Assembly (NCBI RefSeq): GCF_011082085.1
Contig: NZ_CP041063.1
Coordinates: 2,108,001 to 2,172,000, forward strand
Direction of reading: 5' to 3'
DNA length: 64,000 bases
Source of the DNA: Bacillus sp. Cs-700
Lineage (GTDB): Bacteria > Bacillota > Bacilli > Bacillales > Guptibacillaceae
The notes beneath the pieces were generated by a model. It was given only the letters and a program-made list of their open reading frames with translations, was not told the DNA's origin and did not search any database. The translations under genes were made by a program, and so were the position numbers. This document shows, piece by piece, positions 1 to 64,000 of this stretch; the stretch's first letter is position 1, and each line of letters begins with the position of its first letter.

Positions 1-145
1 GTGTTAAAACGAGTAACACACCTAGCGGAAGCCCAATTAATACCGAGATCAGGAGGGAAATCCCAACCATCTGAAACGTTTCTATAATGGCACTCCAAAT
101 ATCTGCTCCCCAAAGGTCGAGGAATTCCGAAACTTTAGCTGACAT
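1..145 (-). CDS. metI: Methionine ABC transporter permease MetI (partial)
   Basis: Only the first 48 or so codons are present; the gene runs off the left edge of the window. The ATG at 143-145 opens a short amphipathic stretch (MSAKVSEFLDLWGADIW) followed by the start of the first membrane segment (SLLISVLIGLPLGVLLVL). This is the usual MetI N-terminus. The start overlaps the metN stop by 11 bases, the normal translational coupling of metN and metI. The product should form the membrane channel for D/L-methionine import with MetN and the MetQ lipoprotein. Identity rests on the N-terminal sequence plus gene order. Confidence 0.88.
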   Translation of the reverse strand, partial: MSAKVSEFLDLWGADIWSAIIETFQMVGISLLISVLIGLPLGVLLVLT

Positions 146-1169
146 GTGCTTCCACCTCCTGTACATATCCTTCGACGACAACACCGCTTTCTTCTAAAAA
201 GGCGACAGCTCGATCCGCTTCATCTGCATTACCTTCCAAATGGACGACAAGTCTGCCAAACGGCTGATCCTTTAGCTGCGTAATATTCCCAGCTAAAATG
301 GACGGATACACATCGAACTTTTTACTAACATGCGCAAGCGCCGGACTTCCTGAACGCTCGCCAATAAAGGAAAGGTTCACGATCTGACCGCTTTCTTTTA
401 AACGGGTAACGAGCGACTCTGGAAGCTCATCTTGGAAAAGCGACTGGACAAACCGTTTTGCCGTGGATGTCTCAGGTTGACTAAAGATATCAACCACTCT
501 GCCTTGTTCAATCACTTTTCCATTCTCCATCACAGCGACTTCATGACAAATTTTTTGCACCACATTCATTTCATGCGTAATTAGTAAAATCGTAATCCCA
601 AAATCACGATTAATTTGTTCCAATAGCGCTAAAATGGACTCGGTTGTATCAGGATCAAGCGCGCTTGTCGCCTCGTCACATAGAAGCACTTCAGGTTCAT
701 GAGCAAGTGCACGCGCAATCGCAACACGTTGTTTCTGACCTCCAGAGAGCTGAGAAGGATAAGCATCGCGCTTATCCGATAACCCAACAATCTTTAAATA
801 TTTATCCACGCGATTCTCTATTTCTTTTTTCGGCACGCCTGTTAACTTTAGCGGAATTGCAATGTTCTGGTGAACCGTACCTGTTTTTAACAAGTTAAAC
901 GATTGAAAGATCATGCCAATCCGCTGCCGCGTTTTTTGAAGCTTACCAGTTGATAAAGAAGTGAGCTCAACATCATTGATAAATACTTTTCCATCCGTCG
1001 GTCTCTCCAAAAGATTGACCATGCGGACAAGCGTACTTTTTCCAGCACCACTGTAACCAATGACGCCATAGATGCTTCCTTTTTCAACCTGTAGAGAAAC
1101 ATCGTCGACGGCCTTTGTTACCGTCTCACCACTTTTATACGTTTTTGTTATGTTTTCTAATCGAATCAT
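135..1169 (-). CDS. metN: Methionine ABC transporter ATP-binding protein MetN
   Basis: ATPase subunit of the MetNIQ methionine importer. Walker A GYSGAGKST lies at about residues 38-46, the ABC signature LSGGQKQR near 140, and Walker [13 protein letters not shown] follows. The C-terminal ~90 residues fit the NIL domain that binds methionine and inhibits transport. The open frame extends to a GTG at 1178, but GAGGAG overlaps that GTG and sits 8 bases before the ATG at 1169. The ATG is therefore the likely start, giving 344 aa. The gene lies between metQ and metI under the S-box riboswitch, so expression should rise when S-adenosylmethionine is low. Confidence 0.95.
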   Translation of the reverse strand: MIRLENITKTYKSGETVTKAVDDVSLQVEKGSIYGVIGYSGAGKSTLVRMVNLLERPTDGKVFINDVELTSLSTGKLQKTRQRIGMIFQSFNLLKTGTVHQNIAIPLKLTGVPKKEIENRVDKYLKIVGLSDKRDAYPSQLSGGQKQRVAIARALAHEPEVLLCDEATSALDPDTTESILALLEQINRDFGITILLITHEMNVVQKICHEVAVMENGKVIEQGRVVDIFSQPETSTAKRFVQSLFQDELPESLVTRLKESGQIVNLSFIGERSGSPALAHVSKKFDVYPSILAGNITQLKDQPFGRLVVHLEGNADEADRAVAFLEESGVVVEGYVQEVEAHVS

Positions 1170-1190
1170 CGTATTCACTCCTCTTTCGAA

Positions 1191-2000
1191 TTACCAGGAT
1201 GGAACTACAGACTTTGCAAATTCTTCTTGAACAAAATCTTTCACTTCATCCGTATGATAGTAGTCCACTAATTTTTGAATACGTTCATCTTCTGTATTCT
1301 CTTCTTTCGTCGCGATCACATTTACCCACGGGGAATCATCAGCCTCCATCTCAAGTGAATCTTCTTTCGGAACGCGTCCGCTTTCCATCGCGTAGTTTGT
1401 ATTAATTGCCGCGATCGCAAGCTCTTCCAACTGTCTAGGAATTTGAGAAGCTTCCAATGGAATGAATTCTAGATTTAATGGGTTCTTTTCAATATCCTTA
1501 ATCGTTGCTTCTACTCCAACGCCTTCTTTTAATTCAATAAGACCAGCTTTCTCAAAGAGTTGTAATGCTCTTGGCTCTCCAGTTGAATGGTTTGGTAAAC
1601 CAACTTTATCTCCATCTTTCAATTCATCAAGGCTTTTATATTGATCCGAATAAATCCCCATTGGAAAATTAATCGTGGACGCAACTTTTGTAAGATCTAA
1701 GCCTCTTTCTTGCACGAAATCATTTAAGTACGGTTCTGTTTGAAACACGTTCGCATCAAGTTCCCCTTCATCAAGCGCCGTGTTCGGCATCACGTAATCA
1801 TTAAATGCGATCACTTCGATCTCAAATCCATCTTCCGCTGCCACTTCCTTTACTTTATTCATCACATCTTCATGTGGCCCGGCCGTTACGCCAACCTTCA
1901 GTGGACCCTCTTCTTCAGAACCCCCTGACGCCTCGTTTCCTGAACAAGCTGCCAAAAAGACTAATAGTAGTGCTCCTAGTAAATAGAATGATTTCTTCAT
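1191..2000 (-). CDS. metQ: Methionine-binding lipoprotein MetQ
   Basis: Substrate-binding lipoprotein (NlpA/MetQ family, 269 aa) that delivers methionine to MetNI on the outer face of the membrane. A signal peptide with lipobox LAAC is followed by a Gly/Ser/Glu-rich linker. Motifs typical of the family include LKVGVTAGPHEDVMNKVK and DANVFQTEPYLNDF. The reading frame extends upstream to 2036, but a GGAGGAG box lies 8 bases before the ATG at 2000, which opens a proper signal peptide (MKKSFYLLG). It is the first gene of the operon after the S-box leader; metN begins 21 bases downstream. Confidence 0.95.
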   Translation of the reverse strand: MKKSFYLLGALLLVFLAACSGNEASGGSEEEGPLKVGVTAGPHEDVMNKVKEVAAEDGFEIEVIAFNDYVMPNTALDEGELDANVFQTEPYLNDFVQERGLDLTKVASTINFPMGIYSDQYKSLDELKDGDKVGLPNHSTGEPRALQLFEKAGLIELKEGVGVEATIKDIEKNPLNLEFIPLEASQIPRQLEELAIAAINTNYAMESGRVPKEDSLEMEADDSPWVNVIATKEENTEDERIQKLVDYYHTDEVKDFVQEEFAKSVVPSW

Positions 2001-2096
2001 CTTTGAATCTCCTCCTGTATATATGTAGTGATGCAAAGCGTTCTAGCACTAAAACTTCAAAGCGCAAAAGTTTTAGAATCTGTTAACCCCCATCCC

Positions 2097-2285
2097 AATA
2101 AAAAAACTCCCTCTGTAAAGTACAGAGAGAGTTGAGTGATTTCGGATAACAAATCAGCCGTGCTTGAACTCCCTCTCATCTTTCAAACGATCGCTCGTTT
2201 GCTGGAATTAGCACCTTTCTCACAAACTGAGATGGTTGCCGGGCGTCACAGGGCCAGTCCCTCTGCCACTCTTGATAAGAGTTTT
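2097..2285 (-). promoter_or_regulatory. S-box (SAM-I) riboswitch with intrinsic terminator
   Basis: On the minus strand the leader holds the S-box signature: CTTATCAAGAG, then GGCAGAGGGACTGGCCC, then CCCGGCAACC, all within about 2285-2230. Variable arms follow. At 2134-2097 a GC-containing hairpin (AACTCTCTCTGTA / TACAGAGGGAGTT) runs into seven T residues. This is the classic aptamer plus terminator arrangement: SAM binding favours termination ahead of metQ. The placement directly before metQNI matches the known S-box regulon in Bacillaceae. Confidence 0.95.
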
Positions 2286-2309
2286 CAATATTATTTAACT
2301 ATTTTCAAT

Positions 2310-2338
2310 AGTATAGTATCTTTCACAGAAGGCGTCAA
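2310..2338 (-). promoter_or_regulatory. Sigma-A promoter of the metQNI operon
   Basis: The minus strand reads TTGACG (2338-2333), a spacer of exactly 17 bases, then TATACT (2315-2310). Transcription would start near 2303, about 20 bases before the first conserved S-box helix, as expected for a riboswitch-controlled operon. Confidence 0.88.
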
Positions 2339-2359
2339 GGGCAGATCAAGAAAAACGTT

Positions 2360-2389
2360 AGTGCCTGTCACTCCCCGGTATTTGTCGAA
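2360..2389. repeat. Interspersed GTGACAGGCACT repeat, copy 1
   Basis: The minus strand reads TTCGACAAATACCGGG then GAGTGACAGGCACT. It matches copy 2 at 3335-3365 over about 30 bases with three mismatches, and part of it recurs at 59068-59086. This copy supplies the final residues (DSTNTGE) and the TGA stop of the S9 peptidase gene, so it may have reshaped the C-terminus. Confidence 0.7.
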
Positions 2390-4419
2390 TCGCGCCCTCC
2401 GCGTTGATCAAACCAGTTTACGAGATGCATCAGCCTCGCCACTCTTAGCTCTGGATGACCACTACGAGATAAATTATGATCTGAATCTGGGAATCTCACA
2501 AACATCGTACCCTTGCCACGATGTTTTAAGGCAATATATAACTGCTCTCCTTGCTCAATAGGACAGCGGTAATCATGTTCACTATGCATAATAAGAAGTG
2601 GCGTCTGAATTTGATCGACGTATTTTAGTGGCGAATGATGCCACAGTTTATCCGGGTTCTCATCTAGATCACTTCCAACTTCCCACTTTGTAAAGAAATA
2701 GCCAATATCACTTACCCCATAGAAGCTCTGCCAGTTTGAAATCGAGCGCTGTGTGACAGCTGCTTTAAAGCGATCCGTCTTTCCAACGATCCAGTTCGTC
2801 ATAAATCCACCGTAGCTTCCTCCTGTTACATAGAGTCGATCTTCATCAATAAAGGAATAGCTCTTCAATAAAGCATCAACACCTGCCATCAGATCCTCAT
2901 AATCGCCTCCACCATAGTCCCCTCGACATCCGTTTACAAATTCTTGCCCGTACCCCTGGCTTCCGCGTGGATTTGTGTATAAAACAACATACCCTTTTGA
3001 AGCAAGAAGCTGAAATTCATGCATAAACGAATTTCCGTACATCATATGTGGACCGCCATGAATTTCAAGAATGAGAGGGTATGTTTGTTCATCTTTAAAC
3101 CCAGCCGGTCGCATCATCCATCCTTGAATTTCTAACCCGTCTTTCCCGTTGTATATAAAGCTTTCAGGAGACGAAAGCTCCAAACGTTGAAGAACTTCGT
3201 CATTAGATTGAGAAATTCGCTTCTCATTGACTCGATCATCATGAAACGAAAGCGTATAAATATCACCAATGTTAACAGGTTCACTAACTGCCACCGTCGC
3301 TTCATTTGTCTTCGGTAAGTAGTGAAAAGCGTAGAAGTGCCTGTCACCACCCGTTATTTGTCGAACCGTGCAATCGACGGTAGCGCAGTAAAGGCCAGTG
3401 TTTCCCTTTTCACTAGCAAGGAAATAGACTTCCGTCCCATCCTCATTCCACTCTGCCCCTGGCGAAGCGCCTCCCCAGTGCATATCTGAAATCAACACAT
3501 CGGAGCATTCCAAATCAGCTGTATCTGTTAAACAAGTAAACTCTCTTTTATCTACATCAACGGTCCACACCTTATTTAATGTAGCTCCTTCGTGGAGAAA
3601 GAAATGCCCGATAAACGAAAGCTTCTTACCATCTGGAGACCATTTAGGTGCTTCAAAGCTCCCACCTTCCCGATTTAGTTGCTCCTGCTGCTCCTGCCTG
3701 CCCTCCCCTTCTTCTAAGCGCTGTACGAATAAATCCGACCGCATATACGAACCTTGTTCTGCATCTTCATTGCGGCTTCGCACGTAAGTAATCGATTGAC
3801 CATCTGGGGACCAGCTAGGACTCGAATGGTTAAACGGCGCATCCGTCAGCCATTTGATCTTCTCTCCTCCTGAGGATACGTCGATCCTAACAACCTGAAG
3901 GTGATCCCCATCCAAAAATCCAACACCATCTGATTTATACTGCAAGTCCGTTATCACAAGAGGCTTTCGTCCCTCACCCTTTTCTTCTTCCTTTTTATTT
4001 TTACTTAAAAAGAGTAAAGACGTACCGTCCGGCTTCCAAACTGGCGCTGACACACCGCTCTTTATATCAGTTAACTTACGCGCCTCACCACCATCCGTGG
4101 AGATCAGCCATATTTGATCTTCTCCTGATCGATCGGAAACGAAAGCAATCGTCTTTCCATCTGGTGACCAGCGTGGAGAACGGTCCTTCTTTTCTCCTCC
4201 TAAAGCTGTCCAATCATGCTCAATCCCAGTATCTCGGTTCACTAGTACGAGGTTTGAAGTATATTCTTTTTCCTCATTTATTACTTTTTTCACATAAACG
4301 ACATAGGTTCCATCAGGCGAAAGCTGAGGATCACCCACAAAGGTGAAATCATATAAAAGCTCTTCCAACTGCTCACTCTTTTCCAATTCCTTTTCAATTT
4401 CTTTCTTCAAATCCTTCAC
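2368..4419 (-). CDS. S9 family peptidase (prolyl oligopeptidase / acylaminoacyl-peptidase type)
   Basis: Cytosolic serine peptidase of the S9C type, 683 aa, which removes residues or acylated residues from short peptides. The N-terminal ~400 residues hold repeated TolB/PD40 propeller motifs (PQLSPDGTYVVYV, PRWSPDGKTIAFVS, PVWKPDGTSLLF, PSWSPDGQSITYV, PKWSPDGKKLSF). The C-terminal alpha/beta-hydrolase domain has the nucleophile elbow GGSYGG with Ser535, a likely acid in HSEHDYRCP and the His in DSDHNLSRSGHP. The annotated start is a GTG with AAGGGA only one base away; a TTG three codons later is better spaced, so the start is uncertain. The last residues and the stop lie within an interspersed repeat (2360-2389). 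No signal peptide is visible. Confidence 0.92.
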   Translation of the reverse strand: MKDLKKEIEKELEKSEQLEELLYDFTFVGDPQLSPDGTYVVYVKKVINEEKEYTSNLVLVNRDTGIEHDWTALGGEKKDRSPRWSPDGKTIAFVSDRSGEDQIWLISTDGGEARKLTDIKSGVSAPVWKPDGTSLLFLSKNKKEEEKGEGRKPLVITDLQYKSDGVGFLDGDHLQVVRIDVSSGGEKIKWLTDAPFNHSSPSWSPDGQSITYVRSRNEDAEQGSYMRSDLFVQRLEEGEGRQEQQEQLNREGGSFEAPKWSPDGKKLSFIGHFFLHEGATLNKVWTVDVDKREFTCLTDTADLECSDVLISDMHWGGASPGAEWNEDGTEVYFLASEKGNTGLYCATVDCTVRQITGGDRHFYAFHYLPKTNEATVAVSEPVNIGDIYTLSFHDDRVNEKRISQSNDEVLQRLELSSPESFIYNGKDGLEIQGWMMRPAGFKDEQTYPLILEIHGGPHMMYGNSFMHEFQLLASKGYVVLYTNPRGSQGYGQEFVNGCRGDYGGGDYEDLMAGVDALLKSYSFIDEDRLYVTGGSYGGFMTNWIVGKTDRFKAAVTQRSISNWQSFYGVSDIGYFFTKWEVGSDLDENPDKLWHHSPLKYVDQIQTPLLIMHSEHDYRCPIEQGEQLYIALKHRGKGTMFVRFPDSDHNLSRSGHPELRVARLMHLVNWFDQRGGRDSTNTGE
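3335..3365. repeat. Interspersed GTGACAGGCACT repeat, copy 2 (inside the S9 peptidase gene)
   Basis: The minus strand reads TTCGACAAATAACGGG then TGGTGACAGGCACTT. It lies within the peptidase coding sequence, where it encodes VRQITGGDRHF in frame. Nineteen bases of it (CGGGTGGTGACAGGCACTT) are identical to copy 3 at 59068-59086. The TGGDRHFY stretch also suits this peptidase family, so the copy may be partly ancestral coding sequence. Confidence 0.6.
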
Positions 4420-4659
4420 TTCCCTTCATCTCATATTTGTCTACTTCCATTAAATAGCTGGAATTCCTGCTTGTTACCTTTGCCCGAACGATCCATCTAC
4501 CATTTATTCCCTAGATCATTTTCTCATTTTAGGCTCCACTGCATCATAAAAGTTCAAAAACAGAACAAATGTTTCCGTTTTAACTCTTTTCCCCTGAACA
4601 ACCGCTCACTTTCATACCAAAACCACATCGGTTTCAGACGATATATCTCAAAACGGTAT

Positions 4660-4688
4660 TTGAATGATCTCATTATGAGATATATAAT
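4660..4688 (+). promoter_or_regulatory. Sigma-A promoter of the 48-aa gene
   Basis: TTGAAT at 4660-4665 and TATAAT at 4683-4688 are separated by 17 bases. Transcription would start near 4695, 61 bases before the ATG. The remainder of the 4420-4755 gap shows no other gene. The S9 peptidase promoter should also lie in this gap on the minus strand but no convincing pair was found. Confidence 0.75.
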
Positions 4689-4701
4689 AGAATTAACAAA
4701 T

Positions 4702-4716
4702 TGAAAGCGGTTAAAA
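4702..4716 (+). promoter_or_regulatory. Possible cre (CcpA) site
   Basis: TTGAAAGCGGTTAAA fits the cre consensus WTGNAARCGNWWWCA except for A in place of C at position 14. It lies just downstream of the predicted transcription start, a position that would give repression. A chance match cannot be excluded. Confidence 0.35.
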
Positions 4717-4755
4717 AATTCAGAAAGCCGCTTAAAATACTAGGGAGGATTTACA

Positions 4756-4902
4756 ATGAGCCAGCAAGCACGAAACCAATTTATTGATCTTTTGTGCGAC
4801 AAAACGACGATGAACAGAGAAGAAGTTCTCAAAATGTCTGATGCGGAAGTAGAATATTTTCACTGGCTCTACTTTGATGAATCACCAGCGGACTTGATGT
4901 AA
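4756..4902 (+). CDS. Small acidic protein, 48 aa (BH0509-like)
   Basis: ATG at 4756 follows GGGAGGAT by five bases, and a consensus promoter lies upstream, so this is a genuine gene despite its size. The product (48 aa) opens MSQQARNQFIDLLC, has an EEVLKMSDAEVEYFHWLYF segment and ends SPADLM. The pattern of a helix followed by LxxMSDxEVE...Y resembles the short BH0509-type proteins of Bacillaceae, whose function is unknown to me. That assignment is from memory of the pattern only. It is a single-gene unit closed by a strong terminator. Confidence 0.75.
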   Translation: MSQQARNQFIDLLCDKTTMNREEVLKMSDAEVEYFHWLYFDESPADLM

Positions 4903-4911
4903 GACCAATAG

Positions 4912-4957
4912 AAAAAAGCGTCCGGTGCAAGAACAATCTTGCACCGGACGCTTTTTT
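4912..4957. terminator. Bidirectional intrinsic terminator
   Basis: A perfect stem of AAGCGTCCGGTGCAAGA with its complement around an ACAA loop is flanked by A residues on the left and T residues on the right. It can stop the 48-aa gene on the plus strand and the RiPP-like operon ending at 4981 on the minus strand. Confidence 0.93.
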
Positions 4958-4980
4958 GTTTTCCAACTGAATAGCCAATC

Positions 4981-5979
4981 TTACTTCTTCAATTTCTGAA
5001 TTGGCATATGCTCTTTCATACCAGTATATAAACCAATCAAGCCATGTTTGGGAGAATCATAGCTTAAAAGATGGTAATCTACAAAGTTCACGTATTTCAT
5101 AGCTCCGGTTGTTTTGGTTGATATTGCGTAACGAATGGGTCGCTCATAAGGAAAACTCGTCACTTTTCTCATGAAAGGAAATTTATGATATAAGATTGAA
5201 AGCGTTCGAACGACCCTTCTCCAGGTCTTATGAAGCCTTGCGTCATGCCTCAATCGCAAAAAATCAATTGATTTGCCACTTATATCTATCATTTGCAACA
5301 AATCAACATAACATTTAAGTGAATCAAGATTATGACGCCACGCATGGAGGCACATTAAATAAAAAGTATGATAAGCAGAAAGTTCATAAACATAGTCATA
5401 TCCATCTAACGGAGTGGATTCCTCCCAGAACTCCGCAATCTCAAGGTTCGATGTATCCTCTTTCACAATATCCCAATGGATTTCAACACAGAGCGGAACC
5501 GGAGATCCTGGTAATTCTTTGCTTAAACAACAATGAAAGTGTCCAGGTAAGGATTCCTCTTCAAAAGAAAAACCCAATTTCTTAATACAGTCTGTTGCTT
5601 TATGAATGGCTGAACGATTGACCAGTAGATCGATATCAGATGTAGGCCGCGCACCAGATTCCCCGAAATACCGTTCTGCAAAAAATATCCCTTTTAAAGG
5701 AATGACTTCAATCCCCAACCTATCGAGTGCTCGCATAATCTCTTCTGTCTGATGCTTGATAAAGAGATTCTTAAAAAGAGTTTGAGTATGAGCTTCTTTT
5801 AAGCACTCTTGAAAACCAGAAGGTGTTTGTGTAATAAGGTCTCGGTCTTTCAAGAGCGAATAAAGTTGTGGTGCAATAGAAGGGAGTCGATCAAGTTTCA
5901 ACACTTTTTCATAATATCTCTCGTCTCCCGGAAAAGTAGCTTGATGATCATAAATAGAATGTAGAAGTTCAATCACCAA
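4981..5979 (-). CDS. Nucleotidyltransferase family protein of RiPP-like cluster 1
   Basis: About 332 aa, with the nucleotidyltransferase signature (LKGIFFAERYF, then GARPTSDIDLLV near residue 115), the NTP_transf_5-type fold known next to lasso peptide genes. The two Asp in SDIDLLV are the expected metal ligands. A conserved EIHWDIV and an AWRHN motif follow. It is the last gene of the operon and shares its type with 12615-13811 in the lasso operon. The frame opens with a GTG at 5991, but AAAGGAG overlaps it; a TTG at 5979 or GTG at 5976 is better spaced. Its substrate is unknown; nucleotidylation of the peptide or self-resistance are guesses. Confidence 0.82.
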   Translation of the reverse strand: MVIELLHSIYDHQATFPGDERYYEKVLKLDRLPSIAPQLYSLLKDRDLITQTPSGFQECLKEAHTQTLFKNLFIKHQTEEIMRALDRLGIEVIPLKGIFFAERYFGESGARPTSDIDLLVNRSAIHKATDCIKKLGFSFEEESLPGHFHCCLSKELPGSPVPLCVEIHWDIVKEDTSNLEIAEFWEESTPLDGYDYVYELSAYHTFYLMCLHAWRHNLDSLKCYVDLLQMIDISGKSIDFLRLRHDARLHKTWRRVVRTLSILYHKFPFMRKVTSFPYERPIRYAISTKTTGAMKYVNFVDYHLLSYDSPKHGLIGLYTGMKEHMPIQKLKK

Positions 5980-6002
5980 CGTAAAAATCACTCCTTTACG
6001 TG

Positions 6003-7808
6003 CTAAGAAATCGCTGTTTTTTCTTCAGAAAAGTGCTGACCATTTAGTTTTTGATAGAGAGGAGAGTTGCGAAGCAATTGCTCATGTGTTCCGCTTTGAA
6101 CGATTCTTCCTTCATCCATTACAATAATAAGGTCGGCATTTTGCACAGTAGAAAGACGATGCGCAATCACAATAGTTGTTTTTCCTTCCATTAATTGATC
6201 TAATGCTTCTTTTACGAAATGTTCCGTTTCGTTATCTAATGCTGAAGTGGCTTCATCCAACAAAAGAATGGGAGAATTTTTCAAAATAGCCCTGGCAATA
6301 GAAAGTCTTTGTTTCTGACCTCCCGACAGCTTAACGCCTCTCTCACCAATTTCTGTACGATAGCCATCAGGTAAGGAACAAATAAACTCATGAATACATG
6401 CATGGCGGGCCGCCCGGGACATTTCAATGTCTGATATTCCAGGGCGAGCCATCTGAAGGTTGTCTTGAATGGATCCTCCAAATAAAAACGTCTCCTGTGG
6501 TACGTGGGCAATCATACTTCTTAGTTCAGAGAGTGAACACCCACTTATCGTCTGTTCATCAATCCGAATCTCCCCACTTTGAGGTTGATAAAAACCCTGT
6601 AATAGATTAAATAAGGTTGTCTTACCAGCACCACTTGGTCCTACAAGTGCAACGACCTTTCCAGCTGGAATCGTAAGACTAAGATCTTGAAATATTCTTT
6701 TATGATCATCGTATTGAAACGTTATATTCTTAAATTGAATGGAACTGACTAAATCTTTTCGATGAGAAGATGGTCCTGACAGTTGATCGGTATCAACAGG
6801 TTGGTCTAGCACATTAAACACTCTCTCTAACGCTGAAATAGATCGTTGAAAACCAGCCCATTGCCCCGCAAGCCCTGTTAATGGATAAACGAGATGATTT
6901 ACGAGATTAATAAACATAATAAGAGCACCAACTGTCATAACAGAAGTTGAAACATAATAAGCACCTATACAAAGACTCAACATGAATGACAGCGAACTGA
7001 CCAATTGCCCACCAGCATAATACCATCCCTGGAGCTTTGCATTTTCTACTTCAAGTCCGTATAAATCTTCATTTTTCTTCTTATACTTGGAATAAATTGA
7101 TTTTTCGAGCGTAAATGCACGTATAACTTGAAAACCATGAAATGTTTCATTCTGTAGTGTGCTAATTTTGCCAACTAGATGATGAATCTTTCTACCATTC
7201 TTCCTTAACAAAAGACCAAACACTACCCCTCCAATAAGAGCAGCAGGAGCGATCAGGATACTAATGAGAGAAAGAGTCCAATTGAGTTGTACAAGAAAAA
7301 CAAATACTGCTAAGTAAATGAGTGGCAGTCGAATCAAATTAATAAGGTTATAGCCAATTACCCCATCAATGTTATGAACATCATTACTAAAGTGAGATAG
7401 AAGTTCGCCAGAATGGATATTAGAGGCACTTGATGGTGGTAACCTTAAAATATGATGAAACAAATGATTTTTCACGTCTCTTTTTACTGCATTAGTCGCC
7501 GCTGTTTCAAAGTAAATATCAAGGAACGAAGCGACAATACTTATTAGAATTAACCCAGCCCCCAGCGGAACAAGCCACCGTATTTTATCAAAATTACTTT
7601 GTATCGCAGCATCCGTTATGTTTCCAAAAAACCAGGCAAACGTAATGGTTAATGCAATATCCACTAGCATTAAACCAAACAGAATAAAATAAGCCCTTTT
7701 ATGTTTTAAAACAAAAGGTTTCAACATATGAACCGTGCGCACAAAATCTTTCATAGAAAAATATTGTTTAAGTACAATTTTCAACTTAATAAAATTGGAA
7801 GGGTTCAT
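6003..7808 (-). CDS. ABC transporter, fused permease/ATPase (peptide exporter, cluster 1)
   Basis: A half-size exporter of 601 aa with an N-terminal six-helix membrane domain and a C-terminal ATPase. Walker A GPSGAGKTT lies near residue 388, signature LSGGQKQR near 495 and Walker [13 protein letters not shown] after it. There is no C39 peptidase domain, so leader removal must come from another protein, plausibly the S24/S26 peptidase encoded just upstream. The ATG at 7808 is chosen over the upstream frame opening (7829) because TTTGGAG sits 8 bases before it. The likely role is export of the cluster 1 peptide. Confidence 0.92.
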   Translation of the reverse strand: MNPSNFIKLKIVLKQYFSMKDFVRTVHMLKPFVLKHKRAYFILFGLMLVDIALTITFAWFFGNITDAAIQSNFDKIRWLVPLGAGLILISIVASFLDIYFETAATNAVKRDVKNHLFHHILRLPPSSASNIHSGELLSHFSNDVHNIDGVIGYNLINLIRLPLIYLAVFVFLVQLNWTLSLISILIAPAALIGGVVFGLLLRKNGRKIHHLVGKISTLQNETFHGFQVIRAFTLEKSIYSKYKKKNEDLYGLEVENAKLQGWYYAGGQLVSSLSFMLSLCIGAYYVSTSVMTVGALIMFINLVNHLVYPLTGLAGQWAGFQRSISALERVFNVLDQPVDTDQLSGPSSHRKDLVSSIQFKNITFQYDDHKRIFQDLSLTIPAGKVVALVGPSGAGKTTLFNLLQGFYQPQSGEIRIDEQTISGCSLSELRSMIAHVPQETFLFGGSIQDNLQMARPGISDIEMSRAARHACIHEFICSLPDGYRTEIGERGVKLSGGQKQRLSIARAILKNSPILLLDEATSALDNETEHFVKEALDQLMEGKTTIVIAHRLSTVQNADLIIVMDEGRIVQSGTHEQLLRNSPLYQKLNGQHFSEEKTAIS

Positions 7809-7835
7809 CTTCTTCACTCCAAAAACCAAATAATT

Positions 7836-8282
7836 TCATCTATCCTGTTTGTTTAAATAGTTCCGTAGCAAACCTGAAAGAAATGGAAAAGATTGAATAA
7901 CCACTCCCCATAGACGAGAAGAAAAATGATCCATGTGCAGTGTGAATTTCTTTTTCTTAATGTAGACAAGTTTCCCCACAATAGCTGAATCAAGAACCGG
8001 ATCATCTGCGCCGAGATTGGTATCTCCTTTGAACGTATAATAGAGTGCTTTATTTTTACATTTGGTACCACAAAAACGATGCCCTACTAGCTGACCAGAC
8101 AAAGAATAGAAAAGGACGATATCACCTTTTTTAAGTAAAGATGGCTGACACTCAACAAACTGGCAAAGATCATCTTCCTGAATAAGAGGAAACATACTGT
8201 TTCCTTTCGCAGGAATTTCAATACTGCCATTCTCCTGGACGAGTTGCTTTAACACAGAAAATGTTTCCTGATTAACTAACAT
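7836..8282 (-). CDS. S24/S26 family peptidase (signal-peptidase-like), cluster 1
   Basis: 148 aa with the Ser/Lys dyad pattern of S26 peptidases: GNSMFPLI near residue 29 (catalytic Ser) and YYTFKGDTN near 90 (candidate Lys). LKKGDIVLFY and GHRF are usual surrounding motifs. Unlike housekeeping type I signal peptidase it has no N-terminal membrane anchor, though a hydrophobic stretch (WGVVIQSFPFLSGLL) near the C-terminus could bind the membrane. It occupies the operon position held by the B2 leader protease in the lasso cluster, so leader cleavage is the natural inference. It overlaps the PqqD-like gene by 11 bases. Confidence 0.85.
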   Translation of the reverse strand: MLVNQETFSVLKQLVQENGSIEIPAKGNSMFPLIQEDDLCQFVECQPSLLKKGDIVLFYSLSGQLVGHRFCGTKCKNKALYYTFKGDTNLGADDPVLDSAIVGKLVYIKKKKFTLHMDHFSSRLWGVVIQSFPFLSGLLRNYLNKQDR

Positions 8283-8538
8283 GATGGACTAATTCACACT
8301 GAACAAGATCCATAATAAACTCTTCAATTTCTTCCTCGTCAGGTTGTCCATCTTCTGGAAATTCCTCATGAATGGCCTTCAGGATTGAATCGATCGTTTG
8401 CTCTTCATCCAACAAACTCCAACAAAATCCACCTACCGCATTCAATTTCGTAACCGTGTAATTATCTGTATTCAAAACCACATATTCATCATCAAGTTTC
8501 GTAACATCATAACTTTTATTTTGCACGTACCGTTTCAT
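8272..8538 (-). CDS. PqqD-like peptide chaperone (RRE), cluster 1
   Basis: 88 aa with the PqqD fold pattern: VVLNTDNYTVTKLNAVGGFCWSLL, then an acidic helical half ending EEFIMDLVQCELV. In RiPP pathways such proteins bind the precursor leader and present it to the enzymes. It overlaps both neighbours (one base with the kinase gene, 11 bases with the peptidase gene), showing tight co-translation. The expected ligand is the YxxPxV leader of the 63-aa peptide at 9387-9578. Confidence 0.88.
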   Translation of the reverse strand: MKRYVQNKSYDVTKLDDEYVVLNTDNYTVTKLNAVGGFCWSLLDEEQTIDSILKAIHEEFPEDGQPDEEEIEEFIMDLVQCELVHHVS

Positions 8539-9320
8539 TAAGAAATCAACTCCCAGAAAGAATTATTCTTTTGAAAATGCAGGTTGTAGACTGGAACGGA
8601 CGACACGAGATGTTGTAATTTCTGAAGGATTCTTCTTGTTTCTTCCTCACTATGTTCCCAATAAAAAACTTTATCGATCAGGTGAAGGAATGCATCGGAT
8701 TTGGATATTCGATCTCTCCGATTTTGAAGAGATTGATGTAATAGTTGGATACTTCCTAATCGAGCTGAAGGTAGATTACACGAGTCTAATTCACTGTTAA
8801 ACGGTGAATTATATACGGTCACTTTCTGATCTGTGATCTTGATAATAGAAGCTTCATCAGAAAGGAGTTCTCTTGGATGAGATAATTTAGCAGCCGTTGA
8901 TTTTCCAGCTCCTGACTGGCCGGAGAAAATGTGGGCTGTCCCCTTTTCGATGACACAGGAGGAATGAACGAGTAGTCCCCAGTTATGATAGTTAATGAAA
9001 GAGCTGTAGAGATTCATAAGAGCATGCTTTAGGGCTAGTTCATCGTGCACAAATAGGGTAGCTTCTTTGTATCCTGAATCGACCTCGATTAAGTAGTCTG
9101 AGCGTTGGTATATTATTTTAGTAGGTTCTTTGGTGACTTGGACGTTGTAGTCGGTGAAGGGAACGCCGTAACTATCGATTAGTTGAATGATCATGTCAGG
9201 TTGGTTATTGCTATCGTTATGAGTATTGTTTATTGATAAAATCTTCATCGGTTTTGCTAAGTGATTCTTAATTTCAAAGACATGTTCACCGATTTTAATT
9301 AATGAATTCTGCATAAGCAA
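8538..9320 (-). CDS. HPr kinase-like protein, cluster 1
   Basis: 260 aa resembling the C-terminal kinase domain of HPr kinase. The P-loop SGQSGAGKST is near residue 131, followed by LLSDEASII, which holds the acidic metal-binding residues. In paeninodin-type lasso clusters a kinase of this type phosphorylates the C-terminal Ser of the precursor. Here the candidate substrate ends in Lys, so any target would be an internal Ser/Thr, or the protein may have another role. It is the first enzyme gene after the precursor, separated from it by a hairpin. Confidence 0.85.
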   Translation of the reverse strand: MLMQNSLIKIGEHVFEIKNHLAKPMKILSINNTHNDSNNQPDMIIQLIDSYGVPFTDYNVQVTKEPTKIIYQRSDYLIEVDSGYKEATLFVHDELALKHALMNLYSSFINYHNWGLLVHSSCVIEKGTAHIFSGQSGAGKSTAAKLSHPRELLSDEASIIKITDQKVTVYNSPFNSELDSCNLPSARLGSIQLLHQSLQNRRDRISKSDAFLHLIDKVFYWEHSEEETRRILQKLQHLVSSVPVYNLHFQKNNSFWELIS

Positions 9321-9351
9321 TCTCCTTCAATCAGTTACAATACTTTAGGGT

Positions 9352-9379
9352 GAGGTTAATAGCCAATGCTATTAACCTC
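9352..9379 (-). other. Intercistronic hairpin after the cluster 1 precursor gene
   Basis: A perfect 11-bp stem (GAGGTTAATAG / CTATTAACCTC) with a six-base loop lies between the precursor stop at 9387 and the kinase start at 9320. No T-run follows on the minus strand, so it is unlikely to be a full terminator. It could stabilise the precursor mRNA or thin out downstream transcription, raising precursor relative to enzymes. The lasso operon has a matching hairpin at 15572-15595. Confidence 0.75.
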
Positions 9380-9386
9380 TGTAGGT

Positions 9387-9578
9387 TTATTTGTGTTTGT
9401 GTGGCTTCTTTGGATTGTATGGATCGTGTGGATAATTTCCTCCATTACTGTTCCCATTATCTCCAGATACAGGACCATGTCCCCTATTCCAGCTTTGAGA
9501 CGTTTCAAATCTAATAGGCTGGTGCGTCATAACTTTTGGGCTTTCATACTTTGTAAACTGTTTTTGTTCTTCCTTCAT
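9387..9578 (-). CDS. Candidate RiPP precursor peptide, 63 aa (cluster 1)
   Basis: 63 aa from the ATG at 9578, which has AAGGGGA seven bases upstream. The N-terminal half (MKEEQKQFTKYESPKV) contains YxxPxV, close to the YxxPxL leader motif bound by lasso RRE proteins; PIRFETSQSWN follows. The C-terminal half is rich in Gly, Asn, Pro and His (GDNGNSNGGNYP, then HDPYNPKKPHKHK) and has no Cys. I do not recognise a characterised family. Precursor status is inferred from being the first, small gene ahead of a kinase, PqqD-like protein, peptidase and exporter, and from the hairpin after it. The longer frame from 9626 lacks a ribosome-binding site. Confidence 0.72.
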   Translation of the reverse strand: MKEEQKQFTKYESPKVMTHQPIRFETSQSWNRGHGPVSGDNGNSNGGNYPHDPYNPKKPHKHK

Positions 9579-9593
9579 ACCTTCATCCCCTTT

Positions 9594-9613
9594 TTGTTCA
9601 ATATAAAGAACAA
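9594..9613. promoter_or_regulatory. Second SinR-type half site in the cluster 1 leader
   Basis: TTGTTC and GAACAA are separated by eight bases; the minus strand contains an exact GTTCTTT, the SinR half site known from B. subtilis. It sits about 16 bases upstream of the precursor ATG. Confidence 0.4.
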
Positions 9614-9692
9614 CAAAATGCAACAATCCATTTCTTTAAGACAATCAAATGATGGAATATTATAGTAATATATCCCCCCTATGATTAATCTG

Positions 9693-9726
9693 ATTATACA
9701 ACACCTTCTGTTCTTTTTAAAGAACA
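9693..9726 (-). promoter_or_regulatory. Cluster 1 promoter with SinR-type operator
   Basis: The perfect inverted repeat TGTTCTTT-TT-AAAGAACA lies at 9709-9726. A TATAAT -10 box on the minus strand is at 9698-9693, ten bases downstream of the repeat, and the -35 region (TTTAAA, weak) falls inside the repeat. The half sites match the SinR consensus GTTCTYT known from B. subtilis. Occupancy would block polymerase, so the RiPP-like operon is predicted to be repressed by a SinR-family protein. The rest of the 9579-9765 gap is AT-rich without a gene. Confidence 0.7.
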
Positions 9727-9765
9727 TAATTCAAAATAAACACACTTTTATTGAAAATAAAGTTA

Positions 9766-9800
9766 AAAAGCCCAACCTCTTAAACAAGATCAGGCAGGCT
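9766..9800 (-). terminator. Terminator after the lasso/phosphoesterase operon
   Basis: On the minus strand an imperfect stem (AGCC...CCT..TCTT paired with AAGA..GG..GGGCT) runs into TTTTTAAC, eight bases after the phosphoesterase stop. It separates the lasso operon from cluster 1. Confidence 0.7.
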
Positions 9801-9807
9801 CATTTAC

Positions 9808-10800
9808 CTATTTCCCACTAGTTAAAGTAAGGACATTAATTTCAGGGGTATTAAATAATCGAAAGTTAATAAACGAAATGGCATCGCTACTTCCTAGTCC
9901 AGCGCTAACATACTGTTTTGTATCTTCATACACCCAAAGCCCTTTCACTCGATCCCCAGGTGGTAAGAGCCCTCCATTTTCATACCACGGCTCAGGTACA
10001 AAAAATGCACCAATAAAAGGAATGCGAACTTGCCCACCATGATAATGTCCAGCAATGATGAGGTCATAATTTCTAAATTTATAGCTCTTCTGGTTCTTAA
10101 TATAATCTATTTTAGCATCAATGACCGGATAATGGTTAAGAGCAACCAACACGTCTGAATCACTATGTGACTCAACTTTACTGACTTCATCAGCTAGCTT
10201 CTTTTCATACTCACGATACTCTGGTAGGATTGCGTACTTAGGCCGGACTCTTCCATTGTAGTCCTGTGTCTGCGATTCAGGTCTCATGAGTGACAACTCA
10301 AAATCCACAAAAGAAAGTTTGGATTCACCCCGTTGAATGAATGCCACAGACTCGAGAAGGGTCAGGCCTCTCTTCTCCATACCAGAAACGAACTTGTTTT
10401 TTACAAGAACCCCTTCTGAATTCAACTCATAAATTTCTGGATCCGTATTACCAGGAGTAAAAAGTGAATTTTCTTTGTTATTAATCCCATCGAGTAACGT
10501 ATAAAAAGACTCATAATTCTTACTCTCTAATCCATTCAATAAATCCCCTGTAAAAACAATCGCATCATAATCGACTGCGTTAATAGCATCTAGAAGCTTC
10601 TCTTGATTGGTCCCAAACTCTTTTTCATGAAGATCAGAAATCTGAAGAATTTTAAAACCTTCAAACTCTTCGGGAAGATTTTCGATTACAATGTCTTCTT
10701 CCACTATTTTAACTCGGTTATTATCCCATACGGTGTAACCGATAATGAAAAAAGCTAGAATAAGCAACGCAACAACAAATTTCCATCCCCGCTTTTTCAA
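9808..10800 (-). CDS. Membrane-anchored calcineurin-like metallophosphoesterase
   Basis: 330 aa (YkuE-like). An N-terminal membrane anchor (FVVALLILAFFIIGY) places the catalytic domain outside the cytoplasm. Metal-binding motifs occur in order: ISDLH, TGDLLNG, GNTDPE, LNHYP and GHYHGGQ. The usual GNHE is GNTD here, so the residue that normally assists phosphate hydrolysis is changed. It is the last gene of the lasso operon, 30 bases after the exporter, and is followed by a terminator, so it is probably co-transcribed. A part in lasso maturation is not established; a housekeeping envelope role is possible. The start is TTG with a weak GGTGG upstream. Confidence 0.85.
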   Translation of the reverse strand: MKKRGWKFVVALLILAFFIIGYTVWDNNRVKIVEEDIVIENLPEEFEGFKILQISDLHEKEFGTNQEKLLDAINAVDYDAIVFTGDLLNGLESKNYESFYTLLDGINNKENSLFTPGNTDPEIYELNSEGVLVKNKFVSGMEKRGLTLLESVAFIQRGESKLSFVDFELSLMRPESQTQDYNGRVRPKYAILPEYREYEKKLADEVSKVESHSDSDVLVALNHYPVIDAKIDYIKNQKSYKFRNYDLIIAGHYHGGQVRIPFIGAFFVPEPWYENGGLLPPGDRVKGLWVYEDTKQYVSAGLGSSDAISFINFRLFNTPEINVLTLTSGK

Positions 10801-10830
10801 AGTTGACCGCCACCAATCAGCATTCCATTA

Positions 10831-12618
10831 TTAGGTTGCCTTCACCTGATTTTGAAGGAGTTGGCTAAACACATTTCGTTTCTCATTTGCAAGTTGGTTA
10901 AATCCGCCTCTTTGGATGACTGCACCTTCATCAAGCACAACCACTTGATCAGCATTTCGAATCGTTGATAATCGATGTGCAATTACAATGATGGTCATTT
11001 TACCTTTGAGACGTTCAAGGGCTACTTGTATTTTAGATTCGTTCTCTGTGTCAAGAGCACTAGTGGCCTCGTCCAATACAAGGATTTTAGGCTTTCTAAG
11101 AATAGCACGTGCCAAGACAAGTCGCTGCCGTTCACCACCAGACAGCTTAATCCCCCTATCTCCTATTAAAGTATCAAGGCCATCTGGTAGCCTCTTCACA
11201 AATTCGGCTGCAGAAGAAAATTCTAGTGCCTCCCACAAGTCATCATCATTGCATTCAGGTGCAACCAATACAAGATTCTCCCGTATGGAGGTATTGAAAA
11301 GAAATGGATCCTGAGCAACATAACTAATGGAACGCCTGAGTGAGAGGAGATGTTCGCTTTTCAAAGGAATACCGTCAATAAGAACCTCACCTTTTTCTGG
11401 CTGGTTCAATCCCATCAACAAATCAATTAACGTGCTTTTTCCTGCTCCAGATCTCCCAACAAACGCGGTCATCTGATTCGAAGGAATCAAAAGGTTCACA
11501 TTTGAGAGAGCATATGAACCCTTCTGACTGTATCGGAAATATACATTTCGACATTCGATCTGATCGTTAAATTCTATTGACTTCATATTACTTTCTCTCA
11601 TATCAAATTCCCTTGCTTGATCACACTCATGCTGGAGAGCCTTAACAGCTTTGAATGAAGGAAGCGTGGTTGCAATTTGTTCCATAGAAGCTTGAATACC
11701 TGCAACCCGTGGCCAAAGTCTTGAGAAAATGACAATGATTAGTGTGAGTTGACCAACCTGAGCATTAAACAGGTTAATAGCCATATAAATAAAGACCGCA
11801 ATTAAAATAGCAGAAGCAGCTTTATAATATAATTGCGACATTGTTTTCAATTTCATATATTCAATTTGTTCATTCTGCATTTTCTCGGTTATACCGCTAA
11901 ACCAGCTCATTCTTGACTGTTCTAAGGTGTTACTTTTTACATCTTTAATGCCATTGATTTGGTCGGTGATGCCTGCCATGTAAATTCTAGCATGTTCGTA
12001 GTTGCGATTTCCAAGTGCAAGAGAACGTTTAAGAAATCTTCGGTTGAACAAGATGAGAACAAATCCACAAAGAATAACAAAACTAGTTATTGTCGGTGCT
12101 AAAAGGAAAGCAAGGACAATTTGGATAGAAGTAATTATGAGTGAGGATAAAAATTGGAGTAGTGAGTTTGTTCCAACACATGCTCTAGCCACTTCAGATA
12201 ATAAAATATTAATAAGATCAGATTTTCTTTTCGTAACAAAAAATCCCCAATTAGATTGAAGCACTCTTCTATATGTTTCTAACCTAATATGCTTCAGAAA
12301 ACCTTGATTAATAATTGTGTTTTGAAGAGTAATATGGCGTTGAACAATATGCTGACTAATAACAAGCACAATAAAGAATCCAAGTATTAGAGGTAACCCC
12401 AAGTTATTTGGAAGTACTTCAAGAAAACGAAAAAATGTTGAAAATGGTATGTCATCAACATCAATCTTAACAATCCCAGTCATACCGATTAATGGTATTA
12501 ACAAGAGAACCCCTACACCCTCAAGCAATCCAATTAACATCATAGCAATTAAATTAAAATAAAGTATTTTTCCTGAGAATAAATGAATTTGCTTTAAAAA
12601 ATAAATGATATTACTCAT
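10831..12618 (-). CDS. ABC transporter, fused permease/ATPase (lasso peptide exporter)
   Basis: 595 aa half-transporter: a membrane domain with about six helices, then an ATPase with Walker A GRSGAGKST near residue 384, signature LSGGERQR near 490 and Walker [13 protein letters not shown]. The ATG at 12618 overlaps the TGA of the nucleotidyltransferase gene (ATGA) and has AAAGGGGG eight bases upstream, so it replaces the longer frame opening at 12669. In lasso clusters this type of protein exports the mature peptide and gives immunity. Confidence 0.92.
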   Translation of the reverse strand: MSNIIYFLKQIHLFSGKILYFNLIAMMLIGLLEGVGVLLLIPLIGMTGIVKIDVDDIPFSTFFRFLEVLPNNLGLPLILGFFIVLVISQHIVQRHITLQNTIINQGFLKHIRLETYRRVLQSNWGFFVTKRKSDLINILLSEVARACVGTNSLLQFLSSLIITSIQIVLAFLLAPTITSFVILCGFVLILFNRRFLKRSLALGNRNYEHARIYMAGITDQINGIKDVKSNTLEQSRMSWFSGITEKMQNEQIEYMKLKTMSQLYYKAASAILIAVFIYMAINLFNAQVGQLTLIIVIFSRLWPRVAGIQASMEQIATTLPSFKAVKALQHECDQAREFDMRESNMKSIEFNDQIECRNVYFRYSQKGSYALSNVNLLIPSNQMTAFVGRSGAGKSTLIDLLMGLNQPEKGEVLIDGIPLKSEHLLSLRRSISYVAQDPFLFNTSIRENLVLVAPECNDDDLWEALEFSSAAEFVKRLPDGLDTLIGDRGIKLSGGERQRLVLARAILRKPKILVLDEATSALDTENESKIQVALERLKGKMTIIVIAHRLSTIRNADQVVVLDEGAVIQRGGFNQLANEKRNVFSQLLQNQVKAT

Positions 12619-13811
12619 ATTGCTGTCCCCCTTTGGGGTAATGATGACCTTACCTTTCTCCATCCCCATAAAAATGGCCGTAATGGGTAATAAAGAAAAT
12701 ATAAGAACTTTGGTAGTGGAAGTGTTGTTGTATCTTCGGGATATGGATGTAGTAAACTCAGTAAAAATAAAATCTTATGTCGCAAAGACATTAAAGAGTA
12801 CAAGTGTTTTTTATGATATTTAGCTATATATTCAGGAACAGGATCAGTGTGTAGATTCACCATGTTTTCATAATAAAATACCGCTTGGTTTGCAACTCTC
12901 TCTGAATGTGTTTTAAAATAATCAAACTCCTTGGGAATTTTTGCACCCAGAAGCTCTGAAGCCAAAAGAATACTTTGTTCACCTATTGTAACGTAATGAT
13001 ATTTTTTAAATAATTGATTTACTTTAACCCAATTAACTGGGCACTCTAAAAGCTTTTTAATATCAATTAACCACCTTAACCTTGACCAACCATGCCGCGC
13101 ACCATGAGAAGCAAGAAATAAAAACATATCTTCTTTTCCTAACAAATAGACAGGCGTAGCAGTTAAAGGACTTTTTCTTCTCCTTTCCCATAATTCTTCA
13201 AAACATGGTTCTTTGCCAGGGCCCGGATTCATTCTCCAATGAACTTCTACTTTTGTTTTTTTCTTTGAATGAAAAAAAGTCACATGGTGATGTCGCCATT
13301 TCCATTCACTTGATACCGTTTCAATATAATCATCTTTCTCATATCCTTCACTTACCAATAATTCTTCCATCCTAGATAAATCACTAATTGAAATAAGAAG
13401 ATCCAAATCACTTGAAGTTCGACATGACACATCACCATATAAATCTTGAGCAAGAACAGGTCCTTTTAAAAATATTGAATTGATGTTCTTTTTTAAGAAC
13501 AATTTACTAAGCCTTTCTAACTCTCCACTCAAATGGAGCATCAGAAACGTATTTCTCTTATATTCATGTGATAATTGATCAATTACAAAAGAAGGAATAA
13601 GATTTTCGCTTAAACCTTTTAACTTTATATATAAAAGTGGATAAATACGGTGATGTTTAGTTTGCTTTATAAATAAAGGCCAATCTATTTCTGATAATAG
13701 ATGAGAATCAGCCTTTAACTCGTCTTCTATTTTATCTGACTTCATTATTCTAAGTATTAACTTTAATTCCTTCGGGATGTTCTCCATAAAAAGATGATTA
13801 CGTTTCCCCAT
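12615..13811 (-). CDS. Nucleotidyltransferase family protein of the lasso operon
   Basis: 398 aa of the same family as 4981-5979. The signature reads FLKGPVLAQDLYGDVSCRTSSDLDLLI near residue 110-135, with both Asp ligands present, followed by KVEVHWRMNPG and a GARHGW motif. The family is common in paeninodin-type lasso clusters; its reaction is not established. It overlaps the exporter gene by four bases and lies 26 bases from the B2 protease gene. Confidence 0.85.
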   Translation of the reverse strand: MGKRNHLFMENIPKELKLILRIMKSDKIEDELKADSHLLSEIDWPLFIKQTKHHRIYPLLYIKLKGLSENLIPSFVIDQLSHEYKRNTFLMLHLSGELERLSKLFLKKNINSIFLKGPVLAQDLYGDVSCRTSSDLDLLISISDLSRMEELLVSEGYEKDDYIETVSSEWKWRHHHVTFFHSKKKTKVEVHWRMNPGPGKEPCFEELWERRRKSPLTATPVYLLGKEDMFLFLASHGARHGWSRLRWLIDIKKLLECPVNWVKVNQLFKKYHYVTIGEQSILLASELLGAKIPKEFDYFKTHSERVANQAVFYYENMVNLHTDPVPEYIAKYHKKHLYSLMSLRHKILFLLSLLHPYPEDTTTLPLPKFLYFLYYPLRPFLWGWRKVRSSLPQRGTAI

Positions 13812-13836
13812 AGCTTGTCCCTTCTATCTTATAAAT

Positions 13837-14277
13837 TTACACCCTTTTAGCAAACTTACTTACTACCGTAAATCTTTCCATTCCTTCTGCACCAGTAACA
13901 TAATAAGAACCACTGCGTAACCAGGCATGTGCAATTAATAATCCACATTCGTCTTTTGCTGTTCCAAGATACAAAGTGCTTTCAATTCCACGCTTTTCTA
14001 GCATTCTCATAGCTGCGATCGCTTTGACCAGGCATTGGCTTTCCCAAAAAGTATATCTGCTAACAATGTCTATTACTTGTGAGATCACTCGTAAAGTTTT
14101 TCGATGTAACTCATTCGTTTTATAGTCTGTCTCATCCATTTTTACTCCTAAAGTCGGTGCTACTTTTGAAAATGAAGCACTTTTATCCAATCTAGCTTTT
14201 CCTAAATGAAAATATGCCTCTAGTATTAGACTCTTTGTTTGTCTATTAAATGAGAGATATGTTATTAGCTTTCTCAT
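13837..14277 (-). CDS. Lasso peptide leader protease B2
   Basis: About 146 aa, transglutaminase-like cysteine protease that removes the leader peptide. The catalytic Cys is in WESQCLVKAIAA and the catalytic His in AHAWLRSG; the third residue would lie in the region after YYVTGAE. The motif order and short length match stand-alone B2 proteins of split lasso systems. The frame opens with a TTG at 14298; AAAGGA lies 12 bases before the ATG at 14277 and four before an in-frame GTG, so the start is uncertain. B1 is encoded just upstream. Confidence 0.9.
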   Translation of the reverse strand: MRKLITYLSFNRQTKSLILEAYFHLGKARLDKSASFSKVAPTLGVKMDETDYKTNELHRKTLRVISQVIDIVSRYTFWESQCLVKAIAAMRMLEKRGIESTLYLGTAKDECGLLIAHAWLRSGSYYVTGAEGMERFTVVSKFAKRV

Positions 14278-14321
14278 TAAATACACTATTCCTTTCAAGT
14301 AAAATAAGAAAAGGTAAATTG

Positions 14322-14612
14322 TTAATCTACCTTAACTAAGCCCTCATCAAGTAAATTCTCCAGAAAATATTGAACATCTGCTTCACATATATCTCGTCCT
14401 ACATTGAACTCTTCCATTAATTCCGTAATTAGTGCATCAAGTCTTATTGGAACGGATATTCGACTCCAGATTTCACCACCTACTTCACCTAAATTGTAAT
14501 ATTTACCATTTTCAATACTAAGGATTACTTTTTCCCCATCCATATCGCTTGCTATATTTCCCGGCACCTGACTAACTAATTGAGTATGATTAATCAATTT
14601 GTTTTTAAGCAT
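14322..14612 (-). CDS. Lasso peptide B1 protein (PqqD-like RRE)
   Basis: 96 aa with the PqqD pattern: DMDGEKVILSIENGKYYNLGEVGGEIW, then a helical C-terminus LITELMEEF...VQYFLENLLDEGLV. In split lasso systems this stand-alone RRE binds the leader (here WxxPxL) and delivers it to the B2 protease and cyclase. It overlaps the kinase gene by eight bases. It is clearly related in type to 8272-8538. Confidence 0.92.
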   Translation of the reverse strand: MLKNKLINHTQLVSQVPGNIASDMDGEKVILSIENGKYYNLGEVGGEIWSRISVPIRLDALITELMEEFNVGRDICEADVQYFLENLLDEGLVKVD

Positions 14613-15549
14613 GTAAAGACTCCTCCATTTTGATTTGATATAAAATTTGATCTGCCAAATCGCTGGCTGTGAAACAAGTAGTTGGTCGTCTAAGTTGATA
14701 TAGAGAAATATTAGTTGCTAATTCAGATATTACTTTGAAATGCCACTCCAACTTCTCAGATCTAGAAATCAGTTGATTGCGAAAGGTATGAGCAGAAAGG
14801 GTTTGTAACTTATTTAATTTAGTAATCTTCCCTATTTCTATTCCATCTTGTGCTGATTTAACTAATTCAAAAACACCACCAAGGGGTAACGGGGTATTAC
14901 AGAATCGATTACTTATTGGAACTGAAAATTTTTCTTCCCTATCAAAGAGTGGACGATATTGTTTTGAATTCATCCCAAATTCTCGCAAACTTTCAATCCA
15001 TAACTTTTGTTGAGGATAACTTGGAACAACAGTTGGTTTGCCTTCATTAGTAATTAACACTGGTATAATATCGTCGGTAAGTAATTTATAGCCCCTCTTC
15101 ATAAATTCGGAAGCCAATGTTGATTTGCCTGCTCCTGAGTACCCGACTATTGCATATGCTTTACCTTCTATTGCAATTGCACTTCCATGAAGAGGTAATA
15201 TTTCTCTTTGAATAAGTAAAACCCCCATACAAGTTCCTAATATATATAGTTTAATCTTATCTTCTTCAGTACTTTTGAAAGGGTAAACTAATATGGTATC
15301 ACCATCTTTAACGCAAAAAACAGCAGTGTCTTTCACCTGAAATAAAGTGTGATTCTTTTTAACTTTGAATTTTCCAACTTCCCCTTCTTCTTTCCAAACA
15401 GTGGATAAATCTTCTATTCTAATATTTATATCCTCTGAAAGCTGGTTATCTCTATTAATTAAATCACCTAATTCTTGAAAATAATAATCACTTCTTATGA
15501 TAAATCCAAAAGCCTTAAACAAATAAGTTTCTCTATCCATATAGGTCAC
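14605..15549 (-). CDS. HPr kinase-like lasso peptide kinase
   Basis: 314 aa. The P-loop GYSGAGKST lies near residue 135, then YKLLTDDIIPVL gives the acidic residues. Homologues in paeninodin-type clusters phosphorylate the side chain of the C-terminal Ser of the precursor. The precursor encoded just upstream ends in Ser, matching that activity. Gene order cyclase-precursor-kinase-B1-B2 is that of the known family. Confidence 0.9.
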   Translation of the reverse strand: MTYMDRETYLFKAFGFIIRSDYYFQELGDLINRDNQLSEDINIRIEDLSTVWKEEGEVGKFKVKKNHTLFQVKDTAVFCVKDGDTILVYPFKSTEEDKIKLYILGTCMGVLLIQREILPLHGSAIAIEGKAYAIVGYSGAGKSTLASEFMKRGYKLLTDDIIPVLITNEGKPTVVPSYPQQKLWIESLREFGMNSKQYRPLFDREEKFSVPISNRFCNTPLPLGGVFELVKSAQDGIEIGKITKLNKLQTLSAHTFRNQLISRSEKLEWHFKVISELATNISLYQLRRPTTCFTASDLADQILYQIKMEESLHA

Positions 15550-15571
15550 TCCAAATTTTTTTTACAAGAAA

Positions 15572-15595
15572 GCCCTTATATTAAGTTATAAGGGC
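15572..15595 (-). other. Intercistronic hairpin after the lasso precursor gene
   Basis: A perfect nine-bp stem (GCCCTTATA / TATAAGGGC) with a six-base loop sits between the precursor stop and the kinase start. No T-run follows. It is equivalent in position to the hairpin at 9352-9379 and may raise precursor mRNA over that of the downstream enzymes. Confidence 0.75.
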
Positions 15596-15612
15596 CGAGG
15601 CTAAATAAGTAT

Positions 15613-15738
15613 TTAACTATAATGGATTGATTCATCAACATCAGGCTGTACAGCATCTGGAGTTTTGAGACCAGGTCCGGCCATTGTCATTTCAACCTTA
15701 AGTACTTCTAGCTCAGGTTTCACCCATACTTTTTTCAT
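15613..15738 (-). CDS. Lasso peptide precursor, paeninodin family (41 aa)
   Basis: 41 aa. ATG at 15738 follows AAAGGAGGTGGAATA, an excellent ribosome-binding site, 14 bases after the cyclase stop. The leader (19 aa, MKKVWVKPELEVLKVEMTM) has the WxxPxL recognition motif and Thr at position -2. The core is 22 aa, begins AGPGLKTPDA and ends DESIHYS. Ala1 would form the macrolactam with Asp9, giving the nine-residue ring seen in paeninodin, and the terminal Ser22 is the predicted phosphorylation site. The core resembles paeninodin in its ring and tail yet differs at several positions. Confidence 0.95.
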   Translation of the reverse strand: MKKVWVKPELEVLKVEMTMAGPGLKTPDAVQPDVDESIHYS

Positions 15739-15752
15739 TATTCCACCTCCTT

Positions 15753-17681
15753 TCAGTTGTGTTTTTTAACAAATCGATAAAAAATGAGACTGCGCATTAA
15801 TATTCGAAAATTCATTTCATAAACGTATGACGGTTTAGGTTCATACTTCAAGGATTCTATTGCTTGTTTAATGATTTTAATATTCAGATATTCCGCCACA
15901 AGAGAATCCCTACACATGTTTTCTAATTCCTCAATGAACTTTCCCCAAACTGGCATCATGCGATGCAGACCGTCTGCACCTTGAATCCCTCTTGAACGTT
16001 CATTCAGTCTCACTTCATCTGGCAAGATATTTTTCATTGACCTCCTGATAAGCGACCTAGATAATCCACTATTAACAAATTGTTCTTCTGGAACTGATAA
16101 ACAAAACCTCGCAACTCTCAAATCATTTGTAGGATCACGATCCCATAAAGAATAACGTAGCGATAACTTCGATCCATAAGTACCTGTAATATTCCAATAA
16201 AACAAATCTTGAAATTGTTTCTTTTTAATATCGTAAACACTATCCTTTGAATTCCCAGTTAAATCAATTCCATAATCCCTTAGTTTCTCAAATGAATTTA
16301 ACTTATGTTCAAATTCAGGATTAATCATCTGTAGAATATGACTTGGTTGTTTCTTCAAGGAAGACATCGAAAATATTTTCCTTCTAACAATGGAGAATAT
16401 GCGAGATTTACTAACACCTATATTTTTACTGTAAAGATTTATTTCATTATACAGTCTCAATAGTTGCATTTTCCTTAATAAACCAGCCTGGTAATCCAGC
16501 ACAGGCCCCCATGAAATAGTCCAATTACCTCTTTGTCCATTTAACAGAACGCCTATGTTTTGCGAGTGTGCTTCCTCAAAAATCCCCTTTAACCAAAAAG
16601 TATTCTCAAAAAACTTATACGGCATCTCCAATACTTCTAGCCAATCATCTATATCAGTGAGAGGAGTTTTCCCTTCAAACTCTAGATAGTTATCTTGAAT
16701 GTTGCCTACATGATCGACAGTAGCTTTTATTAATGGCCTTTCATCAGCTAATCTATTTTTAGGTGTCCAATCAACAAAATCTTTCGCTGGTATATAGCTA
16801 AACGTATGTAGTTGTTTGTTTTCTCGTTTTAGTGAGTTTGCAGCAATCCCTACAACTGAACCAGAATCCAACCCCCCACTAAGATGTGCACCTACTTTAC
16901 GATGTGTACGAAGTCTTGATGTAACTGCACGTTCGAAAACTTCCTTTAAAGCTTCCTCGTATTCTTCATTTGAATTTAATTTTAGTTTTTCACCTTCTAG
17001 TAAAGTATTGTATCTTGTAAGCTTTAATTTACCCTTGATTAAAGAAATACTATGAGAAGGAGGCAGTTGATTTATATTTTCAAATACAGTAGAAGTGGTA
17101 TCAATGGATTCGAAATTCCACGGAATACTAAGAAAATCAGCCATCCATTCTTCTCTTAATTTACGCTCGATAAAAGGTAATTGAAATAATGGTTTATTAA
17201 TTGAACAAAAAGCGAACTTTTGATCACTGTAATAATAGTAGAGTGTTCTACTGCCTGAAAAATCTCTTGCCCCAAAAAGCTCCTGCTTCCTTTCATCCCA
17301 GATCATAAATGCAAAATCACCAATCAAGAACTTCGGGGTATCTTCACCCCATTTTATATAAGCTAGTAAAATTATTTGATTGTCAGTCATTGTTTTTCTA
17401 TCTCTATGATCTATTTGCAATATATCAAAAAGTGCATTTCTATTATCAATAATAGCATCCGACGTAATGACCAATTGTTTTTCATAATCATAAAAAGGTT
17501 GCTGCTCATTTATTGATTCTGGTGTGATCCATTGAGCATGACAACCGAGAAATACATTTCCCTTGAGCCAAAACTGGGAATCATCGCAAGGAAACTCTTT
17601 TAGAGAGCCTATTACATTATTAACTATGTCTAATGAGATTGGCTCTTTATTAAAGTGATAGACCCCTGTAATAGCACTCAT
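15753..17681 (-). CDS. Lasso peptide macrolactam synthetase (asparagine synthase-like)
   Basis: 642 aa. The N-terminal domain resembles class II glutamine amidotransferase but lacks the catalytic Cys2 (sequence MSAITG), as in lasso cyclases that do not use glutamine. The PP-loop SGGLDS near residue 267 binds ATP to adenylate the ring-forming Asp9 side chain before amide formation with Ala1. The start has GAGGAG eight bases upstream. It is the first gene of the operon; the precursor follows within 14 bases. Confidence 0.95.
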   Translation of the reverse strand: MSAITGVYHFNKEPISLDIVNNVIGSLKEFPCDDSQFWLKGNVFLGCHAQWITPESINEQQPFYDYEKQLVITSDAIIDNRNALFDILQIDHRDRKTMTDNQIILLAYIKWGEDTPKFLIGDFAFMIWDERKQELFGARDFSGSRTLYYYYSDQKFAFCSINKPLFQLPFIERKLREEWMADFLSIPWNFESIDTTSTVFENINQLPPSHSISLIKGKLKLTRYNTLLEGEKLKLNSNEEYEEALKEVFERAVTSRLRTHRKVGAHLSGGLDSGSVVGIAANSLKRENKQLHTFSYIPAKDFVDWTPKNRLADERPLIKATVDHVGNIQDNYLEFEGKTPLTDIDDWLEVLEMPYKFFENTFWLKGIFEEAHSQNIGVLLNGQRGNWTISWGPVLDYQAGLLRKMQLLRLYNEINLYSKNIGVSKSRIFSIVRRKIFSMSSLKKQPSHILQMINPEFEHKLNSFEKLRDYGIDLTGNSKDSVYDIKKKQFQDLFYWNITGTYGSKLSLRYSLWDRDPTNDLRVARFCLSVPEEQFVNSGLSRSLIRRSMKNILPDEVRLNERSRGIQGADGLHRMMPVWGKFIEELENMCRDSLVAEYLNIKIIKQAIESLKYEPKPSYVYEMNFRILMRSLIFYRFVKKHN

Positions 17682-17754
17682 TAAATATCTCCTCGATTCT
17701 ATATGTGGTGGGCAAAGTTCATTTGAATCTCCAGTAAATAAATCACATACTAAT

Positions 17755-17806
17755 TTAATAAAACATAGTATCGTCTTATATATAGAACGATACTATGTTT
17801 TATTAA
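17755..17806. promoter_or_regulatory. Perfect 20-bp inverted repeat ahead of the lasso operon
   Basis: Two 20-base arms (TTAATAAAACATAGTATCGT and its complement) flank a 12-base AT-rich loop. It lies 74 bases before the cyclase start, in a 257-base gap with no gene. It could fold as a leader hairpin or act as an operator. On the minus strand it is preceded by ATTCTTAATAAA, and a second hairpin at 41117-41168 has the same lead-in. No convincing promoter was identified here. Confidence 0.7.
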
Positions 17807-17938
17807 GAATTGCAATATTTATTTTACTTTTCCGAAAATCAAAGAATATGACCAAATATTGTAGGTAAGTACAAGCATTTTCACTCAATAAACATACATA
17901 ACTAATATAAGTGATCTTATTAAAATGGAGGAAAAAGA

Positions 17939-20231
17939 ATGTCTCAAAAATTCAAATCAAGAGATGCTTAAAAGCAGAACTGCCTCTTTTAGATATTGGC
18001 GAATTCGGATTTTGCACTGATACGAATGAACGTTTATTGGATCAGAGACTGGTAACCTTTTATTAGCTAACAATAATGATATAGATAGATTTCCTCACTA
18101 ACTACAGCGAATATTAACGATATCGATACTACTACTGTTTCACCTCAGAAGGAAACATTTTAGAATATCAGGATGGTAAATGGAGACCCAGTATAAATAC
18201 GAGTATTCCTTCTTCTATAATCAATCTTCCTATGTACTAGAATTAGAAAGATGGAACGTGAAAATGACGGCACTGACGCTGTGAACACAACTATCGGATT
18301 AATATGCCTTAGTGTGGGCTACTCAACAACATTATAAAGAAGTAACTACCTACTGGACTCTATTTAATTGATGAGAACAGTTCTATTCGTCCCAGAAGTT
18401 ATATGACACTAGATCTAAATGGTTCTACTCTGAAGGTTAGAAATAATGGATTAATAAAGTACGCCATAATTAAATTGATGAAAATCAACAGTATTCTAGA
18501 GTTACTAATGGACGGATTGAAGGTGATAAAGATAATCACGATTATACTACTATTCCGAGTACTCTGAATTCGGTTATGGAATCTCGGTTGGGGATGATAC
18601 TCCTCTAGAAGGAAGTAATGTAAGGTTTATTACTTTAGATAATCTAGAAGTGTTTAACTGCACTGGAGATGCTATTACATTGCTAGTGTGAATGGAACAT
18701 TTAAAACTATTAAAGGCGACGAACGAATCTGGTGGGATAGTCTAATTGACGGTACAGTATAATCAATTGAATAGGATTAGGTACAAATTAAATATTTCTA
18801 TGCAACAGGCTATAAAGAAATATGGTTATTTTGGACTTTATGGTGGAAGCTTTGGAGGACTAGGAAATGATATAAAACAGTATCTATGATGTAGTATTTT
18901 ATAGAAAGAATAATACTTTTTATCATCAAAAGTTGAGAATCAATTTTTTGACGAATAGAAGTTCCAATTGGTGCAGAATATGCAAAAGTAATTCTTCACC
19001 AAAAAGATACCCTCTTCAAGTGGTTCTACCATTTCTATCCGTGTTCCGCATATTCCTAAAAACATATTTATTGAAAAATGTAAATACATGATTGTAGAAG
19101 ACTAGGGATTAGTTTAACAGGAGGAAAACACGTCTTATCAAAGACTGTGAAATCCATCATATTAGTGGGACAGCTCCACAGAGTGGTATTGATATAGAAG
19201 ATGCTGGGACATAAACCAATATATTTTTATCGATAATAATCACTTCCATGATAATAGCGCACACGATATCATTGCTGTAAGTGGTAGACATTTGAATATT
19301 ACTAATAACAAACTATCAAAATCTTTAGTCATACAAAATGGCGCTAATAGAAGTATCATAAATGGGAACTTTTTCATTAAATCTGAAATTAATTTAAAAG
19401 GAGATGCAATTTTTTCCAACAACCACATATACAACGGTAGTGTAGGAGTTTCCGGAGCGAAATCAATTTTAGTAAGTGACTGTTTATTCTATAACAGTAA
19501 TCTAGGCTTCTCCAATACAAACCTTACTCATCTGCTAGAAAATTGTAGAATTATAGTTGATAATGACTATCAACAAGAGAGAATACCCCTTCTGTTTTAT
19601 CAATTAATGGTGCCCCACAATCGATATCAAATTGTAGTTTTGAAGGAGTAGGGTCAGAACCTCTTATATTGTACCTAGCGCTGCACAAACCGGATGGATA
19701 TTCGATAATACTTTGTTCAAAGATACAAACCATCCTCAAAATATCATTTTACGCTTACCTGGGGCAGTTATAAAAATTGTAAATTTATTAACACCGGTCG
19801 AATAGGGCTAGGTACTGGCAGTATTTCCGAAAATTATGAATTTAATAATGAATTTCAATGGCAAAATAATGTGTTTTTTATCTTACCCCAAACTCCTATT
19901 AATTTAAATATCTTAAATAGTGATTTTCGAGGGAGCTCTGATGGGGCATTCTCTATTAGAGGAAATTGGAAACTAATAAAGCTATCTAACAATATATTTG
20001 AATTAAAAACTCCAAATCAAATAATTACCTCATCTATTCATACAACGTCCTAGCAGAGACCGTTATTTTAGAAATAATGTTTTTAAATCAACATTGACAA
20101 TGAAGTTAGGTTTGGATGGAATAAATTCAAACATTGCAGTGTATAGAGATAATTTTCTGCAAAATATTCAACCTATATTTAATGAAAATGCAATCAGTTT
20201 AAATAATATTATAAATGGTATTCTTGATTAG
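17939..20231 (+). pseudogene. Right-handed beta-helix (pectate-lyase-fold) protein, multiply frameshifted
   Basis: ATG at 17939 follows GGAGG. Restoring single lost bases gives a continuous protein: MSQKFKSRDA then LKAELPLLDIGEFGFCTD, a region WNVKNDGTDAVNTTI typical of Pectate_lyase_3 proteins, and then long beta-helix coils (GDINQYIFIDNNHFHDNS, LNITNNKLSKSLVIQNG). The N-terminal AELPLLDIGEFGFCTDTNE resembles phage tail-spike and surface glycan-acting proteins. Breaks were noted near 17969, 18034, 18099, 18145, 18262, 18302 and 18346; each needs one added base. It is the only plus-strand gene in this part and sits between the lasso and eps regions. It may act on the exopolysaccharide. Decay or sequencing error cannot be told apart from sequence alone. 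Confidence 0.75.
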
Positions 20232-20274
20232 TTAATTTTTGAGTAATATATCCTACTATTATATATTTTTATCT

Positions 20275-20315
20275 GAGCTATTACCTCAATTTTTATCCTA
20301 ATGGAGTAATAGTTC
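20275..20315. terminator. Possible terminator between the beta-helix gene and the eps 3' end
   Basis: GAGCTATTAC pairs with GTAATAGTTC (one G-T pair) around a 20-base loop in the gap between two convergent genes. The flanking T-runs are weak, so the assignment is tentative. Confidence 0.35.
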
Positions 20316-20401
20316 AGTTTATTAAAAAAATACACTATTAATACAAAGTGAACATAATTAAGTATTATATTAGATATTATTCATATTATTCAGTGCAGTA
20401 T

Positions 20402-21472
20402 TCATTTAAATATTGAAAAGCTTTTCTGACTCTTTCTTAATAGGATAATATCCAATTTATTATTAAATCCTTGTTGAATTGTTGTAAGTCATATTGTAAC
20501 TGTATATTTTCCATTTCAACTATGAGTTGATCCAATTTAATATCTTTAAGTACATTGTGTCTTTTTCGTTGTAAATCACTGGTATTATACCTGTATCTAA
20601 TACTAATGACAAAATAGTCCCATGAAATCTCGCAGCAATAAATAACTCACAAGTAGCTATTACTTCCAAGGTCCTTCCAATATCCCCTTGATAATTGTGA
20701 ATTAAAACTTTCTCTAATTTTTTTTGAGATAGCCGTTCTACTATTGTATTAATAGTTTTCAATCCCCTTCTCTACTGCAAAATGACATTAAGCAACATTC
20801 ATAACCAAGGTTTTGAAATACTTCTATTGATTTTATTGTACTTCTAATATAGTCCTCATAATATTTTGATAACCTTTCTTTTTCCTCACATCAATAATAG
20901 AAAATCCAACCAATTTTTTTGTAGGCTTAGTTTTATATTTTTCTGCACTTAATTGAAAAACTATATCTGGTGCATACTAACTTGAGGTAGATGTGAAAAC
21001 AAGTTGTAAGAATAATAATCTCTAAAACATACATACTACACAACTCAAAAAAAGCTAGATATTCATTATAAAACGACACAGTACTATCGGTCCGAAATTT
21101 GCTCCAAGTACATAAATTGGTTTACTTAATCTGTCGAATTCCCTAGTAAACTCATTCTCTTGTTATATAAAGCTCTATGATAAGAGTTATTTTCCATAAA
21201 AATTGACCCACCAATAAAAACCAGTGCGTCGAAACTTTTCGCAGTCTTCCTATCTTTTTGGATATCATTACTTAATCGACTTGATATTTTATCAAAGTTG
21301 AAAATTGTCTTCTATTGATATTATTATAATTAGCTATAAATTCATCATAATCACTATTATAATAATTAAAGTTATGTTGCTTGTTTTAAATTTGTTTGCA
21401 AGTTATCTAAAAATAGATCATCGCTAAATTTGATGCTAAGTACATATCAACTAACAGTTTCTTCAATTTCAT
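20402..21472 (-). pseudogene. Polysaccharide pyruvyl transferase family protein, frameshifted
   Basis: Reading across frames restores a ~350-aa protein: MKLKKLLVDMYLASN at the start, ALVFIGGSIFMENNSYHRA, LGANFGPY, and near the C-terminus the family hallmark ELFIAARFHGTILSLVL followed by PVIYNEKDTMYLK. The family transfers pyruvate onto sugars of exopolysaccharides and teichoic acids. The best intact piece is 20520-20762. It is the last gene of the long minus-strand polysaccharide run. All breaks I followed are consistent with missing single bases. Confidence 0.8.
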
Positions 21473-21518
21473 CACCAAGCATTCTATTTTATTTATAAAG
21501 AGAAATCACAAAAAATTA

Positions 21519-22552
21519 TTATACTTTCATTTTAACTACAAACTTTAAATTGGGGAAGCGCTTTTTAAGATGAATGATCTTCAGAAAACAGTAGATTAAT
21601 AAGTATTTTTTAAATTTTAATAACATGATATAAGTTGGGACAAACCCTTCTAAGTTTGCATATTTAAGTGCACCTTTAAATTCTTTACTTTTTAATATTT
21701 TAGAGTTATGTTTTACTTTATTAATAAATGAAAGTGTGCATTCTTTTCTAAAAGTATTTTCCAAAGTTGAATTCATCATTGTTAAATATGCATTATAGAA
21801 AGTTGGTCTAATATGATCTATATCTGTAAAAAGCTCCATGCAATTATACATTTCAGAAAATAAAACGTTATATATTCCGAATAAATTCTCATGAAATTGT
21901 TATCTAAACTTTCTTTTCACTTTTAATATAATTGTATAAAGGAATATTACAAATAAAAATTTTATCCCCCACATGTTTAAATACTCTAGATTAAATAATA
22001 AATCTTCTCCAAGAGAAATTTTTTCTTTGAAGAATATCTTTTCGCTTTTAATAATGTTCGCATCATAAATTTTATTCCACTGTGTATTTTAAAGTGTTTT
22101 TTCGTACAGCGTATAAAATGAGCTTTTATCAATATTTATAACGCTCCCCTCTCCTAGCGTCCTGGTTCTCTTTCGTTATTTTCGTAATTATAAATATTAT
22201 ATCCACTTATTATCATGAGTGTTTGTGGGTTTCAATTAAGTCATACAATAACTCACACCATTTTTTTTCAACATAATCATCCGCATCTGCAAACATTAGA
22301 TATTTCCTCTACTAAAATCAAGTCCAGTATTTCTTGCAATACTTACTCCCTCATTACATTTATGAATAACTTTAACCCTATTATCTTCATTTGCATAAGC
22401 ATCACAACTCCCCACTCCTATCAGTCGATCCATCATTGATAAGTATGAGTTCAAAAGAAAGGAAGCTTTGATTCAAAATTGAATTTATACATTTTGATAG
22501 ATATAATTGAGCATATAAATAGGTACAATTACACTTATTATTGGTTCTCCAT
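21519..22552 (-). pseudogene. Glycosyltransferase family 2, frameshifted
   Basis: ATG at 22552 follows AAAAGGGTGAAGCT. Restored reading gives SVIVPIYMLNYIYLSKCINSIL, then ELILINDGSTDRSG, VKVIHKCNEGVSIARNTGLDF and MFADADDYVEKKWCELLYDL. These are the nucleotide-sugar binding and DxD motifs of GT2 enzymes. The C-terminal fragment at 21519-21851 is intact. It would add a sugar to the lipid-linked repeat unit at the inner membrane face. Confidence 0.8.
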
Positions 22553-22728
22553 AGCTTCACCCTTTTCAACTAATTGATCGCTTTCATCTAATTTCAATAA
22601 AATCTAACTACCAAGGTTAAATCGCTACACTTATACCTCAATGTTCAATAGTACTTAATCTACATGTTGACTAGCCGGTGGCAGTTATCCTCATCTGAAC
22701 CAGTCTTGCTGTTATTTTCCTATTCATG

Positions 22729-24482
22729 TTAGCTCCTCACATAATTGTTCTTTTTAATATTTTCTATTGATACAATTCTCCCTTTGTTAAGTTAAAAACA
22801 ACATCACAATTCTCAATGTGCTAACCTATGAGCTATAATTATCAATGTTTATCTCTCTTTAAACTATCAATCGCCTTCATGATCCTTTTTCAGTATCATT
22901 ATCTAATGCTGATGTAGCTTCATCCATGAATAATATTTCCGGATATGATACAATGCTCTAGCAATACCCAAACGTTGACGTTGACCTCCTGAAATTCTTA
23001 CTCCACGTTCTCCTACTTTTGTTTCTAATTTATCTGGCAGTTTTTCAACAAACTCTTTCAATTGAGCCTGCTCTAACGCTCTCCATACCTCCTTATCATC
23101 AATTTTCTCAGCATCGATTCCAAAACCAACATTTCACGAATGGTATCATCTGAAAGAAAAATCGACTGAGGAATGTAGCCAATTTTTTGTTGCCATCGTG
23201 TTCTTTGGTCTGCAAGGTTCTTACCATCAACTAATATTGTTCCTTCTCTGGAGTGAATAATCCAAGTTAAGATCAACAAGAGTGGTTTTACCTGTCCAGA
23301 TTCTCCAATAAATGCACAGAATGGCCAATTGGTATGTTTAAAGACACATCTTTAACTGAATAATTCTTTTGACCTGGATAGCTAAATGAGACTTTGTTTA
23401 GTTTATTGATTCATTAAAATACTTAATTTCCTGTCCATACTAAATGGTTTTAAATTGAATTCCATCATTATAGTTCAACTCTTTATCATGAATAAGTCCT
23501 CTAAAACAACTTTTAACGCTGGTTGACTATATCGAATGGTGGTTATTAAGGCTACTATGCGTGTAATTGAAGGCATTATTCTAAAGGCGGCCATTGCGAA
23601 TAATGCCATAGTTGAAACTATGACAGATGTTTCTGTGCCTTGGAAAACAATAATCACCATTGTCAAAAGTACAATGGTACTAGTAATGTCTCAATAAATA
23701 GCCTTGGAACCTGCTCAGCATCTTCATATACACACTATTATTCGCCTTAATTTGACTTTGAGCAGCAAAGATTTTATGAAAAACTCTTCTTTTCCAGAGA
23801 CTTTAACTTCTTTACTAGCCCCTAAACCTGGTTCACCCATTTGATCATTGTACCGTTTACCTCTTGTTGCTCTTTGCCTAGTTGTGAAATCTTTTGACGA
23901 AAATATTTAAAGAATAAAAAAACACTTCCACTAATAAAATAGAAGAAGTTAAAGTCGCTAATGGAGCAGTAATTAATAGTAGAATTAAGATACACGCAGT
24001 AACAAGGGATTCTGTAAGTAATTGGAACCCGCCATAATTATCCTTGAAACACTTTGGGGACTTCACCATTTACATTTCTTAGTAAATCGGCCGTATTTCG
24101 TTGTAAATGAAAAGTATAAGGTTTAGTTAGATATTCCTTAAATAATGTTCGAGAAGTTTCACTTCTGATTTAACATACTTTCACTTGAGCATAATTAAAA
24201 AGAAGTAAATAAATATTCTTCAATACAAAGATACAGAGTAAAACTACCACAGCAAATATAATAAATGCTTGAGATGATTCGAAATTCATTTTTACGTAAA
24301 AATACGATAATATTGGCTGGGTATCAATTATTCCTGGATCAGTTACTATTCCAACAAACGGAACGATTAGACCAATACCAATAGTCTCAAACAATGCTGC
24401 TAAAATCATCATGGCAATAGATAACAATTTCTTTCTCTCTTTTATTGAATAACTTTAATAATTTTTTTGTAGAATCTCTCAT
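22729..24482 (-). pseudogene. ABC transporter, fused permease/ATPase (PglK-like lipid-oligosaccharide flippase), frameshifted
   Basis: ATG at 24482 follows GAAGGTG. The first segment reads MRDSTKKLLKLF and then a membrane domain beginning LSIAMMILAALFETIGIGLIVPFVG. The ATPase half is recognisable from GTILVDGKNLADQRTRWQ and IGYIPQSIFLSDDTI, and further downstream from the ABC signature and H-loop in broken frames. PglK/WlaB-type proteins flip lipid-linked oligosaccharides. No MATE-type flippase (EpsK) was seen elsewhere in this locus, so this could be the repeat-unit flippase. Several single-base losses break it. The 24483-24682 gap upstream holds no recognisable gene. Confidence 0.78.
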
Positions 24483-24682
24483 TCTTTCACACCTTCTTTG
24501 TATATAATAAATATATGATGTTGAAAAGAAGCATTATAAATATAAATATGTCTTGGACATTATGAATTAATCGAATCGTCACTTTCAATATCTCCTCTAA
24601 TAAACTTCTAGCACGTTTACACTCTCCACCACATTACGTCTTGTAATAGGTATGTGTCCTGTAAATTATACGTAGTCCTGGT

Positions 24683-25847
24683 TCATATTAAGATTTTACT
24701 AATCTGAGTGGTATGGTTTACATCAAGGTCAGACAGTGATTTCGTGAGTTTTCCTCTAAGGGATTGATCCATTATTAATTTTTTAACTGCTTCGTAAACC
24801 TCATTCTCTTCTATATCAACAACCAATCCATTATAGCATCTATGATTTGTTCTCTTGCTCCATTAACATCTGTTGTAATAATAGGTTTTTTTAAAATTTT
24901 GGCTCTGTACAGTTATACAGTATCCTTCATACCTTGAAGGTTGGACATAGATATCACATTGATCAAATAAGTATAAGGATTTGTATCCAATCCTAGAGGA
25001 GATGAAATTATCTTTCAAATTCAACTTTGATAATATCTCATATTTTTCTTTATACTCCCTTCAACAAGCAATACCACTTGACGTTATACCACTTTTAATA
25101 AGGCGTTCTAAAACCAAAATTGCTATATCCTGCCCTTTTTCAGGTGCTAATCTTCCAACAGTAATATTCTCAATCCAGTAAATTCTTTATCAGGAAAATC
25201 CCTTCTTTTTTAGATTGATCAAGTATGCTTTTAGGTGATACGAGGTTCAGTATAGTTTGAATCTTGTTTTCATATGTTGGAATTGCACTGATTATCTTTT
25301 TCCTCGCTTCTTCAGATACTGTGCATATACTATCGAAATTTCTATACGTTTCTTCGCCAAACTTTCCATTGAATCCAATTTTTGATACGTCAAAATGAAT
25401 CCACTGAAGTTTTTCTTCGCCTTATTTTATTCACAACAAAATAGCTTTGAAGTCCATCGGACCTGCATAAGCTACAGCGACATCTAGTCTTTCTAAAAGG
25501 GTGTTTTTCTTAGCAAAACTTAAAGTAAAGAGTTCTTTCTCCGATAAACTTTGTAAGCAAAGAAATAGCCCCATAGGTTAAAGCTTTTAATAACTTTCCT
25601 TTTCTGAAATGTTCCATAATGATTGTTTTAGGTGGATTGTTTAATAAAGGCTTTAGCACATTATAACCATCTATATATTCTACCGTTACACTTTCTGGAA
25701 TAGAATCTAGAAAACCACCATACTTCTCTAGCATTAATATTGTAATTCCATACTCCTTTTTTGGTATTTCGGAGATCATATTTAATAACGTTTCTCTGTC
25801 CCGCCAACATTCATATTTATAACCATAAATAAGAGCTTCTTTTTCAT
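24683..25847 (-). pseudogene. Glycosyltransferase family 1 (GT4-type), frameshifted (A)
   Basis: The restored start MKKKLLFMVINMNVGGTEK is followed by an intact piece at 25510-25779 (ISEIPKKEYGITILMLEKYGGFL). Farther on come the usual C-terminal donor-binding motifs (LGRLAPEKGQ-like and the region around AREQIIDA...) in broken frames. The end reads SLSDLDVNHTTQISKILI. The enzyme would transfer a sugar in exopolysaccharide assembly. It is separated by 18 bases from the next gene upstream. Confidence 0.72.
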
Positions 25848-25865
25848 AGGATTAACTCACTTTCC

Positions 25866-27036
25866 CTACCCTATTAGTTGATAGAACTTTTGAATTTCTT
25901 CTAAATTCCCCTTTTTTTCTTCTTTTAAATAAGCAATAATGTCTTCTCGCAACTGATCATTATTTATGATTTCCATGTACCTTCACTGACAGCCTTAGCT
26001 TCCATATCCACAACCAAACCATTTTTCCCGTCTTTCATCTGATTATATACAGCATCAAACCTGGTTGTAACAATTGGCACATTCAACATTCTTGCTTCTC
26101 TAATGCTAATCCAAAACCTTCAAATCTCGAAGTTTGAAACTAAATATCAGTATTTTTATATAGGAATACGGATTAGATACTACTCCTAACAAGAGAAAGT
26201 GATCAGTGAGCTCATTTTCTTTAATAGATTTTTCAAATCTTTGTTTAATGGTCCCTCCCCCAATACATACCACTTAAAATTCAAGCCATTTTAAGTAACT
26301 TAAAGCCTCTAAAGCAATATCATATCCCTTTTGATAATTTAATTTCCTATAGTCAGTAGCCTTGCTCCTTCAAACTCATCTTGGTAATCCCCCCCTATTT
26401 CAGCCATGTTTTTCATAGATTCGTAATTGTTGATATCATAGATAACATCAACATTACCTGAAAAAATTCGGGAAAGTTTCTAAAAATGTTTGTTTGTTGA
26501 TTCGGAAACCGCTATTATTTTGTTGAATTTTCATAATAATTTTATTGAATTTTCTATCAAAACCTTCTACTCTATAACTTACATTAACCCATGCAAATTT
26601 CAATTTTGCTGTCACCTTATCAGCAACATAATAAGTAGGGATTCCTTGTGCATAACTGATAGCTATATCATAGGTAGTAGATTTTGTTCTATTACTCAGA
26701 AACTTTTCCCAAAACATCCTAGTTTTTGTGAATTTCTATAATCTTTGTTGCGTATTTCCAGTGAGTATTTCAATCTAGAAAATAACATTTTGAAATTTAA
26801 CTTTTTAAAGGAATAAAGAATTGAATAAATTACATTCATTCTTGAAAACTCAGTATATTTTAGCGGTTTTAATATATTTACTTCTTAGGAACTAACTCTT
26901 CAAGAGCAGTACCATGCAAACAGCATTAAATCAATATCGTACTTAGAATAACTATTAGAGATAATAAAGTTACTAAGCTTTTTTCTGCACCAGCACAATG
27001 TAGTGAGTCTATAACAAATAACATCTTTTTTTTCAT
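25866..27036 (-). pseudogene. Glycosyltransferase family 1 (GT4-type), frameshifted (B)
   Basis: The restored start MKKKMLFVIDSLHCAGAEKSL resembles the intact gene at 29515-30693, and the piece at 26454-26717 (YDIAISYAQGIPTYYVADKV...KFAWVNVSYRV) aligns by eye with YDVAISYLWPHYFVAEKV...KIAWIHTDY there. The two are therefore likely paralogues. The C-terminal half is broken by several single-base losses; the end reads NLEEIQKFYQLIG. Confidence 0.75.
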
Positions 27037-27100
27037 ATTCTCATTCCCATTTCAGGTTTGTTTTTATTTTGTTTTGAAAACCTCTGTTTGAATTCTAGTT

Positions 27101-28482
27101 TTAATGGCTATGAGTCTTAGTTTTTTCACTTAAGAAATTTAAATATCGGTACCATATTAGTTTTTTATTAATACGATCAACCCAACTTCCTAAAGCACTT
27201 TAATTAGAATTTTTTCTTTCCTATCTTATATTCATTATTTTTATTTAATATTTATTTACAATTTTAAAGATGCAAATTTAATCCCATTAAAATAAAATGA
27301 TTTTCTGGATTATAGATAATCTCATCTACCGGCAAGCAAGTAAAGTCCGCATTTCACTTAAGTCAGTGTTGAATTTGTAAAGTTTGTTTTGTAAACCACT
27401 TTGGATAAAATAAATTTCAGAAGAATCTCTTATTCATATATCTATACAGAATTACCAACTAGACATATTTTTTCAATATCAACTTTTTTTTTTAAGGAAG
27501 TTTTTAAATTTTTCAAGAGATTTTTCATTTCTTTCACTCAAATCATTAGAATTATTAGTGTTCAGGAATTTTATACTGTTTTCATTGAATAAGAGTTTGA
27601 AATGAGAGTTGTATTCTCATGAGACGCAGTTGAATAAGTCGAAAATTCATTTGTATACAATTTTGAAATTTCACTTTTAGCTTTTAATAAACGTTTCGTT
27701 TTTCCCTCAAAGATGATAACTGAAATATATTCATTATTATTAAATTGATCCTTAATAATAGAGGTTATTAAATTTCTATGTTCTTTCCACTCATCGTTTT
27801 TTTTAATTGGAGTAATAAATTCTCACACCTTTACTATTTAAATTAACCGTTTTTTCATAATAAATATTTCCATGTTCGCTCAGAGTATTTTTTACATCAT
27901 CTATCCTTCTCCTTGCTTCAGGCATTATTATGAAATAGAGGTATTTTCTTTTATTTTACAATATCATACGCAATCGCATCTCCCCAACTTGGTAAAAGTC
28001 CTCTTTTCAGAAAGAATTTGTAATTAATATCTTGTTAGTTTTAGAATTAACCTTATGACTTTTAATTTTCTATTCATTAAAAATGAAGTGCTATGCGATG
28101 AGCACCATCTATCGGCATATTCTGCTCATTAATAGGGATTAAAGAAACTTCCTGACTAAATCCTATTTGATTGATGGAATGTATGGTATTGTGAAAAGAT
28201 TTATAAAAAGAATCAATCCCTTCTTACCACTATCATCATCTCTATCATAATTATAAATATCCAAATGTGATCTTCGTAAAGTCTCCTTCCCCAATCACTA
28301 TTTATTTTCTCATAATAAAATTTACCGTAAATGTATTTAGCCATAATATCGAACCTCTGATGGTCAATTAAGTCCAGTGCGTTTACATGAATGATTTTTT
28401 GTCCTTCTCCAACTTCAACACTTCAATTCGCTTTTTATTTATCTACTTAGAATTTCTGATTAATATATTCCTCCATTTTCAT
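27101..28482 (-). pseudogene. Unidentified polysaccharide-locus protein with a ParB-like DGAHR motif, frameshifted
   Basis: Restored reading begins MKMEEYINQKF and continues KKRIEVLKLEKDKKIIHVNALDLIDHQRFDIMAKYIY. It then gives HSINQIGFSQEVSLIPINEQNMPIDGAHRIALSLF, a motif seen in ParB/sulfiredoxin-fold proteins of polysaccharide loci. A second half reads KFLKKKVDIEKICLVGNSV...IRDSSEIYFI, which faintly recalls a nucleotide- or sugar-binding domain. The C-terminus is basic. I do not recognise a characterised function. Lost bases are frequent here, so the exact frame and start are uncertain. Confidence 0.55.
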
Positions 28483-29504
28483 TACCACCACTTTTCCGTT
28501 CAGATAAATGTTTATCTATAGTGATTAATCTAACCTTCCTTAATACCTTTCTACCAAACAGGAATAGTAAATTAATGAATGGGTGAATTAGAAATAAAAC
28601 GAAATCATTATAAAGATATTTATCTTCTTCAGCAGCTGCTTTGAATTTCAGATTATTTTCTATCAAATAACTCCTTAGTTCTTTTTTATTCACGCCATTC
28701 TTATCTATCTTCCACTTCATAAATAATAAATTAATGAATCAAACTTGCTTTAGAATTGCTTTATACGACTCATTTATCAGTTACTATAATACTGTTCAAT
28801 AAAAATATGTCTTTCTCTAAGACCTTTTACCATGTCCAGGTTCCTTATAGAATAATTTGAGACGATACTGTCACCCCGCTGATAGTAGTTGTAAAGGGGT
28901 TTATAAGTTAATAAGAACGTATTAACCGTTTCATCACTTGATGAGCCCAATAATATCTTCAAATAGAACTCCCTTTTTGAACTCAATATCTCTAATTAAT
29001 TCCGTCTTATAAAGCTTCCCCCATGCGAAATTCTCACTTTTTGTTTACTATAAGCTCTTGCATCAACTGCTTGTTATTCAGATCATCGGAGCTTCATCCG
29101 CAGGAGTATGACGATTATCAAATAAGAGTTTGTCATCATAGGCATAATAAAAAGCCGATTGCACGACATCAGCTTCATACTTTTTACTACAGTCACCATA
29201 TAGTCAATCATATTCTTTTCTAACCAATCGTCACTATCTACAAAAATAGTGATTTTCCACTGACGTGTTTCATACCCTGATTCCTGGCGTCTGATAATCC
29301 ACCATTTTCTTTATGAATAACCTTGATTCGATGATCCTTTGCTTTGTAGCGTTCTGCAATTCCTCCACATCGATCAGGGGAGCCATCATTCACTAAGATG
29401 ATTTCCAAATTCTCGTACGTTTGTTCTAGAATACTATCTACACACCGATGAAGGTATTTCTCTACTTTGTAAATAGGAACGACCACGCTAACTTTTGGAT
29501 ACAT
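28460..29504 (-). pseudogene. Glycosyltransferase family 2 (EpsJ-like), frameshifted
   Basis: ATG at 29504 follows AGGAG. The N-terminus is intact: VSVVVPIYKVEKYLHRCVDSIL, LEIILVNDGSPDRCG and KVIHKENGGLSDARNQG. The frame breaks just before the DxD motif (FVDSDDWLEKNM in the next frame). Later pieces lie at 28777-28986 (FLLTYKPLYNYYQRGDSIV) and 28460-28720 (FLIHPFINLLFLFGRKVL). The sum fits a typical ~345-aa GT2 enzyme. Confidence 0.8.
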
Positions 29505-29514
29505 AAGGTTTCTC

Positions 29515-30693
29515 CTAAACTAGTTTGTAAAGCTTCTGGAGCTCATGATTGTTATTAAAATCAATCTTTTCACATTGATAAGCAAGTGATTTTCTTAATA
29601 TCTGATTTCGATATAAATTTTCAATTCCTTCAGCAATTCCATCAGAAGTTAATTCACAAATGGCTCCATCGATTCCATCGCGCACCTGACTGGATGCCGT
29701 TGGATAGTTTGTAATCAGAACAGGTTTTGCAAGAATTTGTGCTTCACAAACGGTTACTGCCTTGCCTTCATATCTCGATGGCTGTACATAGAGGTCTGCT
29801 TCTTTTATAAATGGATAAGGATTTATTTTTTTACCGAGTAAATGAAACTGCTCTTCAAGCTTATGAATTCGGATCAATTCTCTTATGCTATTTTCATCCC
29901 CACCATAACCAACAACATACCAGGCAATATTTGTGTAACCTCTTTCTTTCAATTTCTTCATAGCAAGTACAGCTTGATCTATTCCCTTAGCATGTGAAAG
30001 TCGGGCTACAGTAACAATTTTGAATCTGGAATCTTGTTGCATTGGATTTTCGACTTTTTCTTCCGCCAATCCCTTAATTACTTCAGGTGAGGTAATGTTC
30101 TCCAATACCATTACTTTGTTTTCAATAGTAGGGTATTTCTTTAAGAAGGCTGTCCTACACTCTTCAGAAACAGCTACAATGTAGTCATATTTTTTCCAAT
30201 TATATAGATCCAACTTAACATCCGTCTCAACAGTAGAATAATCTGTATGAATCCATGCAATTTTTGTCCTAGCTTTTACTTTTTCTGCTACGAAGTAGTG
30301 TGGCCATAAGTAACTAATTGCCACGTCATACTCACGATCCAACTTAGGTAAAAGTGGGAGCGAATACTTCCACATGTATTGCATCTGCTTGTATCCATTC
30401 TCATTGGAATTATTCTTATTTGCTTTATACTTTGAGTACAATCGTGTTAGGCCAACTGGTAGGTTACCTGATCTGATGGTTTCCCCTATCGACATTCGAA
30501 ATGTTTTATATGCTTTCTTTTCTTTTAGAAGGGTAGGACCTTTAGGTATGAGATTCATAAAATCACCCGTGTGACTATACAACATTAAATCAACTTTATA
30601 ACGATCATAATCAAAGTGATTTAACATTCCAATTAAGCTTCTCTCAACACCTCCTACTTCCATATCAAAAGAAGCGATCAACACTTTCTTCAT
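29515..30693 (-). CDS. Glycosyltransferase family 4/1 protein
   Basis: Intact, 392 aa. The acceptor-domain start is MKKVLIASFDMEVGGVERSL. The donor domain has VTVARLSHAKGIDQAVLAM and the EX7E region PSRYEGKAVTVCEAQILAKPVL. It should transfer a hexose from a nucleotide sugar in exopolysaccharide repeat-unit assembly on the inner membrane. Ten bases separate it from the next gene downstream. It is the first intact gene to the right of the damaged tract. Confidence 0.88.
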   Translation of the reverse strand: MKKVLIASFDMEVGGVERSLIGMLNHFDYDRYKVDLMLYSHTGDFMNLIPKGPTLLKEKKAYKTFRMSIGETIRSGNLPVGLTRLYSKYKANKNNSNENGYKQMQYMWKYSLPLLPKLDREYDVAISYLWPHYFVAEKVKARTKIAWIHTDYSTVETDVKLDLYNWKKYDYIVAVSEECRTAFLKKYPTIENKVMVLENITSPEVIKGLAEEKVENPMQQDSRFKIVTVARLSHAKGIDQAVLAMKKLKERGYTNIAWYVVGYGGDENSIRELIRIHKLEEQFHLLGKKINPYPFIKEADLYVQPSRYEGKAVTVCEAQILAKPVLITNYPTASSQVRDGIDGAICELTSDGIAEGIENLYRNQILRKSLAYQCEKIDFNNNHELQKLYKLV

Positions 30694-30710
30694 AAATCCC
30701 TCCTCCTATT

Positions 30711-31819
30711 TCAATTACTTGATATATTTCGGATAGTCTCGTTATACCTTTTTGCATCGAATAATTTTTTTTCTTTAAAAGCTTCTTCTATTCGTTTTGG
30801 ATCTAACTTTTCTTTCCCCAATGCATTTAATATTTTTTCCGCCCATCGTGCTGGAGATTGATCTAGTGACAAAGAAGACATTTGCCCAAGATTTAAATTA
30901 GCTTCAGGCTGTATCGCTTCAGAAACAATACAAGGAAGACCGGCAGCTTGTGCTTCGAGAAGTACTAATCCCAATCCTTCATAGCGGGATGGTAGAAGAA
31001 ATGCATCCATGCTATGCATCATAACAGGTATATCATCTCGAATTCCTGTAAAACAGATTTTATCTAAAAGACCTGCTTTCTCGGCTGCTCGTTCGACTTG
31101 AGCTTTTAAATCTCCCTCGCCTACCAGTAGAAGCCTTACTCCTTTATTTCGCAAAAGAAGTTCTTTCAGTATCTCTAATAGAAATAAATGATTTTTAGCA
31201 TCAATGAATCTTCCAACATGACCAACCACAATATTGTTGCCTAACCCTTCTTGTAGCTTGAAAGAGGCTACTTTTGACCGAGGCTCTTTAAAAAGGGCGC
31301 ATAGTCTATAAGATTTGGAAAATAAGAATACCGTCTATTATTAATTAACTTTCCTCCAAATAAATATTTCCCAGCTCCTTTACTACAAGCTAAGAAATGG
31401 GTAGAGAAGGAACGGATCAATATGCGCATAAACTTGATATATATTTTTCTAGCAATGCTAGTAGTATCATCAGAAGTTGTATGAGCATGAGCTATTCTTA
31501 TTTTCACACCTGCTAAAGCAGCTGCAGCATTAGCAATCCCGCAATGAAAAAGAGTATGTGCATGAACTGCTTGATAGGGCCCGTTAACTTTTATTGAATC
31601 GTATAGTTCTTTAATAGATGACGTTTTAGAAAGCCTAATAACTTTACCACCTAAGGAAACAATTTCTTTATCATAATGAGCCTCAAAATCAGAGTAAGAA
31701 ATGAAATCAAATTGAATCTTAGTTCGATCAATATTCCTATAAATATTCATCAGCATCGTTTCAGTACCTGCTCTGTTCATAGCTCCTACAACGTGAAGAA
31801 TTTTTATTTTCTGCCTCAT
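30711..31819 (-). pseudogene. Glycosyltransferase family 4/1 protein with one frameshift
   Basis: Two frames join into one enzyme. 31819-31268 carries the N-terminus (KILHVVGAMNRAGTETMLMN...HAHTTSDDTTS), and 31229-30711 carries the donor domain (VGHVGRFIDAKNHLF and PSRYEGLGLVLLEAQAAGLPCIV). The break lies near 31290, where TTTTTAAAGAG would need one more A to read PFLKEPRSKVASF through. One lost base in an A-run explains it fully, so the gene may be intact in the living cell. Start ATG follows GGGAGG. Confidence 0.85.
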
Positions 31820-31833
31820 GACCTCCCTCCCTT

Positions 31834-32184
31834 TTAATTTCTTGTTACTTTGCTTAAATTTTCATTCTGCCACTTAATAAACTCCAAAACCGTCTTATAT
31901 TCTCGTAGCTGCTCTTTTCGAATACCAGATTTCCGTAATTCCTCAACAAAGTCAATCCATTCTTGATCTGATAAATGATGTTTTTTTTCATCTTCTTCCA
32001 GTAACATATTCAGTTCAACATCCAAGACATATGCCAATTTCTCCATAACCTGAATAGAAGGATTTTGTTTAAGATTTCTTTCAATATTACTCAGATATGA
32101 TTTAGAAACCTTTGCCCTTTCAGCAAGCTCTGACAATGTGAGACCTTTTGCTTTCCGGATTTTAAGAATATTTTGTCCTATCAT
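31834..32184 (-). CDS. sinR: SinR/SlrR-type transcriptional repressor embedded in the eps operon
   Basis: 116 aa. The N-terminal XRE helix-turn-helix reads MIGQNILKIRKAKGLTLSEL then AERAKVSKSYLSNIERN, very close to the SinR DNA-binding domain. The C-terminal segment LSDQEWIDFVEELRKSGI and REYKTVLEFIKW matches the SinR/SinI interaction region, including the Trp residues. SinR represses matrix genes in B. subtilis by binding GTTCTYT. Matching repeats are present at the epsA promoter and at 9709-9726. It lies between epsN and a glycosyltransferase gene. No clear SinI antirepressor gene was found in the window. SlrR is the alternative identity. Confidence 0.85.
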   Translation of the reverse strand: MIGQNILKIRKAKGLTLSELAERAKVSKSYLSNIERNLKQNPSIQVMEKLAYVLDVELNMLLEEDEKKHHLSDQEWIDFVEELRKSGIRKEQLREYKTVLEFIKWQNENLSKVTRN

Positions 32185-32208
32185 GAAATATACCTCTTCA
32201 TTTTTGAC

Positions 32209-33372
32209 TCATACCATTTCCCTAACTGGTTCTTTCATACGAAGAGCCTTCTTAAAACTATCGATTATATACATTTGATCACCTTCCAACAGATTAGATC
32301 CAGAAGGAAGACAAATTCCTGACCAAAATAGCCTCTCCGCTACGTGAATCTTCTCCTTATGTGGATAATACTTCGCACCACGATATAAAGGTTGAAGATG
32401 AAGTGGTTTCCACACCGGTCTTGCTTCAATATTATGGTTTCTCATAATTTCTAGAATCTCACTAGTTGCGGAAAAAGCATTTTCATTAATCGTTAGTGCT
32501 GTTAACCATCGATTAGACATTGTATTTAACATCTCAGGCATAAAGTTAACGGGTAATAAGTCACCTAATTCCTGAAGATAAGTATTAAACACCCTACGTC
32601 TAGAAGCGATACGTTTATTTAAAACTTCAAGTTGCGCCCTTCCAATCCCAGCAAGAATATTACTCATTCGATAGTTATAACCAAGTTGACTATGCTGATA
32701 GTGATGAGCTTGATCACGTGCTTGAGTTGCTAGGAAACGCGCTTGTTGAATCGCATGTCTGTCATTCGAAACAAGCATTCCGCCACCTGATGTTGTAATA
32801 ATCTTGTTACCATTGAAGGAATAAACCCCGAATTTACCTAGAGTACCACTCGCCTTTCCTTTGTAAGTGGATCCAAGAGATTCAGCTGAATCTTCAATAA
32901 CCGGTACTTCGTATCGATTACACAAGTCAAGGATTTCATCCATTTTGGCACTTTGACCATATAAATGAACGACAATGACTGCTTTTGGAAGTCTCTGTTT
33001 TCTAGCGGCATCTACTAAAGCTCTTTCAAGTGCCTGAGGAGACATATTCCATGTATCGGGTTCTGAATCGATAAAGACAGGTTTTGCTCCTAGATAGAGA
33101 ATTGGGTTAGCGCTTGCCACAAACGTTAGCGTTGAACAAAATACGTCATCGCCTCTTTCCACACCTAATAAAGAAAGAGCCAGGTGAATGGCAGCAGTTC
33201 CTGAACTAACTGCGATGGCATCACTGGCTCCAACGTATTTGGCTATTTCTTTTTCAAAGGCATCGACATTATCTCCTAATGGTGCGATCCAATTGGAATC
33301 GAATGCTTCCTGAATGTACTTCTGTTCATTTCCTGACATGTGTGGCGGAGAAAGATAAATTTTATTGTGCAA
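32209..33372 (-). CDS. epsN: DegT/DnrJ/EryC1 aminotransferase (EpsN-like)
   Basis: 387 aa PLP-dependent aminotransferase that puts an amino group on a keto-sugar nucleotide. The N-terminus (IYLSPPHMSGNEQKYIQEAF) and the PLP-lysine region (GVYSFNGNKIITTSGGGM) are typical. With EpsM and EpsC it should make a UDP-bacillosamine-type or related amino sugar. The start is TTG at 33372, preceded by AAAGGTGGTG, and overlaps the epsM stop by 11 bases. Confidence 0.9.
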   Translation of the reverse strand: MHNKIYLSPPHMSGNEQKYIQEAFDSNWIAPLGDNVDAFEKEIAKYVGASDAIAVSSGTAAIHLALSLLGVERGDDVFCSTLTFVASANPILYLGAKPVFIDSEPDTWNMSPQALERALVDAARKQRLPKAVIVVHLYGQSAKMDEILDLCNRYEVPVIEDSAESLGSTYKGKASGTLGKFGVYSFNGNKIITTSGGGMLVSNDRHAIQQARFLATQARDQAHHYQHSQLGYNYRMSNILAGIGRAQLEVLNKRIASRRRVFNTYLQELGDLLPVNFMPEMLNTMSNRWLTALTINENAFSATSEILEIMRNHNIEARPVWKPLHLQPLYRGAKYYPHKEKIHVAERLFWSGICLPSGSNLLEGDQMYIIDSFKKALRMKEPVREMV

Positions 33373-34000
33373 TCACATCACCACCTTTTCTTATGATTTT
33401 TGCAGGACATCCAACAGCCGTTGAAAAAGCCGGAATATCTTCAATCACTGTTCCCCCTGCCCCAACAACTGACCAGTTTCCAATTGATATACCTGGGATG
33501 ACGGTAACTGATGCACCTATATGTACGCCTTCACCAGTTGACACGTCCCCGGTTAACGTTGCGTTAGGTGAAACATGGCAGTAGTTATCAACTTTATTCT
33601 CATGTTCAATAACTGCTCCCGTGTTGATAATGCATTGATCACCAATTATTGCGTTTGCGTTGATGACCGCATTTGGCATGATTACCGTTCCAGCTCCAAT
33701 GCATGCGGTTGAACTTACCACAGAAGATGGATGAATTACAGTTAAATATTGCTCTGAATGAAGATATAATTGATCGAAAACCTTTTTTCTGGCAGCATTA
33801 TCGCCTATAGCAATTACTACTCTTACTTCAGGTTTTAAGTATTCATCAATCGACTCAATGGGAGCATAATTAATACCATTTTCTATTGTATGTCCAATGT
33901 ACTTGTTATCAAGAATCGCAATAATGTTAAAATTAAGAGATCGGATCATCTCTTGAATCACTTTGCTATGACCACCGTTACCGATTATGATAACGTCCAT
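33362..34000 (-). CDS. epsM: Sugar O/N-acetyltransferase (EpsM-like)
   Basis: 212 aa of the NeuD/PglD family. The N-terminal nucleotide-sugar domain begins MDVIIIGNGGHSKVIQEMI, and a C-terminal left-handed hexapeptide helix contains GAGTVIMPNAVINANAIIGD and the catalytic His region VIEHENKVDNYCHVSPN. It should acetylate the amino sugar made by the adjacent aminotransferase. It ends inside epsN and starts just after epsL. Confidence 0.9.
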   Translation of the reverse strand: MDVIIIGNGGHSKVIQEMIRSLNFNIIAILDNKYIGHTIENGINYAPIESIDEYLKPEVRVVIAIGDNAARKKVFDQLYLHSEQYLTVIHPSSVVSSTACIGAGTVIMPNAVINANAIIGDQCIINTGAVIEHENKVDNYCHVSPNATLTGDVSTGEGVHIGASVTVIPGISIGNWSVVGAGGTVIEDIPAFSTAVGCPAKIIRKGGDVIAQ

Positions 34001-34001
34001 A

Positions 34002-34601
34002 TCAAATCACTTCTTTCGATCCTTTGAATTTTTCCATAGGTACTTCTTTTTGCTGGTTAATGCCTTCTTTTTTTACTACTTTTATAATCGTAAGCAATAA
34101 GATCTTTAAATCTAATAACAATGATTGGTTTTGCACATACCAAGTGTCTAGTTTAAATTTCTCTTCCCACGTGATCGCATTTCTTCCGTTCACCTGAGCC
34201 CATCCCGTCATACCTGGCCTTACCTTGTGCCGAACCTTTTGTTCTTCTGAATAGAGTGGTAGATACTCCATTAACAAAGGGCGTGGTCCTACGAGACTCA
34301 TTTCTCCTTTTAAAACATTGATAAGCTGAGGTAATTCGTCAAGGCTGTATTTTCTGAGAAACTTACCCACCTTAGTAACTCGGTTCTCATCAGAAAGTAA
34401 ATAGCCATTCTCATCGGTTACATTCTCCATTGTTCGGAACTTACATAAAAGAAATGGTTCCTCATCTAGTCCCGGTCTTCGTTGCTTAAAGATGACTGGT
34501 GTTCCTATATCTTTCTTAACTTTTAGACTTAAAATGCCTATGATAGGCGATAGTACAACGAGTAAAGTTGTTGAGACTGCCACATCTATTAGTCGTTTCA
34601 T
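34002..34601 (-). CDS. epsL: Undecaprenyl-phosphate sugar-1-phosphate transferase (EpsL-like)
   Basis: 199 aa. One N-terminal membrane helix (MKRLIDVAVSTTLLVVLSPI) is followed by the catalytic region RRPGLDEEPFLLCKFRTM and the signature YSLDELPQLINVLKGEMSLV then GPRPLL. It is the monotopic phosphoglycosyltransferase that starts repeat-unit synthesis on undecaprenyl phosphate. EpsM follows directly. Confidence 0.93.
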   Translation of the reverse strand: MKRLIDVAVSTTLLVVLSPIIGILSLKVKKDIGTPVIFKQRRPGLDEEPFLLCKFRTMENVTDENGYLLSDENRVTKVGKFLRKYSLDELPQLINVLKGEMSLVGPRPLLMEYLPLYSEEQKVRHKVRPGMTGWAQVNGRNAITWEEKFKLDTWYVQNQSLLLDLKILLLTIIKVVKKEGINQQKEVPMEKFKGSKEVI

Positions 34602-34610
34602 TCCACTACC

Positions 34611-34775
34611 CTAAAGTGTATCTTTCAAGTTGATTACACTAGCAGATAGAAGATTGTCTTTGATCTCCTCTACTAGATGTGAAGCCGGTAAATCACCGTG
34701 CTTATTACCTTTTTCTTTTGCTAGCAATAAGACTTCTTGAAGTTTTTCTTGTGTAATACCTAGCGTGGCCCCCAC
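34611..34775 (-). CDS. Small protein, 54 aa, GTG start (function unknown)
   Basis: GTG at 34775 follows AAAGGAG by eight bases, a good spacing. The product (54 aa) begins VGATLGITQEKLQEVLLLAK and ends SASVINLKDTL. It is a helical, charged peptide without a signal or membrane segment. It ends nine bases before the epsL start and fills an otherwise empty gap between epsG and epsL. I do not recognise a family. A role in regulating the neighbouring transferase or SinR is possible but unsupported. Confidence 0.65.
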   Translation of the reverse strand: MGATLGITQEKLQEVLLLAKEKGNKHGDLPASHLVEEIKDNLLSASVINLKDTL

Positions 34776-34807
34776 CTATCTCTCTCCTTTATCAATATTA
34801 TTTTTCA

Positions 34808-35881
34808 TTACCAGGTTAAGAAATTACTCTTATAAATGATATTTAAGCTAATCACATTTTCGTAATAATAGTAAACAAGATAACAAACTAGGATTCCATA
34901 ATAGATGACCTTCTGATCCCGTTGCTTAAAGAGGTCAACAATCCAGGAAATCAGAATAAGTTGGTAAAGTCCAAAATAAATTGTAAATCTAGCAAAAATC
35001 CAACTTTGGGTCGAAACAATCATGAATACGACACTAAGTAAAGTCATATTGACGATGACATCACTTTTAGGAAACAACTTCTTAAGCTTTTCTCTCCCAA
35101 GGTAAGCAATGAGTAAAGGTGCTGCCATGACAAGGACTCTTAGACTACTTGCCCCCCCTTCATTAAAATCTTCGTAGCCTCCGTATTGAGTGTCTTCTAT
35201 TGCTGAAAAAAGGATTGACGAAAACTTACCAAATCCCATGACAATAACGATTGAAAGAATCAGCAATGCTATCGTTGCCTTCGACCATGGCTTAAATCGA
35301 ACAACAAAATAAATAGGAAGTAAAATGAGTGCACTCTGATGAATAAAGGATGCTAACACTACGATCAATGAATATTTAATGAAGTTTCCCTCTATTAAAT
35401 ACTTCGTAGCTGTAAAGGCGATAGCTCCAGCTAAAGCTTGACGAATTCCGTTCATCGAGACCAGAAAAAGTCCCCCGGTAATATAAACGTATAGACTGAG
35501 TTCAATCCTTTTTGAATAGTTGGCAAGAATAATGACGATAAGAGCATTTGTGAATAGTGCTGTTGTGAAAATCAAAATTTGTGGATCTTCTGATATTGCC
35601 TTTAATATCATTTGAAGTATTCCGAAACCGATATCCTTATGACTAAATACATACTCCCAGGTAAATGTATTTTCTTCATAAATATTAACGTAATTAAAGG
35701 TGTCTCCAATATTTGACCTTAACCCCGCTACAATAACTAACGTAATCATTGAACCGAGCACAAACAATTTACTTGGTCGAATAACTTGCGAATATCCATG
35801 TGTAATAACGGTTGCAGATGCATATCTCGCAAAATAACCAAAAAGAAAAACTATGGCTAGTGTCATCCATAGAATCGTCAT
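34808..35881 (-). CDS. epsG: EpsG-family polysaccharide polymerase
   Basis: 357 aa multi-pass membrane protein. It begins MTILWMTLAIVFLFGYFARY and carries the EpsG-type features VAGLRSNIGDTFNYVNIY and GLFLVSMNGIRQALAGAIAF. The family polymerises lipid-linked repeat units on the outer membrane face (Wzy-like). The start overlaps the stop of the upstream glycosyltransferase gene by one base. Confidence 0.9.
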   Translation of the reverse strand: MTILWMTLAIVFLFGYFARYASATVITHGYSQVIRPSKLFVLGSMITLVIVAGLRSNIGDTFNYVNIYEENTFTWEYVFSHKDIGFGILQMILKAISEDPQILIFTTALFTNALIVIILANYSKRIELSLYVYITGGLFLVSMNGIRQALAGAIAFTATKYLIEGNFIKYSLIVVLASFIHQSALILLPIYFVVRFKPWSKATIALLILSIVIVMGFGKFSSILFSAIEDTQYGGYEDFNEGGASSLRVLVMAAPLLIAYLGREKLKKLFPKSDVIVNMTLLSVVFMIVSTQSWIFARFTIYFGLYQLILISWIVDLFKQRDQKVIYYGILVCYLVYYYYENVISLNIIYKSNFLTW

Positions 35882-36807
35882 TAGGATATTCCTTTCGAAT
35901 CAATAATTGATTTCATCGTAGTCTTTACGTGTCTTGTTTTAAACATAATATAGAAATACAACACAATTCCAAAAGGTGTAGCGCTTAGCGTCATCACCCT
36001 GGATGGTGCTTTCTGTAAGTAATTCAAATTCTTTTCCATAATACTACTTGAAACATAATGAATCGCCTGTCTGAATTTATATGAGTAATCAGCAAATGGA
36101 AGGCTCATTAGCTCCCTTCGATAAAAGGCAAACCCTCTTGGATTTCTCCTATATTGACTAAACATATTAAGCGAGGATCCATCTTCTAGATATTCTACGC
36201 AACAGAGTACTTCATCTAATAAAATCATCTCGAAGTATTGATCGAGCTTATAATACTTATAAGCTAAACCAACATATTTTTCATTTTTATAAAGAGGATA
36301 GGGGAAATCACGTGTTAATTCTGTTCGATAAACTACTTTTTTATCTCCTGTAACTTTATGCTTTCGATACAATAGAAAAAGCGTTGAACGTTTTAAACCT
36401 TTTGGGAGTCTTGTTCCAATTATCTTTCCATCGGTATAAGAATCGAGACCAATGATTCCACTAACTTCATCGCTCCCATACATCTCCCAGCAGGTTAAAA
36501 TTTTCTCAACAGCATCATTCGGCATATAATCATCAGAATCAATACAGACGTTTAATTCTGTTTCGATCGATTCATAAGCGGTATTATGTGCCCCATGCAT
36601 CCCCTGGTTTTCTTGCTTAATGTAGATAATTTCAACTATGCGCTCTTCTATCCAATTAAAGACCAGTTTTTCTGTTTCATCAGTTGAACCATCATCAATA
36701 ATCAACCAAACAAAGTCCATGTTTGTTTGTCTTTTTAAACTCTCATAACAATTAATAAGACAATAAGCTCTATTGTACGTTGGGGTGAAGATAGTTAATT
36801 TCTTCAT
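35881..36807 (-). CDS. Glycosyltransferase family 2 (EpsE/EpsH-like)
   Basis: 308 aa. MKKLTIFTPTYNRAYCLINC opens the GT2 domain; WLIIDDGSTDETEKLV and LNVCIDSDDYMPNDAVEKIL carry the nucleotide and DxD motifs. A C-terminal hydrophobic region (FGIVLYFYIMFK) may attach it to the membrane. The gene begins inside the end of the upstream gene (38-base overlap). Confidence 0.9.
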   Translation of the reverse strand: MKKLTIFTPTYNRAYCLINCYESLKRQTNMDFVWLIIDDGSTDETEKLVFNWIEERIVEIIYIKQENQGMHGAHNTAYESIETELNVCIDSDDYMPNDAVEKILTCWEMYGSDEVSGIIGLDSYTDGKIIGTRLPKGLKRSTLFLLYRKHKVTGDKKVVYRTELTRDFPYPLYKNEKYVGLAYKYYKLDQYFEMILLDEVLCCVEYLEDGSSLNMFSQYRRNPRGFAFYRRELMSLPFADYSYKFRQAIHYVSSSIMEKNLNYLQKAPSRVMTLSATPFGIVLYFYIMFKTRHVKTTMKSIIDSKGIS

Positions 36808-37921
36808 TTTTTTCTCCCCCCATAGTTAAATAATTCTTTTCTATTTGTCTGGCTGATTGACTGATGTTATACCCCTTCAAAGTAAAGGCAAGTGGCGATT
36901 GGTATCGAGACGGTGATTTCTCCGAAAAATTCATCAACTGATCTAACCAACTGGCTTTATCTTCAAGCGAATATTGGTGAATCAACTTCATTCCTAAATC
37001 AATTTCAGGGGTGATATTATCTGAAATGAAACACGACAGGCCAGCAGCTTGTGCTTCAATTAATGTAACGGGTAATCCTTCATGATAAGATGGAAATACA
37101 AATACATCGAAAGCTTGCAAAACATTGTTAATATCATTACGAATTCCAATAAACTTAACCTGTTTTTCTATTTGTAACTTTTTCACCTTTCTTTCTAATT
37201 CAGATCGTAATGGGCCATCACCCGCTAATAGTAGAAGAGAATCTTTGTTTATTTTCACAAAATCACTAAAAATCTCAATAAGAAAGTGATGATTCTTTTG
37301 CTTCGCAAAGCGACCAACGTGACCAAGTACAAATGTCTCGTCGCTTATATCTAATTCTTCCCTGATTTCATTCCTAGTTTCCTTAGAAAAAGAAAACTTT
37401 TCAAACTCAATTCCATTTTTTATTATCGTGCTACTCCTAGATTTACTAGCGTATAGCCATCTTGCAGCAAGCATGGAACATGCGAATAATTGATTCGCGC
37501 TCCTTTTAATAAGTTTTCCTACATACCACTTATAAAGTTTAGCTATTTTCCCTCCTTCACTACGCGTATTATGACTATGTGCAATCCTATTCGGAATCTT
37601 AGCTTTCCTTGCCGCTCTAAGCACAAGCCCACTCATTTTATCCAGATGCGAGTGAACGATCTGGTAATGAGAGTGACGTCGAAAAAATTGATTAAGCTCT
37701 CTTACATATCCCCTATGACCTACGTCGCTGACATAAGGAATACGGTGGATTTTCCCGCCCATCGCTTTAATTTCTGAGTCGAATACACCTTCTTTGCAAG
37801 TAAGAAAATCGAATTGAACTTTTGATCGATCCATATTACGATACAAATTCATGATCAGCGTTTCTGCTCCGCCTCGATTCATGTTAACAACAACATGAAG
37901 TACTCTTATAGGACTCCCCAA
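36770..37921 (-). CDS. epsF: Glycosyltransferase family 4/1 (EpsF-like)
   Basis: 383 aa. The start region IRVLHVVVNMNRGGAETLIM and the donor-domain motifs LGHVGRFAKQKNHHFLIEIF and FPSYHEGLPVTLIEAQAAGL are typical of EpsF. It resembles the frameshifted enzyme at 30711-31819. The start codon is TTG at 37921, with AGGAGG four bases upstream, and overlaps the previous gene by 16 bases. Confidence 0.88.
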   Translation of the reverse strand: MGSPIRVLHVVVNMNRGGAETLIMNLYRNMDRSKVQFDFLTCKEGVFDSEIKAMGGKIHRIPYVSDVGHRGYVRELNQFFRRHSHYQIVHSHLDKMSGLVLRAARKAKIPNRIAHSHNTRSEGGKIAKLYKWYVGKLIKRSANQLFACSMLAARWLYASKSRSSTIIKNGIEFEKFSFSKETRNEIREELDISDETFVLGHVGRFAKQKNHHFLIEIFSDFVKINKDSLLLLAGDGPLRSELERKVKKLQIEKQVKFIGIRNDINNVLQAFDVFVFPSYHEGLPVTLIEAQAAGLSCFISDNITPEIDLGMKLIHQYSLEDKASWLDQLMNFSEKSPSRYQSPLAFTLKGYNISQSARQIEKNYLTMGGEKNEEINYLHPNVQ

Positions 37922-39060
37922 GTAACCTCCTCCGTTTCTTTTAGGTAAGAGGTGTAAATCATACTCTTATGAAGCAGGATTTGATCTACACTGAATTCGG
38001 ATATCATTCTTTTTCGACCACTTTTACCCATCGCTTTTCTAGTAACCTCGTCGATTGCCATCCTTTTTATTTTCTTTGCTAACTCATCTGGACGTTCATT
38101 TTGAACAAGCCAGCCTGTTTCATTTTGTACGACAAGCTCTCGATGCCCTCTGTTTTCGACTGCAATGACCGGCAGTTCACACGACATGGCTTCCATGATG
38201 TTAACTGGCAAACCCTCACGTAAACTGGAAGCAACCGCTACATCACACATAGGAACAAGTTCCATCAAATCATTTCGATAGCCTAAAAAATCAACCATGT
38301 GACTGATACCAAGTTGATGAGCGAGTATTTTGCAACTTTCAAGAAGAGCGCCTTCCCCTGCAAGTAATAATTTCACATTTGGTAGCTCGTCTTTCACTAA
38401 AGCTACGGCTTCTAGCAAGTATTTCTGATTTTTATTTTTATTGAATTCCGCTGCATAAAATAATAAAAAATCATCTGGTTGATACCCAAATGATTGTCTT
38501 CGAACACTCTTTTCTTCTTCTATTAAAGGACTGAATGAACCCGTATCAATTCCAACTCCTCGTACATGTTCAATTTGTTTAGCGTTGAAACGCTCCATTG
38601 CGATTTGATAGTCTTCCTGATTGATTGTAATTAAACAATCCGTATGATTCGCTAACTGCTTTTCGATTGGATAATAGATTAACCAGTTGATTAGTGGAGA
38701 GCCTTTACAAAAATGAAATCCATGAGCAGTGTAAATGACTTTCGTGCCGGTGACTCTTGCTTTACGAGCCGCTAACCTGGCCAGTACTCCCCCCAAAGGT
38801 GTATGGCAATGGATAATGTCATAGTTATTGTAATCCATCAGTTGTTTCAGTTTCTTGTATGCCTTAAAATTCTGTATTCTAAAAGGTGAACGCTGTATTG
38901 GTATGTTGAATTTTTGATCCGTATGTGGCAATATGATTTCTCCACTCGCTGCAACATGAACCTCCCATCCCTGTTCTTTAAACCACTTGAAGTAAGGTAA
39001 ATGAAAAGCCTTAAAGTGATAGTCCACTGTTGCACAAAACAGTACTTTCTTTGTAGTCAT
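37906..39060 (-). CDS. epsD: Glycosyltransferase family 4/1 (EpsD-like)
   Basis: 384 aa from ATG 39060 (MTTKKVLFCATVDYHFKAFH), which has GGAGGTGGAGAA just upstream; the frame opening at 39102 lacks such a site and would run through a SinR-type repeat. Motifs include HCHTPLGGVLARLAARKARV, YTAHGFHFCKGSPL and SSLREGLPVNIMEAMSCELP, all typical of EpsD. It follows epsC as in B. subtilis. Confidence 0.92.
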   Translation of the reverse strand: MTTKKVLFCATVDYHFKAFHLPYFKWFKEQGWEVHVAASGEIILPHTDQKFNIPIQRSPFRIQNFKAYKKLKQLMDYNNYDIIHCHTPLGGVLARLAARKARVTGTKVIYTAHGFHFCKGSPLINWLIYYPIEKQLANHTDCLITINQEDYQIAMERFNAKQIEHVRGVGIDTGSFSPLIEEEKSVRRQSFGYQPDDFLLFYAAEFNKNKNQKYLLEAVALVKDELPNVKLLLAGEGALLESCKILAHQLGISHMVDFLGYRNDLMELVPMCDVAVASSLREGLPVNIMEAMSCELPVIAVENRGHRELVVQNETGWLVQNERPDELAKKIKRMAIDEVTRKAMGKSGRKRMISEFSVDQILLHKSMIYTSYLKETEEVTWGVL

Positions 39061-39084
39061 TTCTCCACCTCCTATACATGGGTC

Positions 39085-39101
39085 ATTCTTAATAAAGAAC
39101 A
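39085..39101. repeat. SinR-type repeat between epsC and epsD
   Basis: ATTCTTAATAAAGAACA; the minus strand has the half site GTTCTTT and an imperfect inverted partner. The same 17 bases occur at 41323-41339. It lies in the 55-base gap between epsC and epsD and could be an internal operator. Confidence 0.55.
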
Positions 39102-39115
39102 TTCAATCATAGAAA

Positions 39116-40936
39116 TTAACCTGAAAGTAGTGGTTCGGACTCAACTCGATGATTAGCTAGTTGCAACAGTCTATTTCGCAACGTTTCATGATCCATATCT
39201 GCAAAATTTTCAATTAGTTCTTCGATTTCCTGTAAATACAACTCAGACGTTTTTCCAACATAAATGTTTGGATAAACATGTTCTGCATGTACTTCTTCTT
39301 TATTTAGTAACTCCTCGTATAACTTCTCCCCAGGGCGAATGCCGCTAAATTCAATTCCTATATCATCAACTGAATGACCTGATAACTTAATGAGGTTCTT
39401 TGCCAGATCGACAATTTTAACAGGTTCACCCATATCAAGAACAAAAATTTCTCCACCTTCAGCAAGTGTCCCTGCCTGAATAACAAGTCTTGATGCTTCT
39501 GGTATCGTCATAAAGAATCGAATCATATCGGGATGAGTAACTGTTATTGGACCACCTTTTTGAATTTGTTTCTTAAACAACGGAATGACACTTCCACGAC
39601 TTCCTAGAACATTCCCAAACCTTACTGCAACGAATTTAGTAGTACTCTTGCGATCAAGGTTTTGAACAACCATTTCTGATAAACGCTTTGTAGCTCCCAT
39701 GACACTTGTTGGATTGACAGCTTTATCAGATGAGATCATCACAAATGTTTTAACCCCGCTCCAACTAGCTGCATTGGCAGCATTCAACGTTCCGATTAAG
39801 TTGTTTTTTACTGCTTCGTCAGGGTTTCTTTCCATTAAAGGTACGTGTTTGTGAGCAGCCGCATGGTAGACCACATCAGGCTGATAGCGTCCCATGACAC
39901 TTACCATTTTTCCTGCATCCTGAACGTCTGCTATTTCAGTAACAAATTCGATATCTGTATTTCGAAAAACTTCTTTTAATTCCATTTCGATCGAGTAGAT
40001 GCTGTTTTCCCCATGACCAAGAAGAATCAATGATTTTGGATTAAATAGTGAAATTTGTCTACAAATTTCTGATCCGATCGATCCTCCAGCTCCTGTAACG
40101 AGAACCGTTTTATTCGTAATTGAGTTTGAAATCACATCGATATCTAACTTTACTGGTTCGCGTCCCAATAAATCCTCAACTTTAACATCTCTAAACTGAT
40201 TAACGGAAACTTTTCCAGTCATGAGATCCTCAAGCATCGGAAGAATTTGCGTTTTAGCTTCTGTTTTTGCACATTCCCTGAAAATTTTCTGCAGCTCTTT
40301 TTTATTTAACGATGGGATGGCAACAATGATGTTTTCGATGTCTAATTCTTTCACTTTCTTTTCAATCATATTAATCCCACCAAGTATGGGGATTCCATAA
40401 ACGTCCAGGTTTTGTTTTCGTACATCATCATCAATAAATCCTACTGGCGAAAGGTCTGAATCATTGTATTTGAGCAATTGCCTCACTACCATCGTACCGG
40501 CTGAACCAGCTCCCACGATAAGTGTCTTCCGCTTGCTATTTGATTTATTCATTACCATGTCACGATACAATCTCCAACAAAAGCGTGAACCACCAATTAA
40601 TAGTAAATGAAGAATCCATGTCGCCATCAACAATCGAAATGAGATTTCTTTTAAAATAAATTGTTGAAATATGGCGGCTATAAGAATGGAAAAGGTAACC
40701 GTTTGGAGAATAACGACTAACTCCCCTATACTGGCGTATTCCCAAACTTTCTTATATAGGTTAAAGCGAATTGAAAATAAATGATGACTGATTAAGATTA
40801 CGGCTGAACTTAAAACAATCGAAAAGGTAATAACGTGGACCGTTGCACCAACTAGAAATTGACTAAAAAAGATGGCGGTTAAGACAATACATGAATCAAT
40901 TAAAATAAAAAAAGGCAACCTTTGTCGGTAGGTCAT
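39116..40936 (-). CDS. epsC: Polysaccharide nucleotide-sugar 4,6-dehydratase/epimerase (EpsC-like)
   Basis: 606 aa of the CapD/PglF type. Four N-terminal membrane helices (about 1-110) are followed by a CoA-binding-like domain (KRKTLIVGAGSAGTMVVRQL) and an NAD-binding dehydratase domain (VLVTGAGGSIGSEICRQI). The catalytic region SSDKAVNPTSVMGATKRLSE has Met in place of the usual Tyr, as in the long inverting dehydratases. It should convert UDP-GlcNAc to a 4-keto-6-deoxy sugar for EpsN and EpsM. Confidence 0.94.
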   Translation of the reverse strand: MTYRQRLPFFILIDSCIVLTAIFFSQFLVGATVHVITFSIVLSSAVILISHHLFSIRFNLYKKVWEYASIGELVVILQTVTFSILIAAIFQQFILKEISFRLLMATWILHLLLIGGSRFCWRLYRDMVMNKSNSKRKTLIVGAGSAGTMVVRQLLKYNDSDLSPVGFIDDDVRKQNLDVYGIPILGGINMIEKKVKELDIENIIVAIPSLNKKELQKIFRECAKTEAKTQILPMLEDLMTGKVSVNQFRDVKVEDLLGREPVKLDIDVISNSITNKTVLVTGAGGSIGSEICRQISLFNPKSLILLGHGENSIYSIEMELKEVFRNTDIEFVTEIADVQDAGKMVSVMGRYQPDVVYHAAAHKHVPLMERNPDEAVKNNLIGTLNAANAASWSGVKTFVMISSDKAVNPTSVMGATKRLSEMVVQNLDRKSTTKFVAVRFGNVLGSRGSVIPLFKKQIQKGGPITVTHPDMIRFFMTIPEASRLVIQAGTLAEGGEIFVLDMGEPVKIVDLAKNLIKLSGHSVDDIGIEFSGIRPGEKLYEELLNKEEVHAEHVYPNIYVGKTSELYLQEIEELIENFADMDHETLRNRLLQLANHRVESEPLLSG

Positions 40937-40962
40937 GTCTTTCCTCCCTTCAAGTTACTACT

Positions 40963-41097
40963 TCAATAAACTTTTTCTTTTTCAATAGCAGCATCAATGA
41001 GTCTACTAATGGTTTTCAATTGGTCTGCTGAAGCATCCTGTTTAATATATTTGATCGCTTTCTTAATTGATTTAGGATAAACTTCAGTTTGTTTCAC
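40963..41097 (-). CDS. Small protein, 44 aa (function unknown)
   Basis: The frame opens at 41145 inside a hairpin, so a later start is needed. AAGGGGG lies eight bases before a GTG at 41097 and only three before an ATG at 41103; the GTG is preferred. The product reads VKQTEVYPKSIKKAIKYIKQ then DASADQLKTISRLIDAAIEKEKVY: basic, then amphipathic helix, no membrane segment. It sits between the EAR-like RNA and epsC. I do not recognise the family. It lacks the Trp residues expected of SinI. Confidence 0.6.
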   Translation of the reverse strand: MKQTEVYPKSIKKAIKYIKQDASADQLKTISRLIDAAIEKEKVY

Positions 41098-41116
41098 CAG
41101 CATTGCCCCCTTAGAG

Positions 41117-41168
41117 AATAAAGTTCTAAGTATGAGGTTCTCCAAAACCTCATACTTAGAACTTTATT
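41117..41168. other. Perfect 23-bp inverted repeat upstream of the 44-aa gene
   Basis: Arms at 41117-41139 and 41146-41168 are fully complementary around a six-base loop (CTCCAA). As RNA on the minus strand it would form a very stable hairpin directly before the 44-aa gene. No T-run follows, so it is not a standard terminator. The minus-strand lead-in TTCTTAATAAA is shared with the repeat at 17755-17806. Confidence 0.8.
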
Positions 41169-41189
41169 AAGAACACTTAAATAAATTAA

Positions 41190-41300
41190 AAATGGGCATC
41201 TAACCCATCCTCACACCACACCATCGACGACTAGCGTCTAAGGTCCTTAAACCCACAGTATGATCGAGTGCCTTCATTGATAATGGCAAGAAGGCATCGC
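41190..41300 (-). ncRNA. EAR-like RNA element (eps-associated processive antitermination)
   Basis: The epsB-epsC gap on the minus strand is a structured, non-coding, GC-richer tract. TGCCTTC pairs with GAAGGCA (41296-41290 with 41275-41269). Further on are GACG/CGTC around CTAGT, a TAAGGACCTTA palindrome and a terminal ATGGG/CCCAT hairpin followed by TTTTTA. In B. subtilis the EAR element occupies the same place and lets polymerase read through terminators in the long eps operon. Assignment is by position and visible helices only; I did not check it against the Rfam model. Confidence 0.68.
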
Positions 41301-41322
41301 CAAATTATTAACTTAAACTTTT

Positions 41323-41339
41323 ATTCTTAATAAAGAACA
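41323..41339. repeat. SinR-type repeat between epsB and the EAR-like RNA
   Basis: ATTCTTAATAAAGAACA, identical over 17 bases to 39085-39101. An inverted related copy (GTTCTTAATAAAG on the minus strand) lies at 41162-41174 on the other side of the EAR-like element, so the element is flanked by both. Confidence 0.55.
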
Positions 41340-41350
41340 CCGGAATATGA

Positions 41351-42016
41351 TTATTTTTTATTGATAATCGCTCCCATAAGGTTAGCATGCGCTAATTCTA
41401 ATACTCTTCTCGCTTTTGCAGCATCCTCAAGATCTGTTTTCCCTCTATTTAAAACAAGAATAATGCCATCACATATATTAGCGAGCATTCTTGTTTCTGT
41501 AGACGATAAGACGGACGGAGAATCTACAAGTACAAAATTATAATTTTTTCCAGTAGTCACAAGTAATTCTCTCATCATCTCATTCCCAAGTAACTCAGCA
41601 GGATTGCTTGCATGCTGGCCACTTGTAAGAATCTCTAATCTTCCTATCTCAGAATGATGAACGGCATCTTGAAAACTTTTTTTATAAGTTAACACATCTG
41701 TTAGTCCAACTTCGTTTGAGACTTTAAAGATTTGATCAACAATTGGAGAACGAAGATTCGCATCAATTAAAAGCACTTTTTCTTTCTGTTGTGCTAGTGA
41801 AACAGCCAGGTTAGCAGTCATCGTTGATTTACCTTCTCCAACACCAGGAGAAGTAATAAGAAATACACGTTCTTCTTTTTCTTTAGCTAAAAAGCGCATA
41901 TTCGTTCGAATCGTACGGAATTGGTCTGAAATGATAGAGTTTGAGTGAGAAAGAGTAATTAGATTTCGTTTCTTTAATGTAGCTCGTCCCTTTTTACTTG
42001 AGATCAACTGATTCAC
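41351..42016 (-). CDS. epsB: Polysaccharide co-polymerase tyrosine kinase (EpsB-like)
   Basis: 221 aa BY-kinase/CpsD-type ATPase. Walker A reads SPGVGEGKSTMTANLA, Walker A' VLLIDANLRSP, and Walker B FVLVDSPSVLS. It should work with EpsA to control chain length. The C-terminus ends GAIINKK with no Tyr cluster, unlike many BY-kinases whose autophosphorylated tail is Tyr-rich. ATG 42016 follows AAGGAGTGA and overlaps epsA by 23 bases. Confidence 0.92.
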   Translation of the reverse strand: MNQLISSKKGRATLKKRNLITLSHSNSIISDQFRTIRTNMRFLAKEKEERVFLITSPGVGEGKSTMTANLAVSLAQQKEKVLLIDANLRSPIVDQIFKVSNEVGLTDVLTYKKSFQDAVHHSEIGRLEILTSGQHASNPAELLGNEMMRELLVTTGKNYNFVLVDSPSVLSSTETRMLANICDGIILVLNRGKTDLEDAAKARRVLELAHANLMGAIINKK

Positions 42017-42728
42017 TCCTTACCTCGTAACTTCTCGCTTTTCTTTTCTTTGAAACAAATTTCTTTTTATTCATATTTGATACACTTCCAATCACCGGAA
42101 CACCCAATATCTCTTCAACATCGCTTTCACGTTTCACAGTTCCGTCCAATGAATCTAACAAAAAGATTAAGCCTACTCCAGCAATCAACCCGAATACGGC
42201 AGCAGCCATAACGACTTTATTTTGCGATTCGTTGATGGGATATGGATTAAGCTTCGCTTCAGATAACAACTGTACTTCTTTAAAATCAAGAAGCTTCACG
42301 ACCTCACTTTTGTATGTTTTGGCAGTCGCATTGGCGATGGCAACAGCTTCTTCGGGATTTGTATCGATAACTGAGATTCGAACCACTCGTGATTCATCAA
42401 CTTGCTCAACCGTAATTCGGTTTGCAATACCTTCTGCAGAACTTTGTAAATTCAAATCTTTTTTAACCTTTTCCATAATAATGGGGTCTTTGATCATAAC
42501 CATCAGAGTTTTCATATCCTGTTCTTCTGTCTCAACGATAATTCTTGTAGAAGTTTCAAAAAGGGGTACATAAGTGTATTGACTGTAGAAGTAGCCCCCA
42601 GCAGTAGTTAGAAAGGCAAAAACAATAACAATCCAAAAACGAGATTTTAGTACAGTGAAATATTCTTTCAAATTTATTTCTTTATCCGCTGAATTGCTGC
42701 TGTTATTTTCATACTGAAATTTAGACAT
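41994..42728 (-). CDS. epsA: Polysaccharide chain-length modulator (EpsA-like, Wzz)
   Basis: 244 aa. Two membrane helices (FWIVIVFAFLTTAGGYFYSQ and VVMAAAVFGLIAGVGLIFLL) bracket an extracytoplasmic Wzz domain, and the C-terminus carries the kinase-activating tail. The ATG at 42728 is chosen because AAAAGGTGG lies five bases upstream; the longer frame from 42761 has no such site. It is the first gene of the eps operon, about 125 bases after the predicted transcription start. Confidence 0.92.
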   Translation of the reverse strand: MSKFQYENNSSNSADKEINLKEYFTVLKSRFWIVIVFAFLTTAGGYFYSQYTYVPLFETSTRIIVETEEQDMKTLMVMIKDPIIMEKVKKDLNLQSSAEGIANRITVEQVDESRVVRISVIDTNPEEAVAIANATAKTYKSEVVKLLDFKEVQLLSEAKLNPYPINESQNKVVMAAAVFGLIAGVGLIFLLDSLDGTVKRESDVEEILGVPVIGSVSNMNKKKFVSKKRKARSYEVRSESVDLK

Positions 42729-42769
42729 AAGGCCCACCTTTTTAATAGATTTTACTTTCAAATTTGTGC

Positions 42770-42786
42770 ATTCTTTATAATGAACA
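42770..42786. promoter_or_regulatory. Degenerate SinR-type site in the eps leader
   Basis: ATTCTTTATAATGAACA; TTC and GAA half sites resemble the operator at 42866-42881 with two changes. It lies in the untranslated leader ahead of epsA. Confidence 0.4.
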
Positions 42787-42859
42787 CCCTATTCCAAAGT
42801 TCCATTAACCAAGAAAATAACGCTTTCGACCTCTTTTCGAATAATTGTGATTATTTACT

Positions 42860-42888
42860 ATTTTAGTTCTATATAAAGAACATGTCAA
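42860..42888 (-). promoter_or_regulatory. eps operon promoter with SinR-type operator in the spacer
   Basis: The minus strand has TTGACA (42888-42883), a 17-base spacer and TAAAAT (42865-42860). The spacer contains GTTCTTTATATAGAAC (42881-42866), an inverted repeat with the SinR half site GTTCTTT. Binding there would directly exclude RNA polymerase. The remaining gap to 43147 holds no gene. Confidence 0.85.
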
Positions 42889-43147
42889 CAGACAAATCTA
42901 CCGTTTTAACTAGGAATAAGGAAGAGAAAAAGCTAGAAAAAAGAGATTCTCTCATTATTCCCACCCCCCCTTTCTTCATAACTCCCTTTGTTACTACCTT
43001 TTCACTACATATTTATCCATACATGTAGAAATAATGTTTAGCTGATTTGTCGAAAATCAAAAAAGAGCGTTGGTATTTTTATTGTTCGCTAGTATCTATG
43101 TTTGGTTTTGAAGATAGCTAATTATCCATTTCTCTCATTTGTACTTC

Positions 43148-43177
43148 ATAGGGGTCATGCTCGAGCCTGACCCCTAT
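43148..43177. repeat. 30-bp palindrome over the murQ-1 stop codon
   Basis: ATAGGGGTCA and TGACCCCTAT enclose T-GCTCGAGC-C, itself a palindrome. The minus strand supplies the last residues (DRGQARA) and the TGA of murQ-1. No T-run follows, so it is more like an interspersed palindromic element than a terminator, though it could still protect the 3' end. Confidence 0.7.
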
Positions 43178-44075
43178 CCTTCTCCTCCTCCATCACCGCT
43201 ACAAAATCCCCACCCTTCTCCTCAAGCATCTGCTTCGCTCGCTCCCCATCCAGCTTCAACAAAATCATCAACACCGCTACCCGTGCATCCCCTTCCGCCT
43301 GTTCACTATAACGCGCGGCTTCTCCATCACTAACTCCCGTCAACTCCTGAATAATCGAAACGGTCCGCTTCCGCAGCTTTTCATTCGACGCCTGCACATT
43401 GACCATTAAATTGCGGTACACCTTTCCAAGCTTCACCATGGAAGCAGTCGAAATCATATTTAATACCATCTTCTGCGCAGTTCCTGCTTTCAATCGCGTG
43501 GATCCCGTCACCACTTCTGGTCCAACTGGTAGTTCAATCGAGTATGTAACGATTTTCGAAAGCGGAGAGTTCGTATTGCATGAAATCCCCGCCGTCTTCG
43601 CGCCTATTTCATTTGCCGCTTCCATCGCACCAAGCACGTAAGGCGTTTTTCCACTAGACGCAATGCCAATCACAAAATCACGCTCGCTCACATACTTCCG
43701 TAAATCTTCAGCTCCGAGTTCCTGTCGATCTTCTGCTCCCTCAATCGGATAACGAAGCGCCTGGTCTCCGCCTGCAATGACACCATTCACAAGATCCGCC
43801 GCGACACCGAAAGTCGGTGGGCACTCTGATGCATCTAATACCCCTAGACGTCCGCTTGTCCCCGCACCGAAATAAAAGAGTTTACCTCCATTTCTGATTA
43901 CAGTCATAACCTCATTAATTACCTTCTCGATATGGGGTAAAGCGGTTTTCACAACGCCAGCAACGGTTGCATCTTCTTCATTCATCAGCTCAATGATTTC
44001 TAACGTTGTAAACTGATGAAGATTTTCCGATTTCGCATTTCTCATTTCCGTCTTTGCTTTTCTTCCATCACTCAT
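43155..44075 (-). CDS. murQ: N-acetylmuramic acid 6-phosphate etherase (copy 1)
   Basis: 306 aa SIS-domain lyase that splits MurNAc-6P into GlcNAc-6P and D-lactate. The hallmark GAGTSGRLGVLDASECPPTF and the motif VVTGSTRLKAGTAQKMVLNM are present, as is a C-terminal helical domain. ATG 44075 (codon three of the open frame) is spaced better from TAGGAGAG than the first ATG. It is the last gene of the ABC/kinase operon. The C-terminal DRGQARA is encoded by a palindromic repeat. Confidence 0.95.
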   Translation of the reverse strand: MSDGRKAKTEMRNAKSENLHQFTTLEIIELMNEEDATVAGVVKTALPHIEKVINEVMTVIRNGGKLFYFGAGTSGRLGVLDASECPPTFGVAADLVNGVIAGGDQALRYPIEGAEDRQELGAEDLRKYVSERDFVIGIASSGKTPYVLGAMEAANEIGAKTAGISCNTNSPLSKIVTYSIELPVGPEVVTGSTRLKAGTAQKMVLNMISTASMVKLGKVYRNLMVNVQASNEKLRKRTVSIIQELTGVSDGEAARYSEQAEGDARVAVLMILLKLDGERAKQMLEEKGGDFVAVMEEEKDRGQARA

Positions 44076-44093
44076 TTGCATCTCTCCTATTCG

Positions 44094-45062
44094 TTAGCCG
44101 CTCATGACTTGATAAGACGACAGTAGATTCGCTTTTCGTTCTTCTGTGATCGGTTCACCATTCACAATCAAGGCACAAATACATGCGCCTACTGCTGGAG
44201 AAAGTGTTGGAAAGGACACGTTACTGACTCCGCTCTCCCTTACTTCCGCAAGAAACCCATTCCGAAAAAAAGACGACTCCATCAATCCTCCACAAATCAC
44301 AAGCCTACCGCTCCGCACCTCAATCGCATCAATTAACTCGCTCAACTTCCGATAAGCGTGCTGAATGAGTCCCAAAGCTGTCGGATTTTGCTTCTCCGCT
44401 AGGGCAATCACCACTTCAGCTATAGAAGCGATTTTCATACGCGCATATGAATCCTCATAAATTGCCGTAATCATCTCGGGAACACTGGTTAACTTCAAGT
44501 AGGAAAGAAGTTCATCACAAAAGGCTTTATCTACGGTTGTTCTGCCATCATGCATCATCGCAACGGTACGAAGCGCATGCTGGCCAATATCATAGCCGCT
44601 GCCTTCATCACCAAACAAATATCCCCAACCACCCGCTCGTCTCGAACCATCCGTATCTAAAGCATAAGCAATCGAACCCGTTCCAGCGATCAAAACTGTT
44701 CCTTCCGTAGAAAAGGTTCCGCTTGCTAACGCGCCATAGGCATCATTTCGCACTTCAAGTCCTCCTGTAAAACCTGGCAGGACCTCCATTAACCAATTCT
44801 TCCAGCGCAGCTGATCTTCTTCTCGATCGCCACCTGCAGTTGAAACAAAAACGCCACTAAGCTCGCCTTCTTTTACGCCTAACGTTAATTCTGAAATCAC
44901 GTGATGAATCGCCGCTCTCACTTCTACTTCCGACCTCGATTTCACATTCGTTGACCCTGCAACACTTTTTGAGAGAATCACACCATCCTGATTACAAATG
45001 AGGCCAACCGTTTTCGTGCCACCGCCGTCTATGCCCATATACACTTTCTTATTTAATGGCAC
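44094..45062 (-). CDS. murK: BadF-type N-acetylglucosamine/N-acetylmuramic acid kinase (MurK-like)
   Basis: 322 aa sugar kinase of the BadF/BcrAD family. The phosphate-1 loop MGIDGGGTKTVGLI, the phosphate-2 region ILIAGTGSIAYALD with GWGYLFGDEGSGYDIG, and the adenosine region VICGGLMESSFF are all visible. It would phosphorylate imported, unphosphorylated amino sugar for the adjacent MurQ. This route complements the PTS route. It overlaps the permease gene by 14 bases. Confidence 0.85.
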   Translation of the reverse strand: MPLNKKVYMGIDGGGTKTVGLICNQDGVILSKSVAGSTNVKSRSEVEVRAAIHHVISELTLGVKEGELSGVFVSTAGGDREEDQLRWKNWLMEVLPGFTGGLEVRNDAYGALASGTFSTEGTVLIAGTGSIAYALDTDGSRRAGGWGYLFGDEGSGYDIGQHALRTVAMMHDGRTTVDKAFCDELLSYLKLTSVPEMITAIYEDSYARMKIASIAEVVIALAEKQNPTALGLIQHAYRKLSELIDAIEVRSGRLVICGGLMESSFFRNGFLAEVRESGVSNVSFPTLSPAVGACICALIVNGEPITEERKANLLSSYQVMSG

Positions 45063-45873
45063 CCTGAGTCAGTCCTTCCATAAATTGTTTCGATGCGATG
45101 AAGAAAAGCACAATCATCGGCAGTGAGGCTAACGTTAGTCCTGCAAAAAGCGCCCCCCAGTCTGCAGAGTATTCACCGAAAAGTGAAAGCATGCCAACTG
45201 GAATCGTCTTTTTCAAATCATCCGTAATAAAAATAAGCGGGAAAAAGAAGTCGTTCCATGACTGGATAAACTGAATAATCATCACGGTTCCGAGTGCCGG
45301 ACGCATTAAAGGAAGGACAACATTCCATAAAATGCGAAGGTTTCCTGCGCCATCGATTCGTGCGGCTTCTTCAAGCTCGCGTGGCATCGTTCGGAAGAAT
45401 CCTGTCAAAATAAGAATCGACAGGGGTATCCCCGTTGCCACATACATAAAAATCAGCGACCATAGGGAGTTTAATAGATTCAAATCTTTCATTAAAATAA
45501 ACAACGGCACGATCCCAAGTTTAATCGGAAGCATCATCCCCATCAGGAAGAAAAAGAAAATGATGTTATTCCAGACGAATGTGAAGCGTGCAATATAGAA
45601 AGCAGCGAGTGAAGATGTGATCAGAATTAATAACACAGATACAACACTCACAAAAACACTGTTCATAAAATACGTCGTAAACGGGATCATTTCAAGTAAG
45701 TTCCGGTACGTATCAAGGTTGAAATTCTTCGGCAATGAGAGTGGACTTGTGAAAATCTCTGCGCTCGTTTTAAAAGACGAAAGAATCATTAATAAAATCG
45801 GATAGATACTGATCGATGCGATAAGAAAAGCAAATACATAGTAAAACGGTCTCGTCCAGATTGTATGGTTCAT
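45049..45873 (-). CDS. Carbohydrate ABC transporter permease (MalG type)
   Basis: 274 aa, six membrane helices. The cytoplasmic EAA loop reads RELEEAARIDGAGNLRILWNVV followed by LPLMRPALGTVMI. It pairs with 45886-46842 and the lipoprotein 46855-48135. No ATPase gene is present in this operon; such importers often share MsmX-type ATPases encoded elsewhere. The substrate is inferred from context to be a MurNAc- or GlcNAc-containing sugar. Confidence 0.9.
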   Translation of the reverse strand: MNHTIWTRPFYYVFAFLIASISIYPILLMILSSFKTSAEIFTSPLSLPKNFNLDTYRNLLEMIPFTTYFMNSVFVSVVSVLLILITSSLAAFYIARFTFVWNNIIFFFFLMGMMLPIKLGIVPLFILMKDLNLLNSLWSLIFMYVATGIPLSILILTGFFRTMPRELEEAARIDGAGNLRILWNVVLPLMRPALGTVMIIQFIQSWNDFFFPLIFITDDLKKTIPVGMLSLFGEYSADWGALFAGLTLASLPMIVLFFIASKQFMEGLTQGAIK

Positions 45874-45885
45874 ATCATCGCCTCC

Positions 45886-46842
45886 TTACATGTCCACTTG
45901 TTTTTTCTGCATGTAGCGTAAATAAAGTGCGGTAAAGAATGAGATAAAGAGAAAAAGCACCACTGCCAGTGCGGATCCTAATCCGACTGCGGTCGTTGAT
46001 CCACCTGCGGAGCCGCCGAATGCGAGGCGATAAAAGTAAATCGCAAGCGTATCCGTCGAATGATAAGGTTCTCCTTGCGATCCTTGCATCGCATAGACAA
46101 GTTCGAATGCTTCGAAAGACTGAATAAATGTAAGGACCGTCATAATCATGAATGAAGGAACCATTAACGGAAGGACGATTTTACGAATCATCGAAAGCCC
46201 GTCCGCCCCGTCGAGCTTGCCTGCTTCAAACAGTTCCTTTGGAATCGACTGAAGACCGGCAAGAAAAATCAGCACGCCGAATCCGATGCCATACCAGCAG
46301 TTAACGAGAATAATCGAGATAAGAGCTGTATCCGGATCACCTAGCCACGCTTTTTGGAGCTGTTCCAAACCGAGCTTCTCAAGAATGACATTGAGAGCAC
46401 CATAGTTTGGATTTAGAATGAGCTTCCATAAAAATCCGACAACGATCACGGATAAAAGCCGTGGCAGGAAGTAAGCAATTTTAAGAAACTCCGACCCTTT
46501 TACTTTCTTATAAATAATATAAGCGAGAATAAAAGCAAGCCCGTTCTGAAAAATCATCTGTAGCACGAAATAAAGAATGTTGTGACCAAAAGCATTCCAG
46601 AAAAGTCCTGAAAACGGCTCAAGTGTAAAGAGATCCTTGAAATTCTTTAAGCCGACAAACTCTCCGCGTACTATCCCTTTCCAATCAAAAAAGCTGTACG
46701 TTAATGCGGCAAATAGTGGATATACAATAAATAACCCATAGATGAGAAGAGCAGGAATAGGAAAAAGGTGGATCGTCCACCTTTTCCAGTTCCTCTCTTT
46801 CTTAATTTTGACGACTGAATTTGAATTCGTAGCTGGTTTCAT
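45886..46842 (-). CDS. Carbohydrate ABC transporter permease (MalF/UgpA type)
   Basis: 318 aa. Six membrane helices and the EAA loop KELFEAGKLDGADGLSMIRK are present. The ATG at 46842 is preferred to the GTG three codons earlier because AAGGGGTGG is properly spaced from it. It lies 12 bases after the binding-protein gene and 12 before its partner permease gene. Confidence 0.9.
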   Translation of the reverse strand: MKPATNSNSVVKIKKERNWKRWTIHLFPIPALLIYGLFIVYPLFAALTYSFFDWKGIVRGEFVGLKNFKDLFTLEPFSGLFWNAFGHNILYFVLQMIFQNGLAFILAYIIYKKVKGSEFLKIAYFLPRLLSVIVVGFLWKLILNPNYGALNVILEKLGLEQLQKAWLGDPDTALISIILVNCWYGIGFGVLIFLAGLQSIPKELFEAGKLDGADGLSMIRKIVLPLMVPSFMIMTVLTFIQSFEAFELVYAMQGSQGEPYHSTDTLAIYFYRLAFGGSAGGSTTAVGLGSALAVVLFLFISFFTALYLRYMQKKQVDM

Positions 46843-46854
46843 ACTCTCCACCCC

Positions 46855-48135
46855 TTACTTCTGTAGTGGCTCATACCATGACTGCGCGCTTTCCTGAACC
46901 GTCTTTGCTACTTCCTCCGGCGTGCGTTCACCAAGGTACATTCCTTGTAGCTCTGTTTCAATCGTCGCTTTCGTGGACGGATTCCCACCAGCAAAGTGAA
47001 CCAGCATCATGTAAGGTGTCGACTGCTCTTCTGCTGCTTTTCCGAGCGCATTCACAAGCTCATCCTCAGACTCAACCCCTGGAATCGCACTGATCATTTT
47101 AAATTCTTCTGTAAACATCGTGCCAAACTCTTCCGTTGTCATAAACTGAAGAAATTTCTTTGCGGCATCTTTATGCTCAGAACTCGCATTAATCGCATAG
47201 GAGCCATCTACCCATGTTGTAATCGTCGGCTCTTTTCCAACAGCAGACGGAATCGGAAAGAAACCAAGTTCAAGCTCAGGATTCATTTCACGAAGCACTT
47301 CAATTTCCCAGCTTCCTAGCGGGAACATCGCGGCATCACCTGTAAAGAACATTGTCCGAATATCTTCCATGCCAAGTCCTTCATAATTTTCAGGGAAAAA
47401 CTGTTTTAGCTCATCCATCGCGTCAATTGAATTCTGAAATTCATCGCTTGTAAAATCCGTCTCACCAGCTGTAATCTGATCGACGAACTCATTGCCACCA
47501 TAGTGAGCAGGCCCAATGATGCCATGGGATAATGACAACAACCAGCCTTCTTTTGTACCAAGGGCGATCGGTGTCGTACCTTCTTTCTTAATTTTTTCAT
47601 TTAGCGCCATGAACTCATCCCAAGTTTGTGGTTCTTCCAGACCCATTTCTTCAAACATTTTTTTGTTATAAAACATTTGGGTCGTGCTCATATTAAGCGG
47701 TACGCCATACTGCTTATCATCCGACCCTTTAGAAGCGGCAAGCGTTTCTTCTGGATATTGATCGAGTCCTTCTAAATCATCAAGCGGCTCAAGATATCCT
47801 GCATCCGCAAGCTCGATCCCAGGCGTATAAGGGCGAAGGTGAATGATATCAGGTCCTTCCCCACTTTGTAGGGCCGTGTTTAAAATCGTATTATACTCCG
47901 TGTTCTTTGAAGGCTTGAACTCAACATTAATGTCTGGGTTTTCTTCATTAAATTTATCGATGATTTTTTGATAGCTTGCTTTATCTTCTGTTCGCCAGCT
48001 TCCAATCGTTAGTGTGACACTGTCTTCACTCGCTTCAGAATCTCCAGAATTGCCACCACTTTCAGAGCTACATGCGGATAAAACTAAGATAAATGCTAAA
48101 AAACTCGTTAAAGTAAACGCTTTCATTCTATTCAT
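46855..48135 (-). CDS. Sugar-binding lipoprotein of a carbohydrate ABC transporter
   Basis: 426 aa. A signal peptide with lipobox LSAC ends near residue 22, then a Ser/Asp-rich linker. The family-1 binding-protein pattern follows: TLTIGSWRTEDKASYQKIID, FNEENPDINVEFKPS, EGPDIIHLRPY and TMFFTGDAAMFPLGSWE. It captures the sugar outside the cell for the two permeases downstream. The start has GAGGGGG seven bases upstream. Confidence 0.92.
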   Translation of the reverse strand: MNRMKAFTLTSFLAFILVLSACSSESGGNSGDSEASEDSVTLTIGSWRTEDKASYQKIIDKFNEENPDINVEFKPSKNTEYNTILNTALQSGEGPDIIHLRPYTPGIELADAGYLEPLDDLEGLDQYPEETLAASKGSDDKQYGVPLNMSTTQMFYNKKMFEEMGLEEPQTWDEFMALNEKIKKEGTTPIALGTKEGWLLSLSHGIIGPAHYGGNEFVDQITAGETDFTSDEFQNSIDAMDELKQFFPENYEGLGMEDIRTMFFTGDAAMFPLGSWEIEVLREMNPELELGFFPIPSAVGKEPTITTWVDGSYAINASSEHKDAAKKFLQFMTTEEFGTMFTEEFKMISAIPGVESEDELVNALGKAAEEQSTPYMMLVHFAGGNPSTKATIETELQGMYLGERTPEEVAKTVQESAQSWYEPLQK

Positions 48136-48151
48136 TACTTTTCCCCCTCGT

Positions 48152-49168
48152 TTAGTTAGTAAAATGAGCGTGAATCAAAGAATGAAGATCAGGACGAATG
48201 TGTTTCATGTTGTGCTTCCTTCCATACTGAACAACATTCGTTAAAAACGTAACAATCAGCTCTTTCTGCGGATCAATCCACAAACTCGTTCCCGTAAATC
48301 CCGTGTGGCCGAAGCTTCCTGCTGACCACCCCCTTCCGCATGATAAAGTAGTGCCTTTCCCGCTCCACACTTCAAACCCCATACCGCGATTTTCAACAAC
48401 GTGATTTCGTGCCTTTCTCATAAGATCATGAGGTAGCACAGTTTGCGTTTCTGGATAAAGAAAATAGGAGCCAAACTTCCCTACATCATTCGCGGTAGAA
48501 AAAAGTCCTGCACTTCCGCTGCCGCCAAGATGGAGTGCTTTTTCATCGTGCACCTCGCCTTGAATGTAATGATTTTCATACCACTCGGTTGAAGCGATTT
48601 GATGTTTTTCCTCAGGATGAAAGCTGGTCTGTGTTAATCCCAACGGTTTATAGAGAACCTTCTTTGTAAAAGTGGAAATGGGCCGGCCAGTTACCTTTTC
48701 AATGACCACTCCTAGTAAAATCATGCCAAGATCGCTATACTTTACGATTTTTCCTGGTTCATGAATCAATTCAGCATTCACCACTTCGCTAAAAATATCG
48801 CGATTCTCATATCGTTGTACGGGTGGCGTAAGATCGGCTGGAAGTCCTGTCGCATGGGTAAGCGCCTGAAGAATCGTAATCTCAGGGTGTATAAATTCTG
48901 GGATGTAGGTTTGAATCGTGTGATCGAGTTCAACAGGTGTGTTGTCAACAAGCCATAGGATCGACGGAAGTGTTGCTATTACTTTTGTTAAGGAGGCAAT
49001 GTCAAATCGTGTTGATGTTTTCATGGTGTGGGATTGATGGTTCGAATCGATAAACCCACCGTATGCACGATGAAAAACGGTGCTCCCTTTCTGTTGAACA
49101 TGAAGAACAGCGCCAGGGAGCTCCTTTTTGACAATAAGATCGCGAACAAATGCGTCAACTTCAACCAT
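48152..49168 (-). CDS. Serine hydrolase of the beta-lactamase (class C) / penicillin-binding family
   Basis: 338 aa. The Ser-x-x-Lys motif is in FDIASLTKVIATLP, the second motif in KYSDLGMILLG and the third in FGHTGFTGTSLWID. No signal peptide is visible, so it should act in the cytoplasm. It resembles the AmiE-like protein at 57138-58817 in its catalytic domain, suggesting amidase or esterase action on muropeptide-derived compounds. The ATG at 49168 overlaps the murR stop by eight bases. Confidence 0.85.
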   Translation of the reverse strand: MVEVDAFVRDLIVKKELPGAVLHVQQKGSTVFHRAYGGFIDSNHQSHTMKTSTRFDIASLTKVIATLPSILWLVDNTPVELDHTIQTYIPEFIHPEITILQALTHATGLPADLTPPVQRYENRDIFSEVVNAELIHEPGKIVKYSDLGMILLGVVIEKVTGRPISTFTKKVLYKPLGLTQTSFHPEEKHQIASTEWYENHYIQGEVHDEKALHLGGSGSAGLFSTANDVGKFGSYFLYPETQTVLPHDLMRKARNHVVENRGMGFEVWSGKGTTLSCGRGWSAGSFGHTGFTGTSLWIDPQKELIVTFLTNVVQYGRKHNMKHIRPDLHSLIHAHFTN

Positions 49169-50012
49169 GTTTTTTCGCAACCTCCACCGCTTTTCGCGTG
49201 CGTTCAAGCGCCGCCACGCTTTCTTCGTAGTTTCGGCTCGTCATGCCAACATATAAAATATCAATCACGTTAAGCTGAGAAATACGCGAGCTCATCGCAC
49301 CGCTTCGAATGCTTTTCTCAAGCGAGCTTGTGAACAGCTTAATATCAGCAAGATCGGATACCGGATTTGTGCCGTATTTGGTTAATGTTATAACGGTGGC
49401 GCCGTTATCCTTTGCGATTTTAAGTGATTCAATGATATCGTTCGTTTGACCGGAGTATGAGATACCGAAAACAACATCCTGCTTCTCGAGGTTCGCGCTA
49501 ATCGTACCTTGCGTATCATAATCAACGCCCGCTTCACACCAGCGATTGATACGAGAAAGCTTTTGCTTAAAATCCTGCGCAATTAAGCCGGATGCGCCAA
49601 TGCCAAACAGTGCAATTTTGCGCGCTTGACTAAGGGCAGCAATTGCTTTCTCGACTTCCTCTTTTGAAAGAACCGAGATCGTATCATTGATCGATTGAAT
49701 ATTGTTGTTTGAGACATTTTCAATAAACGAATCAACTGTACCATCAATCGAAATTTCTTGATACGACTTACTCGTTTGCTTTGTCGCAAGGTCCCCTGCA
49801 ATCCGAAGCTTCAGTTCTTGAAATCCTTTGTAGTTTAGCGTACGAGCAAGGCGAATGATCGTCGCTTCGCTTACCTCTGTTCGTTTCGAGAGCTTTTGAA
49901 TGGAAAGGTTAATGACCTCTTCTGGATAATGAATAATGTATTCCGCCACTTTTCGTTCTGAAGGTTTTAATGAAGTGATTGATTCCTGAAGACTGATCAG
50001 GCCACCGTTCAT
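49161..50012 (-). CDS. murR: RpiR-family transcriptional regulator (MurR-like)
   Basis: 283 aa. The N-terminal helix-turn-helix includes SIQKLSKRTEVSEATIIRLAR, and the C-terminal SIS domain includes IALFGIGASGLIAQDFKQKL and FGISYSGQTNDIIESLKIAK. Related proteins sense MurNAc-6P or GlcNAc-6P. It leads the ABC/kinase operon and lies 60 bases downstream of murQ-2, so it probably controls one or both recycling operons. Confidence 0.9.
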   Translation of the reverse strand: MNGGLISLQESITSLKPSERKVAEYIIHYPEEVINLSIQKLSKRTEVSEATIIRLARTLNYKGFQELKLRIAGDLATKQTSKSYQEISIDGTVDSFIENVSNNNIQSINDTISVLSKEEVEKAIAALSQARKIALFGIGASGLIAQDFKQKLSRINRWCEAGVDYDTQGTISANLEKQDVVFGISYSGQTNDIIESLKIAKDNGATVITLTKYGTNPVSDLADIKLFTSSLEKSIRSGAMSSRISQLNVIDILYVGMTSRNYEESVAALERTRKAVEVAKKHG

Positions 50013-50072
50013 AACTAGCCCACCTTTATCTTATAAATTTTCAATCATTTCATTTTAGCATATCCCCACCGC

Positions 50073-50978
50073 CTAGCTCGGCACAACAGCAGATTCAATT
50101 GCTTTTCTTAAGTGACCGTCATACCTTTCTAACGTAGCGTGGACCTCTTCACCTGTTAATCCTGTTAGTAAGGAAAGAATAGCCGCTTTCGTTGAGCCAT
50201 ACTCTTCTAACGATTTTTCAGCTTCTTCGATCGATACCCCTGCAATTTCAGCGACAATGTTCTTCCCGCGCTGCACGAGTTTCCGGTTCGTTGGCACAAC
50301 ATCGACCATTAAATTGCTGTAAACCTTTCCAATTTTGATCATGGAAGCGGTTGTCAGCATGTTCAGCACAAGCTTCTGAGCTGTTCCCGCTTTCATACGC
50401 GTGGATCCTGTTACAACTTCTGGCCCGACATCCGCAACGATACTGTAATCGGCCACTTCCTTCATTTTTGAATGACGACTACATGTAACCGCACCAACCC
50501 TGGCACCGACTGTTTTGGCGTACGCCATGGCTGCTACTGTATAAGGCGTTCTTCCACTAGCGGCGATACCAACAACCACATCGTTTGAAGTAAGGGTAAG
50601 CTTCTTCATATCCTCTACGGCCTGTTCTTCATCATCCTCCGCTCCTTCAAGAGCATATTGAAGCGCTTGGTCTCCTCCTGCAATGACGCCGATCACCTGT
50701 TCAGATGGGGTGCCGAACGTAGGCGGACATTCTGATGCATCAAGAACACCTAGCCTTCCACTCGTTCCTGCCCCAACATAAATTAAGCGACCGTCCTTCT
50801 GAAAAGCCTCGACAATCTGATCAACGAGTTGTTCAATGATAGGCAACGATGCATTAACAGCTTTAGGTATCACATGATCTTCTTGATTTATGATGTGAAG
50901 AATTTCATAGGTTGTCATTTGATCAATCGTAAGTGTGTTTTGATTTCTTCGCTCAGTCTGGATGTTCGTTAAATTCAT
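50073..50978 (-). CDS. murQ: N-acetylmuramic acid 6-phosphate etherase (copy 2)
   Basis: 301 aa. It has the same hallmarks as copy 1 (GAGTSGRLGVLDASECPPTF, VVTGSTRMKAGTAQKLVLNM) but differs through most of the rest, so it is an old duplication or separate acquisition. The ATG at 50978 has AAAGGA nine bases upstream. It is the last gene of the murP-mupG-murQ unit and starts five bases after the mupG stop. Confidence 0.95.
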   Translation of the reverse strand: MNLTNIQTERRNQNTLTIDQMTTYEILHIINQEDHVIPKAVNASLPIIEQLVDQIVEAFQKDGRLIYVGAGTSGRLGVLDASECPPTFGTPSEQVIGVIAGGDQALQYALEGAEDDEEQAVEDMKKLTLTSNDVVVGIAASGRTPYTVAAMAYAKTVGARVGAVTCSRHSKMKEVADYSIVADVGPEVVTGSTRMKAGTAQKLVLNMLTTASMIKIGKVYSNLMVDVVPTNRKLVQRGKNIVAEIAGVSIEEAEKSLEEYGSTKAAILSLLTGLTGEEVHATLERYDGHLRKAIESAVVPS

Positions 50979-50982
50979 TTCA

Positions 50983-52047
50983 TTAATTCCTTTCATCTTT
51001 AGCATCATTTTTCAAACGTAAGTCAAAGGACTGCGACGCCCCGATCCATTGCAAAAGCGGTAAATCATCCGTTATTACATTTCCTATTACGTTCACCCGC
51101 TCGTCTGCTGGGAGATCCCTTTTTGTTAGCTGGATTTCACCGGCATAGCGGCCGTAGTTCACGTTATCAATCGTCACTGCCCCACATTTTCGTTCCATTG
51201 ATATCATGGGCTCAGGACGATCATGAAAACGTCTTGAAGCCGCGGAACGAATCACATCTCGAGCTGGATCAGGTCGGTTTTCATGCCGACCTGCGACGTG
51301 GAATCTTTCAAACTGTTCATTTGAATTCTCCACATCAAGTGGAATCACCCCCTCTGAAAGAAGTGATAGTTTACTAAGCTGATCGTCGCTAATCGAAATA
51401 TCCCCAACTAGCACGTGGTCCAGTTTGTAGTGATAAAGAAGGTCAGCGCAGGCGACGTGAGGAGGCATATGGCGATGTTTTTCAAGCGTTGGTAATCCCG
51501 CATAAATAGGCCCTCTCAGCTGTTCGTCCCCAGGAATAAATGCCATCGTTTGAATGCCGTATTCTTTAAATAATCGATTTCTTTCAGAAAAGAATTCCTC
51601 ATCAAGTCCCGTTTCAGGACGTGGGTAATAGTTATGCCAAGCTTCGAGATTCCCCGTGTTTGCACCTAATTCAATCCATCGCTCGATGTCTTCTCTTGTC
51701 ACGGTGCTCGCATTAAGACCAACTTTCATCTTTTGAGACAGCGATACAATTAAATTATCGGAATACCCGTAATCGGGACGGATCCCACTCAATCCCCACT
51801 GAAGTAAATCTTCATAGTTTTCAATTCCTAAAAAGGTGATGGAGTGAGGCGAGATGTCCGCCACTAACTCCATCTTAAATTCTTTCGCCAAACGACCAAG
51901 CTCTTTTAAACGAGTTTCATAGATCGTGTGATCGTCTTCTGGTATATGTAAGGAAGTGAAAAGCACCTTCACTCCGAAAGACTGCGCTTTTTCTAACTTC
52001 CCTTCCATATCACCATCACTTCCTAGATAGATAGACATTCCGAGCAC
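50983..52047 (-). CDS. mupG: 6-phospho-N-acetylmuramidase MupG (DUF871)
   Basis: 354 aa. The N-terminal TIM barrel begins MSIYLGSDGDMEGKLEKAQ and includes FTSLHIPEDDHTIYETRLKE, and a smaller C-terminal domain carries CGAVTIDNVNYGRYAGEIQL. MupG cleaves MurNAc-6P-GlcNAc made by the PTS into its monosaccharides. A GTG at 52047, seven bases after AGGAGG, is the preferred start; an ATG lies three codons further on. It is placed between murP and murQ, which supports the assignment. Confidence 0.88.
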   Translation of the reverse strand: MLGMSIYLGSDGDMEGKLEKAQSFGVKVLFTSLHIPEDDHTIYETRLKELGRLAKEFKMELVADISPHSITFLGIENYEDLLQWGLSGIRPDYGYSDNLIVSLSQKMKVGLNASTVTREDIERWIELGANTGNLEAWHNYYPRPETGLDEEFFSERNRLFKEYGIQTMAFIPGDEQLRGPIYAGLPTLEKHRHMPPHVACADLLYHYKLDHVLVGDISISDDQLSKLSLLSEGVIPLDVENSNEQFERFHVAGRHENRPDPARDVIRSAASRRFHDRPEPMISMERKCGAVTIDNVNYGRYAGEIQLTKRDLPADERVNVIGNVITDDLPLLQWIGASQSFDLRLKNDAKDERN

Positions 52048-52060
52048 CTTGGTACCTCCT

Positions 52061-53461
52061 CTATGCTGCTGTCGTCTTTGATACTCCTTTATCAATTGCA
52101 ACCGTCATTTCTTCCTTAAATCCGAACAGATACGTAAAGACAAAGCCGAAGAAGTAAGCAACGACAAGGGAAATAATGTAGTAAAGAATTTGATTTGAAT
52201 TCACAAGGAAAATGAGCGGCAAGCCTGATACGCCAATGGCGATTGTCGCGACTTTAAAGAATGCGGCAAAAGCGCCTCCGATCGCTGCACCGAGACAGGC
52301 CGTTACGAATGGTCGGCCAAGTGGCAATGTCACCCCAAAGATCAGTGGCTCTCCGATACCTAAAATCCCAACTGGTAACCCTGCTTTAATCACTTTTCGG
52401 AGCTTCTTATTTTTTGTTTTAAAATAAATCGCGAAAGCTGCCCCAACCTGACCGGCACCACCCATTGCAAGAATCGGTAGCAGTGGATCATCACCAATCG
52501 TATTAATTAATTCCATGTGAACTGGCGTTAGTCCCTGATGCAGTCCCGTTACAACAAGCGGCAGGAACGTTCCTGCAAGAATCAGTCCTGAGAAAATGCC
52601 TCCAGCGTCAATTAACCCTAACAATCCTTTTGTAATGAGATCTGAAACGAAGCCGCCGATCGGCTGAAGCACGATTAACGTCGCAAATCCTGTAATTAGC
52701 ACCGAAATCGTTGGCGTTACGATAATATCGAGAGAAGAAGGAACGAAGCGACGCACACGACGCTCTGTCCAGGCCATGAAAAAGGCAGCGAGCATGACAC
52801 CGACTAAACCACCGCGACCAGGAACGAGCTGCTCACCGAACAGCGTAATATCTGCAAGTGCAGGATTAATAATTAAAATCCCCGCGATCCCGCCTATCGC
52901 GGGCGTTCCACCAAACTCCTTAGCGGCGTTAATCCCTACGAAAATGCCAAGATACCCAAAGAGTCCCCAACCAATAAAATTAAGAATGGATACAAATGAT
53001 GTTTCAGGATCGACGCCTGATCGAATGACGATGTTCGTAATTCCAGCGATTAAACCTGAGGCTACGATCGCTGGAATAAGCGGAATAAAGATACTCGCTA
53101 TTTTTCTTAAAAACAACTTGAAAGGCGTAGCATTTTTTTGCTTCAAATCTGATTTTGTTTGAGCTGCGAGTCCTTCAAAAATGTCGCCCTCATCATCCAG
53201 ATCCTCCGCTTCCACTCCGCTCATCTTAGAAACTTCTTCTGCTACCTTTGTCACAATGCCTGGTCCTAAAATAACCTGAACCGTTTCAGCTTCCACAACC
53301 CCAAGTACCCCGTCAATTTCTTTTAACTGGTCAAGATCCACTTTTGACGAATCAATTGGCGTTACGCGAAGTCTCGTCATACAACTTGTTAACGATTGAA
53401 TATTCGATGGCCCACCGAGAAGAGGTAAAATCTCACTAGCTAAGCGTTCTTCTTTTCTCAC
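52061..53461 (-). CDS. murP: PTS EIIBC component for N-acetylmuramic acid (MurP-like)
   Basis: 466 aa. The EIIB domain is N-terminal, with the phosphorylated Cys in SLTSCMTRLRV. The EIIC domain follows with about ten helices (FLRKIASIFIPLIPAIVASG, TGLHQGLTPVHMELI, GIGEPLIFGVTLPLG). No EIIA domain is fused, so it relies on a EIIA (Crr/PtsG type) made elsewhere. It imports and phosphorylates MurNAc or MurNAc-GlcNAc. It is the first gene of its operon; a leader of about 120 bases precedes it. Confidence 0.92.
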   Translation of the reverse strand: MRKEERLASEILPLLGGPSNIQSLTSCMTRLRVTPIDSSKVDLDQLKEIDGVLGVVEAETVQVILGPGIVTKVAEEVSKMSGVEAEDLDDEGDIFEGLAAQTKSDLKQKNATPFKLFLRKIASIFIPLIPAIVASGLIAGITNIVIRSGVDPETSFVSILNFIGWGLFGYLGIFVGINAAKEFGGTPAIGGIAGILIINPALADITLFGEQLVPGRGGLVGVMLAAFFMAWTERRVRRFVPSSLDIIVTPTISVLITGFATLIVLQPIGGFVSDLITKGLLGLIDAGGIFSGLILAGTFLPLVVTGLHQGLTPVHMELINTIGDDPLLPILAMGGAGQVGAAFAIYFKTKNKKLRKVIKAGLPVGILGIGEPLIFGVTLPLGRPFVTACLGAAIGGAFAAFFKVATIAIGVSGLPLIFLVNSNQILYYIISLVVAYFFGFVFTYLFGFKEEMTVAIDKGVSKTTAA

Positions 53462-53658
53462 AAGCTTTCCCCATTTCTTCTGATGATTTCATGACACGTC
53501 TCAATATCCTTCTTCCGCTATGTAATCAGATAACTGATCCTCCTAAGGCGTGAGTAATCCTCCCCTCTCAGTTTGTTTATAGTGAATTTTCTAATAATTT
53601 AAGTTTAACAAGTTTTATTTAATAATGTAAGTATTTTTGTGAAGTTTTATTACACAAA

Positions 53659-53689
53659 AAAAGCACTCGCCATTTTCACGAGTGCTTTT
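53659..53689 (-). terminator. Intrinsic terminator after namZ
   Basis: AAAGCACTCG and CGAGTGCTTT flank a nine-base loop; on the minus strand seven T residues follow. It ends the amiE-nagZ-namZ unit seven bases after the namZ stop. The rest of the 53462-53658 gap is the murP leader: it contains an ATCAG/CTGAT hairpin but no clear promoter pair. Confidence 0.9.
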
Positions 53690-53695
53690 AACCCC

Positions 53696-54967
53696 TTAGT
53701 AAAGCAAGTATTCTTCTCTTACTTCTTTAAAACTTTCAAGATCTTCTTCCCACTGCTGCTGCATTTCTTCGACGCTTTCGCCATTTTCAATCGCTTCTCG
53801 AATCCAGCCATTTCCTACGAGAAGGTCAAAGAAGGAAACCCCAGCACTGTTTTCTGCACGGAATTCAAAATCTTCTGGGTAAAGATCATGAATTGTTTTT
53901 ACAAGACTAAGTCCTGTTGTAACTGGTTCAAATGCTTCTTTATCGGTTACGTGAATTTGAACCCCGTGCGTTAACTTCCCAGCGTGTTTCGAGAAAGATG
54001 GTGTGAAAGAAGCAGCTCGAAAATCAACGCCTGGAAGCTCAAGATCATTCAATTCATTGGCTAATTCCGTTGCATTAATAAAAGGTGCACCGATTAATTC
54101 AAATGGTTTTGTCGTTCCGCGACCTTCCGAAACGTTCGTTCCTTCAATTAAAGCAGCACCAGGATAGACGAGTGCCGTATCAAGCGTTGGCATATTTGGT
54201 GATGGAAGGACCCATTCAAGAGGCGTGTCATCATAGTACATATCCCGCTTCCACTTATCCATTTCAACCACTGTCAGATCAGCGCCAATTTCAAATTCTT
54301 CATTAAAAAGTTGAGCAAGCTCTCCTACTGTCATGCCATGGCGAAGTGGAATTTCATATTTTCCAACGAAAGAAGAGTACTCATCATCAAGTACTGGCCC
54401 TTCGACTGCTTCACCACCAAGAGGATTCGGTCGATCCAGTACGATAAATTCAATGTCATTCTCAGCAGCGGCTTCCATTGCGTAAGCCATCGTGTAAATA
54501 TACGTGTAGAATCGCGTTCCAACGTCTTGAATATCAAAGAGGAGCACGTCAATTCCTTCTAACATTTCAGGAGTAGGCTTTTTCGTAGCGCCATAGAGAC
54601 TATAAACAGGAAGTCCAGTTTCTTCATCAATATAGTACTCAACATATTCTCCGGCCTGTGCACTTCCACGAACCCCGTGTTCTGGACCGTAGAGCGCTTT
54701 CAAATCAACATCAGCGTCATTGTGTAATAAATCTACGATACTGTTAAGCTCTTGATCAACACCCGTTGGATTTGTAATGAGCCCAACGCTTTTTCCCTCG
54801 ATTAACTCTTTCTGATCTTCAAGGAGCACTTCCACACCAAGCTTGAATTTCTTCTTATTTTTATCATGACCATACGCATTTCCTTTTCCATTGTTATCAG
54901 CGAGCGCCACTGATAACGACGAAAGAACGAGCATCATCGTCACAAGCATAACCATCCACTTTTTCAC
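53696..54967 (-). CDS. namZ: Exo-beta-N-acetylmuramidase NamZ (DUF1343)
   Basis: 423 aa secreted enzyme. A signal peptide ends near LSSLSVALA, then a basic linker. Core motifs include VGLITNPTGVDQELNSIVDL, LYGPEHGVRGSAQAGE, FDIQDVGTRFYTYIYTM, LDRPNPLGG and WVLPSPNMPTLDTALVYPG. NamZ removes MurNAc from the non-reducing ends of glycan chains; NagZ removes GlcNAc. It is the third gene of the unit after nagZ. Confidence 0.93.
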   Translation of the reverse strand: MKKWMVMLVTMMLVLSSLSVALADNNGKGNAYGHDKNKKKFKLGVEVLLEDQKELIEGKSVGLITNPTGVDQELNSIVDLLHNDADVDLKALYGPEHGVRGSAQAGEYVEYYIDEETGLPVYSLYGATKKPTPEMLEGIDVLLFDIQDVGTRFYTYIYTMAYAMEAAAENDIEFIVLDRPNPLGGEAVEGPVLDDEYSSFVGKYEIPLRHGMTVGELAQLFNEEFEIGADLTVVEMDKWKRDMYYDDTPLEWVLPSPNMPTLDTALVYPGAALIEGTNVSEGRGTTKPFELIGAPFINATELANELNDLELPGVDFRAASFTPSFSKHAGKLTHGVQIHVTDKEAFEPVTTGLSLVKTIHDLYPEDFEFRAENSAGVSFFDLLVGNGWIREAIENGESVEEMQQQWEEDLESFKEVREEYLLY

Positions 54968-55031
54968 GTTTCAAACGCCTCCCCATTTTTTAAAATCGGG
55001 AAGAATGAGCGCTTCTCCCCGACCATCATTG

Positions 55032-57113
55032 TTAGTACGTTAAACCATGTCCAAAGTTATAAAGAACGCCACCTGTTTCCCCTGGAATCGTAATAGGTAA
55101 CTTTCCTGTTGGTGCATTTTCACCAAAAATAGTTGCCGCTGTTGCTTCAAAACTCGCCGTTCTAAAACCATACTGGGTTAAATAGCTGTCAACGTTCGGA
55201 TACGCCATGATGTCATATGGATTCCGAATGCCAACGGCTATAACTGGTGCGTCTGCTTCATTCATGATGGCATTAACCATCATCATTTGCGGATGCTCAG
55301 GTGAACGCGTTCCAACACTGTACGTGTACGTTCCTACAATAATTTGATCAGCGGAAGAAATTGTTTCACGCTGTTCGTCCGTTAACGTGTAGCTGGAATT
55401 TGCTTCAATTACTGTCGTATTCGCATGCTGCGCTTTTACGGCGTCACCTAGCGTAGAGACGAAACTTCTCCCAACCACGACAACGTGATCATCACCATTT
55501 GCATTAAGAGGTAAAACATCCTCATTTTTCACAAGTGTGATCGACATGTCGGCAGCTTCTTTCTCAACCGCTTTATGCTCAGCTGATCCAACTGTCTGAA
55601 GCGCTTCTTGAATTTGGTCTTCTACATCAATAGGATGCTCAGACTTGATGATCCCTCTGTTCACTTTTAACGTTAAAATGCGTTCAACTGAAGCTTCAAT
55701 GCGTTCCTCAGAAATGTCACCAGATTCCACCGCTGTATATAGTCCTTCCGCAACTTCCGGAAGACCAACAGGCATCAAGACGATATCCGTTCCTGCTTTC
55801 ACTGCGCGAATCGCTGCATCGACAGATCCGAAATGATCTTGAATGGCGCCCATGTTCATCGCATCTGTTGTAATGACGCCTTCATACCCCATCTCATCCC
55901 GCATTAATTCGGTTAACACTTTGTGAGAGAGCGTGGCAGGAAGTGAAATTTCCGTTCCGTCTTTTTTCGAAATCACTTTTGTATCATCAATTTTCGGGAA
56001 CGTCACGTGAGCAGTCATGATCGCGTCGATCCCCGCTTCCATCGCCTTTTGAAATGGATAAAGCTCTACTTCCATGAGGCGCTCTTTGTCATAAGGAACT
56101 TCAGGCAGGCCGAGGTGAGAATCTACAGCTGTATCTCCGTGACCAGGGAAATGCTTCGCTGTCGCCGCTACACCTGTTTCTTGAAGTCCTTTTGTATAAG
56201 CAATGCCGAGGTCGGCAACAAGCTCTGGATCTTCGCCAAACGAACGAACGCCAATAACAGGATTATCCGGATTGTTGTTCACATCCATATCAGGGGCAAA
56301 GTTCATGTTGATTCCAAGTGATGCAAGCTCTTCTCCAATCGCATGTCCTACATTTTCTGCAAGCTCCGGTGAACGCGTTGCGCCAAGCGCCATGTTCCCA
56401 GGCATATCTGTTCCAGACTGAAGACGCGTAACAATTCCGCCTTCCTGATCAATTGTCATCAGCATGCCATATTTTTCAGAAGCCTCTTGATATTCAGCGA
56501 CTAGTTTCGTTGTTTGTTCCGTTGTTACCACGTTCTCACGAAATAGAATCACGCCGCCAAGGTGATATTGTTTGATCTGCGCTTCGATTTCTGGCAGCAT
56601 CTTAGTCACATTTTGACCATCCCAGTTTCGGTAATCTGGCATAAGCATTTGACCAACTTTTTCTTCCATCGTCATGCCAGCAATTGCATTTTCAATCAGG
56701 TTGTACTTCTTTCCTTTTTGCTTAACGATTGCTGGAGAAGACGATTTTTTATCCGCTTTATTCACTTTGTAATCAATCGCAATGCGATCGCTGCTTTCGC
56801 CATCAGAAACACTAATGAATGTGCGGCCACGCTTACCCGTTAAGGTAACTTGTCCTTCATTGTCCACTTTCGCAACATTCTTATTCGATGACTTCCACGT
56901 AAGATTCTGCTCTGTTTTCATAAAATGACCGTCTTCATAAATGTGAAGCGGATGAAGGGTGATGGTATCTCCCTCAAACTCTGCGCTTACTTCAGGAACG
57001 TTCTCCATTAAAATTAAGTGTGGCGCACCTTCTGCGCCAGCTCTTGGCAGCCACATTTGCGAAAACATCATCACAAATGCCAATATCCCCACAGCGATTT
57101 TTCGTGCTTTCAT
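55032..57113 (-). CDS. nagZ: Secreted beta-N-acetylglucosaminidase NagZ (GH3)
   Basis: 693 aa. A signal peptide ends near LPRAGAEG. A small Big_2-like domain (about 35-110, LTWKSSNKNVAKVDNEGQV) precedes the GH3 barrel. The His-Asp dyad is in KHFPGHGDTAVDSH, and the nucleophile Asp in VITTDAMNMGAI. The C-terminal GH3 domain follows. It cuts GlcNAc from muropeptides outside the cell after AmiE has removed the stem peptide. Confidence 0.94.
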   Translation of the reverse strand: MKARKIAVGILAFVMMFSQMWLPRAGAEGAPHLILMENVPEVSAEFEGDTITLHPLHIYEDGHFMKTEQNLTWKSSNKNVAKVDNEGQVTLTGKRGRTFISVSDGESSDRIAIDYKVNKADKKSSSPAIVKQKGKKYNLIENAIAGMTMEEKVGQMLMPDYRNWDGQNVTKMLPEIEAQIKQYHLGGVILFRENVVTTEQTTKLVAEYQEASEKYGMLMTIDQEGGIVTRLQSGTDMPGNMALGATRSPELAENVGHAIGEELASLGINMNFAPDMDVNNNPDNPVIGVRSFGEDPELVADLGIAYTKGLQETGVAATAKHFPGHGDTAVDSHLGLPEVPYDKERLMEVELYPFQKAMEAGIDAIMTAHVTFPKIDDTKVISKKDGTEISLPATLSHKVLTELMRDEMGYEGVITTDAMNMGAIQDHFGSVDAAIRAVKAGTDIVLMPVGLPEVAEGLYTAVESGDISEERIEASVERILTLKVNRGIIKSEHPIDVEDQIQEALQTVGSAEHKAVEKEAADMSITLVKNEDVLPLNANGDDHVVVVGRSFVSTLGDAVKAQHANTTVIEANSSYTLTDEQRETISSADQIIVGTYTYSVGTRSPEHPQMMMVNAIMNEADAPVIAVGIRNPYDIMAYPNVDSYLTQYGFRTASFEATAATIFGENAPTGKLPITIPGETGGVLYNFGHGLTY

Positions 57114-57137
57114 TTTACCCCTCCTGTTTGTTGAAAA

Positions 57138-58817
57138 TTAGTAAGCTCTCTTCACCCATTCATTGCTTGTGAACGAGACTTTTTCTTGATCGAGCTTTAC
57201 TGCATCGACGTACCATCCGCGCTTATTCGTTGAGCCGTCTGTATGATAAGTAAAACGAATTTGTGTCGTATTCGCTGAAATCGTAACTTCTTCTCTTTCC
57301 CAGCTATCGCTTGCGCCAGTTAGCAACGCTACCTCTGTCCACTTCTCGCCATCCTCTGAAACCTCAACTGTTCCTATATCATAGCCTTCCTCCATTTGAT
57401 ACCACGTATCAAACGAAAGTGTCGTTGCTTCGTCCACATTAACTTCAGCCGTTAAATGTTTTGACTCGTTATTGCCATAGCCTGCGAACCATGGATCTGC
57501 CTTTTTATCCATCGCAACTGGAATTGCATCTGCTACTTGTCTCGCAAATGCTCGTCTCGTAGGTGATGTTGATACCGTTTCACGCGTTGGGTGCACGCGG
57601 TTCGTTAAGAGAATCGCAATCGTTTGATTGGATGGGCTCACAACGATGGACGTTCCGGTATACCCTGTATGTCCGAGTGTAGTGCTTTCAGATAAAGCAT
57701 CCATGAACCAGCCCTGTTGCAGCTCCCAGCCAAGTCCATGATCGTCCCCAGGAAACTCTGGAATCCGGTTTTCAGTTAAAAGTTTTACAGTGGCCGGCTC
57801 AAGAATCCGCGTTCCGCCGTAGCGTCCTTCCATCAAATACATATGAGCAAATTTCGCAAGATCCGATGCTGTTGAAAATACACCGGCATGACCAGCGACT
57901 CCGTCAAGTGACCAGGCGCTCTCATCATGCACCTCGCCCCAAACGAGACCGCGGTTCGTCCACGGCTGGTATTCCGTTGCAGCAATACGTTCTTTTAATT
58001 CTGCAGGTGGGTTATACATTGTGTCCTTCATACCAAGCGGTTCAGTGATTTCCTGCTTTACATACTCATCGAGACGCATGCCCGAAAGTCTCTCAATCAA
58101 AGCACCAAGTGTAATCATGTTCAGGTCGCTGTATGTATAGTCTGTTCCAGGCGCTGATTGAAGTGGATATTGAAAGACATACTCTAAGCGATCCTCTCGA
58201 TCTTCTCCGATTGTATATAGGGGAATCCACGGCTTAAAACCTGATGTATGGGTCATAAGCTGTTCGATCGTAACATTTTCCTTTCCATTTGCCGCAAATT
58301 CAGGAATGTACTTCGCAACGGGGTCATCTAACTGAAAAGCCCCATCCTCATAAAGCGTCATCGCCGCCGTCGTCGTGAACAGCTTACTAATAGAAGCAAG
58401 ATCAAAAATGGTATCTTCGCTCATCGGGATCGGATTGTCCATTTCAGTAAAATCACCATCTGTGTATTGCGCCGAATAACCGTATGCTGCTTCCTTTACG
58501 ATATGTCCCCTTCTTGCAACAAAAGCAACAGCGCCAGGCATTACCTGGTCATCAATAGCGCTTTGGAGTAAACCGTCAATCTCTTGGAGCGGTTCTTCAC
58601 GCATTCCTGCTCCTTTGTATGATCCAGGGTGAAGAACAGGAGCGGTTGGTCCCGGGTTATCCCATGAAAATGTGGGGTGAGCTTTTCTCGATTGATGCAG
58701 GTTAACCTTTCCCTCATTTTCAATTGTCGGACCTGGTGCAGCTAAACCTGATCCAGGGGCTAAAAGTGACGTTCCGAGTGCAGTAGTTAGAAGCAGAGAC
58801 AGCGTTTTTCTTCTCAT
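57138..58817 (-). CDS. amiE: Secreted serine-type N-acetylmuramyl-L-alanine amidase (AmiE-like)
   Basis: 559 aa. Signal peptide ends near GSGLAAPG. The beta-lactamase-like domain has SxxK in FDLASISKLFTTTA, YSDLNMITLG and LGHTGYTGTSIVV. An added C-terminal segment (about 430-559) contains VDEATTLSFDTWYQMEEGYD and looks like a beta-sandwich, absent from 48152-49168. It is the first gene of the unit amiE-nagZ-namZ. The 415-base gap upstream holds a repeat and the cre site of tctC. Confidence 0.9.
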   Translation of the reverse strand: MRRKTLSLLLTTALGTSLLAPGSGLAAPGPTIENEGKVNLHQSRKAHPTFSWDNPGPTAPVLHPGSYKGAGMREEPLQEIDGLLQSAIDDQVMPGAVAFVARRGHIVKEAAYGYSAQYTDGDFTEMDNPIPMSEDTIFDLASISKLFTTTAAMTLYEDGAFQLDDPVAKYIPEFAANGKENVTIEQLMTHTSGFKPWIPLYTIGEDREDRLEYVFQYPLQSAPGTDYTYSDLNMITLGALIERLSGMRLDEYVKQEITEPLGMKDTMYNPPAELKERIAATEYQPWTNRGLVWGEVHDESAWSLDGVAGHAGVFSTASDLAKFAHMYLMEGRYGGTRILEPATVKLLTENRIPEFPGDDHGLGWELQQGWFMDALSESTTLGHTGYTGTSIVVSPSNQTIAILLTNRVHPTRETVSTSPTRRAFARQVADAIPVAMDKKADPWFAGYGNNESKHLTAEVNVDEATTLSFDTWYQMEEGYDIGTVEVSEDGEKWTEVALLTGASDSWEREEVTISANTTQIRFTYHTDGSTNKRGWYVDAVKLDQEKVSFTSNEWVKRAY

Positions 58818-59067
58818 AGTGCCCTCCTTTTTTAATTGAATACAGCAAAAAGAATGAGTCCTCCTTCCTAAACGAACTAAGATTCAGAATATTCTATTCA
58901 AATCGTAACCTCTTCCTTTATAGTCGTCTATACCACTTAAGTCATGGATTACCAGAAAACAGCGTCATTTGTAGACCTTTTCACATGGGTCAATAGAATG
59001 ATTTTGAAGTATTGTAACAACTAATTCAAGTTGATTTTGTAGATTTATTTCAAAACTTGTGAGGATT

Positions 59068-59086
59068 CGGGTGGTGACAGGCACTT
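59068..59086. repeat. Interspersed GTGACAGGCACT repeat, copy 3
   Basis: CGGGTGGTGACAGGCACTT is identical over 19 bases to part of copy 2 (3335-3353, opposite strand). It lies in the intergenic region between amiE and tctC, so unlike the other two copies it is not in a gene. Confidence 0.65.
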
Positions 59087-59195
59087 GCGGTTTTTCGTAA
59101 ACTTTATGATCAAAATGCCCTAAATGAAACAAAACTAACTTATTTCCGTTTTCTTAAAACAGATGGAATGATCAGATATATTTAGTTTAGTTATT

Positions 59196-59210
59196 TTGAA
59201 AGCGATTACA
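59196..59210 (+). promoter_or_regulatory. cre (CcpA) site upstream of tctC
   Basis: TTGAAAGCGATTACA matches the cre consensus WTGNAARCGNWWWCA at every position. It lies 23 bases before the tctC start, in the likely leader, so CcpA bound to HPr-Ser-P would block transcription when preferred sugars are present. Confidence 0.78.
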
Positions 59211-59232
59211 TAAACAGGAAGGGGTTTTAGAG

Positions 59233-60243
59233 TTGAGACAAAAAAAGAATTTGTTCATGTCTCTTTTGTTGGGGAGCGCACTTCTATTAAGTGCTTGTGG
59301 AAGTAATGAAAGTTCAGGAAGCTCTGCATCGAATGGTGAATGGAGTCCTGATAAACCAATTGAAATGATTGCGCCAGCAGGAGCAGGCGGTGGCTGGGAT
59401 ACAACAGCGCGAACAATCTCAAAAGTAATGGAGAAAGAAAAGATTATCGATAAACGAATGGCTGTTGCCAATAAACCTGGAGGCGGAGGTGCAGTGGGTT
59501 GGTCCTATGTAAACAAGAAAGGTGGTAACCATACGCTTTTCGTCACATCCCCACCAATTTTGTTTGTTCCTTTAAATGGTCAATCTGAACTTGGACACAA
59601 TGATTTTACGCCAATAGCAGGCGTGATTGCAGATTACTCCGCGTTTGTTGTACCAGCCAATTCGCCATACGACAGCATGAATGACCTTGTTGATGCGCTT
59701 AAAGAAGATCCAACCTCCATTTCAGTTGTTGGCGACTCTTCTCCTGGAAGTATGGATCACATGGCCTTTGTAAAAGCAGTGAAAGCAGCTGGCGTTGATA
59801 TTAAACAATTAAAATATGTTTCTGCTCAGGACGGTAGCGGAATGAGCATGCTTCTTGGAAATAAAGTGGACGTTTATTCTACTGGACTCGCCGAAGCAAC
59901 GGAGCAGGCACGTGCTGGTAAGGTGAAAGTTCTTGCGATTACTTCTCCTGAGCCCCTTGAAGGTGAAACTGTATCCGAGTTTCCAACGCTTAAAGAACAA
60001 GGAATCGATGATGAGTTTATTGTTTGGCGAGGCATTATGGGGCCAAAAGAAATGGACCCTAAAGTAGCAGAATTCTATGAGCAGGCTGTCAAAGAGATGA
60101 TGGAAACAGATGAGTGGAAAACGCAGCGCGATAACTTTGGATGGAATGATAACTTTATGACCGGGGAAGAATTCCAAGATTTCCTTGATGAGGAATACAA
60201 AACAATGGAATCACTTCTAAAGGAAGTTGGTCTAGCAAAATAA
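59233..60243 (+). CDS. tctC: Tripartite tricarboxylate transporter substrate-binding protein TctC
   Basis: 336 aa lipoprotein. The lipobox is LSACGS, after a signal peptide. Family motifs include PIEMIAPAGAGGGWDTTAR, VANKPGGGGAVGWSYV and GDSSPGSMDHM. The TTG start is at 59233; AGGAAGGGG lies seven or eight bases upstream. It binds a carboxylate (citrate-type) for TctAB. It is the first gene of tctCBA and is likely activated by the regulator at 62352-63044. Confidence 0.92.
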   Translation: MRQKKNLFMSLLLGSALLLSACGSNESSGSSASNGEWSPDKPIEMIAPAGAGGGWDTTARTISKVMEKEKIIDKRMAVANKPGGGGAVGWSYVNKKGGNHTLFVTSPPILFVPLNGQSELGHNDFTPIAGVIADYSAFVVPANSPYDSMNDLVDALKEDPTSISVVGDSSPGSMDHMAFVKAVKAAGVDIKQLKYVSAQDGSGMSMLLGNKVDVYSTGLAEATEQARAGKVKVLAITSPEPLEGETVSEFPTLKEQGIDDEFIVWRGIMGPKEMDPKVAEFYEQAVKEMMETDEWKTQRDNFGWNDNFMTGEEFQDFLDEEYKTMESLLKEVGLAK

Positions 60244-60305
60244 GAGGTGAACGAAAGGTTAGCCGTTGCTAACCTTTCGTATCTATCAAAGGCAGGTGAC
60301 TCGTT

Positions 60306-60755
60306 ATGATCGCTAGTGTTGAACGGAAAGTAGCCATTGTTTTATTCGTACTATCAATTTTATATCTCGTCTCTAGTTTTCAGCTACCAGCTTTCCCATA
60401 CGCCATCGTAGATGCAGACGCTCTTCCGAAAGGACTGGGATTTTTACTCATAGCCCTTTCAATTTTACTATTTATCCAGAACCCTGTTGAAGATCGAAAG
60501 AAAAGTGACATTAAAAAAGATGAAGTATGGATGTTGCTTGCGGTTGCTGGTCTTATCTTCGTCTATATACTCTTATTTGAGCTCCTAGGATTCGTCGTTA
60601 TTACGATTCTATTCCTGCTCGTGACATCACGTTTACTTGGTTATACAAAGTGGAAAACGCTGATCGCAGTTTCAATCGGATTTACGCTCGTTCTCTATTT
60701 CTCCTTTAACTACTTACTTCAAATCTATTTACCACAGGGGATCCTCCCCTTTTAG
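60306..60755 (+). CDS. tctB: Tripartite tricarboxylate transporter small membrane subunit TctB
   Basis: 149 aa with four predicted helices (VAIVLFVLSILYLVSSF, GFLLIALSILLFI, MLLAVAGLIFVYILLFELLG, LIAVSIGFTLVLYFSFNYLL). It is the less conserved partner of TctA and is identified mainly by its position between tctC and tctA. Confidence 0.85.
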   Translation: MIASVERKVAIVLFVLSILYLVSSFQLPAFPYAIVDADALPKGLGFLLIALSILLFIQNPVEDRKKSDIKKDEVWMLLAVAGLIFVYILLFELLGFVVITILFLLVTSRLLGYTKWKTLIAVSIGFTLVLYFSFNYLLQIYLPQGILPF

Positions 60756-60770
60756 AAAGGAGGCAAAATC

Positions 60771-62288
60771 ATGGATACAATCTCGAATATGCTTTACGGC
60801 TTTCAAGTTGTTTTAACCTTCCAAAACATCATGTTTGTTTTCATCGGCGTACTAGCCGGAACTCTAATTGGCATGCTTCCTGGACTGGGTCCTATTTCAG
60901 CAATCGCGATTATGATTCCTCTAAGCTATGGCATGGATCCCGCTTCCGCTCTTATTCTTATGGCCGGAGTTTATTATGGAGCGGTATTCGGGGGATCAAC
61001 CTCGTCCATTTTATTAAATGCACCAGGCATATCAGGAACTGTCGCCACATCATTTGACGGTTACCCGCTCGCCAAACAGGGTCAAGCTGGTAAAGCACTT
61101 GCCATTGCTGCTATTTCGTCCTTTGCTGGCGGTACTGTAAGTGTTGTGGCCCTTATGTTAGTTGCACCTCTTATGGCCAGCTTTGCCGTCTCGTTCGGAC
61201 CGACTGAATATTTTGCTCTCATGTTACTCGGTTTAACAGCGATCGCGAGCTTGTCTGAAGGCTCAACTGTAAAGGCGTTAATTTCAGCAACAATTGGCTT
61301 AATCATCGCTACAATCGGCGTTGACCAACAAACAGGAACGCAGCGTTTTACTTTCGGGAACCCAAACCTTCTTGAAGGAATCGACTTTTTGATTATTGCT
61401 CTCGGACTTTTCGCGCTTGCAGAAGTTTGTTCATTAATCCTCTCGAGGAAATCAAAAATGATGGATGGAAACTCCAATGTTGGCTCTTTAAAAATTACGA
61501 AAAAAGAAGCAAAAGAAATCTCCGGACCGATTGCGCGCCATTCCGTGCTCGGATTTATTCTTGGGGTTCTTCCAGGTGCCGGCGCTACGATCGCTTCTTT
61601 CATGTCTTATATCACAGAGAAGAAGATTTCAAAGGACCCTTCGTCATTTGGAAAAGGAAATATTAAAGGGCTTGCCGCACCAGAAACATCTAATAATGCT
61701 GCAACGAGCGGGGCTTTTGTTCCTCTTTTAACACTTGGGATTCCAGGCTCTGGAACAACGGCTGTTCTGCTTGGTGCCCTTCTCGTTGTCGGTGTGCAAC
61801 CGGGGCCATTGATGCTGACCGATCATCCCGACGTTTTTTGGGGAGTTATCGCAAGTATGTATCTTGGCAACCTTTTCTTGCTAGTGTTAAACCTACCGCT
61901 TATTCCGTTTATCGCTCGGATTCTTTACATTCCAAAAGCGCTCTTAATCTCGCTTGTGATTATCTTCTGTATGATCGGGGTTTACGGAGTTAGCTTCAGC
62001 ACCTTTGACCTGTATCTTTTACTAGCATTTGGAGTCATTGGATTTATTATGAGACTTCTTAACTTTCCAGCAGCACCGCTCATCCTTGCCTTTATACTAG
62101 GAGGAATGATGGAGCAATCATTTAGACAGGCCCTTACAATCTCAAATGGAAGTTATCTGACGTTTTTCGATAGTACGGTTACGATTGTACTCCTTATTCT
62201 CTCACTCCTATCTCTTACGCTTCCTTTTATAAAACGCAAACTTAGTAAAAGGGCAGCGGAAGATGAAGAAGAACATTTAGCCTCTTAG
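60771..62288 (+). CDS. tctA: Tripartite tricarboxylate transporter large membrane subunit TctA
   Basis: 505 aa, about twelve helices. The family signature GTLIGMLPGLGPISAIAIMI lies near residue 30, and a second, related one GFILGVLPGAGATIASFMSY near 260, with TSSILLNAPGISGTVATSFD in between. It forms the transport channel driven by the ion gradient. ATG 60771 follows AGAAAGGAGG. Confidence 0.94.
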   Translation: MDTISNMLYGFQVVLTFQNIMFVFIGVLAGTLIGMLPGLGPISAIAIMIPLSYGMDPASALILMAGVYYGAVFGGSTSSILLNAPGISGTVATSFDGYPLAKQGQAGKALAIAAISSFAGGTVSVVALMLVAPLMASFAVSFGPTEYFALMLLGLTAIASLSEGSTVKALISATIGLIIATIGVDQQTGTQRFTFGNPNLLEGIDFLIIALGLFALAEVCSLILSRKSKMMDGNSNVGSLKITKKEAKEISGPIARHSVLGFILGVLPGAGATIASFMSYITEKKISKDPSSFGKGNIKGLAAPETSNNAATSGAFVPLLTLGIPGSGTTAVLLGALLVVGVQPGPLMLTDHPDVFWGVIASMYLGNLFLLVLNLPLIPFIARILYIPKALLISLVIIFCMIGVYGVSFSTFDLYLLLAFGVIGFIMRLLNFPAAPLILAFILGGMMEQSFRQALTISNGSYLTFFDSTVTIVLLILSLLSLTLPFIKRKLSKRAAEDEEEHLAS

Positions 62289-62297
62289 AACACAAAG

Positions 62298-62344
62298 CCG
62301 CTTCTGAATTCACATCTTTTTAGGAGATATAAATTCAGAAGCGG
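62298..62344. terminator. Bidirectional terminator between tctA and the response regulator gene
   Basis: CCGCTTCTGAATT pairs with AATTCAGAAGCGG around a 21-base loop, followed by six or more T residues on the plus strand. It separates the two convergent operons. Confidence 0.9.
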
Positions 62345-62351
62345 TTTTTTT

Positions 62352-63044
62352 CTATTCTTCGATGGAATGATAGCGTCGTTCAGGACGCCCTACTGTTCCA
62401 TAGGACAGATCAGCATCCACTTTTCCAAGCGAAACCATGTACTCCAAATACCTTCTTGCTGTTGTTCTACTGCACCCCATTTCACTTCCCACTTCTTCAG
62501 CTGTCATGCCTTGAGGTGTATGCTTCACGAGCACTTCAGTTAGCTTTGATAAGGTTAATGGATCAATGCCTTTTGGAACAACTTGAGTCGAAACCTCAGC
62601 ACGTGTCCCCTGCCTTGTAAATAAGTGATCCACGTCTTCTTGACTCACAAATTTTTGATGATTTATTTGGCCTCTCGTCTTTTTAAACTTTTCAAGAGTT
62701 TGTTTGAAACGATCAAAAATAACCGGTTTAATAATGTAATCAATAGCCCCACCACGAAGGGCTTCCTGAACCGCCTCAATTTCTTTTGCAGCAGTAATCA
62801 TCATAACGTCCGTTTCCTTGTAATTTTCACGAATGTGCCAGAGCAAGCTAAGACCGCTTTCTTCAGGAAAAAAGATGTCGAGTAAGACAAGGTCTGGTTC
62901 TATTATTTCAAGAAGTTCCTTCCCTTCTGAAATGCTTGAAGCGACACCGATAACAACATAACCAGGTACATTTTCAGTAAACTTTTGATTGATTCTAGCG
63001 ATGCGATGATCATCCTCTATAATCAATACTTCGATATCAGACAT
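62352..63044 (-). CDS. Response regulator of the CitB/DctR type
   Basis: 230 aa. The receiver domain begins VLIIEDDHRIARINQKF and has the phosphorylated Asp in LVLLDIFFPEESG, a Thr/Ser switch in MMITAAKE and Lys in DYIIKPV. The C-terminal helix-turn-helix region holds MTAEEVGSEMGCSRTTARRY. It is likely to activate tctCBA in response to the external carboxylate. It overlaps the kinase gene by eight bases. Confidence 0.92.
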   Translation of the reverse strand: MSDIEVLIIEDDHRIARINQKFTENVPGYVVIGVASSISEGKELLEIIEPDLVLLDIFFPEESGLSLLWHIRENYKETDVMMITAAKEIEAVQEALRGGAIDYIIKPVIFDRFKQTLEKFKKTRGQINHQKFVSQEDVDHLFTRQGTRAEVSTQVVPKGIDPLTLSKLTEVLVKHTPQGMTAEEVGSEMGCSRTTARRYLEYMVSLGKVDADLSYGTVGRPERRYHSIEE

Positions 63045-64000
63045 TTCTTTCTTCCCCCTTAGGAATCACAACAGTAAACGCGGCTCCTCCGTAACGACCT
63101 GTTGAGATGGTAAGATATCCACCTAAATAATTCAGAGCATTTTTCACGAGAGAAAGTCCAATGCCTCGATCTTCTCCCTTTTTACTACTAATCCCTCTTT
63201 CAAAGATCCGTTCCATCTCCTCTTCCTTAACACCGTTTCCTGAATCTTCTATCTCAAAAATCAAGTCTTTTCCTAGATCCGTCATAAACAAATGGACAAC
63301 CTTCTCTCCCCTCTGCTTATCAAGGGCAGCATCCATCGCATTATCAATTAAATTACCGACAATCGTAACGAGCTTTTCTTGCTCCAGCCACTCTGGAAAA
63401 TCACGCATACTACTTTCCTCATCAATTAAAAATTGAATATGTAACTCATGAGCCCGATTATATTTACCTAAAAGCAAGGCTGATAGCATCGGATTAGGCA
63501 CAGCTTTTACCAAAAGCTGAACAACCTCTTGATAGCCAATCGCTTCTTTATGTATTAAGTCAATTGCTTCATCATAGGCACCTAACTGAATTAACCCTAA
63601 AATGGTATACAGCTTATTGGCGTATTCATGCGTTTGAGAGCGAAGGACATTCGCATAACTTTGTACTTGTGAAAGTTCTCGTGATAATGCCTCAATTTCT
63701 GTTTTCCTTCTAAAGCTGGAAACGGCGCCTGTAATTTCACCGTTCTGAATGATTGGAATTCGGTTCACTATCACATGATTGTGACCTATGGTGATTTCTT
63801 GATCATGCTCTGCCTTTCCAGAACGTAATACTTCTGGCATTCTTGTGTTTGGAAGAACAGAGACGATGTCTACTCCTTCTAAACTTTCATCTTCACTTCG
63901 ATTTAACATACGATGAGCTTCTTGGTTAGCAAGGGTAATGCCGCCGTTCTTATCAACCGCAATAATGCCTTCTCTGATCGTTTGGAGAATTGTATTTCGC
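63037..64000 (-). CDS. CitA/DcuS-family sensor histidine kinase (partial)
   Basis: The visible part (about 321 codons) has a PAS domain that starts upstream of any in-frame Met (ILQTIREGIIAVDKNGGITL), so the gene continues past the right edge. The SpoOB-type dimerisation helix holds the phosphorylated His in LRSQTHEYANKLYTIL. The ATPase domain carries TIVGNLIDNAMDA (N box), EIEDSGNGV (G1 box) and DRGIGLSLV (G2 box). The missing N-terminus should contain the extracytoplasmic carboxylate-sensing domain. Confidence 0.93.
   Translation of the reverse strand, partial: RNTILQTIREGIIAVDKNGGITLANQEAHRMLNRSEDESLEGVDIVSVLPNTRMPEVLRSGKAEHDQEITIGHNHVIVNRIPIIQNGEITGAVSSFRRKTEIEALSRELSQVQSYANVLRSQTHEYANKLYTILGLIQLGAYDEAIDLIHKEAIGYQEVVQLLVKAVPNPMLSALLLGKYNRAHELHIQFLIDEESSMRDFPEWLEQEKLVTIVGNLIDNAMDAALDKQRGEKVVHLFMTDLGKDLIFEIEDSGNGVKEEEMERIFERGISSKKGEDRGIGLSLVKNALNYLGGYLTISTGRYGGAAFTVVIPKGEERNV

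Follow-up and report, generated by a model that had tools for sequence, protein, structure and literature searches.

The operon examined here lies in a 64,000-nt stretch of the Bacillus sp. Cs-700 genome (the window) and is very probably an additional member of an already described class, the linear polyphosphorylated peptides (LPP; Popov et al., Nat Commun 2026, May 2026, PMC13381572). We put the probability that it constitutes an LPP cassette in the order lppA-K-B-S-D-N at about 93%. The LPP core set, i.e., a SpI-like peptidase, a discrete RRE, an HprK-like kinase, an NTP transferase and an MsbA-like exporter, is complete in the window. The original prediction had seen a candidate new system in this operon, a view to be given up if a known RiPP class with the same gene set turned up; LPP is such a class, published with the same genes in the same order, and the papers listed by literature searches included no other on this gene set. 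From the chemistry proposed at that time, phosphorylation agrees with the LPP gene set, and the suggestion of an undescribed class has been overtaken by the LPP publication.

An ORF survey of the window recovered all six genes originally listed (precursor, kinase, PqqD protein, S24/S26 peptidase, exporter and nucleotidyltransferase), each of them open and on the minus strand, from 9578 to 4981; the end at 9726 given earlier includes an extra 50-aa ORF upstream of the precursor. Behind the operon lies a terminator-like hairpin with a 20-bp stem (4913..4956, not assigned to a strand), one of 5 terminator-like sites found in total vs 3.7 expected from shuffles. A promoter-like site at 9721-9693 carries no weight alone because the promoter scan returned 18 sites vs 18.0 in shuffles. 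Polysaccharide genes adjoin the cassette. Searches for carriage on mobile elements found no match of the precursor in plasmids (E 1) or phages (E 0.1) and none of the kinase in plasmids at 1e-5.

The LppA-type precursor of 63 aa (ATG 9578 to stop 9387, i.e., 9387..9578, minus strand) was recognized by its ORF and leader motif. Its leader (9578-9501, minus strand) reads Y11xxP14xV16..HQPIRFET26 with a predicted cut after T26, followed by a core of 37 aa (9500-9390, minus strand; SQSWNRGHG...HKHK, SQSWNRGHGPVSGDNGNSNGGNYPHDPYNPKKPHKHK). Compared with the LPP consensus YxxPxVLxHQxIxFETxxS, the window sequence YESPKVMTHQPIRFETSQS matches at all fixed positions except for M in place of L, and the FET|SQS junction, the predicted cleavage site, is present. 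The motif register is the same as in 44 other precursors, although this 45/45 agreement is not independent because the precursors had been preselected by a similar pattern, P.[VILMA].{6,8}F.[TAS], with those of L069 and L079 added by hand. The 45-precursor count, as well as the core typing discussed below, excludes the near copies L014, L048, L015, L016, L018 and L019, the cassette-free loci L059-L061 and L013 at a contig end. The predicted polyphosphorylation site is core Ser3 (Ser29 of the precursor, codon 9492..9494, minus strand), at the position equivalent to LppA S3. Serine occupies core position 3 in 39 of the 45 precursors and is the sole Ser/Thr of the core in five. A lasso ring requires an acid at core position 7-9; the window core has none there, nor do 35 of the 45 precursors, and ten have one. 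Among PDB sequences, the single match of the precursor was the LppA leader of 9x8z, a weak one (E 0.21). Judged from these features, the product is predicted to be a 37-residue linear core, cut after FET and polyphosphorylated on core Ser3.

The assignment of the discrete RRE (LppB type, PqqD family; 8272..8538, minus strand) is carried by its PqqD match (PF05402, 2e-13), its similarity to LppB in PDB 9x8z (5.5e-22, vs 0.005 for the lasso RRE PbaB1) and its clade. The RRE of the lasso cluster in the window behaves conversely, matching PbaB1 at 2.2e-24 and not LppB at 0.001. In the RRE tree, 45 LPP RREs, LppB included, fall on one side of a branch with support 98/96. Asn33 is present in the window RRE and in 44/44 LPP RREs vs Gly in 20/20 lasso RREs. 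Position 70 is Glu in the window, and Asp in 33 of 44 LPP RREs, Glu in 7 and another residue in 4; Asp70 was described as highly conserved, not universal (PMC13381572). The SipW-like leader peptidase (LppS type, S26; 7836..8282, minus strand) matched Peptidase_S24 only at 0.025 and signal peptidase I (TIGR02228) at 6.7e-12, its 45.6 bits being just under the cut-off of 51.85. Its Ser29, His68 and Asp93 together with Phe42 are kept in 44/44 loci, window included, in line with the earlier proposal that an S26 peptidase takes the B2 role.

The LppK-type HprK-like kinase (8538..9320, minus strand) may start at an alternative ATG, 9314, which has a better ribosome site than 9320 and yields 258 aa. 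Pfam gave weak P-loop and PEPCK matches only, and NCBIfam HprK_rel_A (TIGR04352) scored 1e-7 with 31.4 bits against a cut-off of 200; the P-loop residues within 134-142 and D155/E156 are invariant among 17 sequences compared, and the structure model shows a PEPCK/HprK fold. Foldseek lists HprK/P for this model, and HprK/P is absent among the best 50 VIA-align matches listed. The LppD-type MsbA-like ABC exporter (6003..7829, minus strand) was identified by ABC_membrane (7.4e-44), and the LppN-type nucleotidyltransferase (4981..5991, minus strand) by NTP_transf_5 (PF14907, 1.9e-35). In the latter, G101, D119, D121 and E170, which we take to be pol-beta-type active-site residues, are invariant among 18 sequences compared. 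Its model (pLDDT 89) found ANT(2'')-Ia and CCA-adding enzymes as best, albeit weak, fold matches (E 0.002 to 0.005), and its sequence profile obtained a single PDB match at chance level.

Of 49 loci examined, the window among them, 44 carry the enzyme set, which is therefore not a chance grouping. The remaining five comprise L059-L061, with distant kinases only, L013, which is cut by a contig end, and L014, which repeats L009. Counted among the 44 are L065 (exporter fragments only, no precursor found), L058 (exporter split over two frames) and L008 (internal stop in the kinase gene). The wider family is not uniform, since six of the 45 precursors are without core Ser3 and 14 of the 44 cassettes are ordered differently from the 30 that share the window arrangement. 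The expectation that a small YxxPxV gene always comes first held for its presence (43/44 loci have a small gene bearing the leader motif). It did not hold for position or motif: the precursor gene leads the operon and immediately precedes the kinase at the 30 loci arranged as in the window, and lies elsewhere at the others, and the first Y is Tyr in 25 of 45 precursors.

Next to the operon lies a paeninodin-type lasso cluster (10831..17681, minus strand) with cyclase (15753-17681), WxxP precursor (15738-15613), kinase, RRE, B2 protease (13837-14298), nucleotidyltransferase and exporter. As had been noticed initially, it has four protein types in common with the operon, namely kinase, RRE, exporter and nucleotidyltransferase. 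The asparagine-synthase-like cyclase and the B2 protease, found by gene calls and Pfam/NCBIfam searches in none of the operon's six genes, are both located there. The common types and the adjoining position might suggest a lasso cluster in decay that has lost cyclase and B2 protease, a possibility which the original prediction itself had raised. All six genes are open, however, the neighboring lasso cluster has all its genes, and the recurrence in 44 loci, the separate RRE clade and the conserved residues of RRE and of a separate peptidase largely refute this origin, which we reject as extremely improbable. The operon could also be an accessory module that makes no product itself and instead further modifies or exports the peptide of the neighboring lasso cluster. 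A cyclase (E 1e-40 or better) is indeed enriched in LPP genomes (31/39 vs 59/358 others; Fisher OR 19.6, p 1.5e-15, uncorrected for kinship); of these 31 genomes, 21 have it no more than 12 kb from the cassette and 27 no more than 40 kb. The 39 LPP genomes are 38 with a strong kinase match plus G012, whose match runs into a contig end; six with weak kinase matches only were left out. The anticipated absence of a cyclase thus applies to the cassettes themselves and not to the genomes. But eight of the 39 hold no cyclase at this threshold, the operon has its own conserved precursor, and the published LPP/lasso pair discriminates between its precursors (PMC13381572), making an accessory function very unlikely. 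The RRE of the adjacent lasso cluster naturally has Asp at the position corresponding to Q79, a possible test of the published discrimination rule.

Within the LPP family, the sequence comparisons suggest that exchange between related species moves the precursor gene along with the beginning of the kinase gene. The three commonest core types (among types A-H, pattern-defined by us after inspecting the sequences) are scattered over the enzyme tree. In near-identical cassettes with different cores, the replaced DNA consists of the precursor and the first ~48-86 kinase codons; comparisons of close relatives place the kinase part at 9057..9314 (minus strand) in the window. We did not find this exchange in the LPP paper (PMC13381572). 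Plain linkage, in which recombination replaces the precursor and ends in a conserved part of the next gene so that the kinase N-terminus hitchhikes, appears slightly more probable than even: the exchanged block is uninterrupted, and the next gene is indeed the kinase. Across 29 loci of many genera, moreover, the N-terminus follows the core type weakly (residues 1-20, p 0.0085; 21-40, p 0.02), and later kinase stretches score too (241-260, p 0.001; 181-200, p 0.0095; 36 windows, uncorrected). Similarity also dips at the kinase start between the window and L008, which have the same core type. Against hitchhiking speaks that, within genera, the kinase N-termini are more alike in pairs with the same core than in pairs with different cores (29 pairs, and the 17 of them with at least 78% identity over the remainder of the kinase), a contrast sought only after the mosaic pattern had been noticed. 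Within genera, core similarity is likewise correlated with the RRE, the exporter, the peptidase and the remaining kinase, since close relatives have both core and enzymes in common, and the N-terminal signal hence rests on the same- vs different-core contrast. Tentatively, and with a chance of perhaps one in three, the core is read by the N-terminal part of the kinase, which together with the precursor forms an exchangeable specificity unit while the rest is kept. LPP cores would then be a small shared set of types under diversifying selection, and a block swap would switch the product, resembling the change of surface type among strains. Such a reading part would offer a simple handle for phosphopeptide engineering and would hint that whatever the product encounters varies between relatives.

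What the window itself shows is gene set, motifs, catalytic residues, predicted folds and phylogeny; the LPP cassette is predicted to work along the following lines. The LppB-type RRE would grip the YxxPxV leader, the HprK-like kinase would attach multiple phosphates to core Ser3 (QS*W), and the SipW-like peptidase would cut the RRE-bound precursor after FET. The resulting linear core of 37 residues would leave the cell through the ABC protein. The NTP_transf_5 protein would probably modify the phosphate with a sugar or nucleotide, for which the neighboring polysaccharide locus may be the supplier. The survey adds members to LPP and shows that cores are exchanged against a constant background of leader, RRE and peptidase.

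Among known systems, the HPr-rel-A and SynChlorMet kinase/PqqD systems (TIGR04352/04353, TIGR04248/04249) gave weak kinase and PqqD matches far below cut-offs (TIGR04352, 31.4 of 200 bits; TIGR04353, 13.6 of 35 bits). The paeninodin/pseudomycoidin lasso clusters share HprK-like kinase, nucleotidyltransferase and serine (poly)phosphorylation with LPP, but possess cyclase and B2 protease and, unlike LPP, phosphorylate the C-terminal serine (PMC9266682); paeninodin-type leaders carry WxxP (PMC13381572). The LPP study expressed one cluster, that of Paenibacillus alginolyticus DSM5050: LppK phosphorylates S3 (site mapped), LppS cleaves after T-1 in an RRE-dependent manner (residues mutated, in the numbering Ser29/His68/Asp93), and the RRE-leader crystal structure of LppB/LppA was solved (PDB 9x8z), whereas lppN deletion was without effect and no product was detected in the native host (PMC13381572). 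Under its older name Pseudalkalibacillus (now Guptibacillus), the genus of the window has 0 mentions in the main text of that paper. The window cassette differs from lpp of P. alginolyticus in genus, in RRE position 70 (Glu vs Asp70 of LppB) and in its core (37 aa vs 45 aa with an AQSNWK start), and agrees with it in the genes and their order, in the leader motif, in RRE Asn33 and the peptidase triad, in where cleavage and serine phosphorylation are predicted, and in the adjoining paeninodin-type lasso cluster and polysaccharide genes (PMC13381572).

The operon is headed on the minus strand by a 63-aa precursor gene (9578-9387), followed by genes for a kinase, an RRE, a signal-peptidase-like protein, an ABC exporter and an NTP_transf_5 protein; the last gene ends at 4981, and beyond it, at 4913-4956, lies a terminator-like hairpin whose stem measures 20 bp. 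The source genome comprises 4.3 Mb in one contig, and the kinase is 75% identical to that of a named relative, Pseudalkalibacillus (now Guptibacillus) spartinae. Judged from sequence, the operon is a member of the Bacillota RiPP family "LPP" (linear polyphosphorylated peptides), described with the same cassette, lppA-K-B-S-D-N, by Popov et al. (Nat Commun 2026, PMC13381572). In the Paenibacillus example reported there, core Ser3 receives several phosphates from LppK, LppS cleaves after FET with the aid of LppB, and LppN had no effect in a heterologous host; precursors of the family reach up to 200 aa. The original prediction of a new system is thereby superseded, whereas its guess at the chemistry agrees with the LppK phosphorylation reported for family members. 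What appears to be new here is one evolutionary observation.

That observation concerns the precursor together with the start of the kinase gene. The enzymes of the window (core type A) and of locus L009 (type B) are 81% identical. In three such close pairs with different cores, dissimilarity of the DNA sets in upstream of or inside the precursor and extends into the kinase gene, after which identity is back at mostly 80-95%; in the same-core pair formed by the window and L008 the precursor is similar, yet there is a dip at the kinase start too. Five more close relatives were added after the mosaic had been seen, and 29 within-genus pairs were compared, 17 of which had similar kinase remainders (6 with the same core type, 11 with different ones). 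Over kinase codons 1-48, identity was 60-97% in the same-core pairs and 47-63% in the different-core pairs, with a shuffled chance level of 49%, whereas from codon 87 on the ranges were 79-89% and 77-91%, and for the RRE 80-96% and 76-89%. When cores were shuffled within three genera, in a test designed after the DNA comparison and with pairs that are not independent, the observed link was reached in 2 of 1152 draws for kinase residues 1-48 and likewise for residues 49-86, compared to 14 for the kinase remainder, 17 for the ABC exporter, 18 for the RRE, 25 for the peptidase and 219 for the nucleotidyltransferase. Pair identities and shuffling thus make it well supported, at the level of sequence, that precursor and kinase start are exchanged jointly within genera; across genera, the link between kinase start and core type is weak. 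Possibly, the kinase N terminus reads the core. The terms "recombin" and "N-terminal domain" are absent from the main text of PMC13381572.

On a tree of five joined enzymes from 39 loci, 34 with an assigned core type, the common types are scattered (changes vs shuffled labels: B, 8 vs 8.1; A, 6 vs 7.4; C, 4 vs 4.8); F, G and H, which are rare, group together. Taken jointly, all types cluster (15 changes vs 21.9 shuffled; as low in 0 of 200).

Of the 397 genomes of the order, 45 had a match in the kinase search (E 1e-3 or better): the match is strong in 38, cut by a contig end in one more (G012) and weak in six. The sample of 49 loci, window included, was drawn from the surroundings of the kinases in 39 genomes (the 38 strong ones and G012), some second or distant kinases and six genome_contigs matches. 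The five enzyme types occur together at 44 distinct loci, among them L065 with exporter fragments only, which, with the six-gene operon itself, bears out the predicted separate system. The window's gene order is found in 30 of these cassettes; elsewhere the nucleotidyltransferase comes first (8), the kinase lies behind the exporter (3), a second kinase is present (1) or the order is otherwise rearranged (2). A small leader-motif gene was found at 38 of the 39 enzyme-tree loci (L065 being the exception) and at all five loci added later. At L008 (8847-9620; relative G007), the kinase gene contains one internal stop and the other four enzyme genes look open. The variant cassettes L015-L019, which come from named Paenibacillus records and one of Bacillus, start with the nucleotidyltransferase and have two Cys in the precursor core and an exporter of ~753 aa, the L015 copy being nearest to a cyanophycin-associated ABC model, below cut-off.

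Additionally, a second, long precursor lies beside the cassette at L077 (7612-7118, minus strand in fetched-locus orientation) and L080 (8070-7654, minus), in which an LPP-type leader (PKILDHQTISFETTIS) is fused to a CFI-box-CTERM domain (L077 vs NF041770: 50.5 bits, cut-off 40); a weaker remnant was seen near L079 7688. At 1e-3, long-precursor matches were obtained in 16 of 397 genomes, covering leader and domain only in G166 and G260 (98-99% identical) and the domain part alone in the others.

A lasso cyclase is encoded in 31 of 39 LPP genomes vs 59 of 358 others (odds ratio 19.6, p 1.5e-15, kinship not corrected), at up to 12 kb from the kinase in 21, up to 40 kb in 6 more, far off in 2 and on another contig in 2. 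The sole gene separating the window's operon from the lasso exporter encodes a calcineurin-like phosphoesterase (10800-9808, minus; PF00149, 4e-12); it is flanked by two clusters that each encode a kinase for their peptide. The window also contains a polysaccharide locus (about 29.5-42.8 kb), as reported near other LPP cassettes (PMC13381572). Between 17700 and 29500 lie 11.8 kb of low GC without any ORF >119 aa. By eye, some short ORFs there resemble fragments of genes for glycosyltransferases and transporters, and part of the polysaccharide locus may therefore have decayed; two of the ORFs tested had no Pfam match.

The operon's RRE matched crystallised LppB at 5.5e-22 vs 0.005 for the lasso RRE PbaB1, which the neighbouring lasso cluster's RRE matched at 2.2e-24. 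In a tree of 67 RREs, 45 LPP RREs including LppB and the window's formed one side of a branch with support 98/96, from few columns and with a bootstrap that had not settled. All 44 LPP RREs have Asn33, a change of which was reported to almost abolish binding (PMC13381572), and in all 20 lasso RREs this residue is Gly. A small departure is position 70, which is Glu in the window's LPP RRE and Asp in 33 of 44. In the operon's peptidase, Ser29, His68, Asp93 and Phe42 stand at their published numbers, and all four are conserved across the 44 loci. The window's lasso RRE (14322-14612, minus) has Gly42, but its counterpart of PbaB1 Q79 is Asp, a position occupied by Gln in 13 of 20 lasso RREs; this is half of the double change reported to relax leader choice (PMC13381572). 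The accompanying lasso precursor has WxxP, like the paeninodin-type leaders reported in the same paper.
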